From Microbacterium immunditiarum (lineage in GTDB: Bacteria; Actinomycetota; Actinomycetes; Actinomycetales; Microbacteriaceae), in the NCBI RefSeq assembly GCF_013409785.1, contig NZ_JACCBV010000001.1:2046001-2110000 (forward strand): a stretch of DNA of 64,000 bases, given 5' to 3'. The translations under genes and the position numbers were made by a program. Shown here piece after piece: positions 1-64,000 of the stretch. The notes beneath the pieces were generated by a model. It did not search any database. It worked only from the letters and a program-made list of their open reading frames with translations, and was not told the origin of the DNA. How positions within the stretch are numbered: position 1 is the first letter of the stretch; the number at the start of each line of letters is the position of its first letter.

Positions 1-25
1 CTTCCCCTCGCGGGTCATCCTGACG

Positions 26-760
26 TCAGGCGGCGTCGCCCTCGAGCAGCGATCGCGCGAGCAGCGTCGACCCTGCGACGGCGGCGGGCATGGTCGCGAC
101 GGCGCCGAGCGGCACGAGGAAGCACAGCTGCGTGACGACGCCGAACCCCAGCACGCGAGCCCGGTGCGGGCGCATCACCCATCGGCGTTCGCGGCGTGCC
201 ATGCCGCGTGACGTGAGCGCCCGCGCCGTGAGCTCGTCGGCGACGAGCCATCCCGTGGCGACGATCCCGACGAGCGCGCTCAGCACTCCGCCGATCGCGG
301 GGATGAGGGCGAGGAGGGCGGCGACCACCGCGACGGCGATGCCGCGCGCGATGAGCGAGACGCCGTCCCCAACGGAGCGCCAGAAGCCGTAGTCCTTCTC
401 GGCCCCGGTGTCGCCGAGCTCCGTCTCGATCGCCTTCCAGATGCGCTCGTAGAACGGGTCGCCGACGACGAGAGTCACCGCGGTGAACGACACCACCACG
501 AGGACGAGCGCTGCGCCGAACACGGCTGTGCCGACCGCGACACGCATGACGACCGCCCAGACGCTCGGCCAGCCGTCGGCGAACGGCGTGAGCGCGTCGG
601 CGATCGTGGGCAGGAACGCGCCCAGTGCGATGAGGCCCGCCAGGAAGACGATTCCGACGATCGCCGCGGGGACCAGCCCCAGAGCCATGAGACCCGGCCG
701 TCTGCCCCAGTACGCGAACCCGCGTCCGAGATACGACACTCCTCTGATGAAATCGCGCAT
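26..760 (-). CDS. EI24 domain integral membrane protein
   Basis: This 244-residue protein resembles the EI24/CysZ family of multi-pass membrane proteins. It has an N-terminal amphipathic stretch (MRDFIRGVSYLGRGF) followed by about four to five hydrophobic segments near residues 25-50, 70-100, 135-170 and 210-235. CysZ relatives import sulfate, but most actinobacterial EI24 proteins have no tested role, so only the fold is claimed. The ATG at 760 has a TAGGCT hexamer on its own strand at 770-775, only 9 nt away, so the leader would be two or three bases at most. Its stop lies 26 bases from the window edge, so a downstream partner cannot be seen. Confidence 0.75.
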   Translation of the reverse strand: MRDFIRGVSYLGRGFAYWGRRPGLMALGLVPAAIVGIVFLAGLIALGAFLPTIADALTPFADGWPSVWAVVMRVAVGTAVFGAALVLVVVSFTAVTLVVGDPFYERIWKAIETELGDTGAEKDYGFWRSVGDGVSLIARGIAVAVVAALLALIPAIGGVLSALVGIVATGWLVADELTARALTSRGMARRERRWVMRPHRARVLGFGVVTQLCFLVPLGAVATMPAAVAGSTLLARSLLEGDAA

Positions 761-1120
761 GCGCCCCTCAGCCTAGGGCAGGCGCGTGGAGTAGATCCTC
801 AGGCGGAGGTTGAGGCCGAAGGGACGAGCGTCGCATCGCCAGTGAGGGCGACAGGCAAGTAAAAACGCAGATCACGGGTTGAAAACGCGGATGCTCCGTG
901 AGCCGCTTCTCATCGGGGATGCCCATAGTAGGTGCCCTCCCGGAGGATGTGAACCCCCGCGAGATTCCGCGCCCGCCGGCCTACCGTGGACACTTCGACT
1001 TCTGCGCGCCGTTCTCGGCCACGTCCCTCCTCACGACTGAAAACGGCGCACCCTTCGCGGCGACGCCGGCCCGACCGGTCGGTGTCTCCCAGCGGCGGCG
1101 TGCGCCTGGCAAGGAGCTCG
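761..1120. other. Intergenic region upstream of the polysaccharide operon
   Basis: These 360 bases hold no convincing gene. They carry the minus-strand promoter of the EI24 gene, a pair of imperfect direct repeats at 862-892, a TACCGT hexamer at 982-987 that could be the -10 of the glycosyltransferase operon (giving a leader of about 125 nt), and a good ribosome site AAGGAG at 1111-1116. The open frames that run in from 898 and 986 have Arg/Ser-rich, non-protein-like composition. Confidence 0.5.
862..892 (+). repeat. Direct repeat AAAACGC(A/G)GAT, two copies
   Basis: The copies lie at 862-872 and 882-892, differ at one base and start exactly 20 bp apart, that is, about two helical turns on the same DNA face. 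They sit in a locally AT-richer patch upstream of the polysaccharide operon. A related run, AAAACGGCGCA, occurs near 1040. A regulator-binding role is inference. Confidence 0.4.
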
Positions 1121-2461
1121 ATGTCCCCGCAAGACGCTTCACCGTTCGACGACCTGACCGCCTTCCTCGACAGCGCGCTGTCGGCCGTCGACTGGCAGGC
1201 GGTCGAAGAGTTCTTCGCGACTGTACGGCCGTTCGTTCCGCTGGCGATCGCCGGCATCGTCGTGTGGAGCCTGTGGCTCTACCGCTTCACGCTGTCGCGC
1301 TTCGCCCGGCCGATCCGCAACAGCCATCGCGAGACGACGTCGGTCGTCGTCCCGTCGTTCCACGAGGACCCCGACATCCTCATGAGATGCCTCGACTCGT
1401 GGCGGTCTCAGGACCCTGACGAGATCATCATCGTGCTCGACGTCGCGGACCTCGAGGCGTACGACCGCATCGTCGCGCTGGGGGACCCGCGCGTTCGACC
1501 GATCCTCTTCGAGCACGTCGGCAAGCGGTCGGCGCTGGGCGCCGGCATCCGTCTCGCCCGGTTCGATGTGCTCGTGCTGACCGACTCCGACACCGCGTGG
1601 CGCGACGGACTGCTGCGCGCGGTGCAGATGCCCTTCATCGATCCGCGCGTCGGCGGCGTCGGCACGCACCAGAACGTGTATCAGCGCCGCTCGAGCGTGT
1701 GGCGCCGGGTCGCGGACTGGCTCGTCGACCTGCGCTATTACGACTACGTGCCCGCCATGGGCCGCGCGGGCGCCGTTCCCTGCCTTTCCGGACGGACGGC
1801 CGCCTACCGACGCCGTGCGGTCCTGCCGGTGCTCGACCACCTCGAGAACGAGTTCTTCCTCGGGCGTCGCTGCATCGCGGGTGACGACGGCCGGCTCACC
1901 TGGCTGGTGCTGGCATCCGGTTACCGCACGGTGCACCAGTCGGACGCCCGCGCGCTGTCGATGTTCCCCGACACGCTGCGCGCCTTCGTCAAGCAGCGCG
2001 TGCGGTGGAGCCGCAACTCCTACCGCTGCTACCTCACCGCGATCGCGAAGGGGTGGTTGTGGCAGACGCCGTTCGTCACGAAGATCACCGTGCTGCAGAT
2101 CCTCCTCACCCCGGTCACGATGGGCCTCACGCTCTTCTACCTGCTGTTCGCGCGGCTCGAGTTCACGACGATCGGCATCGTCGGCGTCGTGGGGTGGGTC
2201 ATCATCGGTCGCGGCATCCGCGGGATCTCGCACCTGGCCCGCCACCCAGGCGACATCGTCATCCTGCCGATCGTGGCGCTCACCGTGATCGTGATCGCCC
2301 TTCCCGTGAAGCTGTGGGCGTTCGCGACGATGAACAAGCAGGGCTGGCTGACGCGGAGCGCCACCCAGGTGGGCGGCGACGGCCAGTCGGCCGCGACGCT
2401 CCGTTCGCCGGCCGCCGGCGCGCCGGCCACGGCGCGAGCAGAGGCGGTGACGCAGCGATGA
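1121..2461 (+). CDS. Processive family 2 glycosyltransferase, hyaluronan synthase/NodC type
   Basis: The 446-residue product is a membrane polysaccharide synthase of the type that polymerises a sugar nucleotide and extrudes the chain. It shows the full motif set of processive GT2 enzymes: an Asp at 107 (VLD), DSD at 155-157, GDD at 254-256 and QRVRW at 292-296 (the QxxRW motif). One membrane helix lies at about 38-55 and three after the catalytic domain at about 322-343, 350-368 and 378-395. The start at 1121 is chosen for the AAGGAG four bases upstream; longer in-frame starts add only Arg/Ser-rich residues. It overlaps the next gene by ATGA. The UDP-glucose dehydrogenase in the same operon suggests UDP-glucuronate as one substrate, but the polymer is unknown. 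Confidence 0.85.
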   Translation: MSPQDASPFDDLTAFLDSALSAVDWQAVEEFFATVRPFVPLAIAGIVVWSLWLYRFTLSRFARPIRNSHRETTSVVVPSFHEDPDILMRCLDSWRSQDPDEIIIVLDVADLEAYDRIVALGDPRVRPILFEHVGKRSALGAGIRLARFDVLVLTDSDTAWRDGLLRAVQMPFIDPRVGGVGTHQNVYQRRSSVWRRVADWLVDLRYYDYVPAMGRAGAVPCLSGRTAAYRRRAVLPVLDHLENEFFLGRRCIAGDDGRLTWLVLASGYRTVHQSDARALSMFPDTLRAFVKQRVRWSRNSYRCYLTAIAKGWLWQTPFVTKITVLQILLTPVTMGLTLFYLLFARLEFTTIGIVGVVGWVIIGRGIRGISHLARHPGDIVILPIVALTVIVIALPVKLWAFATMNKQGWLTRSATQVGGDGQSAATLRSPAAGAPATARAEAVTQR

Positions 2462-4281
2462 CCCGCCTGCAGCGCTTCACCGGCACGCTGCTGCTGGTGG
2501 TCGTCATCGTGGCGGCGGCGTTCGTCGCGGGCATCGTGTTCCGCGAGAACCCGTTCGGCGAGTCCTGGGCCGAGGGGCAGACGCAGCAGGACGGCTCGCG
2601 CGACCTCGGCTACGCGGGCGACGCCGAGGCGGAGGCTGCCCTCGTCGCGGCTGAGCGCGAGCGCGTCTCGCTCGTGACGTCGCTCGCGGGCATACTCCCG
2701 TGGCGCTCCGGACACGTCGAGGGCGCGTACCGCCTGCCGACGGCGCCGCTCACGACCCTCGTGCTGCCCGCGCGACAGGACCCCTACACGATCCACGATC
2801 TGCGAGCCCTGTCGCCCGACGCGATCACCGAGCTGCCCGATGGGGCGATCCTGGTGTCGGAGAGCATCGTCGCGCTGCCGCAGGCCGCGCTCGACCTGTC
2901 GGGCGTCCCCGCCGTCAAGCTCGCGAGTACTCCCGAAGGGTTCGCGTCCATCGTCGTCATCGGCGGTGCGCTGCGGGTGGCCGGCGCCGAGGGCGCTCCC
3001 CTCGCGGTGAACAGCTTCGACCCGCGCACGGGCGCGGAGGACACGACGACGGCTGATGGTCGTGCGTACATCCGGGTCCAGAGCGGAACCGTCGACATCG
3101 CGCACGCCGCCTTCGCTCAGCTCGGCTTCTGGTCGGGCGAGACGGGCGGACTCGCGCTGACCGGCGCCGAGGCATCCGATGACCGCCCCGCACTCGCCGA
3201 AGAGTCGACGGATGCCGCGACCGACGCAGCCGCGCCCCTCGTCTCGCCCGACGAGGTGACCTCGACACTCGACGAAGAGGACGCGCGCCTCGGGCCCGTG
3301 AGCGGGTCTGTCCAGCACGCGACGTTCACGGGCAACGCGTACGGACTCTTCGTGGCCGATGCCGCGGGGCTCGCCGTCGGCGATTCGACGATCGACGGCA
3401 GCCTCATCGACGGGCTCGTGCTGCACCGCGACGTCACCGACACCGAGCTCGCCGCGACGACCGTGTCGGCCAGCGCCGGCGACGGCATCGTCGTCGGGCG
3501 CTCGAGCGCGTCCATCGCGATGACCGCCGTCACCGTGACGGGCAACGGCCGCAACGGCATCGCGATCGACGGCCGCGCGCTCGCGCAGGGGCCCAATCCG
3601 GCCGGTTCCTCGACCGCGGGATACGGCGACATCGCGATCGTCGAGTCGCGCATCGCCGACAACGCGCGCTACGGCGTCGAAGTCAGCGGCGCGCGCGACG
3701 TCTCGATCGCCGACAGCGACATCGCGGCCGGCATCGTCGGCGTAGTGGTCGACGATGCCGCGACCCTCGTCACGATGACGGGCAACACGATGTCGCACCA
3801 GCAGCGGCAGTCCATCGCGCTGCGGGACGGCGCCTCGGAGGTGGGCATTCGCGACAACGTCCTGTCGTCGGTCGGAACCGGCGTGCACCTGCATGACGCG
3901 ACGGCGGACATCCGCGACAACCGGTTCGCGGACATCTCGCAGCACGCGGTGACCCTCGTCGGTCACGCGAGCGGAACACGCATCGTCGGCAACGTCATCG
4001 CGGGGCACGGCACGACCGCCGTGCACGACGATGCCGTCGGCGGATACGCGGCGCGCAACGACCTCGAGGGCTGGTCGCCGCCCGTCACCCCGCGTTCGGT
4101 GCTCGAGACGTTCGCGCAGCCGCTGACTCTCATCTGGACGGCGCTCGGCGTGCTCGTGGTCATCACGGCGCTCACGCGCCGCAAGAGCCCGCCCATCCGC
4201 CATCCGTATCCCGAGCACATCCCGCTCACCCAGCTCACACGGGGGATCGTTCCCCCCGAGTCGATCCGGAGGACACAGTGA
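2458..4281 (+). CDS. Membrane-anchored right-handed beta-helix protein
   Basis: This 607-residue protein has an uncleaved-looking N-terminal membrane helix (about 8-25), a long extracellular part and a second helix at about 555-573 followed by RRK and a 30-residue tail, so both ends probably lie inside the cell. The centre has many short NxI/DGI-type coils (TGNGRNGIAI, NARYGVEVSG, TGNTMSHQQ) typical of right-handed beta-helix folds such as NosD and alginate C5-epimerases. Its translation is coupled to the upstream synthase (ATGA) and to the downstream lipoprotein gene (GTGATG). Likely roles are binding or modifying the exported polysaccharide, for example as an epimerase or lyase; no catalytic residues can be fixed by eye. 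Confidence 0.75.
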   Translation: MTRLQRFTGTLLLVVVIVAAAFVAGIVFRENPFGESWAEGQTQQDGSRDLGYAGDAEAEAALVAAERERVSLVTSLAGILPWRSGHVEGAYRLPTAPLTTLVLPARQDPYTIHDLRALSPDAITELPDGAILVSESIVALPQAALDLSGVPAVKLASTPEGFASIVVIGGALRVAGAEGAPLAVNSFDPRTGAEDTTTADGRAYIRVQSGTVDIAHAAFAQLGFWSGETGGLALTGAEASDDRPALAEESTDAATDAAAPLVSPDEVTSTLDEEDARLGPVSGSVQHATFTGNAYGLFVADAAGLAVGDSTIDGSLIDGLVLHRDVTDTELAATTVSASAGDGIVVGRSSASIAMTAVTVTGNGRNGIAIDGRALAQGPNPAGSSTAGYGDIAIVESRIADNARYGVEVSGARDVSIADSDIAAGIVGVVVDDAATLVTMTGNTMSHQQRQSIALRDGASEVGIRDNVLSSVGTGVHLHDATADIRDNRFADISQHAVTLVGHASGTRIVGNVIAGHGTTAVHDDAVGGYAARNDLEGWSPPVTPRSVLETFAQPLTLIWTALGVLVVITALTRRKSPPIRHPYPEHIPLTQLTRGIVPPESIRRTQ

Positions 4282-5333
4282 TGAACCGAAAGTCCCACGC
4301 CCCGCCGCTGATCGTCGCGGCGCTCGCCCTGCTCGCGCCCCTCGCCGGGTGCGCGTCGGGTCCGGCATCCGGCGGCAGTCCATCGGGTGCGCCGCCGTCG
4401 CCGACCCCGACGGCCCCCGCACCCGCGGGTGGTGCCGCCGAGGTCGAATGCGAGGACGCGACCGCCGAGCCGACCACGACCCAAGAGCTGGAGGATGCGC
4501 TCGACGCCGCCCAGCCCGGCGACGTGATCGCGCTTCAGCCGGGCACGTACGAGGGCGAGTTCGTCGCCTCGGCGCAGGGCACGCAGGACGCTCCCATCAC
4601 GCTGTGCGGGCCCGAGGATGCGATCCTCGACGGCGGCGCGGTCGACGGAGGTTACGTGCTGCACCTCGACGGCGTCTCCCACTGGATCGTGCAGGGCTTC
4701 ACGGTGCGCAACGGCCAGAAGGGGATCATGGCGGATGCCACGACCCACACGACGATCCGCGGCATCACCGTGACCCACATCGGCGACGAGGGCATCCACC
4801 TTCGCGCCGCGAGCACCGACAACCACGTCGTGGGCAACACCGTCGGCGACACCGGGCTGCGCAAGCCGAAGTTCGGCGAGGGCATCTACATCGGCTCGGC
4901 CGAGAGCAACTGGTGCGACATCACCGGCTGCGAGCCCGACCGCAGCGATCGCAACGTGATCGAGGGCAACACCATCTCGGGCACGACGTCCGAGAGCGTC
5001 GACATCAAGGAGGGCACGAGCGCGGGCGTCCTGCGCGGAAACACCTTCGACGGCTCGGCGATCACGGATGCCGACTCGTGGGTCGACGTGAAGGGCAACG
5101 GGTGGCGCATCGAGGGCAACGAAGGCACGTCGTCGCCCGGCGACGGGTTCCAGACGCACGAGATCCTCGACGGCTGGGGCACCGACAACGTCTTCGCGGG
5201 CAACGTCGCGAACCTCGAAGGCCCCGGCGACGGAGTGGCGTTCGCGTTCGAGCCCGAGCGCGGCAACGTCCTCCTGTGCGACAACGAGGTCTCGGGCGAC
5301 CGAGAGCTGAGCAACGTCGAGTGCCGCGAGTGA
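4281..5333 (+). CDS. Secreted beta-helix lipoprotein
   Basis: The product begins with a lipoprotein signal: a basic start, a hydrophobic stretch and the lipobox LAGC with the lipidated Cys at residue 24. A Gly/Ser/Pro/Thr linker follows, then a beta-helix domain with an N-terminal cap of the type seen in pectate lyase and DUF1565-like proteins (LEDALDAAQPGDVIALQPGT) and repeated N-G/N-x-I turns (VRNGQKGIM, VIEGNTISG). Several paired Cys may form disulfides outside the cell. GTG at 4278 and ATG at 4281 are both possible starts after GGAGG at 4268-4272. It is the third gene of the putative polysaccharide operon; a polysaccharide lyase or epimerase role is inference. Confidence 0.75.
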   Translation: MNRKSHAPPLIVAALALLAPLAGCASGPASGGSPSGAPPSPTPTAPAPAGGAAEVECEDATAEPTTTQELEDALDAAQPGDVIALQPGTYEGEFVASAQGTQDAPITLCGPEDAILDGGAVDGGYVLHLDGVSHWIVQGFTVRNGQKGIMADATTHTTIRGITVTHIGDEGIHLRAASTDNHVVGNTVGDTGLRKPKFGEGIYIGSAESNWCDITGCEPDRSDRNVIEGNTISGTTSESVDIKEGTSAGVLRGNTFDGSAITDADSWVDVKGNGWRIEGNEGTSSPGDGFQTHEILDGWGTDNVFAGNVANLEGPGDGVAFAFEPERGNVLLCDNEVSGDRELSNVECRE

Positions 5334-5401
5334 GCGGCCGCGGCATCCGCAACCATTCCCGACCCGGTTTCGAACACCGGACGCAGAGCAAGGAGACACC
5401 C

Positions 5402-6799
5402 ATGACGACCGACCTCTCGACGCAGACCGCCCGACATCCGCAGCGACTGACCGTCGTCGGCCTCGGCTACCTCGGCGCCACGCATGCCATCTGCATGGCC
5501 AAGCTCGGACACCGCGTCGTCGGAGTCGACGTGGACCCCGACAAGGTCGCGGCGCTGCGGAGCGGTGTCCTGCCGTTCCACGAGCCCGGACTCCAGGAGC
5601 ATCTCGACGAGATGCTCGCGACCGGGCGCATCGCGTTCACAGCCGACCTCGCGCGGGCCGCGGACTTCGCCGACACGCATTTCGTGTGCGTCGGCACGCC
5701 GCAGAAGGACGGAACGAATGCCGCAGACCTCGGGTTCGTCGAGGCCGCGGTCGACGCTCTCGCGTCGCGCATCGAGCGCAGGGCGCTCATCGTCGGCAAG
5801 TCGACGGTCCCCGTGGGCACGGCCCGCCGCCTCGCGGAGCGCGTCGCGGCGCAGTCGCGACCGGGCGCCGACATCGAGGTCGCGTGGAACCCGGAGTTCC
5901 TGCGCGAGGGCTTCGCGGTCGAGGACACCCTGTGCCCCGACCGGCTCGTGTTCGGCGTCGACTCGGACTGGGCGCTCGACCGGCTGATCGACGTGTTCGA
6001 CCCCGTGCTGGGTGCCGGGACGCCGGTCATCGTGAGCGACCTCGCCACGGCCGAGCTCGTGAAGGTCGCGGCGAACGCGTTCCTCGCGACGAAGATCTCG
6101 TTCATCAACGCGGTGGCCGAGGTGTGCGAGGCGACGGGGGCCGACGTGGGTCAGCTCGCGGATGCCCTGGGCCGCGACCCGCGGATCGGGAGCCGGTTCC
6201 TCAAGCCCGGTCTGGGCTTCGGCGGCGGGTGCCTGCCGAAGGACATCCGCGCGTTCGCGCATCGCGCCGAGGAGCTCGGCGTGGGCCGGGCGGTCGCGTT
6301 CCTGCACGAGATGGACGAGATCAACCAGCGCCGGCGCGAGCGCATGGTCGACGTCGTGCGCGAGTTCGCCGGGGGAGACCTCGCGGGCACACGCGTCGCG
6401 GCCCTCGGCGCAGCGTTCAAGCCCGACTCCGACGACGTGCGCGATGCGCCGGCGCTCGAGGTCGCGCGCATGCTGTCGATGGAGGGCGCCGAGGTGCGTG
6501 TGTACGACCCTGCCGCGGCGGAGAACGCGCACCGCACGTACCCCGACCTCGACTACGCCGCCTCGCTCGACGAGGCGACCCGCGGCGCGGACGTCGTGGC
6601 GCTGCTCACCGAGTGGCCCGAGTTCGTCGACGCCGATCCCGCCGAGCTCGCCCGCAACGTGCGGCAGCGGCGAGTCGTCGATGGTCGCCGCGTGCTCGAC
6701 GCCGAGCGGTATGTGAACGCCGGGTGGGAGTACCGCGCGCTCGGTCAGGCGGAGTCGCTGACGCGGACGGATGCCGTCCCGGCGGTCCCGCGCTGGTAG
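5402..6799 (+). CDS. ugd: UDP-glucose 6-dehydrogenase
   Basis: This 465-residue cytosolic enzyme oxidises UDP-glucose twice with NAD+ to UDP-glucuronate. The Rossmann motif GLGYLG is at residues 20-25; the catalytic Cys is C277 in FGGGCLPKD; the Lys of STVPVGT and the AFKPDSDD element of the C-terminal UDP-binding domain are also present. Length is normal for the family. The ATG at 5402 follows AAGGAG at 5390-5395. A 68-nt gap separates it from the lipoprotein gene, and it is taken as the last gene of the polysaccharide operon, supplying the uronic acid donor. A GDP-mannose dehydrogenase cannot be fully excluded by eye, which would point to an alginate-like polymer instead. Confidence 0.85.
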   Translation: MTTDLSTQTARHPQRLTVVGLGYLGATHAICMAKLGHRVVGVDVDPDKVAALRSGVLPFHEPGLQEHLDEMLATGRIAFTADLARAADFADTHFVCVGTPQKDGTNAADLGFVEAAVDALASRIERRALIVGKSTVPVGTARRLAERVAAQSRPGADIEVAWNPEFLREGFAVEDTLCPDRLVFGVDSDWALDRLIDVFDPVLGAGTPVIVSDLATAELVKVAANAFLATKISFINAVAEVCEATGADVGQLADALGRDPRIGSRFLKPGLGFGGGCLPKDIRAFAHRAEELGVGRAVAFLHEMDEINQRRRERMVDVVREFAGGDLAGTRVAALGAAFKPDSDDVRDAPALEVARMLSMEGAEVRVYDPAAAENAHRTYPDLDYAASLDEATRGADVVALLTEWPEFVDADPAELARNVRQRRVVDGRRVLDAERYVNAGWEYRALGQAESLTRTDAVPAVPRW

Positions 6800-6828
6800 C
6801 GGTCCTGCGTGACGGCGTGCGTCACGCC

Positions 6829-7209
6829 TCAGGCATCCGTCGCCATCGGGCTTCCCACCCGCACGAGATTGCCGCTGCGATCGACGACGGCGAACTCGCG
6901 CATGCCGTAGTCCGTGTCGGCGATGCCCGTCATCCGGCTGCCCGTCGACGGGTCGGCGACGACCACGCCCTCCCACTCCCGGAACACCGCGTCGGCGTCG
7001 TCCACGTAGAGGTAGCACATGGACGCGGTGCGGAAGGGATCGACGGATGGGTCACCGGAGAAGTGTAGCTCCGCGCTGCCGCGTCCGAGGATGAGGTAGT
7101 TCCACTCCTCGGGCGTCGCGCCGCGGTTCTCGAAGCCGAGCGCTCGATAGAACTCGAGCGTCTCCGCGAGGTCGCGACTGAGCAGGATCGGCACCGTGCG
7201 TTCAGCCAT
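6829..7209 (-). CDS. VOC superfamily (glyoxalase/bleomycin resistance-like) protein
   Basis: The 126-residue protein fits a single VOC unit: an opening beta strand plus DLAETLEFYRALGF, the ExxNYLILGRGSAELHF strand and a closing YGMREFAVVDRSGNLVRVG segment. The layout is that of bleomycin-binding proteins, which sequester drug as dimers, but metal-dependent dioxygenase or lyase functions share this fold, so no substrate is claimed. The ATG at 7209 is preceded on its strand by TAGCCT at 7216-7221, six bases away, which indicates a leaderless transcript. It is a single gene facing the end of the polysaccharide operon. Confidence 0.75.
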   Translation of the reverse strand: MAERTVPILLSRDLAETLEFYRALGFENRGATPEEWNYLILGRGSAELHFSGDPSVDPFRTASMCYLYVDDADAVFREWEGVVVADPSTGSRMTGIADTDYGMREFAVVDRSGNLVRVGSPMATDA

Positions 7210-7368
7210 GGACGCAGGCTACACGCCGCAGGAGTCCGGGATGATAGCGCGTCACAGCCCCTCGTGGGTAGGGGCCGGGGCAAACTGCGGCAGGATTCGT
7301 AGCCTGGTCTCCGCCCCGAACACGGGGGCGTCCGCTCGCCCGGTGTTCACAAGACGAAGGAGAGACAA

Positions 7369-7650
7369 ATGCTCTGGACCATCCTCGGTCTCATCATCAT
7401 CGGCTTGATCGCCGGCCTCATCGCTCGCGCCGTCATCCCCGGCAAGCAGAGCATGGGGATCCTCATGACGATCGTGCTCGGCATCGTCGGATCGTTCGTC
7501 GGCGGCTTCCTCGGATTCCTCATCTTCGGGGCCGACCCCGCCGGCGGCTTCCTGCAGCCGGCCGGCATCATCGGCTCGATCATCGGGGCGATCGTCGTCC
7601 TCGGCCTGTACGTGCTCTTCGCGCGACGCCGCGGCACGCGCTCGATCTGA
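7369..7650 (+). CDS. GlsB/YeaQ/YmgE family small membrane protein
   Basis: The 93-residue protein is almost wholly hydrophobic with three predicted helices (about 2-22, 33-52 and 64-83) and glycine-rich packing, as in the transglycosylase-associated/GlsB family linked to general stress. An RBS (AAGGAG) lies just upstream of the ATG at 7369. A TAGCCT hexamer at 7300-7305 may be its -10, giving a leader of about 55 nt. No biochemical role is established for the family. Confidence 0.8.
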   Translation: MLWTILGLIIIGLIAGLIARAVIPGKQSMGILMTIVLGIVGSFVGGFLGFLIFGADPAGGFLQPAGIIGSIIGAIVVLGLYVLFARRRGTRSI

Positions 7651-7707
7651 CCTGGGCCGCGCGCTCGTCGCGCCGCCGCGGGCATGACCGCCTCGGGGAT
7701 CACCGCA

Positions 7708-8292
7708 TCATGCGATGCGCGAGTGCTCCCCGAGGCGGTGCCATGTGCGGTTGTGGTACACGAGGGCGTCACCCGGTTCCCCGGGAGCGGCTTCGCGCGC
7801 GATGGTCGCCTGCAGCCCCTGCGCGGCGATGATGGTCGAATCGCCCGCGTCCATGCGGCTCACGACAGCGCACCGCACCCACGCACGCACGTCGCGGTAG
7901 ACCGGTTCGCCCGTCGGCAGGGGCGCCCACGCGTCGCGGTCGGCGAACCGGTCGACGCCGCTCGTGGCGCCCAGGCGCGCGAGGTCGAGGTCGTCGGCGT
8001 CGAGGAGGTGCACGACGATCGTGTCGGCCGCTGCGATCGCGGGCGTCGCCGACGACATGGCCGAGATCGAGAAGATGAGCAGCGGCGGGTCGACGCTCAC
8101 CGATGCCACGGACGACGCCGTGAGCGCGACCGGACCGTCGTCGCCGCTCGCCGTGATGACCGCGACGCCCGAGGGGTGGCCGCGGAAGAGCTCCTTGAAG
8201 GTGGCCGCAGACAGCGACGCGCCCGGTCCGTGCGCCGGCACGGAGGCGCCGAAGTCGGATGCCGGGCGGGCTGCTGGCTGCGCAGACGTCAT
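7708..8292 (-). CDS. Flavin reductase-like domain protein
   Basis: This 194-residue protein matches the FMN-binding split-barrel flavin reductase family that supplies reduced flavin to monooxygenases. Recognisable parts are FKELFRGHPSGVAVIT near the N-terminus, the ALTASSVASVSVDPPLLIFS strand-turn that holds FMN, and a C-terminal LVYHNRTWHRLGE strand. No partner monooxygenase is nearby. The ATG at 8292 is chosen because TACCGT at 8300-8305 lies seven bases ahead on the same strand, the local leaderless pattern; the TTG two codons earlier would fall inside that spacer. Confidence 0.8.
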   Translation of the reverse strand: MTSAQPAARPASDFGASVPAHGPGASLSAATFKELFRGHPSGVAVITASGDDGPVALTASSVASVSVDPPLLIFSISAMSSATPAIAAADTIVVHLLDADDLDLARLGATSGVDRFADRDAWAPLPTGEPVYRDVRAWVRCAVVSRMDAGDSTIIAAQGLQATIAREAAPGEPGDALVYHNRTWHRLGEHSRIA

Positions 8293-8406
8293 GTCCAAGA
8301 CGGTAGTCAGGCTGCCTGCGAGAAGGCCCGGCGCAGCGAAACACAGCGAAACGGATGCCCCTCCGGCACCCGCACGGATGTCCCACGCTGGTGCCAGGAT
8401 GGGTCC

Positions 8407-9252
8407 ATGCCGGAATCACCGGAGGTGCAGGCGCTCGTCGACTTCCTCGGCGAGCGGGCGGTGGGGCGGAGCATCCGCGATGTCGACGTCGTCGAGTTCC
8501 GTATCATCAAGACCCGCGCGCGGCCCCCGGCGAGCCTCGTCGGCGACCGCGTCTCGGCGGCGTCGCGCCACGGCAAGCACGTCGATCTCGCGTTCGACGA
8601 CGGCCGGCACCTGGTCGTGTCGCTCGGCCGCCACGGGTGGATCGCGTGGCACGACGACATCGCGGCAGCGGCCGATGCCGATCCGCCCGCGGATGACGCG
8701 CCCGCGGTGCTCGCCCGCATCGCGCTGGACGACGGCAGCGGCTTCGAGCTGACCGACGCGGGGTCGTGGGTGTCGCTCGGGGCCTTCGTCGTCGACGATC
8801 CGTCCGAGGCTCCGGCCATCGCCAAGCTCGGCCCCGATCCGGCCGATCCGGCGTACTCACGCGCCGACTTCGACCGCGCCGTCGTGGGGCGCCGCAAGCA
8901 GATCAAGGCGATCCTGCAGGAGCAGGAGTCCATCGCGGGCATCGGCAACGCCTACTCCGACGAGATCCTGCACACCGCGAAAGTGTCGCCGGTCGCCCAC
9001 GCCGCGGCACTCGACGCCGACGCCCTCGACCGGCTGTACGCGGCGACCGTGTCGACCGTCCGCGACGCGGTCGCCGCGCGCCACGGCGTGCCGATCGATC
9101 AGCTCAAGGCCGCGAAGACCGCAGCGATGCGGGTGCACGGTCGCGCCGGCGAGACGTGTCCGGTGTGCGGGGGAGAGATCCGCGAGTTCTCGCTCGGCAG
9201 CACGACCGCCGAGTACTGTCCGACGTGCCAGACCGGCGGCGCGATCCTGTGA
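8407..9252 (+). CDS. Fpg/Nei family DNA glycosylase/AP lyase
   Basis: This 281-residue base-excision repair enzyme begins MPESPEVQ: Pro2 is the catalytic amine and Glu3 the general acid of the Fpg/Nei family. The H2TH region is at about 150-190 (QESIAGIGNAYSDEIL) and the C-terminal zinc finger has two CxxC pairs (CPVCGG and CPTCQTGG). It removes oxidised bases from DNA. Whether it prefers purine (MutM) or pyrimidine (Nei) lesions cannot be settled by eye. A weak CAGGAT hexamer at 8395-8400 sits six bases before the ATG. It is a single gene. Confidence 0.88.
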   Translation: MPESPEVQALVDFLGERAVGRSIRDVDVVEFRIIKTRARPPASLVGDRVSAASRHGKHVDLAFDDGRHLVVSLGRHGWIAWHDDIAAAADADPPADDAPAVLARIALDDGSGFELTDAGSWVSLGAFVVDDPSEAPAIAKLGPDPADPAYSRADFDRAVVGRRKQIKAILQEQESIAGIGNAYSDEILHTAKVSPVAHAAALDADALDRLYAATVSTVRDAVAARHGVPIDQLKAAKTAAMRVHGRAGETCPVCGGEIREFSLGSTTAEYCPTCQTGGAIL

Positions 9253-9270
9253 CCGCGCCGTCGCACCTGC

Positions 9271-10314
9271 TCACGCGTCGGCATAGCGCATGACGATGCG
9301 CCCGTCGATCTTCCCCTCTTCCATGCGCTCGAAGATGTCGTTGATGTCGTCGAGCGACTCGACGTGGACGGTCGGCTTGATGAGGCCGCGCGCGTAGAAG
9401 TCGAGCGCCTCCGCCATGTCCTGCCTCGTGCCGACGATCGAGCCGCGCACGGTGATCGCCCGCAGAACGGTGCTGAAGATGTCGGCGGGGAAGTCTCCGG
9501 GCGGGAGGCCCACGAAGACCACGGTCCCGCGGCGGCGCGCCATTCCGGTGGACTGCGCGAACGCCTTCGGATGCACGGCCGTCACGAGCACCCCGTGCGC
9601 GCCGCCGATCTGCTCCTGGATCGCGGCGACGGGATCCGTCTCGGCGGCGTTCACGACGACCTCGGCACCGTGCTTCTCGGCCAGCTCGAGCTTGTCGTCG
9701 TCGACGTCGACCGCGGCAACGCGCATGCCCATCGCGATCGCATACTGCACCGCGACGTGCCCGAGCCCGCCGATGCCCGAGATGACCACCCATTCCCCGG
9801 GCTTGACCTCGGTCACCTTGAGCCCCTTGTAGACGGTGACGCCCGCGCACAGGATGGGCGCGACCTCGACCGGGTCCGAGCCCTCAGGGATGCGGGCGGC
9901 GAACCGCTCGTCGACGAGCATGTACTCGCCGAAGCTGCCATCGACGCCGTATCCGCCGTTCTTCTGCTGCTCGCACAGCGTCTCCCAGCCCGTGCGGCAG
10001 TACTCGCACGCGCCGCACGCGCTCCACAGCCACGCGTTGCCGACGAGGTCGCCGACCTTGAGCGACGTCACCCTGTCGCCGAGCGCGACGACCTCGCCGT
10101 AGCCCTCGTGTCCCGGGATCAGGTCGGCTTTCGGCGGGACGGGCCAGTCGCCGCGCGCCGCGTGCAGGTCGGTGTGGCACACGCCGCTCGTGATGACGCG
10201 CACGAGCACCTCTCCGAGACCAGGGGTCGGGATCGGAACGTCCCGCACCTCGAGTGGCTTGTCCGGGGCGACCACCACGGCCGCGCGCATCGTGGACTGG
10301 GCAAGAACGGACAT
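9271..10314 (-). CDS. adhP: Zinc-dependent alcohol dehydrogenase, AdhP type
   Basis: The 347-residue enzyme is a medium-chain NAD(P)-dependent alcohol dehydrogenase. The catalytic zinc site is visible as GVCHTDLH, the GHEGYGEV motif and a late Cys (APILCAGVT); the structural zinc lobe has CGACEYCRTGWETLC. The Rossmann motif is GIGGLGHVAVQ. It interconverts primary alcohols such as ethanol and their aldehydes. GAGGAG lies about ten bases upstream of the ATG at 10314. The gene is divergent from the Cys-rich peptide gene at 10430. Confidence 0.88.
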   Translation of the reverse strand: MSVLAQSTMRAAVVVAPDKPLEVRDVPIPTPGLGEVLVRVITSGVCHTDLHAARGDWPVPPKADLIPGHEGYGEVVALGDRVTSLKVGDLVGNAWLWSACGACEYCRTGWETLCEQQKNGGYGVDGSFGEYMLVDERFAARIPEGSDPVEVAPILCAGVTVYKGLKVTEVKPGEWVVISGIGGLGHVAVQYAIAMGMRVAAVDVDDDKLELAEKHGAEVVVNAAETDPVAAIQEQIGGAHGVLVTAVHPKAFAQSTGMARRRGTVVFVGLPPGDFPADIFSTVLRAITVRGSIVGTRQDMAEALDFYARGLIKPTVHVESLDDINDIFERMEEGKIDGRIVMRYADA

Positions 10315-10429
10315 AGCGCGATCACTCCTCGTCGGAAGGCTGCTCCCCTGGGGCCGACGTTAGTGGAGCGGATGGCGCCCGTGTTGTGACGTTCGTCCCG
10401 CTGGCCTCGGGCGTGCCTACGATGGAGGC

Positions 10430-10549
10430 ATGACGACGTCGCAGCTTCCGACCCCCGCCCTTCAGCCCATCGCGGACGACAAGAACCTCCTGGCTCCCGC
10501 CGAATCCGGCGCGTCCTGCTGCGGCGGCGGATGCTGCAGCGTCGACTGA
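10430..10549 (+). CDS. 39-residue Cys-rich peptide ending in CCGGGCC
   Basis: I do not recognise a family. The frame encodes 39 residues: a Pro/Leu-rich first half (TTSQLPTPALQPIADD) and a tail with four Cys as two CC pairs split by GGG, three residues before the stop. Two vicinal Cys pairs suggest metal or metalloid binding, but a modified-peptide precursor is another possibility, although no maturase is nearby. Support for expression is a TACGAT hexamer at 10418-10423 with exactly six bases to the ATG, the leaderless arrangement used by many genes here. A GGAGG one base before the ATG is too close to be a normal ribosome site. Neighbours are a zinc alcohol dehydrogenase and an AhpD-like protein. 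Confidence 0.5.
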   Translation: MTTSQLPTPALQPIADDKNLLAPAESGASCCGGGCCSVD

Positions 10550-10563
10550 GCCGGAGCGGCGCG

Positions 10564-11142
10564 TCACCGCGTCAGCGGTGACAGGAGCGCCTCCTTCACG
10601 CGCGGGCTGAGCCCGGGCACCTCGTCGACGGGCACGGAGAGCGCGAGCAGCGCCCTGCTGAAGTAGTTGCGCGCCGCCGCGGCGAGCGCGATGTCCACGA
10701 TCTGGCGGTCCGAGTAGCCGTGGTCACGGAGATCCTGGCTGTCGCTGTCGGTCATGGCCGCGGCATCCGTCGACACCTTCGCAGCGAAGCGGAGGACCGC
10801 GACGTCGGCCGGCGGAAGCACGCCGTCGGCTACGTCGCGCGCGATGCTCACCACCTCGTCCTCGTCGAGCGCCTCGATCCGCAGTGTCCGGCGTCCGTGC
10901 GCGAGCAGGCAGTGCGGCGACTTCAGCGCCGCGGCCGCGGCGAGCGTCGCGATCTCGTATGTGCGCAGCCCGATCGAAGGGATGATCGCGCCCAGGAGCG
11001 CCTCGAACGCCTGCTCCGCCTCGGGGTTGACGGCCATCGCCCGCGTGTGACTGAAGACGAAGCCGTCCGTCTCCAGGTCGTCGCGGTACTTCTCGGCGAC
11101 GCGGCCTTCGGCCTTTGCGGGGTCGGGTGTCGCGACGATCAT
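10564..11142 (-). CDS. Carboxymuconolactone decarboxylase/AhpD-like protein
   Basis: The 192-residue all-helical protein belongs to the AhpD/CMD superfamily, with the SPHCLLAHG motif near residue 75. This is the SxxCxxxH variant in which the first Cys of the AhpD CxxC is replaced by Ser, as in many peroxidase-related members, so a two-Cys thiol peroxidase activity is unlikely. A second helix-rich half follows (DRQIVDIALAAAARNYFSRAL). The ATG at 11142 is chosen because GGAGG sits at the right distance; the upstream ATG at 11148 and GTG at 11160 overlap or precede that site. Function is not established. Confidence 0.75.
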   Translation of the reverse strand: MIVATPDPAKAEGRVAEKYRDDLETDGFVFSHTRAMAVNPEAEQAFEALLGAIIPSIGLRTYEIATLAAAAALKSPHCLLAHGRRTLRIEALDEDEVVSIARDVADGVLPPADVAVLRFAAKVSTDAAAMTDSDSQDLRDHGYSDRQIVDIALAAAARNYFSRALLALSVPVDEVPGLSPRVKEALLSPLTR

Positions 11143-11177
11143 GGTCATCCTCCGTCTCACGGGCGCGCGCCCAGAAT

Positions 11178-11213
11178 GGCACCGCCCTCCCGGTACGTCG
11201 AGAGGGCGGTGCC
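11178..11213 (-). terminator. Stem-loop downstream of the MFS exporter
   Basis: A perfect 12-bp stem (11178-11189 with 11202-11213) and a 12-nt loop lie between the stop of the MFS gene and the start of the AhpD-like gene. There is no long T tract, only ATTCT, so it may need Rho or act as an RNA end-protecting structure. Confidence 0.55.
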
Positions 11214-11230
11214 GAACAGGTGATACGCGC

Positions 11231-12772
11231 TCAGTGCTCGGCGGGCGCTCCGACCGGCGACTCGGCGGGCTTGCGGATGAGGAACGCGCCCACGATCATC
11301 GGCAGAGACAGGATCGCGGCGATGAGGAATGCGGCCCTCGATCCGGCGGCGCCGGCGGCGGCATCCGACAATCCGGATTCGCTCGCGGACGCGGTGACCG
11401 CCGACAGGACCGTGATCATGAGTGCGATGCCGGCCGCACCGGCGACCTGCTGGGTCGTGCCCACGACCGCTGAGCCGTACGAGTAGAACTTCGGCGTCAG
11501 CGATGCGAGCGACGCCGTGAACAGCGGCGTGAACGAAAGCGCCAGACCGATCGAGAGCACCGTCTGGGCGATCGCGATCGTCCAGATCGAAGTGTGCTCG
11601 TCGAACGTCGTGTACAGCCACAGCATGCCGCTCGCGATGAACGCACCCGGGATGAGGAGCACGCGCGTGCCCCACCGGTCGTAGATGCGGCCGATCACCG
11701 GGCCGAGGAGGCCCATCGCGAGCGCACCCGGCAGCACCGTGAGGCCCGTCTCGAAGGGCGAGATCTCGAGGACGCTCTGCATGTAGAGCGGCAGCGTCGT
11801 GATCGCGCCGAAGAAGGCCATCGCCAGCAGCGCGATCTGCACCATCGAGAGCGAGAAGTTGCGCGAGCGGAACACGCGCAGGTCGAGCAGGGCGTCGTCG
11901 ACGCGCTGCAGCACGAGCTGGCGCCAGATGAAGAGGGCGAGCGAGATGCCGCCGACCGTGAACGAGACGATGAGCGACACCGTCGACAGGGTCTCGGCCG
12001 CGCGCGCCGCGGCACCCGTCGCCCCGTGTGCTCCGGCTCCGCCGATCTGGCTCAGGCCGTACACGAGACCGCCGAATCCCAGCGCCGACAGCACGACCGA
12101 CAGCACGTCGATCGGCGCGCGGGTCGTCTCGCCGAGGTTGTGGATCCAGCGCGCGCCCATCGCAAGCGCCACGAGGGCGATCGGCAGCACGACGCCGAAG
12201 ATCCAGCGCCAGTTGAGGTTGTCGAGCAGGAAGCCGGACAGCGTCGGGCCGATCGCGGGCGCGAGCGACATCACGACGCTGACGCGCCCCATCATGCGGC
12301 CGCGCGCGTGCGGCGGCACGACGGTCATGAGCGTCGTCATCAGCAGCGGCATCATGATGGCGGTGCCGGATGCCTGGATCACACGCGCGACGACGAGCAG
12401 GGGGTACCCCGGCGCCAGCAGAGCGACGAGCGTCCCGAGCGAGAACAGGCTCATCGCGGCGATGAACGCGGCGCGGGTCGTGAACCGACGCAGCAGGAAG
12501 CCCGTGATCGGGATGATCACGGCCATCGTCAGCATGAACGCGGTCGTCAGCCACTGGGCCTCGACGGCCGTGATGCCCAGGTCGCCGATGAGGTGGGGGA
12601 TGGCGACGCCCATCGTGGTCTCGTTGAGGATCGCGACGAACGCGGCCGCCAGCAGCAGCCACACCACGCGGCTCTGCTCGGGCGCCAGAAGCGGCCCGCG
12701 CGAGCCGGCGGCGGCGGAGGCCTCGGGCACGCGGATGCTGTCGGTGCCCGGTCGGGTGTCGGTGGTGGCCAT
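11231..12772 (-). CDS. DHA2-type (14-helix) MFS multidrug exporter
   Basis: This 513-residue membrane protein has about fourteen helices and DHA2 signatures: motif A-like GRVSVVMSLAPAIGPTLSGFLLD, the N-terminal AFVAILNETTMGVAIPHL and, in the centre, RSRNFSLSMVQIAL. Such proteins export drugs or lipophilic compounds with proton exchange (EmrB/LmrB-like). The ATG at 12772 has GAGGAG eight bases upstream; a longer frame from 12838 adds a charged segment without an RBS. No regulator gene adjoins it. Substrate is unknown. Confidence 0.85.
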   Translation of the reverse strand: MATTDTRPGTDSIRVPEASAAAGSRGPLLAPEQSRVVWLLLAAAFVAILNETTMGVAIPHLIGDLGITAVEAQWLTTAFMLTMAVIIPITGFLLRRFTTRAAFIAAMSLFSLGTLVALLAPGYPLLVVARVIQASGTAIMMPLLMTTLMTVVPPHARGRMMGRVSVVMSLAPAIGPTLSGFLLDNLNWRWIFGVVLPIALVALAMGARWIHNLGETTRAPIDVLSVVLSALGFGGLVYGLSQIGGAGAHGATGAAARAAETLSTVSLIVSFTVGGISLALFIWRQLVLQRVDDALLDLRVFRSRNFSLSMVQIALLAMAFFGAITTLPLYMQSVLEISPFETGLTVLPGALAMGLLGPVIGRIYDRWGTRVLLIPGAFIASGMLWLYTTFDEHTSIWTIAIAQTVLSIGLALSFTPLFTASLASLTPKFYSYGSAVVGTTQQVAGAAGIALMITVLSAVTASASESGLSDAAAGAAGSRAAFLIAAILSLPMIVGAFLIRKPAESPVGAPAEH

Positions 12773-12884
12773 GCAGTGGTCTCCTCGATGCTCGGCGGGC
12801 TCTTCACGGAGCGCCGGAGGCCGACGCACCCAACGCAAAACCGCGCCGGATGCGGTGGCATTCCCGCTCGGGGGATTTTCTGGT

Positions 12885-12923
12885 GCGGGATTCGTCCCGC
12901 GTGCGAAGCCCCGTGATCGGGGC
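12885..12923 (-). terminator. Two tandem tetraloop hairpins
   Basis: GCGGGA-TTCG-TCCCGC (12885-12900) and GCCCCG-TGAT-CGGGGC (12908-12923) are two perfect 6-bp stems with tetraloops just downstream of the 73-residue gene that ends at 12946. They probably mark its transcript end. Confidence 0.4.
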
Positions 12924-12945
12924 GGGTGGACGGACTCGCTCGCCG

Positions 12946-13167
12946 TCAGGCGTCGCTGGGCTCGTCGTGGGGGCGGGGAGACGGTGCGTCCCAGTCCTCG
13001 GAGCCGATCGCGTCGGTCGGCTTGGGCTCGGGGATCTCTTCGCCCACCGTCTCGGGGACCCCGAGCGTCTCGTCGGTGGGCGGCAGCTTCTTGAGCTCGT
13101 CGATCTCCGCGCGCAGCTCGGCCAGGTCGCTTCCGTCGTGCTGCGGGGTGTCGGGCGTCGAGTTCAT
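12946..13167 (-). CDS. Small acidic hypothetical protein (73 aa)
   Basis: I do not recognise a named family. The protein is acidic and Pro-rich with a short predicted helix or coiled coil (DLAELRAEIDELKKL) followed by a disordered tail. It is supported as a real gene by a TAGGCT hexamer at 13175-13180 on its strand, seven bases from the ATG, and by its back-to-back position with the ABC exporter, which has the same arrangement. Confidence 0.6.
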   Translation of the reverse strand: MNSTPDTPQHDGSDLAELRAEIDELKKLPPTDETLGVPETVGEEIPEPKPTDAIGSEDWDAPSPRPHDEPSDA

Positions 13168-13174
13168 GGAGGCA

Positions 13175-13237
13175 AGCCTAGACCGTGCGCCGTGTCGGGT
13201 CAGTCCCGGTCCAGGTGTCCGCTCGGGTGATTAGGCT
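13175..13237. promoter_or_regulatory. Divergent leaderless promoter pair
   Basis: TAGGCT at 13175-13180 (minus) serves the small acidic protein and TAGGCT at 13232-13237 (plus) serves the ABC exporter; each is seven bases from its start codon. The two -10 elements are about 50 bp apart. Confidence 0.55.
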
Positions 13238-13244
13238 GACCCGC

Positions 13245-15254
13245 ATGAGCATGGGCGGGCGCGGCGGGGGCGGGGGCGGTCCCTCGTTCCGCGGCGTCGA
13301 CATCGAGGCGCAGAAGAAGCTCAACGCCGAGGCGCCGAAGATCACGCACCTCGGGCGCCGGGTCGTGTCGCTGTTCCGCCCGTACCTCGGGCGCCTCACC
13401 TTCACCGCCCTGCTGGTCGTCGTGGGCGCCGGGGTCGCCGTCATCCCGCCGCTCATCGTGCAGCGCATCTTCGACGACGCGCTGTTCCCCGTCGACGGAT
13501 CTCCTCCCGACGTCCCGCTGCTGTGGCGGCTGGTGGCGATCATGATCGCGCTCTTCCTGCTGTCGGCGGCGCTCGGCGTCGTGCAGACGTGGCTCACGTC
13601 GACCGTCGGAAATCGTGTGACCGGCGACCTCCGCATCCGCCTCTTCGACCACCTGCAGGCGATGGAGCTCGCGTTCTTCACGCGCACGAAGACGGGTGTC
13701 ATCCAGTCGCGTCTGCAGAACGACGTCGGCGGCGTCTCGGGCGTTCTCACGAACACCGTCACGAGCATCCTCGGCAACCTCGTGACGGTCATCGCGTCGC
13801 TCGTCGCGATGATCATCATCGACTGGCGGCTGACGATCATCGCCGTGGTCCTAATGCCGTTCCTCATCATCGTGCAGCGGCGCGTCGGGCAGGTGCGCGC
13901 CCGCATCGCGGGCGAGACGCAGGAGTCGCTGTCGGAGCTCACCTCCATCACGCAGGAGACGCTGAGCGTGTCGGGCATCCTCCTGTCGAAGGCGTTCAAC
14001 CGCCAGGGCACCGAGTCGGGCCGCTACCGCGAGGAGAACGCGAACCAGGTGCGGCTGCAGGTGCGGCGCGCGATGAGCGGTCAGGGCTTCTTCGCGGTCG
14101 TCCAAGTGCTCATGGCGAGCGTGCCGGCGATCATCTACCTCGTGTCGGGCTACCTCGTGACCGGCGGCGTCGACACGATCACGGCGGGCACGATCGTCGC
14201 GTTCACGACCGTGCAGGCGCGGCTGCTCATGCCCCTCATGGGGCTCATGCGCGTCGCGCTCGACCTGCAGACGTCGGCGGCCCTGTTCGCCCGCATCTTC
14301 GAGTACCTCGACCTCGTGCCCGCGATCCGCGACGCCCCCGACGCGATCGGCGCGGCAGAGGCGCCCGGTCCGCTGGGGCGCATCGAGTTCCGCGACGTGG
14401 TCTTCCGGTATCCGGATGCCGCACCGGGCACGCGCCCGACCCTCGACGGCGTCTCGTTCGTGGCAGAGCCCGGGCAGCACGTCGCGTTCGTCGGCCCGTC
14501 GGGCGCGGGCAAGACGACGATCCTCTACCTCACGCCGCGGCTCTACGAGGCATCCGGCGGCGTGGTCATGTTCGCCGGCGCCGACGTGCGCCGTCTGCGG
14601 CACGAGTCGATCATCGACAACGTCGGGATCGTCTCGCAGGAGACGTATCTGTTCCACGCGACGATCCGCGAGAACCTGCGCTACGCGAAGCCCGATGCGA
14701 CGGACGCCGAGCTCGAGGCGGCGTGCCGTGCGGCGAACATCCACCACGTCATCTCGAGCTTCGAGCACGGCTACGACACCGTCGTCGGCGAGCGCGGGTA
14801 CCGCCTCTCAGGCGGCGAGAAGCAGCGCATCGCGATCGCGCGCGTGCTGCTCAAGGACCCGCCCGTGCTGCTGCTCGACGAGGCGACGTCCGCTCTCGAC
14901 ACGGTGTCGGAGCGCGTCGTGCAGGAGGCGCTCGATGCCGCCGCGCGCGGACGCACGACGCTGTCGATCGCGCACCGGCTGTCGACCGTCATCGGGGCGG
15001 ACGTCATCCACGTGGTCGAGGCCGGACGCATCGTCGAGTCCGGCAGGCATTCCGAGCTCATCGCGCGGGGCGGCCTGTACTCCGAGCTCGCCGCCGAGCA
15101 GCTCGCAGCCTCGCGCATCCTCGAGGCCGAGGAGGCGCAGCCGCTGGCGGGGCATCCGGAGCGTCGTGCCGACCGGCCGCCCGACGACGTCCGGCTCGTC
15201 CTCGACGACGCGTCGGACGCGCGGCCCTGGGTGCCCCTCGGCGACGAGTACTGA
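13245..15254 (+). CDS. ABC exporter half-transporter (fused TMD-NBD)
   Basis: The 669-residue protein has six membrane helices (about 45-340) followed by one ATPase domain: Walker A GPSGAGKTT, Q-loop in IVSQETYLF, signature LSGGEKQRIAIARVLL, Walker B VLLLDEATSALD and a switch His in SIAHRLSTV. It should act as a homodimer, or pair with another half not seen here, and export lipids or drugs (MsbA/LmrA-like). The N-terminus is unusual: MSMGGRGGGGGG, a run of glycines. The ATG at 13245 follows TAGGCT by seven bases. Substrate is unknown. Confidence 0.85.
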   Translation: MSMGGRGGGGGGPSFRGVDIEAQKKLNAEAPKITHLGRRVVSLFRPYLGRLTFTALLVVVGAGVAVIPPLIVQRIFDDALFPVDGSPPDVPLLWRLVAIMIALFLLSAALGVVQTWLTSTVGNRVTGDLRIRLFDHLQAMELAFFTRTKTGVIQSRLQNDVGGVSGVLTNTVTSILGNLVTVIASLVAMIIIDWRLTIIAVVLMPFLIIVQRRVGQVRARIAGETQESLSELTSITQETLSVSGILLSKAFNRQGTESGRYREENANQVRLQVRRAMSGQGFFAVVQVLMASVPAIIYLVSGYLVTGGVDTITAGTIVAFTTVQARLLMPLMGLMRVALDLQTSAALFARIFEYLDLVPAIRDAPDAIGAAEAPGPLGRIEFRDVVFRYPDAAPGTRPTLDGVSFVAEPGQHVAFVGPSGAGKTTILYLTPRLYEASGGVVMFAGADVRRLRHESIIDNVGIVSQETYLFHATIRENLRYAKPDATDAELEAACRAANIHHVISSFEHGYDTVVGERGYRLSGGEKQRIAIARVLLKDPPVLLLDEATSALDTVSERVVQEALDAAARGRTTLSIAHRLSTVIGADVIHVVEAGRIVESGRHSELIARGGLYSELAAEQLAASRILEAEEAQPLAGHPERRADRPPDDVRLVLDDASDARPWVPLGDEY

Positions 15255-15270
15255 GGCCTCCGGCGGGGCG

Positions 15271-16224
15271 CTACCAGAGTGCCGCGGCGTCGATCTCGGT
15301 CGACGTCGTCGCCTCGGGCGCGCGCGCCACGAGCCCTCTCACGAAATCGCCCAGCACCCGGCGGTACTCGTCGTCGGGGTGCACCTGGGCGAGCCGCACG
15401 AGCGGAGGGACGTCCAGCTCGAGGATCAGCCGCACGCGCGCGGCGGCCGCCGCGGTGTGTCCGCCCTCGTCGAGCACGGCGATGCCCTCGCGCATCGCCG
15501 TGAGGTAGTCGACGAGCACCGGCAGCTCGTTCTTCCGCTGGGTGATCGACGTGCCGTCGGCGCGCTCGCGCCAGCGGACCACCACGTCGGGGATCGTGTC
15601 GAAGGCGCGCGCGAGCGAGTACATGCGCTGAGCGATGAGCTGATCCTCGTACGCGACGCCCTCGGGGAACCGCAGGCCGGCGCGGCGCCAGAAGTCGGTG
15701 CGGCTCACCTTCGACCACGCGACGATGTTGCCGGATGCCGCGGGGTGCTGGTCGATCGTCGTCGCCGTGCGCGCGGGGCTCGTCGCCTCGCGAACCCACC
15801 GCTGTACGTCGCCGGGCACGTAGGCTCCGGCGCCGTCGGGCCGCAGCCGCACGTACGCGCCGCACGCGAAGTCGCTGCCGCTCGCGGAGACCGTGCCGAC
15901 CAGGCGTTCGAGCGCGCGCTCGGTCAGCACGTCGTCCGCGTCGAGGAAACCCACGAATGGCGTCTCGACGAGGTCCAGTCCCGCGTTGCGAGCGGCGCCG
16001 AGGCCGCGCCGCGTCTCGTGGCGCACGACCCGGTACCGCGGGTCGGATGCCGCCGCCTCGGCGAAGAGGTCGGGTGTGGCATCCGTCGACGCGTCGTCGA
16101 CCAGGATCGCGATCCACTCGCGCAGCGTCTGGCGGCGCAGCGAGTCGAGGGCCTCGACCGCGTACTCGGCGACGTCGAAGCCAGGGACGACGATGGTCAC
16201 GACGGGTTCGGGATCGGCTGCCAC
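15271..16224 (-). CDS. GT-A family 2 glycosyltransferase
   Basis: This 317-residue soluble-looking enzyme has the standard GT2 core at its N-terminus: VVTIVVPGFDVAEYAVEALDSL, a DDASTD nucleotide site and a DADD (FVGFLDADDVL) metal motif at about residue 90. A C-terminal half of about 150 residues contains conserved Trp/Arg patches (WSKVSRTDFWRRAG, EDQLIAQRMY) like those of cell-wall and teichoic acid type glycosyltransferases. The GTG at 16224 is chosen because ATGGTA at 16232-16237 is a TACCAT hexamer on the minus strand, seven bases away. It converges with the ABC exporter, only 16 bases apart. Donor and acceptor are unknown. Confidence 0.8.
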   Translation of the reverse strand: MAADPEPVVTIVVPGFDVAEYAVEALDSLRRQTLREWIAILVDDASTDATPDLFAEAAASDPRYRVVRHETRRGLGAARNAGLDLVETPFVGFLDADDVLTERALERLVGTVSASGSDFACGAYVRLRPDGAGAYVPGDVQRWVREATSPARTATTIDQHPAASGNIVAWSKVSRTDFWRRAGLRFPEGVAYEDQLIAQRMYSLARAFDTIPDVVVRWRERADGTSITQRKNELPVLVDYLTAMREGIAVLDEGGHTAAAAARVRLILELDVPPLVRLAQVHPDDEYRRVLGDFVRGLVARAPEATTSTEIDAAALW

Positions 16225-16283
16225 GGGGGTGATGGTATCGCTATGCGAGCGGTGCGATCGCTCGCCGGCCGACCTGCTCCCGC

Positions 16284-17432
16284 TCAGTACGCGAGCACCG
16301 CGGCGACCGAGGCCGCGACGGCGTCGGCGACCGCGTCGAGCGGCTGTCGCACGTCGTGCAAGAACGTGAAGCGCACCGCCGTCTGCGCGACTTCGGGCGC
16401 GACGCCCATCGCGACGAGCACGTGCGACGGCTCGTCGCTGCCCGCCGCGCACGCGGATCCGCTCGACGACACGACGCCGCGGCGCTCGAGCTCGAGCAGC
16501 ACCGCCTCGCCGCTCGTGCCCGCGAACGTGAAGCTCGCCGTGCCGGGCAGGCGCCGCACGGGGTCGCCCGTGAGCGCGGCGCCGGGCACGGTCGCGAGGA
16601 CGCGCGCGATGAAGGCGTCGCGAAGAGCGCAGACGCGGGCGGATGCCTCGGCCCGCTCCGCCTCGGCGAGCTCGAGCGCGGTGGCGAGGGCGACGGCCCC
16701 CGCGACGTTCTCGGTTCCGCTGCGGCGCCCGCGCTCCTGTCCGCCGCCGTGCAGCAGCGGCTCGAGCGGGACGCGTCCGCGCACGGCGAGAGCGCCCGTG
16801 CCCTTGGGCGCCCCGATCTTGTGGCCCGCGATCGAGATGGCGTCGACCCCGAGGTCGGCCGCCGACAGCGGGAGCCATCCCGCCGCCTGTACCGCGTCGA
16901 CGTGCACCGGGATGCCGCGCTCGCGCGCGATGGCCGCGATCGCCGCGACGTCCTGCACCGTGCCGACCTCGTTGTTCGCGTAGCCGAACGAGAGGAGTGC
17001 CGTGTCGTCGCGCAGCGCGCCGGCGACTGCGGCGGGGTCGAGGCATCCGCTCTCGTCCACAGGAACGTGCGTCACGTCGAAGGCGTGCACGCGCGCGAGG
17101 TAGTCCGCCGACTCGAGGATCGACTCGTGCTCGATCGGCGTGGTCACGATGTGGCGCGCGCCGCGGCGCTGCTGTGCCGCGATCGCGATGCCTTTCACTG
17201 CGAGGTTGTTCGCCTCGGTGCCGCCCGATGTGAAGACGACGTCGCCCGCGCGCATGCCGAGCACGCGCGCGACGCGGGCGCGCGCGTCGGCGAGGGCGTC
17301 GGCCGCCGCCTCGCCGACCGTGTGGTGGCTCGACGGGTTCCCGAACCAGCGCGTGAGGAACGGCATCATCGCCTCGAGCACCTCGCGCCGCACCGGCGTC
17401 GTCGCGGCGTTGTCGAGGTAGAGCATCGACAT
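16284..17432 (-). CDS. Cysteine desulfurase (NifS/IscS-like)
   Basis: The 382-residue PLP enzyme takes sulfur from cysteine for Fe-S cluster assembly. It starts MLYLDNAATTP like IscS/NifS, has the PLP Lys in SIAGHKIGAPKG and the sulfur-accepting Cys in SSGSACAAGS. It is the last gene of the nrtR-nadABC operon and starts two bases after nadC ends. This linkage fits a role in building or repairing the [4Fe-4S] cluster of quinolinate synthase NadA, as known for NifS-like genes in other nad operons. ATG 17432 is used; ATG 17426 is an alternative. Confidence 0.88.
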   Translation of the reverse strand: MSMLYLDNAATTPVRREVLEAMMPFLTRWFGNPSSHHTVGEAAADALADARARVARVLGMRAGDVVFTSGGTEANNLAVKGIAIAAQQRRGARHIVTTPIEHESILESADYLARVHAFDVTHVPVDESGCLDPAAVAGALRDDTALLSFGYANNEVGTVQDVAAIAAIARERGIPVHVDAVQAAGWLPLSAADLGVDAISIAGHKIGAPKGTGALAVRGRVPLEPLLHGGGQERGRRSGTENVAGAVALATALELAEAERAEASARVCALRDAFIARVLATVPGAALTGDPVRRLPGTASFTFAGTSGEAVLLELERRGVVSSSGSACAAGSDEPSHVLVAMGVAPEVAQTAVRFTFLHDVRQPLDAVADAVAASVAAVLAY

Positions 17433-17434
17433 GA

Positions 17435-18298
17435 TCAGCCCCCGAGCATCTCGATGCGCACGTCGAGCCCGAGGTCGAGCGCGCGCGCGGAGTGGGTGAG
17501 CGCCCCGACGGCGATGACGTCGACGCCCGTCTCGGCGATGGCCCGCACGGTCTCGAGCGACACCCCGCCGGATGCCTCGACCGTCGCGCGGCCGGCGATG
17601 AGCTCGACCCCCGCACGCAGGTCGTCGAGCGAGAAGTTGTCGAGCATGACCGTGTCGACGCCCGCCGCGAGCACCGCCTCGATCTGGTCGAGCCGGTCCA
17701 CCTCGACCTCGAAGTGCGTGGTGTGGGGGAGCCGGGCGATCGCGCCCTGGATCGCCGCGGTCACCGAGACGCCCTTCTGCGCGAGCACCGCGAGGTGGTT
17801 GTCCTTCGCCATGACCGCGTCCGAGAGCGAGTACCGGTGGTTGTGACCCCCGCCGTTCACGACCGCGTGCCGCTCGAACGCGCGCAGGCCGGGCGTGGTC
17901 TTCCGCGTGTCGGCGATGCGCGCGCCCGTGTGCGCGACCTCGGCGACGTAGCGCGCGGTGAGGGTCGCTATGCCCGACATCCGCTGCACGAAGTTGAGCC
18001 CGACGCGCTCGGCCGTGAGCACGCCGCGCGCGGGACCGGTGACCGTCGCGAGGACGGTGCCCGGGCGGAAGAACTCGCCGTCCTCGACGATGAGCTCCAC
18101 GTCGATCGACGGATCGGTGAGGCGGAACGCCGCGACGAACACCTCGCCGCCGCTGAACACGCCCTCTTCGCGTGCCACGAGGTCGGCGCGTGCGATCGCC
18201 GTCTCGACGATGAGCGCGTCGCTCGTGAGGTCGCCCCACGGTGCGTCCTCTTCGAGAGCCGCCGCGACGGCGCGGTCGATCGTGGCGCGGGTCAGCAT
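17435..18298 (-). CDS. nadC: Nicotinate-nucleotide pyrophosphorylase (carboxylating)
   Basis: The 287-residue enzyme joins quinolinate and phosphoribosyl pyrophosphate to give nicotinate mononucleotide and CO2. Typical NadC elements are the N-terminal EEDAPWGDLTSDAL, the RKTTPGLRAFERHAVVNGGGHNHR active-site segment (as short parts: RKTTPG, GGGHNHR), the IEVEV-like FEVEVDRLDQ strand and the EASGGVSLETV barrel end. The ATG at 18298 overlaps the end of nadB by seven bases; the longer frame upstream is nadB in another phase. It is the third step of de novo NAD synthesis in this operon. Confidence 0.92.
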   Translation of the reverse strand: MLTRATIDRAVAAALEEDAPWGDLTSDALIVETAIARADLVAREEGVFSGGEVFVAAFRLTDPSIDVELIVEDGEFFRPGTVLATVTGPARGVLTAERVGLNFVQRMSGIATLTARYVAEVAHTGARIADTRKTTPGLRAFERHAVVNGGGHNHRYSLSDAVMAKDNHLAVLAQKGVSVTAAIQGAIARLPHTTHFEVEVDRLDQIEAVLAAGVDTVMLDNFSLDDLRAGVELIAGRATVEASGGVSLETVRAIAETGVDVIAVGALTHSARALDLGLDVRIEMLGG

Positions 18299-20055
18299 GC
18301 GACGGGCTCCTTCTCCGGTTCGACAGCCGGGGTTCGGGTCGCGGTCGGGCGTGCGATCCTCCACGGATCTGCGGGCTTTCGGGCCGCCTCGAGGGCGAGG
18401 GCGCTCGCGACGCGGCGGTTCTGTGGAGTTCTGCACGACGACGGGTCGTCCGACCGGAAGTGCGCCCCGACCGACTCACGACGGGCGAGCGCGGCCGCGA
18501 CCAGCAGCTGGGCGACGAGCAGCAGGTTCTCGTCCTCGAGCTCGCGTTCGGTTCGCGCCTCGCGCGGCTGCGCGCGCCACTGCGAGAGAACGGATGCCGC
18601 GTGCCGCAGCCCCTCCTCATCGCGCACGAGCCCCGCGTGCTCCCACATCAGGTGCTGCAGCGTGCGGCGGGTGAACGGCGCCGCCTCCACGACCGCACTC
18701 GCGGCGAGCGGGCGCGCGGCGGTCGACGCGGCACTGCGCGGCCAAGCGCCGGACGCCGCGTCATCCGCGATCGCATCGCCGGCACGAGCGCCGAACACCG
18801 CTCCCTCCAGCAGCGAGTTCGACGCGAGGCGGTTCGCGCCGTGCACTCCCGTGCGGGCCACCTCGCCGACCGCGTACAGGCCGGGCACCGTGGTGCGGCC
18901 CTCGAGGTCGGTGACGACCCCGCCCATGAGGTAGTGCGCGGCCGGGGTCACGGGGATCGGCGCGCGCGCCCAGTCGAGCCCCCGCTCGTGCACGGAACGG
19001 TCGATCGTCGGGAAGCGCTTCGCGAGGAACTCCGCACGCGCCTCGGGGGAGGCCGGCCCGACGACCGTCGCATCGAGCAGCGCGGGGCGTCCGTCCTGCG
19101 CCTCCATGAGGGCGGCGATCGCGCGGGCGACGACGTCGCGCGGCGCGAGCTCGCCGTCAGGGTGCGCGTCCAGTGCGAAGCGCCGGCCGCGCTCGTCGAC
19201 GAGCAGCGCACCTTCGCCGCGCACCGCCTCCGACACGAGGAACGCGTCGGCACCACGGATGCCGGGCGCGTCCGCGACCGCAGGAAGCACCGTCGGGTGG
19301 AACTGGAAGAACTCGAGATCGGCGACGGCCGCACCGGCGCGCACCGCGGCCGCGATGCCGTCGCCCGTCGCGACGGCGGGGTTCGTCGAGTGCGCGTACA
19401 GCTCGCCCGCCCCGCCCGTCGCGAGCACGACGGCGTCGGCGAAGAGCGTCAGTGGCTCGCGGTCGTCCACGAGCAGCTCGGCGCCCGCGACCCGCCCGCT
19501 GCGCACGACGAGGTCGACGAGGAAAGCATGCTCGACGACCTCGACGTCGCTCGCGCGCAGTCGCGCCACGAGTGCGCGCTCGATGGCGGTGCCTGTCGCG
19601 TCGCCTCCCGCGTGGAGGATGCGCGGGTACGAGTGGGCGGCCTCGAGGCCCTTCACGAACCCGCCGTCGTCGCCGCGGTCGAACGCGACGCCGAGGTCGA
19701 TGAGCTCGCGGATCCGTGCGGGACCCTCCTCGGCGAGCACGCGCACCGCGTCGAGGTCGTTGAGTCCGGCGCCGGCGACCACCGTGTCGCGCACGTGGTC
19801 GTCGATGCGGTCGTCGTCGAACATGACGCCGGCGATCCCGCCCTGCGCGAAGCGCGTGTTGGCGTGGTCGAGCACGTCCTTCGTGACGAGGGTCACGCGG
19901 CATCCGCTGTCGACGGCGTGCAGCGCCGCGAGCAGCCCCGCGATGCCCGAGCCGACGACCAGCGCGTGCGCTTCGTCTCGCTTCGCTCGCTCAGCGTCCG
20001 GGGTGAGGTGCCGCTTCGCTCGTTCAGCGACCGGGGCGCCGAGCGCACGCGTCAT
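18292..20055 (-). CDS. nadB: L-aspartate oxidase
   Basis: This 587-residue flavoenzyme oxidises aspartate to iminoaspartate, which NadA then condenses. The FAD motif is VVGSGIAGLLAA near residue 35, with TKDVLDHANTRFAQGGIAGV and the late AGEVARTGVHGANRLASNSLLEG motif of the succinate dehydrogenase/NadB family. The ATG at 20055 overlaps the nadA stop (ATGA). An oddity is the N-terminal extension before the FAD fold: residues about 10-30 contain AERAKR twice, encoded by two copies of a REP-like repeat (19976-20001, 20009-20034). The extension should be dispensable if it is a repeat insertion. Confidence 0.92.
   Translation of the reverse strand: MTRALGAPVAERAKRHLTPDAERAKRDEAHALVVGSGIAGLLAALHAVDSGCRVTLVTKDVLDHANTRFAQGGIAGVMFDDDRIDDHVRDTVVAGAGLNDLDAVRVLAEEGPARIRELIDLGVAFDRGDDGGFVKGLEAAHSYPRILHAGGDATGTAIERALVARLRASDVEVVEHAFLVDLVVRSGRVAGAELLVDDREPLTLFADAVVLATGGAGELYAHSTNPAVATGDGIAAAVRAGAAVADLEFFQFHPTVLPAVADAPGIRGADAFLVSEAVRGEGALLVDERGRRFALDAHPDGELAPRDVVARAIAALMEAQDGRPALLDATVVGPASPEARAEFLAKRFPTIDRSVHERGLDWARAPIPVTPAAHYLMGGVVTDLEGRTTVPGLYAVGEVARTGVHGANRLASNSLLEGAVFGARAGDAIADDAASGAWPRSAASTAARPLAASAVVEAAPFTRRTLQHLMWEHAGLVRDEEGLRHAASVLSQWRAQPREARTERELEDENLLLVAQLLVAAALARRESVGAHFRSDDPSSCRTPQNRRVASALALEAARKPADPWRIARPTATRTPAVEPEKEPVAC
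19976..20001 (+). repeat. REP-like repeat copy A, inside nadB
   Basis: This 26-bp element is an imperfect copy (about four differences) of 20009-20034 and of 54678-54703. Read on the minus strand it resembles CCGG-T-CGCTGAACGAGCG followed by AAGCGAGA. It lies in the 5' end of nadB and encodes part of an AERAKR peptide. Confidence 0.6.
20009..20034 (+). repeat. REP-like repeat copy B, inside nadB
   Basis: The second copy begins 33 bp after copy A in the same orientation and in the same reading phase, so the AERAKR hexapeptide appears twice at the NadB N-terminus. Confidence 0.6.
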
Positions 20056-21401
20056 GACGCCTGCTCCCAATGCGCGGCCGGGGCCGCCGGAGGCTTCGCC
20101 GCGAGCATCCGCTCGAGGGCGACGCGCGCGGGATCGGCGACATCGCCGGGAACCGTGATGCGGTTGAGCACCTCACCGTCGACGAGCGCCTCGAGCACCC
20201 ACGCGAGGTAACCCGGGTGGATGCGGTACATCGTCGAGCACGGGCACACGACCGGGTCGAGGCAGAAGATCTCGTGCTGCGGATGCTGCGCCGCCAGCCG
20301 CTGGACGAGGTTCACCTCGGTGCCGATCGCGAACGTCGTGGGCTCGGTCGCCGCCTCGATCGCCTTGCGGATGTAGTCGGTCGAGCCGGACTCGTCGGCC
20401 GCGTCGACGACCTCCATCGGGCATTCCGGGTGCACGATGACGCGCACCCCGGGGTGTTCAGCTCGAGCCGCCGCGATCTGGTCGACGCTGAAGCGCCGGT
20501 GCACGGAGCAGAACCCGTGCCACAGGATGACGCGCGCGTCGAGGAGCTGCTCCTCGGTGGAGCCGCCCAGCGGCTTGCGCGGGTTCCACATCGGCATCTG
20601 CTCGAGCGGCACCCCCATCGCCTTGGCGGTGTTGCGGCCGAGGTGCTGGTCGGGGAAGAACAGCACGCGGCGCCCGCGCGCGAACGCCCACTCGAGCACC
20701 GTGCGCGCGTTGGAAGACGTGCACACGATGCCGCCGTGGCGGCCCACGAAGCCCTTGATCGCGGCGGACGAGTTCATGTACGTGACCGGGATCACCGGCA
20801 CGAGCCCGTCGGCATCGGGGGCGGAGAGGTCGCCGTAGACGTCCTCGAGCTGCTCCCACGCGTCCTCGACCTGGTCGATGTCGGCCATGTCGGCCATCGA
20901 GCAGCCGGCGGCGAGGTTCGGCAGGATCACGGCCTGCTCGGGGCGGGACAGCAGGTCGGCCGTCTCGGCCATGAAGTGCACACCGCAGAAGACGATGGCC
21001 TCGGCATCCGGATGCTCCAGCGCCGCGTTCGCGAGCTGGAACGAGTCGCCCACGTAGTCGGCGTGCCTCACGACCTCTTCGCGCTGATAGAAGTGGCCGA
21101 GCACGACGACCCGGTCGCCGAGCGCCGCCTTGGCCGCGAGAATGCGCGCGTCGAGCTCGTCCGCCGACGCCGTGCGGTACTCGGCCGGGAGCTCGCCCTG
21201 ACGGGGCGATCCGGTGGGGATGACGTCTCCCATCGACGCGCCGGGACCGTAGCCGGGCACGGTGTCGAAGTTCCAGGGGCCCGAGGCGAGGTCGGTACTG
21301 CACGTCTCACCGCCCGCGCGGCCCTCGACGATCGCGCGGATCTCGAGGTCGACGGACGGATCGATGCGACGGGGCTGGAGCGAGATGTTGACGGCGGACA
21401 T
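20052..21401 (-). CDS. nadA: Quinolinate synthase
   Basis: The 449-residue Fe-S enzyme condenses iminoaspartate with dihydroxyacetone phosphate to quinolinate. Family markers are VVVLGHFYQREEV, the cluster Cys in ILPNLAAGCSMADM, VTYMNSSAAIKG, the SSNA element (CTSSNARTVLEW), HPECPMEV and a late CPCSTMYRI. It carries an N-terminal extension of about 90 residues before the first domain, as in other actinobacterial NadA. It starts 12 bases after nrtR and is translationally coupled to nadB. The enzyme probably depends on the NifS-like protein encoded at the end of the operon. Confidence 0.93.
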   Translation of the reverse strand: MSAVNISLQPRRIDPSVDLEIRAIVEGRAGGETCSTDLASGPWNFDTVPGYGPGASMGDVIPTGSPRQGELPAEYRTASADELDARILAAKAALGDRVVVLGHFYQREEVVRHADYVGDSFQLANAALEHPDAEAIVFCGVHFMAETADLLSRPEQAVILPNLAAGCSMADMADIDQVEDAWEQLEDVYGDLSAPDADGLVPVIPVTYMNSSAAIKGFVGRHGGIVCTSSNARTVLEWAFARGRRVLFFPDQHLGRNTAKAMGVPLEQMPMWNPRKPLGGSTEEQLLDARVILWHGFCSVHRRFSVDQIAAARAEHPGVRVIVHPECPMEVVDAADESGSTDYIRKAIEAATEPTTFAIGTEVNLVQRLAAQHPQHEIFCLDPVVCPCSTMYRIHPGYLAWVLEALVDGEVLNRITVPGDVADPARVALERMLAAKPPAAPAAHWEQAS

Positions 21402-21413
21402 GGGTTTCTCGAT

Positions 21414-22145
21414 TCACTGGCGGGCGTCGAGCGGGCCTCGGTCGGCGAGCTCGACGTCGCGGTCGTAGCGGTACAGGCGGGCGGGACGGTGGCTTCCGGT
21501 GCGGAACGACTGGGTGGGGATGAGGGTCCCCGAGCTCTCGACCTGGCGGCGGAAGTTGGCGGGGTCGAGGCGCCGGCCGAGGATCACCTCGTACACCTCG
21601 CGCAGCTCGGCGAGCGTGAACTCGTCGGGCAGCAGGCCGTGCGCGATTCGGCTGTAGCCGACCTTGTTGCGCAGGCGCCACAGCGCGTAGTCGACGATCT
21701 GGTTGTGGTCGAAGGCGAGCTGCGGAAGGGACGCGGCGTCGAACCACGCGACGTTCTCCGGGTCTTCGGGCTGCGGAGTGCGCGTCTCGTCCTCGCGCAC
21801 GAGCGCCCAGTACACGATGGAGACGACGCGCGCGGGGGAGCGGTCGACGGCTCCGAACGCGTAGAGCTGCTCGAGGTAGCTCGGCGCGAGGCCGGTGGTC
21901 TCGGCGAGCGTGCGCGACGCGGCCTCTTCGAGGCTCTCGGAGAGGCCGAGCCACCCGCCCGGGAGCGCCCACAGACCTTCGTACGGGTCGCGCGTGCGGC
22001 GCACGAGCGGCAGCACGACGGCCGGACGATCGGCGCCCTCGAGCCGGCGGGTCGTGAAGATGACGGTCGAGACGGCGACGCGCGTCACCTCGGCGACTGT
22101 GCCGGTCGCGATCGCGGCGGATGCCTCGCCGGTTCGTGTCATCAT
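21414..22145 (-). CDS. nrtR: NrtR-type Nudix-related transcriptional regulator of NAD genes
   Basis: The 243-residue protein joins a Nudix domain (about 25-160) to a C-terminal winged helix (KVGYSRIAHGLLPDEFTLAELREVYE and following), the layout of NrtR repressors that sense ADP-ribose or related NAD derivatives. Its Nudix box is degenerate: the REUxEExGU core reads RTLAETTGL, so two catalytic Glu are missing and hydrolysis is unlikely. Location directly upstream of nadABC supports the assignment. The ATG at 22145 has AGGAG at a normal distance; GTG 22178 lies upstream of the predicted transcription start. A palindrome at 22180-22194 overlaps its -35, which suggests autoregulation. Confidence 0.85.
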   Translation of the reverse strand: MMTRTGEASAAIATGTVAEVTRVAVSTVIFTTRRLEGADRPAVVLPLVRRTRDPYEGLWALPGGWLGLSESLEEAASRTLAETTGLAPSYLEQLYAFGAVDRSPARVVSIVYWALVREDETRTPQPEDPENVAWFDAASLPQLAFDHNQIVDYALWRLRNKVGYSRIAHGLLPDEFTLAELREVYEVILGRRLDPANFRRQVESSGTLIPTQSFRTGSHRPARLYRYDRDVELADRGPLDARQ

Positions 22146-22165
22146 GACCATAACTCCTGCGACCG

Positions 22166-22194
22166 ATCTTATTGTCACATTGACTTGAAGTCAA
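22166..22194 (-). promoter_or_regulatory. Promoter of the nrtR-nadABC-nifS operon
   Basis: On the minus strand a TTGACT -35 (22194-22189) and a TAAGAT -10 (22171-22166) are separated by exactly 17 bases, close to the sigma-70 consensus. The predicted start is near 22159, a few bases before the AGGAG of nrtR. Confidence 0.7.
22180..22194. promoter_or_regulatory. Perfect palindrome TTGACTT-G-AAGTCAA, probable NrtR operator
   Basis: The two 7-bp arms are perfectly complementary around one central base. The element covers the -35 box and the first spacer bases, so bound protein would block RNA polymerase. NrtR repressors of other bacteria bind palindromes upstream of NAD genes; identity of this one as the NrtR site is inference from position. 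Confidence 0.65.
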
Positions 22195-22258
22195 ACTCCC
22201 GGCGTCCGCCGACGTCGATCGCCTACAGTGGCGACGCCGCGAGTCCCGAGGAGGCCCG

Positions 22259-23431
22259 ATGATCGTCGTCGACGTGATCGCGGTCGCCGCCTTCATCGCG
22301 GCGCTCGCCATCGGCGTCAGCCGCGGGTTCTTCGCGACGGCCGGCACGCTGGTCGGGCTGGTCGTCGGCGCGCTCGCGGCCTACTGGCTCGTGCCTGTCG
22401 CGGGCGTCTTCCTCCCTGGCGGGGCGTGGCGGGGCATCCTCCTCGCGGGCGGCGCGATCTTCCTGGTCCTCCTCGGCGCCGCGGTCGGGACCGCGATCGG
22501 CACGGCACTCCGCAAGGGCGTCGAGCGAACAGCCCTGCGCGGGATCGATCGCGTGCTCGGCGGCGTGCTCAACGTCGTCACGACCGCCCTCGTGCTGCTC
22601 CTCGTCGGGACGACGGTGACCGCGACGGGAACGCCGCTCGTCGCATCCGCTGTCGCATCGTCGCGCGTGCTGCGCATGATCGACGCCTTCACGCCGACAC
22701 CCGTCGATGCGGCGCTCGCCCAGCTCCGAGGGGCCGTCCTCGACGACGGACTGCCCCGACTCGGCGAGCTGCTTCAGCCGCAGGCGCAGCCGACAGCGCC
22801 GCCGGTCGCGCTCGACGATCCCGAGCTGCAGCGGGCCGCGGCATCCGTCGCCCGCATCAGCGGAACCGCCTCCGCGTGCGGGGTCGCGATGACCGGCTCC
22901 GGGTTCGTCGCCGCCGACGACCTCGTCGTCACCAACGCGCACGTGCTCGCCGGCGTCGACTCACCGCTCGTCGAGCTTCCGGGCGGCACTGCGCGGGAGG
23001 GCCGCGTCGTCTACTTCGACCCGGTCGACGACCTCGCGGTCATCGCGGTCGACGACCTCCCGGCCGAGCCCCTCGCGATCGTCGAGACGATCGGTCCCGG
23101 CGCGCCCGCCGTCGTCCAGGGCTACCCGCTGGGCGGGCCGCTCACGAGCACGAGCGCTCACGTGCTGTCGGTCGGCGCGGTCCCCGTGCCCGACATCTAC
23201 GGCGAATCCGCCGCGCTCCGCGAGATCTACTCGCTTCAGTCTGACGTGCAGCCGGGCAACTCCGGCGGACCGCTGCTCACCGGCGACGGCGAGGTCGCGG
23301 GGGTCGTGTTCGCACGCGGAGACGTCGGACAGGGACTGGGCTACGCGATGACGCCCGTCGAGCTCGCGCCCGCGCTGGCCGCGGCATCCGCCGACAGCCC
23401 GACCACCTCGACGGGAGCCTGCACGCGCTGA
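22259..23431 (+). CDS. MarP-like membrane serine protease (CvpA-like N-terminus)
   Basis: The 390-residue protein has four N-terminal membrane helices (about 4-110) like colicin V production protein CvpA, then a chymotrypsin-like protease domain outside the cell: His in TNAHVLAG, Asp in PVDDLAVI and Ser in QPGNSGGPLL. This is the layout of mycobacterial MarP, which protects cells in acid and cleaves cell-wall hydrolases. A Cys in SACGVAM and one in the last residues (GACTR) may form the disulfide known for MarP-like enzymes. The ATG at 22259 follows GAGGAGG; a TACAGT at 22223-22228 may be its -10. It is divergent from nrtR. Confidence 0.85.
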   Translation: MIVVDVIAVAAFIAALAIGVSRGFFATAGTLVGLVVGALAAYWLVPVAGVFLPGGAWRGILLAGGAIFLVLLGAAVGTAIGTALRKGVERTALRGIDRVLGGVLNVVTTALVLLLVGTTVTATGTPLVASAVASSRVLRMIDAFTPTPVDAALAQLRGAVLDDGLPRLGELLQPQAQPTAPPVALDDPELQRAAASVARISGTASACGVAMTGSGFVAADDLVVTNAHVLAGVDSPLVELPGGTAREGRVVYFDPVDDLAVIAVDDLPAEPLAIVETIGPGAPAVVQGYPLGGPLTSTSAHVLSVGAVPVPDIYGESAALREIYSLQSDVQPGNSGGPLLTGDGEVAGVVFARGDVGQGLGYAMTPVELAPALAAASADSPTTSTGACTR

Positions 23432-23472
23432 CCGGCCGCCGTGTCCGGCTGGCTCGCCGGGAGCGGGACGGA

Positions 23473-23478
23473 TATGCT
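23473..23478 (+). promoter_or_regulatory. Likely -10 of the glycine-riboswitch transcript
   Basis: TATGCT lies about 35 bases before the first aptamer, in the gap after the MarP-like gene. No convincing -35 is seen; a CTGGCT at 23449-23454 is 18 bases upstream. Confidence 0.4.
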
Positions 23479-23510
23479 TGGCCCCGCAACTGAAGACCAG
23501 GCCGCATGAC

Positions 23511-23712
23511 GACTGCGGGAGAGCCCCGACCACGCCGAGCGTGGGGACGGGCACCGAAGGAGCAAGCCTCCCCGCCAATCTCTCAGGTCCGTGTACCGCA
23601 TCCGTCCGGCCGCTCTGGAGAGTGGTGCAGCCGCACCCGCCGAAGGAGAAAGCCCCCCTTGACTTCATTCGTCGAGGCGGTGGCGAAGCTCTCAGGTCGA
23701 AGACAGAGGGGG
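23511..23712 (+). ncRNA. Tandem glycine riboswitch upstream of gcvTHP
   Basis: Two glycine aptamers follow one another. The first (about 23514-23609) has the GCGGGAGAG opening, the ACCGAAGGAGCAA core and AATCTCTCAGGTCCGTGTACCG closing parts; the second (about 23613-23712) has CTGGAGAG, the CGCCGAAGGAGAAA core and CTCTCAGGTCGAAGACAGAGGGGG. The short linker and repeated CCGAAGGAG and CTCTCAGG elements are diagnostic. In known cases glycine binding switches on glycine cleavage genes, matching the genes downstream. After it, GGATGCC-GCCC-GGCATCC (23721-23738) may be part of the expression platform. The region 23432-23762 holds no protein gene. Confidence 0.93.
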
Positions 23713-23762
23713 AGTTCCGCGGATGCCGCCCGGCATCCACCCGCCCGACCACGGGAGAACTC

Positions 23763-24890
23763 ATGACCCAGCTGCGCACGACCCCGTTGCATGACCGACA
23801 TGAGGCGCTCGGCGCCTCGTTCACGGACTTCGGCGGATGGCTCATGCCCGTCCGCTACACGTCCGACCTCGCCGAGCACCACGCCGTCCGCAACGCCGCA
23901 GGCCTATTCGACATCTCGCACATGGCCGAGATCGAGGTGCACGGCCCGGATGCCGCGGCCTTCCTCGACTTCGCCGTGTCCGGGCGCATGTCGGCGCTCG
24001 CGGTCGACCAGGCGAAGTACACGCTCCTGCTCGACCCGTCCGGCGGGATCATCGACGACCTCATCGTGTACCGCGCGGCGGACGACGGCTACATGGTCGT
24101 CGCGAACGCGGGAAACCGCGACGCGGCCGTCGCGGCCCTCACCGAGCGCGCCGAGGAGTTCGACGTCGTCGTCGACGACTGCACCGACCACATCGCGCTC
24201 ATCGCCGTCCAGGGCCCGGCGTCGCAGGCGATCCTCGAGGCGACGTCCGAGATCCAGGTCGGCGACCACACGCCGCTGTCGGACGTGAAGTACTACCGGC
24301 GCACGCACGCCGACTTCGTCCGCGGCGGCGAGTCCGTGCCGATGCACCTCGCACGCACGGGCTACACGGGCGAGGACGGCTTCGAGCTGTTCATCCGCGC
24401 GAACGCGGTCGGCCCCCTGTGGGACGCGGTCCTGGCCGCCGGAGAGCCGTTCGGGCTCGTTCCGGCCGGGCTCGCGGCGCGGGACACGCTCCGTCTCGAA
24501 GCCGGCATGCCCCTGTACGGGCACGAGCTATCGCGCGACACCGTGCCCTCGCAGGTCGGCCTCGCGCGCACCGTCGCCGCCGACAAGGAGGACTTCGTCG
24601 GGCGCACCGCGATCGAGACCGTGGTCGCCACCGACGCCCCCGTGCTCGTCGGGCTCGTCGCCGAAGGGCGCCGCGCCGGCCGCGCGGGCTACCCCGTCCT
24701 CGACGCCGACGGCAACCCCGTCGGCGAGATCACCAGCGGCGCGCTGAGCCCGACCCTGGGGCATCCGATCGCCATGGCCTTCGTCTCACCGCACGCGAGC
24801 GCCCTCGACACCCCTCTCTTCATCGACGTGCGCGGAAGCCGCATCCCGGCCACCGTCAGCACCCTGCCCTTCTACCGGAGGAACAAATGA
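23763..24890 (+). CDS. gcvT: Glycine cleavage system T protein (aminomethyltransferase)
   Basis: The 375-residue enzyme transfers the aminomethyl group from lipoyl-GcvH to tetrahydrofolate, releasing ammonia. It begins [28 protein letters not shown] and has the GcvT motifs [42 protein letters not shown]. Start 23763 has GGGAGA just upstream and follows the riboswitch. It overlaps gcvH by ATGA, so the three genes form one translationally coupled operon. Confidence 0.95.
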
Positions 24891-25270
24891 CCGATCTCGA
24901 CACCCTCAAGTACACCGCCGAGCACGAGTGGATCGCCGTCGACGGCGACGTCGCCACCATCGGCATCACCGATTACGCCGCCGACAAGCTGGGCGACGTC
25001 GTCTACGTGGACCTGCCCGCGGCGGGCTCCGCCGTCACGGGCGGTGCCGTGTGCGGTGAGATCGAGTCGACGAAGTCCGTCGGCGAACTCTACGCGCCCG
25101 TTTCGGGTGAGATCGTCGAGGTCAACGACGCCGCCGTCGACGACCCGTCGATCGTCAACGCCGACCCGTTCGGCGACGGCTGGCTCGTCAAGCTGCGCGT
25201 CGACCCGGCGGGCCTCGACGGCCTGCTCGACCGCGCAGCCTACGTCGCGCTGACCGAGGGCGACAAGTGA
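24887..25270 (+). CDS. gcvH: Glycine cleavage system H protein
   Basis: The 127-residue lipoyl carrier shuttles the aminomethyl and reducing equivalents among GcvP, GcvT and the L protein. The lipoylated Lys is in the [15 protein letters not shown] hairpin; the KYTAEHEWI start and DGWLVKLRV near the end are typical. An RBS (GGAGGAA) lies before the ATG, inside gcvT. No L-protein or lipoate gene is in the window. Confidence 0.95.
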
Positions 25271-28188
25271 CGTCCGCACAGCGCCGCTTCGCGGACCGCC
25301 ATATAGGAACGGATGCCGCGGCTCAGCGCACCATGCTCGACGCGCTCGGCTACGACAGCGTCGATCACCTGGTGCGGGCCGCCGTCCCGGCGTCGATCCA
25401 TTCGACGCCGCGCACCACGACCGACATCCCCCGCGCCGCGACCGAGGCCGAGGCGCTCGCCGAGCTGCGCGGCCTCGCGTCGATGAACCGCGTCGCCCGC
25501 CCGATGATCGGACTCGGGCTCTACGACACGTTCACACCGTCGGTGATCGCGCGCAACGTGCTCGAGAACCCGTCGTGGTACACGGCGTACACGCCGTATC
25601 AGCCCGAGATCTCGCAGGGGCGGCTCGAAGCGCTCATCAACTTCCAGACGATGGTCTCAGACCTCACCGGGCTCGACACCGCGAACGCGTCCATGCTCGA
25701 CGAGTCGACCGCCGTCGTCGAGGGCATGCTGCTGGCCCGGCGGGCCTCGAAGTCGGCGTCGAACGTGTTCGCCGTCGACGCCGACGCGCTGCCGCAGACG
25801 AAGGCGCTCCTGCGCACGCGCGCGGGCGCGGTCGGCATCGCGCTCGTCGAGGTCGACTTCGCCAATGGCGGCGTGCTCCCCGTCGAGGCGGACGGCGAGC
25901 AGGTCGAGCCTTTCGGGGTGCTCCTGCAGTACCCCGGCGCCTCCGGACGCGTGTGGGACCCTTCGGGGGTCATCGACGCGGTGCACGTGTCCGGCGGTCT
26001 CGCGATCGTCGCGGCGGACCTCCTCGCACTCACCCTGCTGCGCTCGCCCGGCTCGCTCGGCGCGGACGTCGCCGTCGGCACGACGCAGCGCTTCGGCGTG
26101 CCGCTCGGGTTCGGCGGCCCTCACGCCGGTTACATGGCCGTGCGCCAGGGCCTGGAGCGACAGCTTCCCGGGCGACTCGTCGGAGTCTCGCAGGACGCGG
26201 AGGGGCATCCGGCGTATCGCCTGGCCCTGCAGACCCGCGAGCAGCACATCCGTCGCGAGAAGGCGACCTCCAACATCTGCACGTCGCAGGTGCTGCTCGC
26301 GGTCATGGCCTCGATGTACGCGGTGTACCACGGCCCCGAGGGCCTCCGCGCGATCGCGACCGACGTCGCGAAGAAGGCGGAGGCGCTCGCCGGACGCCTG
26401 CGCGAGTACGGCCTCTCGCTCGTGTCGGACTCGTTCTTCGACACGATCCGCGTCGTGACCCCCGGCCCGTCCAAGCGCGTGATCGACCGGGCGCGCTCAC
26501 GGGGCTACCAACTGTTCTGGGCGGATGACGCGACCGTCGGCGTCTCGGTCGACGAGACCACCACGGCCGACGACCTCGCCGCCGTCGCGTGGGCGTTCGG
26601 GCTGCCCGACGTCGAGTTCGACGGCGGGGGCGAGGAAGGGCAGCGGGCCGTCCCGTTCGATGACGCGGTGCCGCTCGCCGGCGCGCCCGAGGTGCTGCGA
26701 CGTGAAGACGAGTACCTCACGCATCCGGTGTTCCACACGCACCGCAGCGAGACCGCGATGATGCGGTACCTCAGGACGCTGTCGGACCGCGACTACGCCC
26801 TCGACCGCGGCATGATCCCGCTCGGCTCGTGCACGATGAAGCTCAACGCGGCCACCGAGATGGCCGCCGTGTCGTGGCCGGAGTTCTCGCGCGTGCACCC
26901 CTTCGCGCCCGAGGCCGACGTGCGCGGCTACCTCGCGATGATCGAGCAGCTGGAGACGTGGCTCGCGGAGGTCACCGGGTACGACGCCGTGTCGCTGCAG
27001 CCGAACGCCGGCTCGCAGGGCGAGCTCGCGGGGCTCCTCGCGATCCGCGGATACCACGACGCGAACGGCGAGTCCGAGCGGCGGGTGTGCCTCATCCCGT
27101 CGTCGGCGCACGGCACGAACGCCGCCTCGGCGGTGCTCGCGGGGCTCCGCGTCGTCGTCGTCGCGTGCGACGACCAGGGCAACGTCGACCTCGACGACCT
27201 GCGCGGGAAGGTGGAGGAGCACCGCGACGAGCTCGCGGCGCTCATGATCACGTACCCGTCGACGCACGGCGTCTACGAGCTCGACGTGCTCGAGATCACG
27301 AGCGCCGTGCACGACGCCGGCGGGCAGGTCTATGTCGACGGCGCGAACCTGAACGCGCTGCTGGGCTACTCCCGCTTCGGAGACCTCGGCGGCGACGTAT
27401 CGCACCTCAACCTGCACAAGACGTTCGCGATCCCGCACGGCGGCGGCGGACCGGGCGTGGGCCCCGTCGCGGCCAAGGCGCACCTCGCGCCCTACCTGCC
27501 GGGGCATCCGTTCTCGCAGCGCAAGGACCATGCGGGCGGAGTCTTCCAGGGGGGCCCGGTGTCTGCCGCACCGCACGGCTCGGCGGGGATCCTCCCGATC
27601 TCGTGGGCGTACGTCCGCATGATGGGAACCGAGGGGCTGACGGATGCCACGGCCGCCGCGGTCCTCGCCGCGAACTACCTCGCGGCGCGCCTGCGCGATC
27701 ACTTCCCGGTGCTGTACACCGGTGACAACGGGCTCGTCGCCCACGAGTGCATCCTCGACCTGCGACCGCTCAAGGAGCAGACCGGCGTCACGGTCGACGA
27801 CGTCGCGAAGCGGCTCATCGACTACGGCTTCCACGCGCCGACGATGTCGTTCCCCGTCGCCGGCACGCTCATGGTCGAGCCGACCGAATCTGAGGACCTC
27901 GGCGAGCTCGAGCGGTTCGTGGAGGCGATGATCGCCATCAAGAACGAGGCGCTCGCGGTCGCGGCGGGGGAGTGGCCGAAGGACGACAACCCCCTGGTTA
28001 ACGCCCCGCACACGGCCGCGTCGATCGCGGCGGACGAGTGGACGCATCCATACTCGCGCGAGCGCGCGGTCTTCCCGGTGCCCTCGCTCGTCCGGGGCAA
28101 GTACTGGCCGCCGGTACGGCGCATCGACCAGGCGTGGGGCGACCGCAACCTCGTGTGCGCGTGCCCGCCGATCGAGGCGTTCGCCTGA
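25267..28188 (+). CDS. gcvP: Glycine dehydrogenase (decarboxylating), P protein
   Basis: This 973-residue PLP enzyme decarboxylates glycine and passes the aminomethyl group to GcvH. It is the single-chain form, with both halves present: [17 protein letters not shown] start, the SVQPNAG-like [11 protein letters not shown] segment and the PLP Lys in [17 protein letters not shown]. The GTG start at 25267 overlaps the gcvH stop (GTGA). Length agrees with the family (about 950-980). It ends the riboswitch-controlled operon, and a large inverted repeat follows at 28200-28275. Confidence 0.95.
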
Positions 28189-28199
28189 CGCGGGGCCGC

Positions 28200-28275
28200 G
28201 GGCGCGGCATCCGGTTCCGTCGTCGCCGACAGCCCCGTTCAGGCGACTCGCCGACGCGTGACGGATGCCGCGCCC
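28200..28275. terminator. Long-range inverted repeat between convergent genes
   Basis: GGGCGCGGCATCCG (28200-28213) pairs perfectly with 28262-28275 across a 48-nt loop that can itself fold. It fills the gap between gcvP and the convergent CPBP gene and is probably a two-way transcript end. No T tract is present. Confidence 0.45.
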
Positions 28276-28281
28276 CCGCGC

Positions 28282-29163
28282 TCAGGCCGCGGGAGTCGAC
28301 GTCGTGGTCGGCGTCGGCGTGGGTGTCGGCGTCGGCAGCGGGCCGAACACGTCCGGCCAGAGTCCCGCTGCGATCGGGTACCCGACGAACGCGACGGTGT
28401 CGATGATCGTGTGCGCGATCACGAGGGGCATCACGCGGCCCCAGCGGCGGTAGCACCAGCCGAAGAGGACGCCCATCGCGAAGTTGCCGACGACCGCGCC
28501 GGGGCCCTGGTACGCGTGGTACGCGCCGCGGATCGCGGCCGAGGTGAGGATGATCGGCCACCACGACCATCCGAGGCGCCGCAGCCGGTCGAAGAGGTAG
28601 CCGTTGAAGATGACCTCCTCGACGAGGCCGGCTCGCACGGCGGCCAGGATGAGGACGGGCACGGTGTACCACGCGGCGTCGAGCGGCGACGCGCTCACCT
28701 GCAGGGTGATGTTGAGCGCGCGGCCGGCGGCGTAGAGCGCGATCCCCGGCACGCCGATCACGGCGGCGAGCAGGAGGGCGCGCGCGACGTCACCCCCGAA
28801 CCGGCGGAAGTCGAGGCCGATGCGCCGCAGCGCGTTGCTTCCCGGCTCCCACAGCAGGTAAACCACGAGCGCGACGACGGCGAGCGAGAAGAAGACGTCG
28901 AGCAGCTGGTAGAGGAGGTCCCAGAACGCCGTGGCGTCGCGCGTCGGGTTCAGCTGCGTCGCACGGTCGCCGAGGCCCTCGCCGGCCGTCAGCGCGTCGA
29001 TCGTCGTGCGGATGAGCGAGAGCACCGAGTAGAGCGCCGAGCGCCCCACCGTGACCGCCAGGACGAGCCACACCTCCCACGTGAGCCGCGCCCGCTCATA
29101 CCGCGAAAGGGGGCCTCCGGCAGTGGTTTCCCTCACAATGTCGGGGCGTTCGGGCGGGCTCAT
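28282..29163 (-). CDS. CPBP family intramembrane metalloprotease
   Basis: The 293-residue protein has seven or eight membrane helices and the CPBP/Rce1 motifs: EEVIFNGYLFDRL (EExxxR-like Glu pair) and two His-containing segments, RGAYHAYQG and VIAHTIID. Such proteins are putative membrane proteases, sometimes tied to bacteriocin self-immunity. The C-terminus ends in a Pro-Thr repeat (PTPTPTPTPTTTSTP) from a short GT/CG-rich sequence repeat. ATG 29163 is preferred over GTG 29181; a CAATCT hexamer six bases upstream may give a leaderless mRNA. Substrate unknown. Confidence 0.78.
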   Translation of the reverse strand: MSPPERPDIVRETTAGGPLSRYERARLTWEVWLVLAVTVGRSALYSVLSLIRTTIDALTAGEGLGDRATQLNPTRDATAFWDLLYQLLDVFFSLAVVALVVYLLWEPGSNALRRIGLDFRRFGGDVARALLLAAVIGVPGIALYAAGRALNITLQVSASPLDAAWYTVPVLILAAVRAGLVEEVIFNGYLFDRLRRLGWSWWPIILTSAAIRGAYHAYQGPGAVVGNFAMGVLFGWCYRRWGRVMPLVIAHTIIDTVAFVGYPIAAGLWPDVFGPLPTPTPTPTPTTTSTPAA

Positions 29164-29227
29164 CTTGTCAGATTGCCACACTGCGAACGCGCCGAGTTAA
29201 GGCTCTGTAACGTTTTCGCGGATTGTT

Positions 29228-29256
29228 TTGACCATCTCACCTTGCGTGCTTATCGT
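29228..29256 (+). promoter_or_regulatory. Sigma-70-type promoter of the peptide importer operon
   Basis: TTGACC (29228-29233) and TATCGT (29251-29256) are spaced by exactly 17 bases in an unusually AT-rich patch. The start would be near 29263, leaving a leader of about 65 nt with AGGAGG at 29314-29319. Confidence 0.7.
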
Positions 29257-29329
29257 TTTCCCATCCAGCGCCCCCGCATGGCCCCGCCTACGCGTGTGCG
29301 CTCAACCCTGCACAGGAGGAACAGTGAGA

Positions 29330-31162
29330 ATGAAGCGCATTTCGGCTGCGGTGGCACTCACCGCCGTCGGCGCACTTGCGATCTCGGGCTGCGCCGCCGG
29401 TGGCGGCGACAACGGTGACGACTCCGGTCTCATCGAGGGCTCGTCGATCACCGCTGCGTGGAACCAGGCGTTCTACTCGTACAACGGCAACACGTCGTTC
29501 GGCAACGCGACCGCCAACAACAACATCACGTATCTGACGCTCGACGGCTTCAACTACTACAACAACACGCCTGAGCTCGTTCAGAACACGTCGTTCGGCA
29601 CGTACGAGATGGTCAGCGAAGACCCGCTGACGATCAAGTACACGGTCAACGAGGACGTCAAGTGGTCCGACGGCACGCCGGTCGACGCCGCCGACCTCAT
29701 GCTCGACTGGGCCGCCCTCTCGCGCGCACTGGACACCCCGGACTTCGACCCGGCCGAGTTCACCGACCCTGAGACCGGTGAGTTCACCGACGCCTTCCCG
29801 ACCGACGTCGTCTACTTCGACTCCGGCGCCACCGCCGACGCGGGCCTCGGTCTCGTGACGCAGACGCCCGAGATCGGCGACGATGGCCGCTCGATCACGA
29901 TGACCTACGACCAGCCGTACGTCGACTGGGAGCTCTCCTTCCCGTCGCCGCTTCCGGCTCACGTCGTGGCCAAGAACGCCCTCGGCATCGAGGACAACGA
30001 AGAGGCCAAGCAGGCCATCCTCGACGCGATCGAGAACGAGGACGACGCCGCTCTGGCGCCGATCTCGGCCTTCTGGAACGCGGGCTTCAACTTCACCGAG
30101 CTGCCCGACGACCCCGAGCTCTACCTCGCGACCGGTCCGTACATGATCAGCGACTTCGTGGCCGATCAGTACATCACGCTGGTCGCGAACCCCGAGTACG
30201 CGGGTGACAACCAGCCCACGATCGAAGAGATCACGATCCGCTTCATCCCCGACCCGCTGGCCGCGGTGCAGGCGCTCGAGAACGGTGAGGTCGACGTCAT
30301 CTCGCCCCAGGCGACCGCCGACATCAAGACCGCGCTCGACGGCCTCGAGGGCATCACGGTCGTGACCGGCGTCGAGGGCACGTACGAGCACGTCGACCTC
30401 CAGTTCAACAACGGTCGAAACCCCGAGAACATCTTCTCGAACCCGCAGGTCCGTGAGGCGTTCCTCAAGACGATCCCGCGTCAGGAGATCCTCGACACTC
30501 TCATCAGGCCGATCGCCGGCGACGACGCGCTCCTGCGCTCCTCGCAGATCTTCGTGCCGGGTGCCGATGGCTACGACGAGTCGGTCGCCGCGAACGGCTC
30601 CGAGGCGTTCGCCGAGGTCGACATCGAGGGCGCCAAGCAGCTCCTCGCCGAGTCGGGCGTGACCAACACCGAGGTCTGCCTCCTCTACGCATCGAACAAC
30701 CCGCGCCGTGTCAACGAGTTCGCCCTGATCCAGGCTTCGGCCGCTCAGGCCGGCTTCAACGTGACCGACTGCGGTTCGGAGCAGTGGGGTGGCCTCCTGG
30801 GCACGCCGGGTGCTTACGACGCATCGCTCTTCGGCTGGCAGTCGACGAGCCTCGCCGTCACGAGCTCGGGCCCGACCTTCCAGACGGGTGGCATCAACAA
30901 CCTCACGTTCTACTCGAACCCTGAGGTTGACGAGCTGATCGCCCAGCTGAACGTCGAGTTCGACGTTGACGCCCAGATCGACATCCAGAAGCAGATCGAT
31001 GCTCTGCTCTGGGGCGACTTCTACGGCGTCACCATCTTCCAGTTCCCGGGCGTCACCGCCTTCAGCGACCGTGTGGAGGGCATCGACCCGTCGATCCTCG
31101 CTCCCACGATCTTCTGGAACGCGTGGGACTGGTCCGTGACCGACGGCGGCTCGGAGGAGTAA
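29330..31162 (+). CDS. Peptide ABC transporter substrate-binding lipoprotein (family 5)
   Basis: This 610-residue protein is a periplasmic-type binding lipoprotein of the DppA/OppA family. The lipobox is LAISGC with lipid-bearing Cys at about residue 21, followed by an acidic Gly-rich linker. Family-5 signatures include DVKWSDGTPVDAADL and a long C-terminal lobe. Its codon use is somewhat more relaxed (more GTT, GCT) than neighbours, which often goes with high expression. ATG 29330 is used; GTG 29324 is four bases after AGGAGG and also possible. It is the first gene of an importer with two permeases and a double ATPase. The exact peptide or nickel ligand is unknown. Confidence 0.88.
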   Translation: MKRISAAVALTAVGALAISGCAAGGGDNGDDSGLIEGSSITAAWNQAFYSYNGNTSFGNATANNNITYLTLDGFNYYNNTPELVQNTSFGTYEMVSEDPLTIKYTVNEDVKWSDGTPVDAADLMLDWAALSRALDTPDFDPAEFTDPETGEFTDAFPTDVVYFDSGATADAGLGLVTQTPEIGDDGRSITMTYDQPYVDWELSFPSPLPAHVVAKNALGIEDNEEAKQAILDAIENEDDAALAPISAFWNAGFNFTELPDDPELYLATGPYMISDFVADQYITLVANPEYAGDNQPTIEEITIRFIPDPLAAVQALENGEVDVISPQATADIKTALDGLEGITVVTGVEGTYEHVDLQFNNGRNPENIFSNPQVREAFLKTIPRQEILDTLIRPIAGDDALLRSSQIFVPGADGYDESVAANGSEAFAEVDIEGAKQLLAESGVTNTEVCLLYASNNPRRVNEFALIQASAAQAGFNVTDCGSEQWGGLLGTPGAYDASLFGWQSTSLAVTSSGPTFQTGGINNLTFYSNPEVDELIAQLNVEFDVDAQIDIQKQIDALLWGDFYGVTIFQFPGVTAFSDRVEGIDPSILAPTIFWNAWDWSVTDGGSEE

Positions 31163-31173
31163 TCACCGAACGC

Positions 31174-31203
31174 GGCTCAGCCGAGCCCCGGCTCGGCTGA
31201 GCC
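31174..31203 (+). terminator. 14-bp perfect stem after the binding protein gene
   Basis: GGCTCAGCCGAGCC pairs with GGCTCGGCTGAGCC around a CC loop (14+2+14). No T run follows. It may stop part of the transcripts, or protect the 3' end of the binding-protein mRNA. Confidence 0.6.
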
Positions 31204-31205
31204 AG

Positions 31206-31245
31206 GTGGGGTGCAGGTTTCCCTCAGGGGAAGCCTGCACCCCAC
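31206..31245 (+). terminator. Second large stem-loop before the permease gene
   Basis: GTGGGGTGCAGG (31206-31217) pairs perfectly with 31234-31245; the loop contains a further TTCCC/GGGAA pairing. It follows the first hairpin by two bases. A TAGAAT hexamer at 31250-31255 just beyond it may be a secondary promoter for the permease genes. Confidence 0.55.
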
Positions 31246-31340
31246 ACGTTAGAATCCTCCCGGTGGCAGAGGGCTGAGGGCCGGCAATCCCGGGTACCCC
31301 GCCACTCTCGCCGACTCACGGATTGGTAGGCGGCCACACC

Positions 31341-32858
31341 ATGGCTTCATTCATCATCCGGCGACTGATCGCGTCCATCTTCGTGCTCTTCGCCGCGACA
31401 TTTCTCATGTACCTGCTCACGGCCTACTCCGGCGACCCGCTGGAGGACCTCCGTCAGAGCAACGCTCCGAACAAGGCCGAGCTCATGGAAGCTCGGACCA
31501 AGCTCCTCAACCTCGACGTCCCGCCGCCGCTGCGTTACTTCCTGTGGCTCGGTGGCCTGTTCCGCGGCGACTTCGGCATCAGCATCCAGGGGCAGCCGGT
31601 CAACGCGCTGCTCGGGAACGCGATCACCGCGACCCTGACGCTCGTCACGACGGCGACCATCGTCGCGATCGTGCTCGGCATCACCGTCGGTATCGTCTCC
31701 GCCCTTCGTCAGTACACGGGCTTCGACTACACGGTGACGCTCATCTCGTTCCTGTTCTTCTCGCTGCCGATCTTCTGGGTCGCGGTGCTGCTCAAGCAGT
31801 ACGGCGCGATCCAGCTCAACAACTGGCTCGGCGATCCGGTGATCGCGATACCCGTCATCATCGTGGTCTCGCTGATCGCGGGCCTGATCTGGATGTCCCT
31901 CATCGGCGGCAAGTGGCGCCGTCGGCTCATCGTGTTCGGCACCGCCGCCGTCGCGACCGCGGCCGTGATGGCCTTCCTCTCGGCGACCCGCTGGTTCGCC
32001 GACCCGAGCATCGGGATCGTCGTCTTCTCAGCACTGGCGCTGGGTACGGCCGTCGGCGTGACGGCGATCTCGACGGGTCTGCGCAACCGCAAGGCGCTGT
32101 ACGCGTCGCTGATCGTCGCGGTTCTCGGCATCGCCCTGTACTTCCCGATGATCAACTACATCCTCAACGGGATGACGCTGTGGTTCTTCGTGGTCCTCGC
32201 GGTGCTCGCGGTCATCGTGAGCGGTGCGATCGGGTGGTTCATGGGAGCGCCCGACCGTGCGCCCGTGGTCCGCACGACCGCGATCGTGGGCTTCCTCGTC
32301 GCGGGGTTCACCGCGCTCGACAAGTACATGTCGTACTGGGAGGCGTATGCCAACTCGAGCCGTGTGCGCGGTCGTCCCATCGCGACGGTGGGCGCCTCGA
32401 CACCCGGCCTCGGCGGCAACTTCTGGGTGCAGGGCATCGACCTGTACACGCACCTGCTGCTGCCGACGATCGCGATCATCCTCATCTCGTTCGCCAGCTA
32501 CACGCGCTACTCGCGCGCGAGCCTGCTCGAGGTGATGAACCAGGACTACATCCGCACCGCGCGGGCGAAGGGACTCACGCAGCGCACGGTCATCGTGCGT
32601 CACGCCTTCCGCAACGCCCTCATCCCGATCACGACGATCATCGCGTTCGATGTCGGCGCGATCGTCGGCGGCGCGGTGATCACCGAGACCGTGTTCGGCT
32701 GGACCGGCATGGGACGCCTGTTCGTCACGGCGCTCGGTGCGCACGATCCGAATCCGGTCATGGCCTTCTTCGTGGTCACGGGCACGCTCGCGGTCGTCTT
32801 CAACCTGATCGCGGACCTCGTGTATGCGGCGCTCGACCCGAGAATCAAGGTGGCCTGA
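31341..32858 (+). CDS. Peptide ABC permease, DppB type with a large internal insertion
   Basis: The 505-residue inner-membrane protein has the normal DppB ends: FIIRRLIASIFVLFAATFLMYLL at the start and the EAA loop SLLEVMNQDYIRTARAKGLTQRTVIVRHAFRNALIP (cytoplasmic contact to the ATPase) near 395-435. It is about 160-180 residues longer than usual: a block of about five or six extra hydrophobic segments lies between residues about 165 and 335. ATG 31341 is used. The second permease begins two bases after its stop. Confidence 0.85.
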   Translation: MASFIIRRLIASIFVLFAATFLMYLLTAYSGDPLEDLRQSNAPNKAELMEARTKLLNLDVPPPLRYFLWLGGLFRGDFGISIQGQPVNALLGNAITATLTLVTTATIVAIVLGITVGIVSALRQYTGFDYTVTLISFLFFSLPIFWVAVLLKQYGAIQLNNWLGDPVIAIPVIIVVSLIAGLIWMSLIGGKWRRRLIVFGTAAVATAAVMAFLSATRWFADPSIGIVVFSALALGTAVGVTAISTGLRNRKALYASLIVAVLGIALYFPMINYILNGMTLWFFVVLAVLAVIVSGAIGWFMGAPDRAPVVRTTAIVGFLVAGFTALDKYMSYWEAYANSSRVRGRPIATVGASTPGLGGNFWVQGIDLYTHLLLPTIAIILISFASYTRYSRASLLEVMNQDYIRTARAKGLTQRTVIVRHAFRNALIPITTIIAFDVGAIVGGAVITETVFGWTGMGRLFVTALGAHDPNPVMAFFVVTGTLAVVFNLIADLVYAALDPRIKVA

Positions 32859-32859
32859 C

Positions 32860-34014
32860 ATGAACACCACAGTCACTGAACAAGAGGCGCTCGACACTCA
32901 GGCGCTCTCCGAGATCACGATCGAGCAGAAGGAGACCGAGGGTCTCAGCCAGGGCCAGATCGTCCGCCGGCGCTTCTTCCGGCACCGCGCGGCGCTCATC
33001 TCGATGATCGTCCTCGGCTTCATCATCGTGCTGGCGTTCACGTCCGTCGGCGTGAGCCTGTGGGGTCTGCGGATCCCCGGGTGGTGGCAGTACTCCTGGA
33101 CCGAGATCCCCACGAAGGTCAACAACGGCGTGCCCACGATGAGCCTGTGGCCGCTGCAGTTCGGCGACCACCCGTTCGGGCAGGACGAGGTCGGGCGCGA
33201 CATCTTCGCGGTCGTCATGCGCGGCACGCAGCAGTCGATCATGGTGATGGTCATCGCGGGTGTCGTCGCGACGGTGATCGGCGTCGTGATCGGCGCGCTC
33301 GCCGGCTACTACCGCAAGTGGACCGACTCGGTGCTCATGCGCTTCACCGACATCATCATCACGATCCCGCTCATCGTGATCGGCTCGGTGCTGGGAAACA
33401 CCTTCGGCAACCTCGGTGCCGCGGTGCTGGGCGTCGTGATCGGACTGTTCGCGTGGACCACGATGGCGCGTCTCGTGCGCGGCGAGTTCCTCACGCTCCG
33501 CGAGCGCGAGTTCGTCGACGCGGCCCGTGTGTCGGGTGCGCGCGACCGGCGCATTATCTTCCGCCACATCCTCCCGAACGCCGTCGGCGTCATCGTCGTC
33601 AACGCGACGCTGCTCATGGCGGGTGCGATCCTGCTCGAGTCGGCGCTGAGCTTCCTCGGCTTCGGCGTGCAGGCGCCCGACACGTCACTGGGCAAGATCG
33701 TCTCCGACAACCAGGCGGCGTTCTCGACGCGGCCGTGGCTGTTCTGGTGGCCGGGCATCTTCATCATCGTCATCGCCCTGTGCATCAACTTCATCGGCGA
33801 CGGTCTGCGCGACGCGTTCGACCCGCGCCAGAAGAAGATGCCGAGCGAGCGGGCGATGGCACGCACCGCGCGCGCGAAGAAGCCGATCTCGGCGACGGCG
33901 ATCGATGAGGCTGCTCTGACGACCTCCGATGCCCCCGATATCCGGGACATCGCACAGGCGACGGACAACAGCCCGGTCGATCCGGACGACGCGGCGCGCG
34001 GCCCGGAGCGCTGA
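32860..34014 (+). CDS. Peptide ABC permease, DppC type
   Basis: The 384-residue partner permease has an N-terminal cytoplasmic segment of about 45 residues, a first helix (AALISMIVLGFIIVLAF), the conserved HPFGQDEVGRDIF motif and the EAA loop near GEFLTLREREFVDAARVSGARDRRII, followed by ALSFLGFGVQAPDTSLG. A charged and Ala/Asp-rich tail of about 60 residues after the last helix is longer than usual. It is directly downstream of the DppB-type gene. The ATPase gene is separated from it by an antisense gene. Confidence 0.88.
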   Translation: MNTTVTEQEALDTQALSEITIEQKETEGLSQGQIVRRRFFRHRAALISMIVLGFIIVLAFTSVGVSLWGLRIPGWWQYSWTEIPTKVNNGVPTMSLWPLQFGDHPFGQDEVGRDIFAVVMRGTQQSIMVMVIAGVVATVIGVVIGALAGYYRKWTDSVLMRFTDIIITIPLIVIGSVLGNTFGNLGAAVLGVVIGLFAWTTMARLVRGEFLTLREREFVDAARVSGARDRRIIFRHILPNAVGVIVVNATLLMAGAILLESALSFLGFGVQAPDTSLGKIVSDNQAAFSTRPWLFWWPGIFIIVIALCINFIGDGLRDAFDPRQKKMPSERAMARTARAKKPISATAIDEAALTTSDAPDIRDIAQATDNSPVDPDDAARGPER

Positions 34015-34024
34015 CGTGACGCTG

Positions 34025-34633
34025 CTAGACCAGCAGGCCGATCACCGTCGCGCCGGCGAGGACAGCGATCACCGCGATCGTCGCCCAATGCCACGTGACG
34101 GCGGAAGCCTCGGGGTCGGCGCCGCTCGCGAACGCTCCCGCGTCGCGCAGGCGCTCCCAGTGCCCGCGGATCACCTGGGCGAGATTGCCGCTCGGGGTGC
34201 TGATCGCGTCGCTGGGGCGAAGGCTGCCATGCTCGCCCAGGGCCGACTGGCCTACGCCGTCGAAATCCTTGCTCGCAAGGCCGAGTGTGCGGTGGCGCCC
34301 GGGAGCGGGCGTCGCCCACACTCGCACGGATGCGCCGCCGGTGCGGAGCGTGAGCGAGTAGCGGGTGTCGATCGCGGTGATGTTCGGCCATGGCACGAAG
34401 TGCGTGCGGAACACGTTGACGACAGTGATGCCGTGCTCCTGCACCCGCAGGCTCGGTCGCCAGAACAGCGCCCAGGCCACGACGGCGACGAGCAGGATCG
34501 GCCAGCTGTAGCGCAGAGCCGCGGCAGGGTCCTCCCACAGCAGGAGGACCACCCCCGCGGCGCACACGACGATGGTCACCACGGCGAGGACGCGGCCGAG
34601 CACCGGCCGGTAGAACACCTCCTGAAACGGCAT
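34025..34633 (-). CDS. PH-domain membrane protein, antisense inside the importer operon
   Basis: The 202-residue protein has two helices near its N-terminus (about 15-33 and 43-60), then a PH-like beta domain (SLRVQEHGITVVNVFRTHFVPWPNITAIDTRYSL, as in bacterial PH/DUF2581-like proteins), a low-complexity stretch and a C-terminal helix (TIAVIAVLAGATVIGLLV). Function is unknown; such proteins are common in actinobacteria. The ATG at 34633 has GAGG upstream. It lies opposite the importer genes, between the DppC-type permease and the ATPase gene, with gaps of only 10 and 31 bases, so it splits an otherwise typical operon. Confidence 0.65.
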   Translation of the reverse strand: MPFQEVFYRPVLGRVLAVVTIVVCAAGVVLLLWEDPAAALRYSWPILLVAVVAWALFWRPSLRVQEHGITVVNVFRTHFVPWPNITAIDTRYSLTLRTGGASVRVWATPAPGRHRTLGLASKDFDGVGQSALGEHGSLRPSDAISTPSGNLAQVIRGHWERLRDAGAFASGADPEASAVTWHWATIAVIAVLAGATVIGLLV

Positions 34634-34664
34634 GACCTCAAGCTTTCCAGATGGGATACAACGA

Positions 34665-36473
34665 ATGACTGACACCACGGGCATCGACGCCGAGATCGCG
34701 GCGTCGCACAAGGCCCTGCCCGAGACGATCCTCGAGGTCCAGCGCCTCGGCGTCGACTTCTGGGTGGAGGGACAGTTCTACCCCGCGGCGGTCGACATGA
34801 ACTACGTCGTGCGGCGTGGCGAGGTGCTCGCGATCGTGGGCGAGTCGGGTTCCGGCAAGAGCACGAGCTCGATGGCCCTGCTCGGGCTGCTGCCCGAGAA
34901 CTCGCGCGTGACCGGCTCGATCAAGCTGCTCGAGCGCGAGCTGCGCGGCGTGGACGATGCGACGCTGCGTGCGCTGCGCGGCAACGAGATCGCCGTGATC
35001 TTCCAGGAGCCCATGACGGCTCTCAACCCGGTCTACACGATCGGGTTCCAGATCGTGGAGTCGCTTCGCTCGCACGACCGCAGTATCGCTCCGTCGGCCG
35101 CGAAGGAGCGGGCGATCGAGCTGCTGCGCCTGGTCGAGATGCCGAACCCGGAGCAGTCGTTCCACAAATACCCGCACCAGCTGTCGGGCGGTCAGCGCCA
35201 GCGTGCCATGATCGCGCAGTCGATCTCGTGCGATCCGCTCCTGCTCATCGCCGACGAGCCGACGACCGCTCTCGACGTGACCGTCCAGGCCGAGATCCTC
35301 GACCTGCTGCGCGACCTGCACAAGCGCCTCGACTCGGCGATCATCCTCATCACCCACGACATGGGCGTGGTCGCCGACCTCGCCGACCGCATCATGGTGA
35401 TGAAGAACGGCATCGTGGTCGAGCAGGGCACGGTCCACGAGATCTTCAACGCGCCTCAGCACCCGTACACGCAGCAGCTGCTCGCGTCGGTGCCGCACCT
35501 CGGCCTCGGCGTCATCGAGGAGGCGTCCGACGCCGCCCTCGGCGTCGTCGAGACCGATGACGCGGTTGTGCCGGCGATCGCGGCGATCCGCGAGCGCGCG
35601 ACCGAGGTCGCCGAAGAGATCATCGAGACGCGCGAGCCGGTGCTGTCGTTCCAGGACGTCGCGATCGACTACCCCAAGCGCGGGCGCATCCCCGCGTTCC
35701 GCGCCGCCGAGCACATCGATCTCGACATCTTCCCGGGTGAGATCGTGGGTCTCGTGGGCGAGTCGGGCTCGGGCAAGACGACGCTCGGCCGCGCGGCGAT
35801 CGGCCTGCTGCCGATCGCGGAGGGCAAGCTCATCTCGGTCGGCACCGACATCTCGAAGGCGACGCAGAAGGACCTGTTCGCGATCCGCCGCAGGACGGGC
35901 ATCGTGTTCCAGGACCCGGCCTCGTCGCTGAACCCCCGCATGCCGATCGGCCAGTCCATCGGAGAGCCGATCCTGCTGTCGGGCGAGGCGAAGGGCAAGG
36001 CGCTCGACCGTCGCGTCGAGGAGCTGCTGAACCAGGTCGAGCTTCCGTCGTCGTACCGCAACCGCTTCCCGCACGAGCTGTCGGGCGGTCAGCGTCAGCG
36101 CGTCGGCATCGCGCGCGCTCTCGCCCTCGCACCCGAGCTGCTCGTGGCAGACGAGCCGACCTCGGCGCTGGACGTGTCGGTGCAGGCACGGTTCCTCGAG
36201 CTGCTCCAGGAGCTCCAGGCGCAGCTGCAGTTCGCGTGCCTCTTCATCAGCCACGACCTCGCGGTCGTCGACATCCTCGCGCACCGCATCGCGGTGATGC
36301 ACCACGGCAAGCTGGTGGAGACGGGTACGCGCGACGAGATCCTGCGCGGGGCGACAGACCCCTACACGCAGCGCCTCATCGCTGCGGTTCCGGTTCCCGA
36401 TCCCGACGCGCAGCGGGATCGCCGCGAGGCGCGCGCCCTGCTTCTGCAGCGCGGCGCCGACCCGGAAAGCTGA
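34665..36473 (+). CDS. Fused double ATPase of the peptide ABC importer (DppD-DppF)
   Basis: The 602-residue protein carries two complete ATPase domains. Domain 1 (about 20-290): Walker A GESGSGKSTSS, signature LSGGQRQRAMIAQ, Walker B LLIADEPTTALD, and the C-terminal HPYTQQLLASVPH element of peptide ATPases. Domain 2 (about 320-595): GESGSGKTTLG, LSGGQRQRVGIAR, LLVADEPTSALD, DPYTQRLIAAVP. It energises the two permeases. It starts 32 bases after the antisense PH gene's start and ends before a strong terminator at 36492. Confidence 0.9.
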   Translation: MTDTTGIDAEIAASHKALPETILEVQRLGVDFWVEGQFYPAAVDMNYVVRRGEVLAIVGESGSGKSTSSMALLGLLPENSRVTGSIKLLERELRGVDDATLRALRGNEIAVIFQEPMTALNPVYTIGFQIVESLRSHDRSIAPSAAKERAIELLRLVEMPNPEQSFHKYPHQLSGGQRQRAMIAQSISCDPLLLIADEPTTALDVTVQAEILDLLRDLHKRLDSAIILITHDMGVVADLADRIMVMKNGIVVEQGTVHEIFNAPQHPYTQQLLASVPHLGLGVIEEASDAALGVVETDDAVVPAIAAIRERATEVAEEIIETREPVLSFQDVAIDYPKRGRIPAFRAAEHIDLDIFPGEIVGLVGESGSGKTTLGRAAIGLLPIAEGKLISVGTDISKATQKDLFAIRRRTGIVFQDPASSLNPRMPIGQSIGEPILLSGEAKGKALDRRVEELLNQVELPSSYRNRFPHELSGGQRQRVGIARALALAPELLVADEPTSALDVSVQARFLELLQELQAQLQFACLFISHDLAVVDILAHRIAVMHHGKLVETGTRDEILRGATDPYTQRLIAAVPVPDPDAQRDRREARALLLQRGADPES

Positions 36474-36491
36474 CGCTCAGGAGCGCCCGAT

Positions 36492-36529
36492 AGACTGGGG
36501 GATGCCGGATTCCCGGCGTCCCCCAGTCT
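36492..36529 (+). terminator. 17-bp intrinsic terminator of the ATPase gene
   Basis: A stem of 17 pairs including one G-U, loop ATTC, is followed by TTTTCACTTTCT. It is the best intrinsic terminator in the window. A TAGACT hexamer (36491-36496), likely -10 of typA, lies inside the first arm, so terminator and promoter share bases. Confidence 0.75.
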
Positions 36530-36555
36530 TTTCACTTTCTCCTCAAGGATCCTCT

Positions 36556-38475
36556 ATGGCGCGCGCCTTCCGTCCGGACCTCCGCAACGTCGCGATCGTC
36601 GCGCATGTCGACCACGGCAAGACCACCCTGGTCGACGCGATGCTGCGCCAGACGGGCTCGTTCGGCGAGCACGCCCACGTCGAGGAGCGGGCGATGGACT
36701 CGAACGACCTCGAGCGCGAGAAGGGCATCACGATCCTCGCCAAGAACACGGCGATCACGTACAACGGCGCGCACACCGACGAGCCCGTGACCATCAACGT
36801 CATCGACACCCCCGGCCACGCCGACTTCGGCGGCGAGGTGGAGCGCGGTCTGTCGATGGTCGACGGCGTCGTGCTGCTCGTCGACGCGAGCGAGGGGCCC
36901 CTGCCGCAGACGCGCTTCGTGCTGCGCAAGGCGCTCGAGGCGAAGCTCCCGGTGATCCTCCTCGTCAACAAGACCGACCGTCCCGACGCGCGCATCGCCG
37001 AGGTCGAGGAGGAGGCGCACGACCTGCTGCTCAGCCTCGCATCCGACCTCCACGACGACGTGCCCGACCTCGACGTCGACGCGCTCCTGGACGTGCCGGT
37101 CGTGTACGCGAGCGGTCGTGTGGGTGCGGCGTCGCGCAACCGACCCGCCAACGGCGAGCTTCCCGACAACTCCGACCTCGAGCCGCTCTTCGAGGCGATC
37201 CTCGAGCACGTGCCCGCGCCGTCCTACGACGACGAGGCGCCGCTGCAGGCGTGGGTCACGAACCTCGACTCGAGCCCGTTCCTGGGCCGTCTCGCGCTGC
37301 TGCGCGTCTTCAACGGCACTCTCAAGAAGGGGCAGACCGTCGCGTGGGTGCGTCACGACGGCACACACTCGAACGCCCGCATCACCGAGCTGCTGAAGAC
37401 CCGCGCGCTCGAGCGCTACCCCGCGGAGTCCGCGGGGCCCGGCGACATCGTCGCGATCGCGGGCATCGACGAGATCACGATCGGCGAGACCATCGCCGAT
37501 CCCGAGGACGTACGTGCGCTGCCCGCCATCTCGGTCGACGACCCGGCCATCTCGATGACGGTCGGCACGAACACCTCGCCGCTCGCGGGCAAGGTGAAGG
37601 GCCACAAGCTCACGGGTCGCATGGTCAAGGACCGCCTCGACCGCGAGCTCATCGGCAACGTGTCGCTCAAAGTCGTCGATGTCGGGCGTCCGGATGCGTG
37701 GGAGGTGCAGGGCCGCGGCGAGCTCGCGCTGGCGATCCTCGTCGAGAACATGCGCCGCGAGGGCTTCGAGCTGACGGTGGGCAAGCCGCAGGTGGTCACG
37801 CGCAAGGGTCCGAGCGGTCAGGTCCAGGAGCCTTTCGAGCACCTCACGATCGACGCGCCCGAGGAGCACCTCGGCGCGATCACGCAGCTCATGGCGGCGC
37901 GCAAGGGCCGCATGGAGTCGATGGTCAACCATGGCACCGGATGGGTGCGGATGGAATTCATCGTGCCGTCGCGCGGTCTCATCGGCTTCCGCACCGAGTT
38001 CCTGTCGGTGACGCGCGGCACGGGAATCGCGAACGCGATCTCGGCCGGCTACGACGACTGGGCGGGCCACATCCTCGCGCGCGCGACCGGCTCGATCGTC
38101 GCCGACCGCGCCGGTGTCGCGACGCCGTTCGCGATGATGGCGCTGCAGGAGCGCATGAGCTTCTTCGTGCAGCCCACCGACGAGGTGTACGAGGGCATGG
38201 TCGTCGGCGAGAACACGCGCTCGGAAGACATGGACGTCAACATCACCAAGGAGAAGAAGCTCACCAACATGCGGTCCTCGACCGCCGATGAGCTCGAGAA
38301 GCTCACGCCCCCGCGTCAGCTCTCGCTCGAGGAGTGCCTCGAGTTCGCGCGCGAGGACGAGTGCGTAGAGGTGACGCCGGAGACGGTGCGCATCCGCAAG
38401 GTGGTCCTCGACCAGACCGAGCGCGCTCGCGCCGCGAGCCGGCTCAAGCGCCAGGACGCCGCCGCGAGCGCCTGA
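36556..38475 (+). CDS. typA: Translational GTPase TypA/BipA
   Basis: The 639-residue ribosome-binding GTPase helps late 50S assembly and growth at low temperature or under stress. The G domain has AHVDHGKTT (G1), KGITI (G2), [12 protein letters not shown] (G3) and NKTDRPDA (G4); EF-G-like domains and the TypA-specific C-terminal part ([23 protein letters not shown]) follow. The ATG at 36556 has AAGGAT at a normal distance and matches the usual N-terminus. An in-frame ATG at 36502 sits five bases from the TAGACT -10 and would add 18 residues as a leaderless start; I consider it less likely. Confidence 0.93.
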
Positions 38476-38566
38476 GGCCGCCGACCGGTCCGACCGGTCC
38501 GGCCGGTCCACCGATCCCGGATCGGCTCGCCCTGGCACGTCGGCCGTGGTCGGTACCATCGAGCGA

Positions 38567-39325
38567 GTGAGTTCAGCGCCCGACTTCGATGATGCGGATG
38601 CCGTCACCGAGGCGCGTGCCGCGTGGCGTCAGGCCCTCGGCGTTGCGATCGCCACGAGCGCGTACGGCATCTCGTTCGGCGCGCTCGCCGTGGCATCCGG
38701 TCTCGACGTGTGGCAGACGTGCGTGCTGAGCCTGCTGATGTTCACGGGCGGCTCGCAGTTCGCGTTCGCGGGCGTCATCGGCGCCGGGGGAGTGGCGGCC
38801 GCGCCGGCGGCCATCGCGTCGGCCTCGCTCCTGGGCATCCGCAACATCGCGTACGGCATGCGCATGTCGCCCGTGATCGGTCCGGGGTTCTGGCGCCGGG
38901 CGGCAGCCGCGCAGTTCACGATCGACGAGTCCACGGCGGTGTCCCTCGCGCAGCGCACGCACCGCGCGCGCCTTGTGGGCTTCTGGGTGACGGGCATCGG
39001 CATCTACGTCGGCTGGAACCTCTCCACGCTCGCGGGTGCGCTGCTGGGCGACGTGCTCGGGGATCCCCGCGCGTACGGCCTCGACGCGGCCGCCGCTGCG
39101 GCGTTCCTCGCGCTCCTGTGGCCTCGCCTGCGCCGCCTGCAGCCGATCGCCGTCGGCGCCGCGGCGGCCGTCGTCGCCGCGATCCTCACGCCCGTGCTCA
39201 TGCCGGGGCTCCCGGTTCTCGTCGCGGCGGTCGTCGCCGTCGCGGTCGGCTGGTTCAACTGGCTGGGCTCCGACGACGTGCCGGCAGAGCCCGCCGACGT
39301 CGCCGAGCGAGAGGGACTGCCGTGA
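38567..39325 (+). CDS. azlC: AzlC family branched-chain amino acid exporter subunit
   Basis: The 252-residue membrane protein resembles AzlC/BrnF: WRQALGVAIATSAYGISFGALA, the FTGGSQFAFAGVIGAGG motif, GIRNIAYGMRMSP and the later FTIDESTAVSLAQ stretch. AzlCD (BrnFE) exports branched-chain amino acids and methionine. The GTG at 38567 is chosen because TACCAT at 38554-38559 is seven bases upstream; the GTG at 38546 would lie upstream of this -10. It overlaps azlD by GTGA. Confidence 0.87.
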   Translation: MSSAPDFDDADAVTEARAAWRQALGVAIATSAYGISFGALAVASGLDVWQTCVLSLLMFTGGSQFAFAGVIGAGGVAAAPAAIASASLLGIRNIAYGMRMSPVIGPGFWRRAAAAQFTIDESTAVSLAQRTHRARLVGFWVTGIGIYVGWNLSTLAGALLGDVLGDPRAYGLDAAAAAAFLALLWPRLRRLQPIAVGAAAAVVAAILTPVLMPGLPVLVAAVVAVAVGWFNWLGSDDVPAEPADVAEREGLP

Positions 39326-39636
39326 CCCTGTGGACTGCGACGCTCGTCGCCGCGATCATCTGCGTCGCGCTCAAGACGCTCGGCTACCTCGTGCCGCCGC
39401 GCGTGCTCGAGGCACCCCGCGCCGCGCGCATCTCGGATCTGCTGACCGTCGCTCTGCTGGCCGCGCTCGTCGCGGTGCAGACGCTCGGCGCCGGCCAGGC
39501 GATCGTCGTCGACGCGCGCATCCCGGCCGTCCTCGTCGCAGCGGGCCTGTTGATGCTGCGGGCGCCGTTCCTGGTCGTGGTGGCGGGCGCCGCGCTCGTG
39601 GCCGCGCTGCTGCGGCTGTGGGGCTGGGCGGCCTGA
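39322..39636 (+). CDS. azlD: AzlD family small subunit of branched-chain amino acid exporter
   Basis: The 104-residue protein has four hydrophobic segments and matches AzlD/BrnE in size and in the conserved LGYLVPPRVL segment. Start GTG 39322 overlaps the azlC stop. The two subunits act together in the inner membrane. Confidence 0.85.
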   Translation: MTLWTATLVAAIICVALKTLGYLVPPRVLEAPRAARISDLLTVALLAALVAVQTLGAGQAIVVDARIPAVLVAAGLLMLRAPFLVVVAGAALVAALLRLWGWAA

Positions 39637-39673
39637 CGCGGGGCCGCGGACCGCAGGGATCTAGACTTGCCCG

Positions 39674-40123
39674 GTGATGTTCTCGTGGTCCCGCGTCGGC
39701 ACGTGGATCGTCGCGTTCGTCGCGGGCGCCGTCTACGGGGTCGCCGGCACCATCGCGCACGCCTACACGCTCGCGTGGTTCCCGCTGGGGCTGATTCTCG
39801 CGCTCATCGGCTCGGGGGCGCTGCTCGCCGCCGTGCGGCTCCTCACGTCCGACCGCTGGGCGGCGCTCGGCACGGGCCTCGGGCTCATGGTCGCGACGCT
39901 CGTCTTCTCAGGGGCGGGGCCGGGCGGCTCCGTCGTGGTGCCGCAGACGAGCCTCGGCGTCGTGTGGACGATCTCCGTTCCGCTGCTGGTGGCGCTGGTG
40001 GTGGCGTGGCCCGAGCACCTGCCGCGCATGACGACGACGGCTCAAGACGAGGGCGAAGACACGGATGCCGCGACTCCCGCGCGAACGGCGGGCGAGGCAT
40101 CCGCAGCCGACCGCTCGGCCTAG
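39674..40123 (+). CDS. Small four-helix membrane protein, possibly DUF6113
   Basis: The 149-residue protein has four membrane helices (about 8-28, 34-56, 64-83, 96-113) and a disordered acidic Ala/Thr tail. Its position just before fdxA-dapC is recalled from related actinobacteria, where a DUF6113-type gene lies here; this is memory, not a search. GTG 39674 (next codon ATG) follows TAGACT at 39662-39667 by six bases. Function unknown. Confidence 0.6.
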
Positions 40124-40133
40124 ACTGGGTGCC

Positions 40134-40454
40134 GTGACTTATGTGATCGCCCTCCCGTGCGTGGACGTCAAGGACCGCGCCTGCATCGACGAGTGTCCGG
40201 TCGACTGCATCTACGAGGGCGAACGCAGCCTCTACATCCACCCCGACGAGTGCGTCGACTGCGGCGCGTGCGAGCCAGTGTGCCCCGTCGAGGCGATCTA
40301 CTACGAAGACGACCTTCCCGATGAGTGGCAGGACTACTACAAGGCGAACGTCGAGTTCTTCGACGACATCGGCTCACCCGGCGGCGCAGCCAAGGTGGGC
40401 GTGATCCACAAGGACCACCCGATCATCGCCGCCCTTCCGCCGCAGGCTCCCTGA
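40134..40454 (+). CDS. fdxA: FdxA-type 7Fe ferredoxin
   Basis: The 106-residue electron carrier has the actinobacterial FdxA pattern: [17 protein letters not shown] (Cys for a [3Fe-4S] and part of the second cluster) and [15 protein letters not shown] for the [4Fe-4S] cluster, followed by a conserved acidic tail. It probably serves cytochrome P450 or other redox enzymes. The GTG at 40134 starts the mature-like VTYVIALPC and follows TAGACT (40121-40126) by seven bases. It overlaps dapC by one base (TGATG). Confidence 0.93.
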
Positions 40455-41560
40455 TGGGGGTCGCCGACCTCGCGGAGTACCCGTGGGACTCGGTCGCGCC
40501 CTACGCCGCCCGCGCCCGCGCACACCCCGACGGGATGGTCGACCTGTCGGTCGGCTCGCCCGTCGACCCGACGCCGCCCGTCATCGCCGAGGCGCTCGCG
40601 CGGGCGACGGACGCCCACGCGTACCCGCAGACCGTCGGCACTCCAGCCCTTCGTGAGGCCATCGCCGCGTGGTACGCGCGCCGCCGAGGCGTCACGGCGC
40701 TCGGCGCCGAGAACGTCCTCCCGACGATCGGGTCGAAGGAGCTCGTCGCGCTGCTGCCCCTCCTGCTCGGGCTCGGCCCCGGCGACGTCGTCGTGCACCC
40801 GCGCGCCGCCTACCCGACGTACGAGGTGGGGGCCAAGCTCGTCGGCGCGACGCCGGTCGCCGCCGACGACCCGGCCGAGTGGCCGGTCGACGCGAAGCTC
40901 GTCTGGATCAACTCGCCCGGCAATCCCGACGGGCGCGTCCTCGACGCGGCGGCGCTGCGCGCCGCGGCCGACCGGGCGCGCGAGATCGGGGCGGTCCTGG
41001 CATCCGACGAGTGCTACGCCGAGCTCGGCTGGGACGCGCCGTGGGATCGCGAGCCCATCCCGTCGGTGCTCGACCCCCGAGCGTCGGGAGGGAGCCTCGG
41101 CGGCCTGCTGTCGGTGTACTCGCTCAGCAAGCAGTCGAATCTCGCCGGCTACCGCGCGGCCTTCGTCGCGGGCGACGCCGACCTCGTCGCGCGACTGCTC
41201 ACGGCGCGCAAGCACCTGGGCCTCATGCTGCCGGCACCCGTGCAGGCGGCGATGGCGGCGGCGCTCGCCGACGACGCGCACGTCGAGGAGCAGAAGGCGC
41301 TGTATCGTCGCCGGCGCGACGTGCTGCGGCCGGCGGTCGAGGCGGCGGGATTCCGCGTCGACCACAGCGAGGCGGGACTCTACGTGTGGGCGACCGAGGG
41401 CCGCGACGGGTGGGACAGCCTCGGAAGGCTTGCCGACCTGGGCATCCTGGCCGGTCCGGGGCACTTCTACGGTGCTCACTTCCCCGAGCACGTGCGGTTC
41501 TCGCTCACCGCGACGGATGAGCGCATCGACGAGGCTGCGGACCGCCTGCGGCGCGCGTGA
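40454..41560 (+). CDS. dapC: Succinyldiaminopimelate transaminase
   Basis: This 368-residue fold-type I PLP aminotransferase is placed as DapC by its context next to fdxA and near dapD and dapE. It makes N-succinyl-LL-diaminopimelate from its keto precursor. Seen are the N-terminal VDLSVGSPVDPTPP, INSPGNPDGRV, the aspartate in SDECYAELGW and the PLP Lys in VYSLSKQSNLAGYR. Other aminotransferases of this subclass are possible on sequence alone. It is coupled to fdxA. Confidence 0.85.
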   Translation: MGVADLAEYPWDSVAPYAARARAHPDGMVDLSVGSPVDPTPPVIAEALARATDAHAYPQTVGTPALREAIAAWYARRRGVTALGAENVLPTIGSKELVALLPLLLGLGPGDVVVHPRAAYPTYEVGAKLVGATPVAADDPAEWPVDAKLVWINSPGNPDGRVLDAAALRAAADRAREIGAVLASDECYAELGWDAPWDREPIPSVLDPRASGGSLGGLLSVYSLSKQSNLAGYRAAFVAGDADLVARLLTARKHLGLMLPAPVQAAMAAALADDAHVEEQKALYRRRRDVLRPAVEAAGFRVDHSEAGLYVWATEGRDGWDSLGRLADLGILAGPGHFYGAHFPEHVRFSLTATDERIDEAADRLRRA

Positions 41561-41636
41561 CGCGTCGCATTCGTCGGAATCCTCCATCGAACGGGTGCAG
41601 GGGTTGGCTGTGTCCGCACTACGCCCGGTGGCCAGA

Positions 41637-41642
41637 TAGGCT
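41637..41642 (+). promoter_or_regulatory. Likely -10 of the citrate synthase gene
   Basis: TAGGCT sits about 110 bases upstream of the GTG start, in contrast to the leaderless genes around it, so this mRNA should have a leader of about 100 nt ending in GAGGAGG (41742-41748). No clear -35 or riboswitch fold is seen in the leader. Confidence 0.45.
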
Positions 41643-41752
41643 GTAGGGGCGCGGTGGCGAGCATCTCTCCGCCCCGTCACGGTTCGCGGAACCCCGCCTC
41701 CCGGCGTGACCCGCACCACCCCCCGGTACGACTCACAACGCGAGGAGGCTCC

Positions 41753-43051
41753 GTGAACGACGCGGTCACTCAGCCGGTCAAGGCGATTCTGACCATCGGT
41801 GAACGAACGGCCGAATTCCCCGTGCTGCACGGCACCGACGGCGTCCCCAGCGTCGACATCTCGACCTTCACGCGGCAGACCGGCCACACGGCGCTGGACT
41901 ACGGGTTCGTCAACACCGCCGCGACGACGTCGGCGATCACCTACATCGACGGCGACAAGGGAATCCTCCGCTATCGCGGCTACCCCATCGAGCAGCTCGC
42001 GCAGAACAGCACCTACCTCGAGGTCGCTTGGCTGCTGCTTTACGGAGAGCTGCCGACTCCTGACGAGCTCGCGGCCTTCGACGACCGCATCCGCCGCCAC
42101 ACGCTTCTGCACGAAGACCTCAAGCGCTTCTTCTCGGCGCTGCCGCACACGGCACATCCGATGTCGGTGCTGTCGTCGGCCGTGTCGGCGCTGTCGACCT
42201 ACTACGAGCGCGAGTCCGACCCCGCCAACCCCGAGTTCGTCGAGCTCAACACGATCCGCATGCTCGCCAAGCTGCCCGTGATCGCGGCGTACGCGCACAA
42301 GAAGAGCATCGGCCAGGCGTTCCTGTACCCCGACAATTCGCTGGGCTTCGTCGACAACTTCCTCAAGCTCAACTTCGGCGTGCTCAGCGAGCCTTATGAG
42401 GTGAACCCGGTCATGTCGCGCGCGCTCGAGCGCCTCCTCATCCTCCACGAGGACCACGAGCAGAACGCGTCGACCTCGACCGTGCGCCTGGTCGGCTCGA
42501 CCGGCGCCAACCAGTTCTCGTCGATCTCGGCCGGCATCAACGCCCTCTACGGTCCGCTCCACGGCGGTGCGAACGAGGCGGTGCTCGACATGCTCGCCCG
42601 CATCCGCGAGTCGGGCGAGTCGGTGCAGCGCTTCGTCGAGCGCGTCAAGAACAAGGAGGACGGCGTCAAGCTCATGGGCTTCGGCCACCGGGTCTACAAG
42701 AACTACGACCCGCGCGCGAAGCTCGTGAAGGAGTCGGCCGACGAGGTGCTGCGCGAGCTCGGAGTGCACGACCCGCTGCTCGACCTCGCGAAAGAGCTTG
42801 AGGAGATCGCCCTCGAGGACGACTACTTCAAGGAGCGCCGCCTCTACCCGAACGTCGACTTCTACACCGGCGTCATCTACAAGGCGATGGGCTTCCCCAC
42901 CCGCATGTTCACGGTGCTGTTCGCCATCGGCCGCCTTCCCGGCTGGCTCGCGCAGTGGCGCGAGGCCGTCAACGACCCGCACTCGAAGATCGGCCGCCCG
43001 CAGCAGCTCTACGTGGGCTCGCCCGAGCGCAATTACCCGGGCACAGCCTGA
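41753..43051 (+). CDS. gltA: Citrate synthase (type II, hexameric)
   Basis: The 432-residue TCA-cycle enzyme condenses acetyl-CoA with oxaloacetate. It has the type II N-terminal extension (about 60 residues) and the catalytic set: His in LHEDHEQNAST, His in GPLHGGANEAVL, FGHRVYKNYDPRA and Asp in LYPNVDFYTG. GTG 41753 follows GAGGAGG. It lies between dapC and dapD, convergent with dapD, and a palindrome at 43070-43089 separates the two. Confidence 0.95.
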   Translation: MNDAVTQPVKAILTIGERTAEFPVLHGTDGVPSVDISTFTRQTGHTALDYGFVNTAATTSAITYIDGDKGILRYRGYPIEQLAQNSTYLEVAWLLLYGELPTPDELAAFDDRIRRHTLLHEDLKRFFSALPHTAHPMSVLSSAVSALSTYYERESDPANPEFVELNTIRMLAKLPVIAAYAHKKSIGQAFLYPDNSLGFVDNFLKLNFGVLSEPYEVNPVMSRALERLLILHEDHEQNASTSTVRLVGSTGANQFSSISAGINALYGPLHGGANEAVLDMLARIRESGESVQRFVERVKNKEDGVKLMGFGHRVYKNYDPRAKLVKESADEVLRELGVHDPLLDLAKELEEIALEDDYFKERRLYPNVDFYTGVIYKAMGFPTRMFTVLFAIGRLPGWLAQWREAVNDPHSKIGRPQQLYVGSPERNYPGTA

Positions 43052-43062
43052 GGCTCGAGACG

Positions 43063-43108
43063 AGCGAGCGCGGATGCCGCGGCATCCGCCCCCATCTCCG
43101 CGCTCGCG
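43063..43108. terminator. Nested inverted repeat between gltA and dapD
   Basis: The core is a perfect 20-bp palindrome GCGGATGCCGCGGCATCCGC (43070-43089). It is flanked by GCGAGCGC (43063-43070) and GCGCTCGC further on, which can pair as an outer stem. It lies between two convergent genes and may end both transcripts. Confidence 0.5.
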
Positions 43109-43115
43109 ACCCGCG

Positions 43116-44072
43116 TCAGGCGTGCAGCGCCTCGTTGAGCGTCACGCCGACGCCCTCGCGCCGCACCGCCTCGACGGCGCCCGTGAGCGAGTTGCGGCGG
43201 AACAGCAGCCCGTCGCGCCCCGACAGCTCGACGGCCTTCACCGACGGCAGGGCGCCGTCGGCGGTGCGCGGATCGTCGGGGAGCACGACCTTCGTGCCGG
43301 CCGTCACGTAGAGGCCGGCCTCGACGACGCAGTCGTGGCCGAGCGAGATGCCGATGCCCGCGTTCGCGCCGAGGAGCGTGCGCGCGCCGACCGAGATCCT
43401 GTGGGCGCCGCCGCCCGAGAGCGTGCCCATGATGGACGCGCCGCCGCCGATGTCGCTCCCGTCGCCGACCACGACGCCCTGCGAGACGCGTCCCTCGACC
43501 ATGGAGGCGCCCAGGGTGCCGGCGTTGAAGTTCACGAAGCCCTCGTGCATGACGGTCGTGCCGGGGGAGAGGTATGCGCCGAGGCGCACGCGCGAGGCAT
43601 CCGCGATCCGCACCCCCGGCGGCGTGACGTAGTCGAGCAGCCTCGGGAACTTGTCGAGCCCCTGAACCTGGATGCCGTCCCGCTGCAGGAACGGACGCAG
43701 GCGCGTCGCGTCGTCGGGGTGCATGGGTCCCGCGTTGGTCCACGCGACGCTCGGCAGGTGACCGAAGATCCCGTCCAGGTTCACCTCGTTCGGGCGTACG
43801 AGCCGGTGGGAGAGCGCGTGCAGGCGCAGGTACGCGTCCGGCGTCGAGGCGGGCGCCTCGTCGAGGTCGATCTCGACCGTGACGATGTCGACCGTGACGC
43901 CGCGGCGCGGGTCGGGAACGGCGTGGCGCTCGAGGTCCTCCGGCGGCATGGCGGGGTCGTAGCCGAGCGGGAGGCGGCCGAACTTCGGCTCGGGGTACCA
44001 CGTGTCGAGAATGGTCCCGTTCTCGGAGCTCGTCGCGAGTCCGATCGCCCACACCCACCGCGAATCAGTCAT
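43116..44072 (-). CDS. dapD: 2,3,4,5-tetrahydropyridine-2,6-dicarboxylate N-succinyltransferase
   Basis: The 318-residue enzyme succinylates tetrahydrodipicolinate, the first step of the succinylase route. The C-terminal half is a left-handed beta-helix of hexapeptide turns (VRLGAYLSPGTTVMHEGFVNFNAGTLG, GDGSDIGGGASIMG, and so on), with an actinobacterial type N-terminal domain starting SRWVWAIGLATSSENGTILD. ATG 44072 follows TACCGT (minus, 44080-44085) by seven bases. It is divergent from dapE. Confidence 0.9.
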   Translation of the reverse strand: MTDSRWVWAIGLATSSENGTILDTWYPEPKFGRLPLGYDPAMPPEDLERHAVPDPRRGVTVDIVTVEIDLDEAPASTPDAYLRLHALSHRLVRPNEVNLDGIFGHLPSVAWTNAGPMHPDDATRLRPFLQRDGIQVQGLDKFPRLLDYVTPPGVRIADASRVRLGAYLSPGTTVMHEGFVNFNAGTLGASMVEGRVSQGVVVGDGSDIGGGASIMGTLSGGGAHRISVGARTLLGANAGIGISLGHDCVVEAGLYVTAGTKVVLPDDPRTADGALPSVKAVELSGRDGLLFRRNSLTGAVEAVRREGVGVTLNEALHA

Positions 44073-44079
44073 GTCCTCA

Positions 44080-44168
44080 ACGGTAGCGCGGTCCGTCGGA
44101 TGCGCCGGTGGCTGGGTGCCGCCAGGCGGATCATGCGGGCGGGTCGAAGCAGGGCGGGTCGATAGACT
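44080..44168. promoter_or_regulatory. Divergent dapD/dapE leaderless promoters
   Basis: TACCGT (44080-44085, minus) drives dapD and TAGACT (44163-44168, plus) drives dapE, with six to seven bases to each start. Sharing one 100-bp region allows joint control of two steps of one pathway; no operator palindrome is obvious between them. Confidence 0.55.
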
Positions 44169-44174
44169 CGACGG

Positions 44175-45245
44175 ATGCCGGTGCTCGACCTCTCCGCGTC
44201 CTCCGTCGATCTCACCCGCACGATCTGCGACATCCCGAGCGTCTCCGGTGAGGAGAAGACCCTCGCTGACGCGATCGATCACGCCGTGCACCGGCTCGCG
44301 CATCTCGACGTGTATCGCGACGGAGACACGATCGTCGCGCGTACGAACCTCGGTCGTGCGCAGCGCGTCGTGATCGCGGGTCACATCGACACAGTGCCCG
44401 TCAACCACAACCTGCCCACCCGCGAGATCGGCGCCGATGGCGAGCGGATGCTGTGGGGAAGGGGCACCGTCGACATGAAGGCGGGCGTCGCGGTGCAGCT
44501 CAAGCTCGCGGCCGAGCTCGTCTCGCCCCGCGTCGACATCACGTGGATGTGGTACGACCACGAGGAGGTCGACGCCGACCTCAATGGCCTGACACGCCTG
44601 TCGCGCACGCGTCCCGACCTCTTCGCGGGCGACTTCGCGATCCTCGGCGAACCGAGCAACGGGCAGGTCGAGGGCGGATGCAACGGCAACCTGCGCGCGA
44701 TCGTGCGCACGCACGGCGTCCGCGCGCACAGTGCCCGGGCGTGGATGGGCGAGAACGCGATCCACCGCGCCGCGCCGATCCTCGGCCGTCTCGCGGACTA
44801 CGTGCCGCAGGAGGTCGCGGTCGACGGCCTGGCCTACCGCGAGGGTCTCAACGCCGTGCGCATCCGGGGCGGCATCGCGGGGAACGTGATCCCCGACCTG
44901 TGCGAGGTCGAGGTCAACTACCGCTTCGCCCCGAGCCGCACGCCCGACGAGGCCGTCGCCCACGTCCGTGGGGTCATGGACGGATTCGAGGTCGAGGTCG
45001 TCGACATCGCGCCGGGAGCCCGTCCCGGTCTCGACGCGCCGCTCGCGCAGGAGTTCGTCGCCGCCGTCGGCGCCGAGCCACGGCCCAAGTACGGCTGGAC
45101 GGATGTCGCGCGCTTCTCGGCGCTCGGCGTGCCGGCCGTCAACTACGGTCCTGGCGACGCGAGCCTCGCCCACCACGACGAGGAGCGTGTGCCGCTCGCG
45201 CAGATCGAGGACGTCGAGCGCGGTCTGCGGGCGTGGCTGAGCTGA
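44175..45245 (+). CDS. dapE: Succinyl-diaminopimelate desuccinylase
   Basis: This 356-residue M20 metallopeptidase-type enzyme removes succinate to give LL-diaminopimelate. Metal sites are visible in VIAGHIDTVPVNHN (His, Asp), the RGTVDMKAGVA segment (bridging Asp), YDHEEVDA (Glu pair) and a late His in SLAHHDEERV. ATG 44175 is six bases after TAGACT. In Microbacteriaceae diaminopimelate serves mainly as lysine precursor, since their wall peptide often lacks it. The next gene starts 13 bases inside its end. Confidence 0.9.
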   Translation: MPVLDLSASSVDLTRTICDIPSVSGEEKTLADAIDHAVHRLAHLDVYRDGDTIVARTNLGRAQRVVIAGHIDTVPVNHNLPTREIGADGERMLWGRGTVDMKAGVAVQLKLAAELVSPRVDITWMWYDHEEVDADLNGLTRLSRTRPDLFAGDFAILGEPSNGQVEGGCNGNLRAIVRTHGVRAHSARAWMGENAIHRAAPILGRLADYVPQEVAVDGLAYREGLNAVRIRGGIAGNVIPDLCEVEVNYRFAPSRTPDEAVAHVRGVMDGFEVEVVDIAPGARPGLDAPLAQEFVAAVGAEPRPKYGWTDVARFSALGVPAVNYGPGDASLAHHDEERVPLAQIEDVERGLRAWLS

Positions 45246-46468
45246 GCGCGCCGCGCGGCACCTGGGACGCGCTGCGTCGCGGGTGGGCGGCGTTGCCGGT
45301 CTCGGTGCGCGTGCTCATCGTGTACGTGCTGGCCCGCGTGGTGACGACGCTGTTCTTCGTGACGGCGGATGCGGCATCCGGCCCTTCTTCCCGTTTCGGG
45401 GTCAACCCCGGCCTCGCGGGTCTCGCGACCGGGTGGGACGGCCAGTGGTACTGGTACACCGCGGTCAACGGGTACCCGGCCGAGCTGCCGCTCACCGACG
45501 ACGGGTTGGTCGCCGAGAATCAGTGGGCGTTCATGCCGGTCTACCCGTACCTGTCGAGCGCCGTCGGCCTCGCGTTCGGCTCGTGGCCCGCGGGGGCGGT
45601 CGCGGTGTCGCTCGCGGCCGGCTATCTCGCGTGCCTGGTGCTGTACCGGATGCTGCGCCTGCGCGGCGACGACGCGATGGCGATGTGGGCCGTGGTGTTC
45701 TTCGCGGCCGGGCCGCTCGCGGCGCTGTTCCAGGTCGCGTACGCCGAGTCGCTCTTCCTGCTGTTCCTCTTCCTGGCGCTGTGGCTCGTCATGCGACGGC
45801 GGTTCGGCTGGCTGTACCTGCTCGTGCCCGCGATGGGGTTCACGCGGCCTGGAGTGCTCGCGTTCTCGCTGTTCCTCGCGCTGTACGGCATCGCGCGGTG
45901 GTTCGCGCGCCGACGGGACCCGCTCCCGATCCGGGAGGTCGTGCACATCGTCGCGCTCGGCCTGATCGCCGCGTTCGTCGGGTTCTCGTGGCAGGTCATC
46001 GCCGGGATCGTCACGGGCGATCCGACAGCGTACCTCGCGACCGAGCTCGCGTGGCGCCGCAACTGGCTGCCCGGATGGAGCGGCGCCTTCGTGCCGTTCG
46101 ACGGGTTCGTGCTCGGTGCGGACTTCTGGTTCAGCACGTGGGGCCTTCCGGGCTGGCTCGGCATCGTCGCGCTCGTCATCCTCGTGGCGGCGATCGCGGC
46201 TCTGCTGCTGTTCGAACCGCACGTGAAGCGGCTCGGGGTGGAGTTGCGCCTCTGGGCGGCGAGCTACGTCGTGTACCTGCTCGCGGTGTTCTTCCCGCAG
46301 TCGAGCATCTTCCGTCTGCTCGTGCCGCTGTCGCCGCTGTGGGGGGCGGTCGCGATGCCGAGATCGCCGTGGTGGCGGTTCGGCGTACTCGCCGTCGGCC
46401 TGCTCGGCCAATGGTGGTGGATCTTCAACATGTACGGGCTGGGGAATACGTTCTGGCAGATCCCCTGA
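45233..46468 (+). CDS. PIG-V-like mannosyltransferase (GT-C fold)
   Basis: The 411-residue membrane protein has about nine to ten helices and the GT-C features of PIG-V-type mannosyltransferases: an acidic WDGQWYW motif in the first outer loop (near residue 65), QWAFMPVYPYL and the AYAESLF-like QVAYAESLFLLFLF segment. Such enzymes take sugar from a polyprenyl phosphate donor for lipoglycans or protein. The GTG at 45233 overlaps dapE by 13 bases, implying coupling. It ends before the DUF3117 gene. Acceptor unknown. Confidence 0.75.
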   Translation: MAELSAPRGTWDALRRGWAALPVSVRVLIVYVLARVVTTLFFVTADAASGPSSRFGVNPGLAGLATGWDGQWYWYTAVNGYPAELPLTDDGLVAENQWAFMPVYPYLSSAVGLAFGSWPAGAVAVSLAAGYLACLVLYRMLRLRGDDAMAMWAVVFFAAGPLAALFQVAYAESLFLLFLFLALWLVMRRRFGWLYLLVPAMGFTRPGVLAFSLFLALYGIARWFARRRDPLPIREVVHIVALGLIAAFVGFSWQVIAGIVTGDPTAYLATELAWRRNWLPGWSGAFVPFDGFVLGADFWFSTWGLPGWLGIVALVILVAAIAALLLFEPHVKRLGVELRLWAASYVVYLLAVFFPQSSIFRLLVPLSPLWGAVAMPRSPWWRFGVLAVGLLGQWWWIFNMYGLGNTFWQIP

Positions 46469-46525
46469 CGCGGAAAACGTTCTCCACAGGGCGCCCCGGC
46501 TTTTCCCCGCGTTGTCAGGGCACGA

Positions 46526-46531
46526 TAAACT
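46526..46531 (+). promoter_or_regulatory. Likely -10 of the DUF3117 gene
   Basis: TAAACT lies in a local AT-rich spot about 34 bases ahead of the ATG, giving a short leader with an AAAGGGAG ribosome site. No -35 at standard spacing is seen. Confidence 0.45.
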
Positions 46532-46564
46532 TGGGAGGCAGACCTACGACGAAAGGGAGCCACC

Positions 46565-46738
46565 ATGGCAGCGATGAAGCCGAGAACCGGAGACGGGCCG
46601 ATGGAGGCCGTTAAGGAGGGGCGCCTCATCATCGTCCGTGTTCCGCTCGAGGGCGGTGGGCGCCTCGTCGTCTCGGTGAACGACGCCGAGGCCAAGGAGC
46701 TCTATGACGTCCTGGGCGGTGTCGTCAACGCCGCCTGA
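46565..46738 (+). CDS. DUF3117 small conserved protein (57 aa)
   Basis: The sequence begins MAAMKPRTGDGPMEAVKEGR and continues with RVPLEGGGRLVV, the hallmark of the actinobacterial DUF3117 family, usually 55-58 residues. Function is unknown. AAAGGGAG precedes the ATG, and a strong hairpin follows at 46750-46781. Single-gene unit. Confidence 0.9.
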   Translation: MAAMKPRTGDGPMEAVKEGRLIIVRVPLEGGGRLVVSVNDAEAKELYDVLGGVVNAA

Positions 46739-46749
46739 GTCGCGACTTC

Positions 46750-46781
46750 GGAACGGCCGGTCCTGAGGGACCGGCCGTTCC
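46750..46781. terminator. 14-bp stem, TGAG tetraloop
   Basis: GGAACGGCCGGTCC and its exact complement flank TGAG. It sits between the DUF3117 gene and the convergent O-methyltransferase gene and can serve both directions; the flanking T content is low (GTCGTCTCC). Confidence 0.7.
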
Positions 46782-46808
46782 GTCGTCTCCGCGGATGGGA
46801 CGGGCTGT

Positions 46809-47444
46809 TCACTCCGCCGGGCGCGTGGTGAGCTGAAGCAGTCCCTCACCGACGATGGACAGAGCGCCGATGACGGCGGGCGAGGCCTGGGTCTCCTGGA
46901 TGAGCGAGCGGTAGGCCGAGGTCACGGGATCGCGGCGCACCGGGTCCGCGACGGCGCCCCCCGCGAGCACACGGGGCACGAGCACGGTGCCGCCGGCGCG
47001 CACGAGCCTCAGCCCGTGCTCGACGTATTCGATGACCCCCTCGGGGTCGGCGTCGACGAGCACGATGTCGTACGACGCCTCGTTCATGCGCGGGAGCACC
47101 TCTGAGGCGCGCCCCGTGATGAAGCGGGCACGTGCGGGCGGGATCCTCGCGTCGGCGAACGCCTTGCGCGCGACGCCCAGGTGCTCGGGCTCGTTGTCGA
47201 TCGTCGTCAGGGTCGCGCGCGGCGAGCCGTGGAGCAGCCACAGGCCCGAGACGCCCGCCCCCGTGCCGATCTCGACGATGTTCAGCGCCTGGGACGCCGC
47301 CGCGATGACGGCGCACTGCGCGCCGACCGCGGGGCTCACCGGCGCCGCGCCGAGCTCGAGCGCGTGCGCTCGTGCGCGCACGATGTGGTCGGGCTCGACG
47401 GTCGCCTCGTCGGCGAAGCGGTTGTTCGCGTGCTGATCGGCCAT
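46809..47444 (-). CDS. SAM-dependent O-methyltransferase (class I, COMT-like)
   Basis: The 211-residue protein fits the methyltransferase_3 family: SPAVGAQCAVIAAASQALNIVEIGTGAGVSGLWL holds the SAM loop (VEIGTGAG), with TTIDNEPEHLGVARKAF, DIVLVDADPEG (metal/substrate Asp) and RAGGTVLVPRVL downstream. It would methylate a catechol-like or other hydroxyl group. A TAGGCT on the minus strand upstream and AGGAGGAGG before ATG 47444 give a normal leader. It is divergent from tatB. Confidence 0.82.
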   Translation of the reverse strand: MADQHANNRFADEATVEPDHIVRARAHALELGAAPVSPAVGAQCAVIAAASQALNIVEIGTGAGVSGLWLLHGSPRATLTTIDNEPEHLGVARKAFADARIPPARARFITGRASEVLPRMNEASYDIVLVDADPEGVIEYVEHGLRLVRAGGTVLVPRVLAGGAVADPVRRDPVTSAYRSLIQETQASPAVIGALSIVGEGLLQLTTRPAE

Positions 47445-47517
47445 GGTCCTCCTCCTGCGACAGCCTACGGCCCGGAATCATGCCGCCCGCACAGGCACAC
47501 GGCGGTAACCTGTGTGC

Positions 47518-47898
47518 ATGTTCTTCGGCCTCACGATCGAGAAGCTTCTGCTGATCGGTGTGATCGCCGCATTCGTGGTCGGCCCCGAGCGGCTGCCGCG
47601 CTACGCGGAGGCGCTCGCACGCGCGACACGACGCGTGCGCGATTACCTTCAGAACGCGAAGACCCGCGTCAAGGACGAGATGGGCGAGGACTTCGACGAC
47701 ATCGACTGGCGCACTCTCGACCCGCGCCAGTACGACCCGAGGCGCATCATCCGCGAGGCGCTGCTCGACGACCCGCCCATCGCGACCGTCAAGGCCGCGG
47801 GCACGGCGGCAGCGGTCACGGCGCCGCTCACGCCGCCCGAGCCGCCCCGGCGCCTCACCGCGGGGGAGACCCCGCCGTTCGACGCCGAAGCGACGTAG
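47518..47898 (+). CDS. tatB: Sec-independent translocase subunit TatB
   Basis: The 126-residue protein has the TatA/B pattern: one N-terminal helix (FGLTIEKLLLIGVIAAFVVGPERLP) with the GPERLP hinge, then an amphipathic helix (RYAEALARATRRVRDYLQNAKTRV) and an acidic, Pro-rich tail. The GPE hinge and position next to mrp (as in mycobacteria) favour TatB over TatA. TatB binds twin-arginine signal peptides with TatC; tatA and tatC are not in the window. ATG 47518 is six bases after TAACCT (47506-47511). Confidence 0.85.
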   Translation: MFFGLTIEKLLLIGVIAAFVVGPERLPRYAEALARATRRVRDYLQNAKTRVKDEMGEDFDDIDWRTLDPRQYDPRRIIREALLDDPPIATVKAAGTAAAVTAPLTPPEPPRRLTAGETPPFDAEAT

Positions 47899-47907
47899 AG
47901 CCCCGGA

Positions 47908-49059
47908 TCAGGAGGGCCGGATCGGGAGCGACCGGCCCGCGAGGCCGCGCGGACCGCCGAGTCTCTCGGCGAGACGCGTGATCGCGACGGCGGCGGGGTC
48001 ATCCGGGTGGGTGACGACGACCGGCGTTCCGGCGTCCCCGTCCGCGCGCAGCTCGGGGCTCAGCGGGATCGACGCGAGCACGGGCACCTCCTCGCCCTCG
48101 TGGGACAGCGCCGCGGCCACCTCGGCGCCGCCGCCCGACCCGAACAGGTCGACGGTCGTCCCGTCGGGGAGTGTGAGGCCGGCCATGTTCTCGACGACGC
48201 CGACGACGCGCTGACCGGTCTGGCGCGCGACGAGTCCGCTGCGGATGGCGACATCGGATGCCGCGGCCTGCGGCGTCGTGACGACGACGACGTCCGCGTG
48301 GGGCAGCAGCTGGCCGACCGAGATCGCGACGTCGCCGGTCCCGGGCGGCATGTCGAGGAGCAGCACGTCGAGGTCGCCGAAGTACACGTCGGTGAGGAAC
48401 TGCTGCACGGTCCGGTGCAGCATCGGACCGCGCCACGCGACCGCGCCCAGCGGCTCGTCGGAGCGCCCGCGCCGCAGGAACATCCCGATCGAGATCGTCT
48501 TCACGCCGTGCGCGACGGGCGGGAGCATGAGGTCGTCGATGCGCGTGGGGTGGGGCGGCAGTCCGTCGGCGTCGACCAGGCCGAGCAGACCCGGGATCGA
48601 GAAGCCGTGCACGTCGGCGTCGACGAGGCCGACTGCGAGGCCGCGCGCCGCGAGCGCCACCGCGAGGTTCGCGGTCACGGTCGACTTGCCGACTCCGCCC
48701 TTGCCGCTCGTGACGGCGATCACCCGGGTGAGCGAGTCAGGGCCGAAGGGCATCTGGCGGGCGGGACGACCGGCGCGCAGCTTCTCGGTGAGCTCGGCTC
48801 GTTCGGCGGGTGTCATGACCCCGACCGCGACCTCCACCGCGTCGATCCCGGGCACCGAGGCGGCGGCCGCGCGCACGTCGCTCTCGATGCGGGTGGCGGC
48901 GGGGCATCCGACGATCGTCAAGACGATGCCGACTCTCGCCGTCCCGCCCTCGACCGAGATGTCGCGCACCATGCCGAGCTCGGAGATCGGCCGCCGCAGC
49001 TCGGGATCGCTCACGGCCCCCACCGCTGCGCGCACGCGGGCCGCGAGCTCGTCGGTCAC
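47908..49059 (-). CDS. mrp: Mrp/ApbC-family Fe-S cluster carrier ATPase
   Basis: The 383-residue protein joins an N-terminal MIP18-like domain (AAVGAVSDPELRRPISELGMV; LTIVGCPAATRIE) to a deviant Walker A ATPase (TSGKGGVGKST; LLDMPPGTGD). It should carry or deliver Fe-S clusters. In ApbC and Nbp35 a CxxC near the C-terminus binds the cluster; here the matching place reads VENMAGLTLPDGTTVDLFG, with no Cys pair. GTG 49059 overlaps the stop of the DUF1003 gene (GTGA), and it converges with tatB. Confidence 0.88.
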   Translation of the reverse strand: MTDELAARVRAAVGAVSDPELRRPISELGMVRDISVEGGTARVGIVLTIVGCPAATRIESDVRAAAASVPGIDAVEVAVGVMTPAERAELTEKLRAGRPARQMPFGPDSLTRVIAVTSGKGGVGKSTVTANLAVALAARGLAVGLVDADVHGFSIPGLLGLVDADGLPPHPTRIDDLMLPPVAHGVKTISIGMFLRRGRSDEPLGAVAWRGPMLHRTVQQFLTDVYFGDLDVLLLDMPPGTGDVAISVGQLLPHADVVVVTTPQAAASDVAIRSGLVARQTGQRVVGVVENMAGLTLPDGTTVDLFGSGGGAEVAAALSHEGEEVPVLASIPLSPELRADGDAGTPVVVTHPDDPAAVAITRLAERLGGPRGLAGRSLPIRPS

Positions 49060-49589
49060 GTCGATCGGCCGGCGTCACCGGCCTCGCCGCTCGGCTGGAG
49101 CTGCTCGAGCAGCGCCTTGAGCTCGGTGCGCAGCACGTCGCGCGTGATGACCTCGTCGCTGACCTCCGTGAGCGCCATGCGCAGCGCGACGATCTCGCGC
49201 GCGAGGTACTCGGTGTCGGCGAGGTTTCGCTCGGAGCGCTGGCGGTCCTGCTCGATCTGCACGCGGTCGCGGTCGTCCTGGCGGTTCTGCGCCAGCAGGA
49301 TCAGGGGAGCGGCGTACGACGCCTGCAGCGACAGCACGAGAGTGAGCGCGGTGAACCCGAGCTCGGCCGAGTCGAAGCGCAGCTCCTCCGGCCCGATCGT
49401 GTTCCACAGGATCCACGCCGCGCAGAAGATCGTGAGCCCGAGGACGAACGCCGGGGTGCCCATGTTGCGCGCGATCCACTCGGTGAAGCGGCCGAAGCGG
49501 TCGCGTGAGGGCTGGGCGGGGCGCGGTCCCAGGACGCCGGAGCGCCCGAGCGGGGCATCCAGCGCCGCACGGCGGGTCGGACGGGCCAT
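49056..49589 (-). CDS. DUF1003 membrane protein
   Basis: The 177-residue protein has two membrane helices (GTPAFVLGLTIFCAAWILWN and LGFTALTLVLSLQASYAAPLILLA) and a C-terminal coiled coil beginning AQNRQDDRDRVQIEQDRQ, the DUF1003 signature. No function is established, but the family is often adjacent to MgtE-N/CBS proteins in actinobacteria, as here. Its ATG overlaps the upstream stop (TGATG) and its own stop overlaps mrp, so the three genes are one coupled unit. Confidence 0.85.
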   Translation of the reverse strand: MARPTRRAALDAPLGRSGVLGPRPAQPSRDRFGRFTEWIARNMGTPAFVLGLTIFCAAWILWNTIGPEELRFDSAELGFTALTLVLSLQASYAAPLILLAQNRQDDRDRVQIEQDRQRSERNLADTEYLAREIVALRMALTEVSDEVITRDVLRTELKALLEQLQPSGEAGDAGRST

Positions 49590-50884
49590 CAGCGCCTCCT
49601 CGGGATGCTCGCGGTGGTCGTGGGAACGGTCTCCTGCGGCTGTTCATCGTCGGCGTCATGGGATCGCCAGTCGTCGGGAAGGAGGTAGTCGAGCACGTCG
49701 TCGACGCTGACCGCGCCCACGAGGCGGTGAGCCTGGTCGACGACCGGCAGCGAAACGAGGTTGTAGCTGGCGAGGAGGCGTGCGACCTCGGTGGCCGACG
49801 CGGTCGCCGGCACCGGTTCGAGCGTGTCATCGATGATGGTGCCCAGGCGCTCGTGCGGGGGGTAGCGGAGCATCCGCTGGAAGTGGACCGTGCCCAGCAG
49901 GCGCCCTGTCGGCGTCTCGTACGGCGGAAGCGTCACGAACACGGCCGCCGCGAGCGCGGGGTGCAGCTCGTGCCGGCGGATGAGCGCGAGCGCCTCGGCG
50001 ACGGTCGCGTCGGCCGACAGCACGATGGGCTCGCTCGTCATGAGACCGCCCGCCGTGTCGGGGCCGTACTTCAGGAGGGCGCGCACGTCCTCCGCCTCCT
50101 CGGGCTCCATGAGTTCGAGCAGCTCCTCCGACCGCTCCTCCGAGAGCTGCCCGAGCAGGTCGGCTGCGTCGTCGGGCTCCATCGCGTCGAGGATGTCGGC
50201 GGCGCGCTCGTCGCCGAGCGCCTCGAGGATGTGGACCTGCTCGTCTTCGGGCATCTCTTCGAGCGCGTCGGCGAGGCGGTCGTCGGGAAGCTCCTCGGCG
50301 ACCTCGATGAGGCGCTCCTCGGGCAGGTCGAGCAGCGTGTTGGCGAGGTCGGCGGGCTTGAGGTCGGAATAGGTCGCGATGAGCTGCTCGGCGGACTGCG
50401 CCTCACCCGGAGTCTGGCGCTCGCGCACCTCGGACCAGTGCGCGAACGTCGTCGGGCCCTTCGCGAACGGCGACGCGCTCGTCTTGGGGCGGCGCAGGAA
50501 GAGCTGGCCGACGTCCCACTCTCCCGCGCGGTTGCGCTCGATCGCGACGTCCTCGATGACCCCGTGGCCGGATCCGTCCTTGAAGTAGACGCGGCGGCCG
50601 AGCAGCTCGGCCATGACGCGCACCTCGCCGCCGCGCTGCTGGAACCGGCGCACGTTGATGAGCCCCGTCGCGATGACCTGGCCCGTCGCGATCGAGGTCA
50701 CGCGCCCGATGGACATGAACACGTGTCTGCGCCCGGGGATCTCGACCACGAGACCCACGACGCGCGGCGGATCGTCCTTGCGGTAGATCACGACGACGTC
50801 TCGCACCTTGCCGAGCCGGTCGCCGGCGGGGTCGAAGACCGAGCACCCGGACAGGCGCGCGACGAATACCCTCTGCGTGCTCAC
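49589..50884 (-). CDS. MgtE-N/CBS domain protein without the transport domain
   Basis: The 431-residue soluble protein has a PRC-barrel-like N-terminal region (about 1-150, two related beta units), an MgtE N-type helical repeat (DLANTLLDLPEERLIEVAEELPDD onwards, about 190-290) and two CBS domains (about 295-415). The MgtE membrane domain that conducts magnesium is absent, so it is more likely a Mg2+ or nucleotide sensor that works with another protein, perhaps the DUF1003 partner. GTG 50884 is six bases after TACGCT on the minus strand. Confidence 0.8.
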   Translation of the reverse strand: MSTQRVFVARLSGCSVFDPAGDRLGKVRDVVVIYRKDDPPRVVGLVVEIPGRRHVFMSIGRVTSIATGQVIATGLINVRRFQQRGGEVRVMAELLGRRVYFKDGSGHGVIEDVAIERNRAGEWDVGQLFLRRPKTSASPFAKGPTTFAHWSEVRERQTPGEAQSAEQLIATYSDLKPADLANTLLDLPEERLIEVAEELPDDRLADALEEMPEDEQVHILEALGDERAADILDAMEPDDAADLLGQLSEERSEELLELMEPEEAEDVRALLKYGPDTAGGLMTSEPIVLSADATVAEALALIRRHELHPALAAAVFVTLPPYETPTGRLLGTVHFQRMLRYPPHERLGTIIDDTLEPVPATASATEVARLLASYNLVSLPVVDQAHRLVGAVSVDDVLDYLLPDDWRSHDADDEQPQETVPTTTASIPRRR

Positions 50885-50924
50885 CCGTCCAGCGTAGTCC
50901 GGGGTCCGTGCAAGGATGAGGGAC

Positions 50925-51632
50925 ATGAGCATGATGGGCGGTCGCTTCCCGCAGGGCCCTGAAGACACGGGCCAGACCGTGGCGAGCTTTCCCACCTACG
51001 AGGCGGCGCAGAAGGCCGTCTCGACGCTCATCGCCGGCGAGATCCCCGCGCGCGAGATCTCGATCGTCGGCCACGACCTGCGCTCTGTCGAGCGCGTCAC
51101 GGGTCGCCTCGGCTACGCCGCCGCCGCGCGCTCCGGCGCGATCAACGGCCTGCTGCTCGGCCTCCTCTTCGCAGCGATCTTCGTGCTCGGATCCCCGACC
51201 GTGCCCATCCAGGCGTTCGTCGGCGTGCTCTTCGTGGGCATCGCGATCGGCATGCTGCTGAGCCTCGTGACGTACTCCTTCGTCCGCCGTCGTCGTGACT
51301 ACGCGTCGGTCATGCAGGTCGTCGCCGAGCACTACGAGGTCCACGTCGCCTCGTCGAGCGTCCACCGCGCGCGTCAGGTCCTCGGCACGACTGAGCCCGT
51401 GCCTCCGCAGGCCGCCCCGACGGCCGGCGAGCCGCCGCTGTACGGGCAGCGAGTCGCTCCTCCCGCAGAACCGCCGCGCTACGGCGAGCGGGTCGTCGAG
51501 AGCGGTGGGCCAGACACCGATGACGAATCGACGGATGCCGCATCCGCCGCGCCGGAAGAAGACGGTGCGGACGACGACCGGTCCGACCCGAGTGCATCCC
51601 CTGCGCCCGACGAGCGAGACGACCGCGCGTGA
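50925..51632 (+). CDS. General stress protein 17M-like (YflT-type) membrane protein
   Basis: The 235-residue protein opens with a YflT/GSP17M-like domain (VASFPTYEAAQKAVSTLIAGEIPAREISIVG), then two adjacent helices (about 68-88 and 95-117), a second short domain (DYASVMQVVAEHYEVHVAS) and a disordered Pro/Asp-rich tail. The role is unknown; related Bacillus proteins are SigB-controlled. ATG 50925 is seven bases after a weak AAGGAT hexamer. Its stop overlaps the next, decayed frame by GTGA. Confidence 0.75.
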   Translation: MSMMGGRFPQGPEDTGQTVASFPTYEAAQKAVSTLIAGEIPAREISIVGHDLRSVERVTGRLGYAAAARSGAINGLLLGLLFAAIFVLGSPTVPIQAFVGVLFVGIAIGMLLSLVTYSFVRRRRDYASVMQVVAEHYEVHVASSSVHRARQVLGTTEPVPPQAAPTAGEPPLYGQRVAPPAEPPRYGERVVESGGPDTDDESTDAASAAPEEDGADDDRSDPSASPAPDERDDRA

Positions 51633-51802
51633 GTCCCGCGCCCGGTGACCCCGTCATCGAGGTCGCCGATCTTCGCCGCGAGTACCGGCTGCGCGGCCGC
51701 AAGGGCGTCGTGACGGCGCTCGACGGGAACACGAAGCTCAGCGCGCGCGAGAACCTCGAGTTCTGGGCGGCCCGCGACGGCACGATCGACATCGACACGT
51801 GA
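51629..51802 (+). pseudogene. Remnant of an ABC transporter ATPase gene
   Basis: This 57-codon frame starts PVIEVADLRREYRLRGRKGVVTALDG, which is the usual N-terminus of a DrrA/CcmA-type ABC ATPase up to the point where the beta strands before Walker A begin. It then jumps to NTKLSARENLEFWA, which in such proteins lies after Walker A and the Q-loop ('...L(T/S)ARENL.FWA...'). The GxxGxGKST loop, signature and Walker B are gone, and it ends seven residues later. I read it as an internally deleted and truncated ATPase gene. The GTG start coupled to the stress-protein gene suggests the ancestor was the second gene of an operon, perhaps followed by a permease now lost. Confidence 0.65.
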
Positions 51803-51827
51803 CACGGCGTACGCGAGGATGGCAGCG

Positions 51828-52511
51828 ATGACGCTCGTCGACTCTCCGATCCCGGTGGCGCTGCCCGCGGGGTCCGTCGCGGTGTCGTGCGACCTCGAGT
51901 TGCCCGAAGCAGACCCGTGGGCCGCGGTCGCGATCGCCCACGGCGCGGGCGCGGGGTACCGGCATCCGTTCCTCGTCGGCTTCGCGCGCGCCCTGCGCGA
52001 TGAGGGCCTCGCGACGCTGCGGTTCAACTTCCCTTATGTCGAGGCGGGTCGACGGATGCCCGGACCCGCCGCTCATGCGATCGCGATGTGGTCCGCGGTC
52101 GAGGCCGCCGCGCGCGAGGCACTCGCCGGCGTGCCGTTCGTCGCGGCGGGCAAGTCGTACGGCGGCCGCATGGCGTCGATGGCCGCCGCGGAGGGGGCCA
52201 TCTCACCGGCGGGGCTCGTGTACCTCGGGTATCCGCTGCATCCGCCGGGGCAGCCCGAGAAGGACCGCTCGGCGCACCTGCCGCGGATCGCCGCGCCGCA
52301 GCTGTTCGTCGAGGGCACGGTCGACCCGTTCGTCGTCCCGCACGAGGGGCTCGAAGCGGCGGTCGCGTCGTGTCAGGACGCGACCGTCGAGTGGATCGAG
52401 GGCGGCGGCCACTCGTTCGAGGTCAAGGGCCGCAAGCGGCCCGCCGAGGAGATCGGCGCGGGCCTCGCGCCGCTGGTCGCGAGGTTCGTGCGCGCTCGCA
52501 TTCCTGTGTGA
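51828..52511 (+). CDS. Alpha/beta hydrolase, KANL3/Tex30-like
   Basis: The 227-residue protein has a compact alpha/beta hydrolase pattern: an AIAHGAGAGYRHPF oxyanion region, the nucleophile elbow GKSYGGRM, the acid in EGTVDPF and the His in GGGHSFEVKGRK. This matches the KANL3/Tex30 (dienelactone hydrolase-related) group often described as putative hydrolases. ATG 51828 has GAGG nine bases upstream; ATG 51819 is an alternative. It lies between two gene remnants. Substrate unknown. Confidence 0.78.
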   Translation: MTLVDSPIPVALPAGSVAVSCDLELPEADPWAAVAIAHGAGAGYRHPFLVGFARALRDEGLATLRFNFPYVEAGRRMPGPAAHAIAMWSAVEAAAREALAGVPFVAAGKSYGGRMASMAAAEGAISPAGLVYLGYPLHPPGQPEKDRSAHLPRIAAPQLFVEGTVDPFVVPHEGLEAAVASCQDATVEWIEGGGHSFEVKGRKRPAEEIGAGLAPLVARFVRARIPV

Positions 52512-52587
52512 CACCCGCGGCGGGCGCGGAATCCACGCCTGGTACTGAGTGGGTGGATGTCGGGCGCCGCCGGACGAGCCGCGTTCG

Positions 52588-52830
52588 TCACCGTGCGGGC
52601 GGAACCGACAGTCTCAGACGGGCGACGGTCTCGGCGGCGGATTCGGCGAGTCCGGCCTCTTGGAGACGTCCGTCGGTACTGACCAGCACGATCCCCAAAC
52701 CGCGCGCGGCAGCTGCCCAGCTCGCGTCGTAGAACGAGAGACCGTGTGAGGACGCCAGCACCGCCGCCTCGCGCAGGCTTTCGGCGCTCAACGCGAGCGG
52801 TGTCCCGACGATCTCGCGCAGATCATCCAT
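52588..52830 (-). pseudogene. C-terminal fragment of a VapC-like PIN toxin
   Basis: The 80-codon frame contains the LREAAVLASSHGLSFYDASWAAAARGLGIVLVSTDGRLQEAGL region, which corresponds to the second half of PIN-domain VapC RNases (FYDA with its metal Asp and the later STDGRL Asp). The first half, with the initial Asp and central Glu, is missing, and no VapB antitoxin gene adjoins it. The 34 bases between its ATG and the gamma-glutamyltransferase stop have no room for the rest, so a deletion is likely. An unrelated short protein is possible but less likely. Confidence 0.6.
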
Positions 52831-52864
52831 ATCTAGGCGGGCCGGTCACGGTGTCGTCCCGCGC

Positions 52865-54667
52865 TCAGCGCCCCGCCGCGTACCCCTGCATGCCGCGCGG
52901 GTTCGCCGCCGCCCACAGCAGGCCGGTTGCGGCATCCGTCCCCACCGCCGACACGCGGCCGAGCGTCCAGTCGCCCGCGCGCGTGACGACGTGCCCGCGC
53001 CGCTCGAGGCCGTCGATCACGGCGTCGCCCAGGCGGTCCTCGACGACGGCGCCGGCCGGAGTCCACGTGCGCGGCCAGAACGACTCGGGCATCGCGGTCG
53101 TGTGCAGCGCGGGCGCGTCGATCGCCTCCTGCGCGCGGTAGCCGCCCACGAGCATGCGCAGCAGCGCGAGCAGCTGCCACTGGTCCTGCTGGTCGCCGCC
53201 AGGCGAGCCCATCGCGAACCACGGCGCGCCGCCCCGCAGCACGAGCGTCGGCGTGAGCGTCGTGCGGGGCCGCTTGCCGGGAAGCAGAGACGACGGATGC
53301 CCCCGCTCCAGCCACGTCATCTGCAGGCGCGTGCCCAGGCAGAAGCCGAGCGCCGGGATCGTCGGCGACGACTGCAGCCAGCCGCCCGATGGTGTCGCCG
53401 ACACGATGTTGCCCCAGCGGTCGAGCACGTCGATGTGGCATGTGTCACCGCGCGTGCGGCCGCTCGTCGAGACGGTCGGCTCACCGGTGCCCGCCGCGGC
53501 GGCGAACGCGTCCTTCGTGCGCAGCGGCGGACGGAAGCCGTCGCGCCCGCCGGGGGTGCCTGGCCGGTGCTCGGCGGAGGCCTCGTCGCCGATGAGCTCT
53601 CGCCGCTCAGCGGCGTAGTCCTCCGACAGCAGGGTCTCGAGATCCACGTCGGCGTCCCCGTACCACGCGTCGCGGTCGGCGTACGCGAGCTTCTGCGCCT
53701 CGAGGATCGTGTGCGCGCCGACCTCCTGCGAGGGGTCGAGGCGGTCGGCGTCGAGCGGATCCAGCATCCGCAGCGTTTGAAGCAGCGCCGGTCCTTGCGT
53801 CCACGCGCCCGCCTTCGCGACCGTCGCCCCGCGGAACTCGGCCGTCACGGCGGGCTCGTACGACGCGTCGAACCCGGCGAAGTCGTCGGCCGAGATGACG
53901 GCCGCATGCTCGCCGCCTTCCGAGTGCCGGTGCGGGGTCGACAGGAACGCGGATGCCTCGTGTGCCACGAGCCCCGTCTTCCACTCGCGCCGCGCGGCGT
54001 CGATGCGGGCCGCGCGGCCGACGGGGCCGTCGTCGCGCACGGTGCACGACGCGTGGCACAGCCCGTCGAGGACGTCGGCATACGAAGGATTTCGGACGAC
54101 CGAGCCCGGTGCGGGAGGCTCGCCATCCGGCATCCACAGCTCCGCCGAGGTCGGCCAGTGCTTCGCGAACAGCTCAGCCACCCGCGCGATCGTGGCGGCG
54201 GCCTGCGGCACGAGCGGCACGCCATCGCGCGCGTAGCGGATCGCATACGACAGCACATCGGCGACCTCCCACGTGCCGTGGTCGCGCAGCAGCAGGAGCC
54301 AGGCGTCGACGGCACCCGGGACGGCGGCCGCGAGCCCGCCCGCGCCGGGCACGAGGTCGAGGCCTTCGGAGCGGTAGTGGTCGATCGTCGCGCCTTCGGG
54401 CGCCGGCCCCTGGCCCATGAGCACGGTCGGCGTCGGGTCTTCCGCAGTCGCGAAGATTCCGACGAGGTCGCCCCCGGGGCCGTTGAGGTGCGGTTCGACG
54501 ACGTGCAGCACGAAGGCGCCCGCGACCGCCGCGTCGAACGCGTTTCCCCCGCGTTCGAGCACCGACTGCGCGGTCGCCGTGGCGATCCAGTGGGTCGACG
54601 CGGCCATGCCGAACGTGCCCGATAGCGTCGGCCGCGTCGTGAACGACGGGGGAGCGGTGTAGGTCAC
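52865..54667 (-). CDS. Gamma-glutamyltransferase family protein (YwrD-like)
   Basis: The 600-residue protein belongs to the Ntn-hydrolase gamma-glutamyltransferases that cleave themselves before a catalytic Thr; here the candidate is the Thr of TRGDTCHIDVLDRWGN (near 420), leaving a small subunit of about 180 residues. Other motifs are LERGGNAFDAAVAGAF, LNGPGGDLVGI and SPGGDQQDQWQL. There is no signal peptide, unlike the secreted GGT, so it probably works in the cytosol as in YwrD-type members. GTG 54667; the 25-bp gap to the upstream gene holds a REP-like repeat. Natural substrate uncertain. Confidence 0.85.
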   Translation of the reverse strand: MTYTAPPSFTTRPTLSGTFGMAASTHWIATATAQSVLERGGNAFDAAVAGAFVLHVVEPHLNGPGGDLVGIFATAEDPTPTVLMGQGPAPEGATIDHYRSEGLDLVPGAGGLAAAVPGAVDAWLLLLRDHGTWEVADVLSYAIRYARDGVPLVPQAAATIARVAELFAKHWPTSAELWMPDGEPPAPGSVVRNPSYADVLDGLCHASCTVRDDGPVGRAARIDAARREWKTGLVAHEASAFLSTPHRHSEGGEHAAVISADDFAGFDASYEPAVTAEFRGATVAKAGAWTQGPALLQTLRMLDPLDADRLDPSQEVGAHTILEAQKLAYADRDAWYGDADVDLETLLSEDYAAERRELIGDEASAEHRPGTPGGRDGFRPPLRTKDAFAAAAGTGEPTVSTSGRTRGDTCHIDVLDRWGNIVSATPSGGWLQSSPTIPALGFCLGTRLQMTWLERGHPSSLLPGKRPRTTLTPTLVLRGGAPWFAMGSPGGDQQDQWQLLALLRMLVGGYRAQEAIDAPALHTTAMPESFWPRTWTPAGAVVEDRLGDAVIDGLERRGHVVTRAGDWTLGRVSAVGTDAATGLLWAAANPRGMQGYAAGR

Positions 54668-54677
54668 GGGCGCGTCG

Positions 54678-54703
54678 TCTCGCTGCGCCCGTTCAACGAC
54701 CGG
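54678..54703 (+). repeat. REP-like repeat copy C, at the end of the aminopeptidase gene
   Basis: This third copy of the 26-bp element (see 19976-20001) covers the last codons and stop of the aminopeptidase P gene and the gap before the gamma-glutamyltransferase gene. It supplies the final Gly-Arg-stop. Same orientation as copies A and B. Confidence 0.55.
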
Positions 54704-56165
54704 TCGACAGTCGCGCGACCCATTCCTCGACCTCGTCGGCGGTGCGGGGGATCGCCGCGGACAGGTTCACGGGTCCGTCCTCTGTGATGAGGATGTCGTC
54801 CTCGATGCGCACGCCGATGCCGCGGTACTCCTCGGGGACCGTGAGATCGTCGATCTGGAAGTACAGGCCCGGCTCGATCGTGAACACCATGCCCGGCTCG
54901 AGCAGGCCGTCGTAGTACATCTCGCGCCGCGCCTGCGCGCAGTCGTGCACGTCGATGCCGAGATGATGGCTCGTGCCGTGCACCATGTACCGCCGGTGCT
55001 GGCCGCCCTTGTCGGCGTCGAGCGCCTCCTCGGCGGTCACGGGCAGCAGCCCCCACTCGGCGACGCGCCGCGCGATGACGCGCATCGCGGTCTCGTGCAC
55101 CGTGCGGAAGGTCACTCCCGGACGGGCGGCGGCGAACGCGGCATCCGCCGCCTCGCGAACCGTCTCGTAGACCTTGCGCTGGACGTCGGTGAAGCGCCCG
55201 CTGACCGGAATGGTGCGCGTGATGTCGGCCGTGTACAGGCTGTCGACCTCGACGCCCGCGTCGATGAGGATGAGGTCTCCCGGCACGACGGTGCCGTCGT
55301 TGCGCGTCCAGTGCAGATAGCACGCGTGCGGGCCGGATGCCGCGATGGTGTCGTAGCCCTCCCAGTTGCCCTCGCTGCGTGCGCGCAGGTGGAACACGCC
55401 CTCGACGACGCGCTCGCCGCGCGGGTGCTCGACGATGCGCGGCAGGTTCTCGACGATGTCGTCGAACCCGCGCGCCGTCACGTCGACCGCGAGTCGCATC
55501 TGGTCCACCTCGTACTCGTCTTTGACGAGACGCAGCTCCGAGACGAAACGCGTGAGCTCGTCGTCGTGGTCGAGCACGAGGTCGGCGTCTCCTGCCACGA
55601 AGTCGTCGACGTGCGAGGTCGCGATGCCGAGATCGGATGCCACGCCCGCCAGCGCCGGGCGGGGGCCGATCCAGAACTCGCCGATCGAGGCATCCGAGTA
55701 GAACTCCGCCGTCGTGCGGTCGGCGCGCTCGCGGAAGTAGAGCGTGACGTCGTGACCGCCCTCGTCGCGCGGGTCGAACACGAGCACGGAGCCCGGTTCG
55801 GCGTCGGATCCCCAGCCGGTCAGGTGCGTGAATGCCGAGTGCGCGCGGAACGGGTAGTCGGTGTCGTTGCTGCGCTGCTTGAGGTCGCCCGCGGGAATGA
55901 CGAGGCGCTTTCCGGGGAACGCTGCCGACACCGCGTCGCGCCGCTTGGCGGCATACGGCGCCTGCTCACGCTGCGGCGGGAGCGACTCGGGCCGGTCCGC
56001 CCAGCCGGTCGAGATCGTGTCGAGGAATCCGCGCCCGAAAGGCTGCCGCCGGTTGGTGGTGACCTTCTCCTCGGCCTGGGGTTCGGCCGTCGGCTCGGTG
56101 GTCGCGGAGTCGGCAGGGATCGTGTCGGTCCCTGAGCCCGTCGAAGGGTCGCCTGTCGTGCTCAT
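54693..56165 (-). CDS. pepP: Aminopeptidase P family (Xaa-Pro) metallopeptidase
   Basis: The 490-residue M24 enzyme removes N-terminal residues before proline. It has the aminopeptidase P N-terminal domain (about 50-200, FRAHSAFTHLTGW) and a pita-bread catalytic domain with metal ligands in LIDAGVEVDSLYTADITRT (two Asp), HGTSHHLGIDVHD (His), MVFTIEPGLYF (Glu) and VRIEDDILI (Glu). The first 35 residues are low-complexity Ser/Thr/Glu, and residues 5-12 (GDPSTGSG) are coded by a dispersed repeat (56127-56148). A GTG further in (VTTNRRQP) is an alternative start that would drop this part. Confidence 0.88.
   Translation of the reverse strand: MSTTGDPSTGSGTDTIPADSATTEPTAEPQAEEKVTTNRRQPFGRGFLDTISTGWADRPESLPPQREQAPYAAKRRDAVSAAFPGKRLVIPAGDLKQRSNDTDYPFRAHSAFTHLTGWGSDAEPGSVLVFDPRDEGGHDVTLYFRERADRTTAEFYSDASIGEFWIGPRPALAGVASDLGIATSHVDDFVAGDADLVLDHDDELTRFVSELRLVKDEYEVDQMRLAVDVTARGFDDIVENLPRIVEHPRGERVVEGVFHLRARSEGNWEGYDTIAASGPHACYLHWTRNDGTVVPGDLILIDAGVEVDSLYTADITRTIPVSGRFTDVQRKVYETVREAADAAFAAARPGVTFRTVHETAMRVIARRVAEWGLLPVTAEEALDADKGGQHRRYMVHGTSHHLGIDVHDCAQARREMYYDGLLEPGMVFTIEPGLYFQIDDLTVPEEYRGIGVRIEDDILITEDGPVNLSAAIPRTADEVEEWVARLSTGR
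56127..56148 (+). repeat. Dispersed element GGTCCCTGAGCCCGTCGAAGGG inside pepP
   Basis: This 22-bp element has partly complementary ends (CCCTGAG / CGAAGGG) and matches, from memory, a short repeat common in Microbacteriaceae chromosomes. Only one copy is seen in this window, so its repeat status rests on recall. It lies at the 5' end of pepP and codes for GDPSTGSG-like residues. Confidence 0.4.
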
Positions 56166-56208
56166 TCGTCCAGTCTCGCACGGACCTCCGGCGAGCCGTG
56201 AGGACGGA

Positions 56209-57228
56209 TCAGCCGGCCGGCTCCAGCTGCACGATGAGCGGCCGATGGTCGCTTCCAGAGTCGTCCATCGAGCCGAGCACGATCGAGCCGGTGGCGGTCC
56301 AGTCGTCGGTCGCCATGACGTGGTCGATCGGCGCGGACAGCAGGGGAGGCATCTTCGTCGTCCACGTGCCGACCGATCCGTTGCCGCTCGCGGCGGCGGC
56401 GTCGTGGCAGCGACCGAGTGTCCCGCCCCCGACGCCCAGGTCGGACATGTGGTCGACCGTCGCGTTGAAGTCGCCCGCGAGGATGACGTTCTCGACCGCG
56501 CACTGGTCGGCGAGCCACTGCAGATCGTCGCGCCAGTGCTGCATGTAGCTCGGTCGCGGCGCGACCGCGTGCGCCGCGACGACGATCGGGCCGTCGCCGG
56601 AGGTCGGCATAGCGACGGCGCTCGGCACGGTCGACGTGTTGCTCGTGCCGTTGCTCGAGGACTCGATGATCGCGTACTCGCCGAGCTCGGGCGAGATGAG
56701 CAGTGTGGTCGAGCCGGCGTCCCACTCCGTCGACGGGTTCTCGCTGTGGTGGGCCCACATGCGGTGGCCGAGGTCGCGCATGACGAGCGCGACCTCCTCG
56801 CCGGTCTCGATCGTCGTCTCGGGGAGCGCGACGATGTCGGCGTCCATCGCGACGGCGATGCGTGCGATGGTCTCCGGCGGCGTCGCGGCGCCGGCCGTGT
56901 TCCACGTCATCACGCGCACGCTCGTGGCGGTCTTCTCGGGGAGCGTCTCGGTGCCCGTGCCGCGCGAGGCGAGGATCGCGACGTTCGCGACGACGGCGAC
57001 CACCGCGATGGCGGCGATCGCGAGGGCGAAACGACGGACGGGGCGCGCGAGCGCGAGGAGCAGGAACAGCGCCACGGCGACCACGAACCCCACGAGGATG
57101 ACGCTGCGGAACGAGATCAGTTGGGCGACGGGATAGACGCGCTCGACCCGGAAGAAAGCGGGCCAGGTCAGGACCGCCGCGCCGATCGCGCACAGCACGG
57201 CGACGAGGATCCCGAGGAGGCGGAGCAC
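56209..57228 (-). CDS. Membrane-anchored endonuclease/exonuclease/phosphatase family protein
   Basis: The 339-residue protein has three helices in its first 90 residues, then an EEP-fold catalytic domain outside the cell: VRVMTWNTAGA (Asn), IVALPETTIET (Glu), ILAGDFNATVDHM (Asp, Asn), DHVMATDDW and SDHRPLIV (Asp-His). The fold covers DNase, sphingomyelinase and lipid phosphatases; the substrate here is unknown. GTG 57228 follows TAGAGT on the minus strand (57235-57240) by six bases. Divergent from the PHP gene. Confidence 0.82.
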   Translation of the reverse strand: MLRLLGILVAVLCAIGAAVLTWPAFFRVERVYPVAQLISFRSVILVGFVVAVALFLLLALARPVRRFALAIAAIAVVAVVANVAILASRGTGTETLPEKTATSVRVMTWNTAGAATPPETIARIAVAMDADIVALPETTIETGEEVALVMRDLGHRMWAHHSENPSTEWDAGSTTLLISPELGEYAIIESSSNGTSNTSTVPSAVAMPTSGDGPIVVAAHAVAPRPSYMQHWRDDLQWLADQCAVENVILAGDFNATVDHMSDLGVGGGTLGRCHDAAAASGNGSVGTWTTKMPPLLSAPIDHVMATDDWTATGSIVLGSMDDSGSDHRPLIVQLEPAG

Positions 57229-57234
57229 TCGGCG

Positions 57235-57319
57235 ACTCTATGCGAGCAGGCTGAGAAAACTCGAAACAGAGCATGCGTTCTTGCCGAGCGCGCGGCGTGA
57301 CGGATGCCCCCGCTACGCT
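57235..57319. promoter_or_regulatory. Divergent leaderless promoters of EEP and PHP genes
   Basis: TAGAGT (57235-57240, minus) and TACGCT (57314-57319, plus) each lie six bases from the start codon of a phosphoesterase gene. Confidence 0.5.
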
Positions 57320-57325
57320 CGGAGG

Positions 57326-58189
57326 ATGGCGGTGAACCGGCGCTTCGAGGGCCCCAGCGACCTTCACCTCCATTCGACCCGTTCCGACGGCACCGAGTCG
57401 CCCGCACTCGTGCTCGCCGCGGCGCACCGCCACGGGCTGCGCACCGCCGCGCTGACCGATCACGACACGACGGCGGGGTGGGCGGAGGCGGCCGAGGCGG
57501 CCGTGTCGCTCGGCATGACGTTCATCCCGGGGATAGAGCTGTCGGCGAAGCACCAGTACCGCAGCGTCCACGTGCTCGGGTACCTGTTCGACCCCGACGA
57601 CGCCGCGCTCGTGGCGATGACGGACCGCATCCGCTCGTCACGGCTCGACCGCGCGCGCCTCATGGCCGAGCGCATCGCGCGAGACTACGACGTCGTGTGG
57701 GACGACATCGTGGCACAGACCACGGACGGCGCGACCGTCGGCCGCCCGCACATCGCCGACGCGCTCGTCGCCCGCGGGCTCGTGCGCGACCGCGCGGAGG
57801 CCTTCTCGAGCATCCTCAGCCCGCGTGGCGAGTACTACGTCGCCCTGTTCGCACCCGACCCGGTCACGGCGGTGCGACTGATCGCGGATGCCGGCGGCGT
57901 GCCGATCATCGCGCACCCCGCGGGCCGGGCGGGCGTGCTGCCCATGCCCGTCCTCGAAGACATGCTCGACGCGGGCCTCGGCGGGTTCGAGCTCGGGCAC
58001 CGCGAGAACCTGGAGAGCGGCATCCGGACCCTTCGCCGCCTGTGCGAGGAGCGCGACCTCATCGTGACGGGCTCGAGCGACTACCACGGGCTCGGAAAGC
58101 CGAACCAGCCCGGCGAGAACTCGACGAGCGACGACATGGTCGAGCGGCTCATCGAGCGCGGACGCGGAAGCGCCCCCGTCTATCCGTGA
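57326..58189 (+). CDS. PHP domain phosphoesterase
   Basis: The 287-residue enzyme has the PHP metal motifs: DLHLHSTRSDGT (motif 1), ALTDHDTT (motif 2), FIPGIELSA (motif 3) and IIAHPAGRAG with a final GSSDYHG (motif 4). It resembles the YciV/TrpH 5'-3' exoribonuclease/3',5'-bisphosphate phosphatase group. ATG 57326 is six bases after TACGCT. An 11-bp hairpin overlaps its stop. Confidence 0.85.
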   Translation: MAVNRRFEGPSDLHLHSTRSDGTESPALVLAAAHRHGLRTAALTDHDTTAGWAEAAEAAVSLGMTFIPGIELSAKHQYRSVHVLGYLFDPDDAALVAMTDRIRSSRLDRARLMAERIARDYDVVWDDIVAQTTDGATVGRPHIADALVARGLVRDRAEAFSSILSPRGEYYVALFAPDPVTAVRLIADAGGVPIIAHPAGRAGVLPMPVLEDMLDAGLGGFELGHRENLESGIRTLRRLCEERDLIVTGSSDYHGLGKPNQPGENSTSDDMVERLIERGRGSAPVYP

Positions 58190-58198
58190 CGGGGGCGC
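58170..58198 (+). terminator. Stem-loop overlapping the PHP gene stop
   Basis: An 11-bp stem (58170-58180 with 58188-58198) and a 7-nt loop include the stop codon. It lies between the PHP gene and the convergent SHOCT gene; T content after it is low. Confidence 0.55.
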
Positions 58199-58228
58199 CT
58201 CCGCACGGGCTCGTCGCCCGTGTCGGTC

Positions 58229-58618
58229 TCAGTGCGCGAGGGCCCTGGCCTTCAGCTGCTCGTACTCCTCCGGCGTGATCGTGCCGGCGTCGAGCAGGCT
58301 CTTCGCCTTCGCGATCTCCTCGGCCGGACTGGCTCCCGCGACCTGCTTGATGTAGGAGTCCGTGGCGGCCTGAGCGGCCCGCGCCTCGCGCTGGCTCCGC
58401 TCCGCCATGCCCTGGCCACGCGCGATCAGGTAGACGAGCGCGGTGAGGAACGGCACGAAGATCAGGAAGATGATCCACACCGCCTTCCACCAGCCGTTCA
58501 GCTTGTGGTCCCGGAAGAGGTCTCCGATGATCGCGAACAGTGCCATGAGGTAGGCGATGAAGACGAACGCCCACAGGAACCACCAGATGAGGCTCCAGAA
58601 GTTGGACCAGAAGTCCAT
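58229..58618 (-). CDS. PLDc_N/SHOCT domain membrane protein
   Basis: The 129-residue protein has two Trp-rich membrane helices (FWSLIWWFLWAFVFIAYLMALFAIIGDLF and WWKAVWIIFLIFVPFLTALVYLIARG, the PLDc N-terminal type) and a C-terminal SHOCT motif (AKSLLDAGTITPEEYEQLKARAL). SHOCT ends often mediate oligomerisation. AAGGAG six bases upstream supports ATG 58618. Function unknown. Confidence 0.82.
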   Translation of the reverse strand: MDFWSNFWSLIWWFLWAFVFIAYLMALFAIIGDLFRDHKLNGWWKAVWIIFLIFVPFLTALVYLIARGQGMAERSQREARAAQAATDSYIKQVAGASPAEEIAKAKSLLDAGTITPEEYEQLKARALAH

Positions 58619-58772
58619 GGATTCTCCTTGGATAGAAGGACGCTGCGAGCAGCGCGACGGCGGCGAGGATCCGTCGTCTGATGCCGATTATGGCGGGGGA
58701 GCGCGCTGGACGGAATGCCCTCCGCGCGGGCGTCGGAGGGCGTGTCCCGGGCGGCCGGGCTAGCGTGGACGG

Positions 58773-59723
58773 ATGCGGCAGTCCACCGCGCTCGAACGGC
58801 GCATCGATTCTGTCGCGCATCGACTGCTGCGGAACGCTCCGGATCGCGGCATCCGTGCGACCCTCGTCGAGCTCGCGGTCTTCGTGCTCAAGCAGGCGTG
58901 GGCGTGCGTCTTCGGCGCCGCGCTGCTGGCGGTCATCGTCGCGGTGCGGCTCTGGTATCCGGACGACGCGCTGCTCGCGCGCAACGACTTCCTCACGATC
59001 GCGGCGGTCGCGATCCAGGTCGTCATGGTCGCAGCGCGCCTCGAGACGGGACGCGAGTTGTGGGTCATCGTGCTCTTCCACGTGACCGGCACGGTCATGG
59101 AGATCTTCAAGATCGACGTCGGGTCGTGGGCGTACGCGGAGGACGGCGTGCTGCGGATCGCCGGCGTGCCCCTGTTCAGCGGGTTCATGTACGCCGCGGT
59201 CGGCTCGTACATGGTGCGCGTGTACCGGCTCTTCGACCTCGGCTTCACGCGGTACCCGCGGCGGTGGCTCACGGCGATCGTCGCCGCGGCGATCTACGTG
59301 AACTTCTTCACCCACCACTTCTGGTGGGACCTGCGGTGGGTGCTGCTCGCGCTCGTCGTGCTGCTGTGGCTGCCGACGGTGATGTACGCGCGCGTGTGGC
59401 GGCGCGTGCTCCGGATCCCGCTGCTCGCCGCGTTCGCCGGCGTCGCGGCGTTCATCTACCTCGCCGAGAACATCGGCACGTGGGCGGGCGCATGGCTGTA
59501 CCCGAACCAGGTCGAGGGGTGGCATCCGGTGTCCGCCACGAAGCTCGTGTCGTGGTTCCTGCTCATGATCATCTCGGTGGTGCTCGTGGCGTGGGTGTAC
59601 CCGCCGCGCGAGCCCGCGGCCGCAGTGGTGGCGCGGGCGGGGGCCGTGCCGCGAGAACAGGCCGCCGTACCGAGAACAGGGCCCATTCTGACAAACCGAC
59701 CTGATCCGGATGCATCAACCTGA
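58773..59723 (+). CDS. DUF817 family membrane protein
   Basis: The 316-residue protein has about eight or nine helices and the DUF817 landmarks HVTGTVMEIFKIDVGSWAY, PLFSGFMYAAVGSYM and NFFTHHFWWDLR. Family function is unknown. ATG 58773 is six bases after TAGCGT (58761-58766). The tail of about 40 residues after the last helix is Ala/Arg-rich. It overlaps the end of the convergent DUF559 gene by nine bases. Confidence 0.8.
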   Translation: MRQSTALERRIDSVAHRLLRNAPDRGIRATLVELAVFVLKQAWACVFGAALLAVIVAVRLWYPDDALLARNDFLTIAAVAIQVVMVAARLETGRELWVIVLFHVTGTVMEIFKIDVGSWAYAEDGVLRIAGVPLFSGFMYAAVGSYMVRVYRLFDLGFTRYPRRWLTAIVAAAIYVNFFTHHFWWDLRWVLLALVVLLWLPTVMYARVWRRVLRIPLLAAFAGVAAFIYLAENIGTWAGAWLYPNQVEGWHPVSATKLVSWFLLMIISVVLVAWVYPPREPAAAVVARAGAVPREQAAVPRTGPILTNRPDPDAST

Positions 59724-60593
59724 TCTCGCTGCACGTCGCGTCGCGCTCGCGGCGAGGTGGAGGCCCTGCGCCACCGCGGTCGTCACCACCGACTCCACAT
59801 AGGCCCAGTCGAAGAGCACCTGCTGGTAGTCGAACCGCAGGACGGTGTAGCCCATGAGCCGGAGGCGGGCATCATGCCGGATGTCGCGGCGACGCTGCCT
59901 CTGCTCGAGGTGGTGGGCCCCGTCGACCTGCACGACGAGCAGCTCGCCGATGAGGAGGTCGACGGGCTGGTCGGCGATCCAGACCTGCTGCTGCACGGCG
60001 AGACCCAGCGCACGGAACCGCTCGACGGCATGCGTCTCCAGACCTGAGTCCGACAGCACCGAGACCGCGTGGGCGAGTTCGCGCGCGCGTGGCGTGCTCC
60101 AAGCCACCGACTTCAGCACGCGGGGGCTCGTCTGCGCCGAACGCGCGGCGGAGTTCCACACGGCGAGCGCGTCCATGCGATCCAGGCAGCCGGCCACGTG
60201 AGCCAGGACGTTCACGGAGTGCTCCCGCACGGCGTAGCGAGCCGTCGGAGCGGGTCCGCGCGACCAGTGCAGGTGAACTCCATCGCGCTCGATCCGGCTC
60301 GCCGTCGGCGCGACCGCGACGTGGGTCGCATCACTCATGTTCGGTGGCACCCACCACCCGAGATCCGCCGCCGCGGTGACACAGGTCAGCCGGCCGGCGA
60401 CGGCCAGTGCCGCGCAGGTCGCTGCATCCGTGTTCGGCAGAACAATCCACGAACGACGGATGCGGCGAATGCGACCCTTCGCCTCAATCGCCGCGATCAC
60501 GCGCGAGTCGAACCCCGCGACACGCGCTTCGCTTGTATGCGTCACTCCGCCACGGGCGGTCAGCCATCGCACGAAGAGGTCTTGCTTGCTCAC
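59715..60593 (-). CDS. DUF559 endonuclease-fold protein with AbiEi-like N-terminus
   Basis: The 292-residue protein has an N-terminal winged-helix-like part (FVRWLTARGGVTHTSEARVAGFDSRVI) typical of AbiEi-type antitoxin-like sequences and a C-terminal DUF559 domain of the VSR/restriction endonuclease fold (PVDLLIGELLVVQVDGAHH, then RRRDIRHDARLRLMGYTVLRFDYQQVLFDW). The Asp of PVDLL and the QVDG Asp are candidate metal ligands. This two-part architecture is common in actinobacteria and untested. No toxin gene is next to it. GTG 60593. Confidence 0.75.
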   Translation of the reverse strand: MSKQDLFVRWLTARGGVTHTSEARVAGFDSRVIAAIEAKGRIRRIRRSWIVLPNTDAATCAALAVAGRLTCVTAAADLGWWVPPNMSDATHVAVAPTASRIERDGVHLHWSRGPAPTARYAVREHSVNVLAHVAGCLDRMDALAVWNSAARSAQTSPRVLKSVAWSTPRARELAHAVSVLSDSGLETHAVERFRALGLAVQQQVWIADQPVDLLIGELLVVQVDGAHHLEQRQRRRDIRHDARLRLMGYTVLRFDYQQVLFDWAYVESVVTTAVAQGLHLAASATRRAARSG

Positions 60594-60830
60594 CCCGCCG
60601 AGCGTGGTCGCCGAACCGGACGGCGCCGCGCATTCAGGCGGCTCCTGTGGTCAGCGCGGCGAACTGCGGCTCTTGGGGAGGAACGTCGTCTCAGTCACGA
60701 GAGCAGGCCGATGCACCCAGATCAGGGCGGAAACGGATGCGTCGCCCTGATGCCGGTCCATCGTCCTCTTCTCGGCGCGCTGGCGGGCGGGCCTGTGGTG
60801 CGCGGGCGGGCGGCGCCGGCGCGCGGCGCC

Positions 60831-60870
60831 GCCGCCTCCTGAGCGCGGAGGCGCCGCCTCAGGAGGCGGC
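60831..60870 (-). terminator. 13-bp GC-only-rich stem at the helicase stop
   Basis: CTCAGGAGGCGGC (60858-60870) pairs with 60831-60843 on the minus-strand transcript, and includes the helicase stop codon. No U tail follows. The 60594-60830 stretch beyond it shows no gene I can support. Confidence 0.45.
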
Positions 60871-62370
60871 GGGCGTGCTCGAGCGCGGGCCGCGGCGGCG
60901 GCGGCGGCGGCGCGCGGGTGCGGGCTTGCCGTCGTGGTGCTCCTTGCCTCCGCCGTCGTGCGTTCCGCCGCCCTCGGTGCGCTCGGCGCGATGCGCGGAC
61001 TCGTGGTCCCCGTCGCGCGAGGGCGCGGCATCCGTCGACCCCTCTGCGAACGTCGCTCCGACGCGCTCACTCGACGAGCGACGCCGGCGGCGGCGACGGG
61101 TCGTGCCGGCGTCTTCGCCCTCGGCGGCGGCCTCGGCCGCGCGTTCGGGGCGGCGCTGCGTCTTGACGGCCTGCGTCTTGGGCGCGGTCGCGATGCGGCC
61201 CCTCGTGCCCGCGGGGATGTCGAGGTCGGCGAACAGGTGCGGGCTCGACGAGTACGTCTCGACGGGCTCGGGCTGGCCGAACTCGAGGGCTCGGTTGATG
61301 AGGGCCCACTTGTGCAGGTCCTCCCAGTCGACGAACGTCACCGCGATGCCGGTCTTGCCGGCGCGGCCCGTGCGGCCGGCGCGGTGCAGGTAGGTCTTCT
61401 CGTCGTCGGGGATCGTGTGGTTGATCACGTGGGTGACGTCGTCGACGTCGATGCCGCGGGCGGCGACATCCGTCGCGATCAGCACGTCCTTCTTGCCGGC
61501 CTTGAACGCGGCCATCGAGCGCTCGCGCGCCTCCTGGCTCATGTCGCCGTGCACGGCGCCCGCGTTGAAGCCGCGGTCGCTCAGCTCGTCGACGAGCTTC
61601 TGCGCGGCGCGCTTCGTACGCGTGAAGATGACGGTCTTGCCGCGGCCCTCGGCCTGGAGGATGCGGGCGATGACCTCGTCCTTGTCGAGGGCGTGCGCGC
61701 GGTACACGAGGTGGCGGATGTTCGCCTGCGTGAGCCCCTCGTCGGGGTCGTTCGCGCGGATGTGGATCGGGTTCGACATGAACCGGCGCGCGAGCGCGAC
61801 GATCGGGCCGGGCATCGTCGCCGAGAAGAGCTGTGTGTGGCGGACGGCCGGGAGCTTCTGGAAGATCTTCTCGATGTCGGGGAGGAACCCGAGGTCGAGC
61901 ATCTTGTCGGCCTCGTCGAGCACGACCTCGGCCGCGTTGGAGAGGTCGAGCAGGCGCTGGTTGTTGAGGTCGATCAGTCGGCCGGGCGTGCCGACGACGA
62001 TCTGCGCGCCCGCCTTGAGCTGGTCGATCTGGCCCTCGTACGCCTTGCCGCCGTAGATGGCGACCACGCTCGTCGAGCGGTTCGACGTGAGCATGTCCAT
62101 GTCTTCGTAGACCTGCACCGCGAGCTCGCGCGTCGGCACGACGATGAGCGCCTTGACGCCCGGCGCGGGGTCGAGGCCGAGACGCTGGACCACCGGGATG
62201 CCGAAGCCGAAGGTCTTGCCGGTTCCGGTCTTGGCCTGGCCGATGATGTCCTGTCCGGGGAGGCCGAGGGGGATGGTCTGCTCTTGGATGGGGAACGCGT
62301 CCACGATGCCGCGAGCGGCGAGTGCGTCGACGATGTCCTGATCGACGCCGAGTTCGACGAAAGTCGTCAC
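60859..62370 (-). CDS. DEAD-box RNA helicase
   Basis: The 503-residue helicase has all core motifs: Q motif (FPIQEQTIPLGL), AKTGTGKT, PTRELA, TPGRL, LDEADKML, FSATM, TRTKRAAQKL, DVAARGIDV and HRAGRTGRAG. Residues about 400-503 form an unstructured tail with TRRRRRRR and RRRRRRRG clusters, likely RNA binding. It should remodel RNA in ribosome assembly or decay (DeaD/RhlE-like). GTG 62370 is used, giving TTFVELGVDQDIV as in related proteins; the long upstream frame reads as non-coding. The spacing to the divergent ferritin-like gene is about 200 bases. Confidence 0.88.
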   Translation of the reverse strand: MTTFVELGVDQDIVDALAARGIVDAFPIQEQTIPLGLPGQDIIGQAKTGTGKTFGFGIPVVQRLGLDPAPGVKALIVVPTRELAVQVYEDMDMLTSNRSTSVVAIYGGKAYEGQIDQLKAGAQIVVGTPGRLIDLNNQRLLDLSNAAEVVLDEADKMLDLGFLPDIEKIFQKLPAVRHTQLFSATMPGPIVALARRFMSNPIHIRANDPDEGLTQANIRHLVYRAHALDKDEVIARILQAEGRGKTVIFTRTKRAAQKLVDELSDRGFNAGAVHGDMSQEARERSMAAFKAGKKDVLIATDVAARGIDVDDVTHVINHTIPDDEKTYLHRAGRTGRAGKTGIAVTFVDWEDLHKWALINRALEFGQPEPVETYSSSPHLFADLDIPAGTRGRIATAPKTQAVKTQRRPERAAEAAAEGEDAGTTRRRRRRRSSSERVGATFAEGSTDAAPSRDGDHESAHRAERTEGGGTHDGGGKEHHDGKPAPARRRRRRRGPRSSTPAAS

Positions 62371-62567
62371 GATGACTGTTGCCTGTCCGGCAGTCAGAAG
62401 CTGCCTGAGTCCGTGCCCTGGCGCTACAGGTCTCCCCGGCGCGGGCGGAGGTGCGGTCCACGCCCATTCTCTGCCACAGGCGCGGGAGCCCCGATCCAAC
62501 GCCGGGGACCGATCCAGGATACCGGACCGTCCCGTGAGTAAGCCCACCGCCGGTTAGGGTGGAGGCT

Positions 62568-63281
62568 GTGGTGAGGTGGTTCTGGCAGCGCCGCGAGCCC
62601 GGTCGACGGCTGCAGCTGCGCGCACGAGGCGACCTCGGCGACGCCAATCGCGTGGCGTTCGAGCAGCTCGCGCCCGACATCGACACGTTCCTCGGCCAGG
62701 CCGCGTATCTGCAGCTCGGCTACTTCGAGACGCTGAGCGAGCTCATCGCGCCGACGCCCGAGCTCGCCGAGAAGGAGGCCCTGTCGCGCGCGGCGGGCGC
62801 CGCCCTCACGAAGCACGAGGAGCTCGTCGCCCTCATCCGCGAGCGGGGCGACGACCCGACCGAGCTCATGCTGCCGTTCCGCGAGCCGCTCGATGCGTTC
62901 CGCGCCGCGACGCACGGCGTGCGGCCACAGGAGACGATGCTCGCGGTGCACATCACGGCGGGCATGCTCGATGACTTCTACCTCGCGCTCTCGGCGAGCT
63001 ACGGCGAGACGGGGAGGCGCGTCGCGCGCATCCTCCGGGCCGACGACGACCGCGACGCGCTCGTCGACCTGCTCGGCGCGGCCATCGAGAGCGACCCTGA
63101 GTGGCGGTCGCTGCTCGCGATGTGGGGTCGCCGGCTGGTCGGCGACACCCTCCTCATCGCGCGCGCCGCCCTGCGCCCCGGATCGCTCGATCCGGCGGGA
63201 GAGCAGAGGGTCGAGCCGGTTTTCACCGAGCTCATGGCCGCGCACTCGCGCCGCATGGACGCGATGGGGCTCGCCGCGTAA
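62568..63281 (+). CDS. Ferritin-like fold protein (MiaE-like family)
   Basis: The 237-residue helical protein matches a conserved actinobacterial group annotated as ferritin-like fold or MiaE-like; it has repeated E-x-x-H type helices (LGYFETLSELIAPTPELAEKEALSRAAGAALTKHEELVAL) and a later VHITAGMLDDFYLAL and MAAHSRRMDAMGL. A di-iron role is possible, but the metal ligands cannot be placed for sure. GTG 62568 (next codon also GTG) is seven bases after TAGGGT (62555-62560). Linkage with the helicase is usual in related genomes. Confidence 0.7.
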   Translation: MVRWFWQRREPGRRLQLRARGDLGDANRVAFEQLAPDIDTFLGQAAYLQLGYFETLSELIAPTPELAEKEALSRAAGAALTKHEELVALIRERGDDPTELMLPFREPLDAFRAATHGVRPQETMLAVHITAGMLDDFYLALSASYGETGRRVARILRADDDRDALVDLLGAAIESDPEWRSLLAMWGRRLVGDTLLIARAALRPGSLDPAGEQRVEPVFTELMAAHSRRMDAMGLAA

Positions 63282-63302
63282 GCGGGGTCCGAGGCGAAGC
63301 CG

Positions 63303-63593
63303 TCAGGCGATGCGCAGCCGCTCGCGCTCGCGCTCGTCGTGGGCGTCGCGCATGCGTGCGAGCACGACAAGCGTCGGCCACACCGTGACGGCGGGGGCGA
63401 CGAATGCCGCGAGCCAGATCCACAGGCTGTCGACGCCCTGACCGGCCCACGTGAGGATCATCCACGCGAGGCCTGCCACGAGCGCGCCGAGGACCGGGGC
63501 GAGTGCGACCCCGCGGGTCGAGCGGCCGGGGACCGCGAAGTGCAGCGCGACGCCGATGCACGCGCCGACGATGAGGCCGAGGAGGATCTGCAT
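63303..63593 (-). CDS. Small three-helix membrane protein (96 aa)
   Basis: I recognise no named family. Three helices (about 2-22, 27-47, 55-80) end in a highly charged tail (RMRDAHDERERERLRIA). It starts one base after the DUF3107 stop, so the two are probably one transcript. GAGGA is upstream of ATG 63593. A longer open frame in the same phase overlaps the DUF3107 gene and reads as non-coding. Confidence 0.7.
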   Translation of the reverse strand: MQILLGLIVGACIGVALHFAVPGRSTRGVALAPVLGALVAGLAWMILTWAGQGVDSLWIWLAAFVAPAVTVWPTLVVLARMRDAHDERERERLRIA

Positions 63594-63594
63594 G

Positions 63595-63819
63595 TCAGGC
63601 GACGAATCCGACGCGGCGGGACTCCTCGGTGCCGATCTCGACGTAGGCGAGGCCCGTGGTCGGCACGATGAAGGCGTTGCCCTTGTTGTCGGTGAAGGTG
63701 ACGTGGGTCGCACCCGAGTCGAGCGCGCTCGCGACGGACTTCTTGACGTCGGCGGCGGCTTCGTCTGTCTCGAAGCTGAGCTCGCGGCCGGTGTTCGTGA
63801 TGCCGATGCGGATCTCCAC
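63595..63819 (-). CDS. DUF3107 protein (74 aa)
   Basis: The protein opens EIRIGITNTGRELSFET and ends DNKGNAFIVPTTGLAYVEIG, the DUF3107 pattern found across actinobacteria (often near TetR regulators and helicase genes). Function unknown. The start is GTG 63819, with AAGGAAAGG about six bases upstream. Confidence 0.85.
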   Translation of the reverse strand: MEIRIGITNTGRELSFETDEAAADVKKSVASALDSGATHVTFTDNKGNAFIVPTTGLAYVEIGTEESRRVGFVA

Positions 63820-64000
63820 GTGACTGCCTTTCCTTCCGCGCCGCGGGTCGGGCGCATGGCAACTCTATGACAGAAGCGGATGCCCCGGCCCGCCCGCGCA
63901 CGCCTCCGCGAACGCTCTCGGCGAACGCTCGCGCGGAGACCCCCGGCGGGTGGAGCGGGCGACGTCGCCGGGATCCGGCGATGTCGCCGCCGACGACTAC
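63820..64000 (+). other. Window end; possible partial frame from 63867
   Basis: An ATG at 63867 stays open to the window edge (about 44 codons), but its product is Pro/Arg/Ala-rich and shows no motif, and no clear RBS precedes it. It could be the disordered start of a divergent gene or non-coding. I cannot decide from this sequence. Confidence 0.2.

Follow-up and report, generated by a model that had tools for sequence, protein, structure and literature searches.

A conserved actinobacterial operon joining a hyaluronan-synthase-like glycosyltransferase with AlgG-related and PL31-type beta-helix proteins: a candidate alginate-like machine for a glucuronate-containing polymer

The DNA analysed here, referred to as the window, is a 64-kb stretch of the Microbacterium immunditiarum genome (GCF_013409785.1, NZ_JACCBV010000001.1, positions 2,046,001-2,110,000, forward strand), a single contig of 3.9 Mb with a GC content of 70.7%; all coordinates given below are those within the window. 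A preliminary description had placed at 1121..6799 a complete GT2 processive synthase, a beta-helix protein with two membrane anchors, a beta-helix lipoprotein and a UDP-glucose dehydrogenase, with three of the four genes translationally coupled, and had read the set as a uronic-acid exopolysaccharide operon. Open reading frames together with Pfam and NCBIfam matches confirm the four genes at these coordinates (Table 1). The synthase, GT2, starts with the ATG at 1121, with AAGGAG upstream, and is indeed complete, its DSD, GDD and QxxRW signatures being represented by DSDT (residues 155-158), GDD (254-256) and QRVRW (292-296). GT2 and BH1 overlap in ATGA, and BH1 and BH2 in TGATG; on account of these start/stop overlaps the three genes can be regarded as coupled, as had been claimed, and the UGD gene starts 68 bp past BH2. 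Strong hydrophobic windows beginning at residues 10 and 555 bear out the double anchoring of BH1, a weaker one at 422 falling within the beta-helix, and a lipobox recognised by eye agrees with the assignment of BH2 as a lipoprotein. Both genes flanking the four-gene unit, respectively encoding an EI24/CysZ protein (26-760) and a glyoxalase-like protein (6829-7209), lie on the opposite strand.

Table 1. Genes of the four-gene unit and codons of predicted catalytic residues, in window coordinates
Feature	Position	Strand	Remarks
GT2 processive synthase (446 aa)	1121..2461	+	Pfam PF13641, 99.6 bits; hyaluronan-synthase/NodC-like, membrane-embedded
BH1, right-handed beta-helix, AlgG lineage (607 aa)	2458..4281	+	N-terminal and C-terminal membrane segments
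BH1 His323 codon	3424..3426	+	in the position of AlgG's DPHD histidine; kept in 78/79 loci
BH1 Arg348 codon	3499..3501	+	in the position of AlgG's charge-neutralising Arg345; kept in 78/79 loci
BH2, PL31-type polysaccharide lyase lipoprotein (350 aa, lipobox LAGC)	4281..5333	+	match to PDB 6kfn (PsAly)
BH2 Tyr203 codon	4887..4889	+	equivalent to PsAly catalytic base Tyr184; 77/77 loci
BH2 Lys243 codon	5007..5009	+	equivalent to PsAly catalytic acid Lys221; 77/77 loci
UDP-glucose 6-dehydrogenase, UGD (465 aa)	5402..6799	+	TIGR03026, 431 bits (cut-off 189.8)

Using a BH1 profile, we scanned species genomes and recovered 205 encoding stretches, the best 80 of which yielded 79 loci, a sample that is consequently biased towards the closer relatives of BH1. 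These loci come from Microbacteriaceae, Arthrobacter, Cellulomonas, Kineococcus, Kribbella, Streptomyces, Acrocarpospora, Nocardioides, Catellatospora, Actinoplanes, Nakamurella and others. Within this best-80 set the order GT2-BH1-PL31(-UGD) prevails, with GT2 upstream in 77 of the 79 loci, a BH2 homologue downstream in 78 and UGD within the stretch in 61, so that the conservation of the four genes as a set, on which the preliminary description was to be judged, is borne out; the recurrence of the order in many genera argues against a chance assembly. Both loci in which GT2 is missing (L011, L069) end at a contig edge, as does L047, the sole locus lacking BH2. UGD lies downstream in 60 of the 61 loci that have it, the exception being L048, where it is only upstream and 41% identical; it is absent from the fetched stretch in the other 18, four of which are at a contig edge (L011, L033, L047, L052). 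As sampling by BH1 is blind to synthases that lack it, we also searched with GT2 itself: at E 1e-100 this retrieved 26 places, spread over 20 of the 199 genomes from the window's family, each of the 26 with a BH1 homologue downstream (window included). In the gene-order survey 18 of 198 genomes had BH1, again including the window. Across the phylum, the BH1 profile detected it in 3 of 396 genomes with just three candidates scored per genome, and GT2 was found in 4 of 296, with the window's genome counted both times and a weak beta-helix match alongside GT2 in G233. Among seven other genomes of the window's genus, G181 gave a weak match and the gene-order survey did not find BH1 in the remaining six. 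The system is widespread yet patchy across Actinomycetota, and rare within the window's own genus.

GT2 displays the motifs DSDT, SGRTAAYRR, GDDGRLT, QRVRW and NKQGWLTR, and thus the hallmarks of hyaluronan synthases (HAS) and NodC, namely the DxD, the acceptor DD, QxxRW and the W-x-T-R stretch. Over 76-77 loci, DSDT, SGRT, GDDGR, QRxRWSR and NxQGWLTR vary little or not at all, while position 406 is lysine in 64, arginine in 11 and histidine in one. In profile searches of the PDB the closest solved relatives are Xenopus HAS1 (E 3e-23) and CvHAS (6e-22), and the polysaccharide synthases among the matches at E 1e-3 belong to the hyaluronan type. Of the NCBIfam models that of NodC scores highest, albeit at 134.7 bits, well under its cut-off of 550. 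In a 16-row tree the nine new GT2s form one group, weakly supported at 71/91, separate from NodC and HAS; the branches are long and the outer order is unsure, and the lone Alg8, which has the longest branch, is not cleanly apart from the GT2s. The structural relatives agree with the earlier designation as a NodC/HAS-type synthase, but the NodC score is sub-threshold and the tree, with weak support, sets the GT2s apart.

The nearest structures to UGD are 3gg2 (320.8 bits), named as a member of the UDP-glucose/GDP-mannose family, and the UDP-glucose dehydrogenase 4a7p (320.4 bits), as against 202.4 bits for the GDP-mannose dehydrogenase 1mfz. We accordingly rejected an identity as GDP-mannose dehydrogenase (202 versus 320 bits for 4a7p); together with a TIGR03026 score over the cut-off, this agrees with the original assignment, and the predicted specificity is nearer to UDP-glucose than to GDP-mannose. 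UGD is the sole match in its own genome at E 1e-20 and is 33% identical to the dehydrogenase of a Rhizobium alginate-like locus.

BH2 matches 6KFN, the structure of PsAly from Paenibacillus FPU-7, with E 6e-44 (1e-61 with a profile), and 6KFN is tabulated as a member of PL31 (PMC8618178). For PsAly, Tyr184 and Lys221 have been predicted to form the catalytic pair; cations are bound by five side chains, and a further seven residues are completely conserved (PMC6796002). The window's BH2 has counterparts of 12 of the 12 such PsAly residues, plus His278. Over 77 loci, K147, H173, R175, E200, Y203, E238, D241, K243 and K271 of BH2 are invariant, and D265 (75/77), D269 (73/77), Q291 (74/77) and H293 (76/77) nearly so. 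BH2 is hence predicted to be a PL31-type lyase. Mutation of two groove residues of PsAly, D188 and K191, left 6.8% and 2.1% of the activity (PMC6796002); these positions are occupied by A/S and N in 77 of 77 loci, and PsAly Y195 and Y244 have no tyrosine counterpart in the window's BH2. Given that these four residues are not kept, the substrate of BH2 may be one other than alginate, the polymer on which PsAly acts, with no activity on pectin, heparin, xanthan or gellan (PMC6796002). Additional PL31 genes occur near the operon: by crude gene calls, 15 of the 17 additional frames listed, from 14 loci, are PL31-like. Mannuronate and glucuronate differ solely at C2, so that the same elimination chemistry would suit 4-linked glucuronate.

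BH1 scores above the Pfam cut-offs for Beta_helix and NosD (NosD 56.1 bits, cut-off 23.6) and is predicted to adopt an AlgG-type right-handed beta-helix together with the N-terminal part of AlgG. An identity as NosD was rejected, the TIGR04247 score being 23 bits against 300 and NosD structures ranking well under AlgG. In Foldseek searches with the fragment spanning residues 85-351, only the four AlgG entries match at E 1e-3 or better, and an alignment of this truncated model pairs it with residues 93-348 of AlgG. The correspondence would place H323 at the histidine of the AlgG DPHD motif (residue 319) and R348 at Arg345, with AlgG residues counted along the D317A chain; the register is that of the truncated-model alignment and the DPHD-bearing sisters described below, and the His/Arg equivalence comes from its end points plus sequence. 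HMMER allows two registers for BH1 on AlgG, and the Viterbi path of hhalign favours another one that deletes the DPHD rung. In the chosen register, H323 and R348 match the catalytic histidine and the neutralising arginine of AlgG; H323, R324 and R348 are each retained in 78 of 79 loci and H496 in all 79. In AlgG, abstraction of the C5 proton probably falls to the DPHD histidine, with Tyr314 holding a water and an arginine neutralising the carboxylate (PMC4444821). The window's BH1 lacks Asp317 and Asp320 of DPHD, having xxHR instead, and in place of Tyr314 has D318, a position that is D in 57 and H in 16 of the 79 loci. It gives no match to the NCBIfam AlgG model NF038177 (cut-off 700 bits). 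Since DPHD is absent we do not count BH1 as AlgG proper, and consider an AlgG-like working plausible but putative. The proposal that the two beta-helix proteins act as epimerase and/or lyase thus holds at the level of families, BH1 being AlgG-related and BH2 belonging with PL31.

A comparison of BH1s by their active-site region, comprising 47 rows (the window and 46 places; the window enters twice, as do one or two genes), distinguishes 27 of the xxHR class, 9 with DPHD and 11 others, two of which are truncated. The nine DPHD rows, from seven genomes, are shorter and diverged sister BH1s with intact YGFDPHD and HGFIFSR motifs, which in a multiple alignment fall on DGLVLHR and DGIVVGR of the window's protein; the GT2s alongside are 55-59% identical, and three of these BH1s that were tested score 89.7-95.6 bits with NF038177. 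The sister operons carry the classical AlgG active site, and two of them also have UGD in the same gene order: L160 and L161, from one genome, encode GT2, BH1 with DPHD, PL31 and UGD on one strand, their UGDs being 62% and 64% identical to that of the window. In L139, GT2, BH1 and PL31 share a strand and UGDs (59% identical) lie on the opposite strand on both sides, and L138 has GT2, BH1 and PL31 and, where the contig ends, part of UGD. The other five DPHD rows (L140-L144), from the window's family, have no UGD within 11-15 kb, and four of the five have no PL31 in that range; all four genomes concerned have UGD genes elsewhere. Neither the histidine nor DPHD is found in the BH1s of L126-L129 and L097/L101, with adjoining GT2s 56-61% identical, nor in those of L121, L123 and L124, with adjoining GT2s 69-72% identical. 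As such BH1s still partner the synthase, this partnership appears to be independent of His/DPHD catalysis, and guiding of the chain may be the core job of the family, with epimerisation kept, altered or lost.

We infer the substrate, product and activities of the system from what was observed, namely the arrangement of the genes, their homologies, the predicted fold and the retention of catalytic residues, and lean slightly towards a synthase-dependent, alginate-like machine for an acidic, glucuronate-containing surface polymer, equipped with an AlgG-family BH1 and a trimming lyase. UGD, judging by its family, would supply UDP-glucuronate, which GT2 would polymerise, alone or with a second UDP-sugar, and, by homology to hyaluronan synthases, move across the membrane as a growing chain. 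BH1, tethered at both ends by the exit, would hold the chain in its groove and most likely epimerise C5 of some glucuronates by means of His323 and Arg348, or otherwise act as a chain guide only. The PL31 lipoprotein, tethered outside, would cleave the uronate chain by beta-elimination, thereby setting its length or clearing stray polymer in the manner of AlgL. With most of the checks favourable, the reading as a uronic-acid exopolysaccharide operon is supported. A bolder version, tentative and rather unlikely, is that actinobacteria make a glycosaminoglycan-like glucuronate/iduronate polymer through AlgG-lineage C5-epimerases working on a chain derived from UDP-glucuronate, with xxHR as a re-tooled variant of the DPHD site; the full DPHD operons L160 and L161 make it a little more probable.

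What BH1 contributes could be different. Its AlgG-fold groove, anchored by the synthase, might merely shield or guide the nascent chain without chemistry, as would fit the loss of DPHD and Tyr314 in the window, the complete lack of the histidine in certain BH1s beside such synthases, and a pairing with GT2 that is constant regardless (26/26). A pure guide would have no need of H323 and R348, which are nonetheless kept at AlgG catalytic positions in 78 of 79 loci, and we give this pseudo-epimerase a real but less than even chance. Similar weight, still short of even, goes to a hyaluronan-like polymer of alternating glucuronate and N-acetylhexosamine in place of a glucuronan: hyaluronan synthases account for the polysaccharide synthases that the PDB search matched at E 1e-3, and the top NCBIfam model is a chitooligosaccharide synthase, NodC, but the GT2s form a separate clade, in which SGRTA takes the place of the SGPLG of Xenopus HAS1, and the nearest characterised lyase relative, PsAly, acts on alginate, a uronate polymer (PMC6796002).

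Two further readings have far less in their favour. The co-occurrence of AlgG-family and alginate-lyase-family proteins in the unit would suit true alginate, made by polymerising GDP-mannuronate, with BH1 and PL31 acting on mannuronan; we consider this very improbable in view of a dehydrogenase of the UDP-glucose type (320 versus 202 bits) that is 33% identical to the enzyme of a Rhizobium alginate-like locus, the HAS and NodC relatives of GT2 in the PDB and NCBIfam (though Alg8 is not cleanly separated in the tree), and the loss of the PsAly groove residues D188 and K191. It is also improbable that the operon is only loosely a unit, with BH2 as a nutrient-scavenging or self-grazing lyase and UGD serving other pathways. 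The 18 loci of 79 without UGD in the stretch and the additional PL31 genes near a number of loci are what such an arrangement would predict, but PL31 follows BH1 in 78 of 79 loci, the genes overlap at their starts and stops in the window, and UGD is single-copy in the genome at E 1e-20.

The favoured glucuronate machine shares the logic of the alginate system (Alg8/Alg44/AlgG/AlgL/AlgD), which combines a GT2 synthase with a beta-helix protein of the AlgG family, a lyase for uronates and a nucleotide-sugar dehydrogenase. In alginate producers, AlgG belongs to the export complex, and stray polymer is removed by the lyase (PMC4444821). Unlike that system, the present one has Gram-positive hosts, a synthase closer to HAS/NodC, a UDP-glucose dehydrogenase, a PL31 lipoprotein as lyase and a BH1 with a membrane anchor at either end and xxHR in place of DPHD, and its four-gene unit lacks outer-membrane and acetylation genes. 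Relative to AlgG itself (4NK6, the periplasmic mannuronan C5-epimerase), BH1 has in common the N-terminal part, the predicted beta-helix and the His and Arg positions, whereas DPHD and Tyr314 are lost in the window and retained in sister operons. BH2 likewise shares with PsAly (6KFN) the catalytic Tyr/Lys, the residues that bind cations and the rest of those fully conserved, but differs in being a lipoprotein in a synthesis operon and, in the window, in not keeping D188, K191, Y195 and Y244. Hyaluronan synthase systems have comparable synthase motifs and an adjoining UGD; they differ from this unit, which has two beta-helix proteins, a distinct (weakly supported) synthase clade and no gene for hexosamine supply. 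The Pel-like operons of Gram-positives also direct a synthase-dependent matrix polysaccharide, with a different gene set, and the portion of the survey of synthase-dependent operons covered here, which reports them, mentions no such four-gene system (PMC7112194). Titles and abstract openings for part of the matching literature contained no published account of the operon. As far as searched, it is thus a widespread, patchy, conserved and apparently undescribed variant of the alginate-type machine, the new observations being a BH1 without DPHD but with the His/Arg pair, the presence of DPHD in sisters and the patchy spread in Actinomycetota.

If correct, this would mean that Gram-positive soil actinobacteria run an alginate-style make-modify-trim machine on a hyaluronan-synthase-like enzyme and glucuronate, and would predict that species of such well-studied genera as Streptomyces, Arthrobacter, Microbacterium and Kribbella have an acidic matrix polymer not yet described, as well as a possible bacterial source for iduronate polymers. 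The BH1s with DPHD, with xxHR and with neither would then constitute a natural series on an epimerase turning into something else.

The BH1 proteins (beta-helix proteins of the AlgG lineage) that adjoin related synthases (stretches L096-L102, L111-L136 and L160-L162) fall into three motif classes, namely those with xxHR, the form of the Microbacterium protein, those with DPHD, the AlgG active-site motif, and those with neither. These classes constitute a ready-made series for studying the change or loss of epimerase function. Synthases with added domains, from operons whose BH1 keeps DPHD, are listed in the table along with a related but different gene set, whose GT2 is 32% identical.

Synthases with added domains and a related gene set
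Stretch	Positions	Feature
L140	5662-8217	DPHD-type synthase with three TIG/IPT domains N-terminal of the GT2 domain
L143	5489-8482	DPHD-type synthase with three TIG/IPT domains N-terminal of the GT2 domain
L107	7959-12530	Curtobacterium plasmid; GT2, glycosyl hydrolase, UDP-glucose/GDP-mannose dehydrogenase

A diverged second BH1 lies between the first BH1 and the PL31 lyase gene in L055, L080 and L081, and probably also in L049. L150 carries GT2, PL31 and UGD in two tandem copies on a single 19 kb stretch, with each GT2 adjoined by a BH1. At nine loci (L005, L012, L015, L018, L019, L023, L026, L029 and L073) the dehydrogenase is replaced or followed by another PL31 gene; as read by eye, several of these additional proteins carry a signal peptide in which no lipobox is evident, and some have an extra N-terminal domain. 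One contig that bears the full actinobacterial operon (L058) is assigned by its label to Vibrio cholerae strain 35D; this assembly is probably contaminated or mislabelled.
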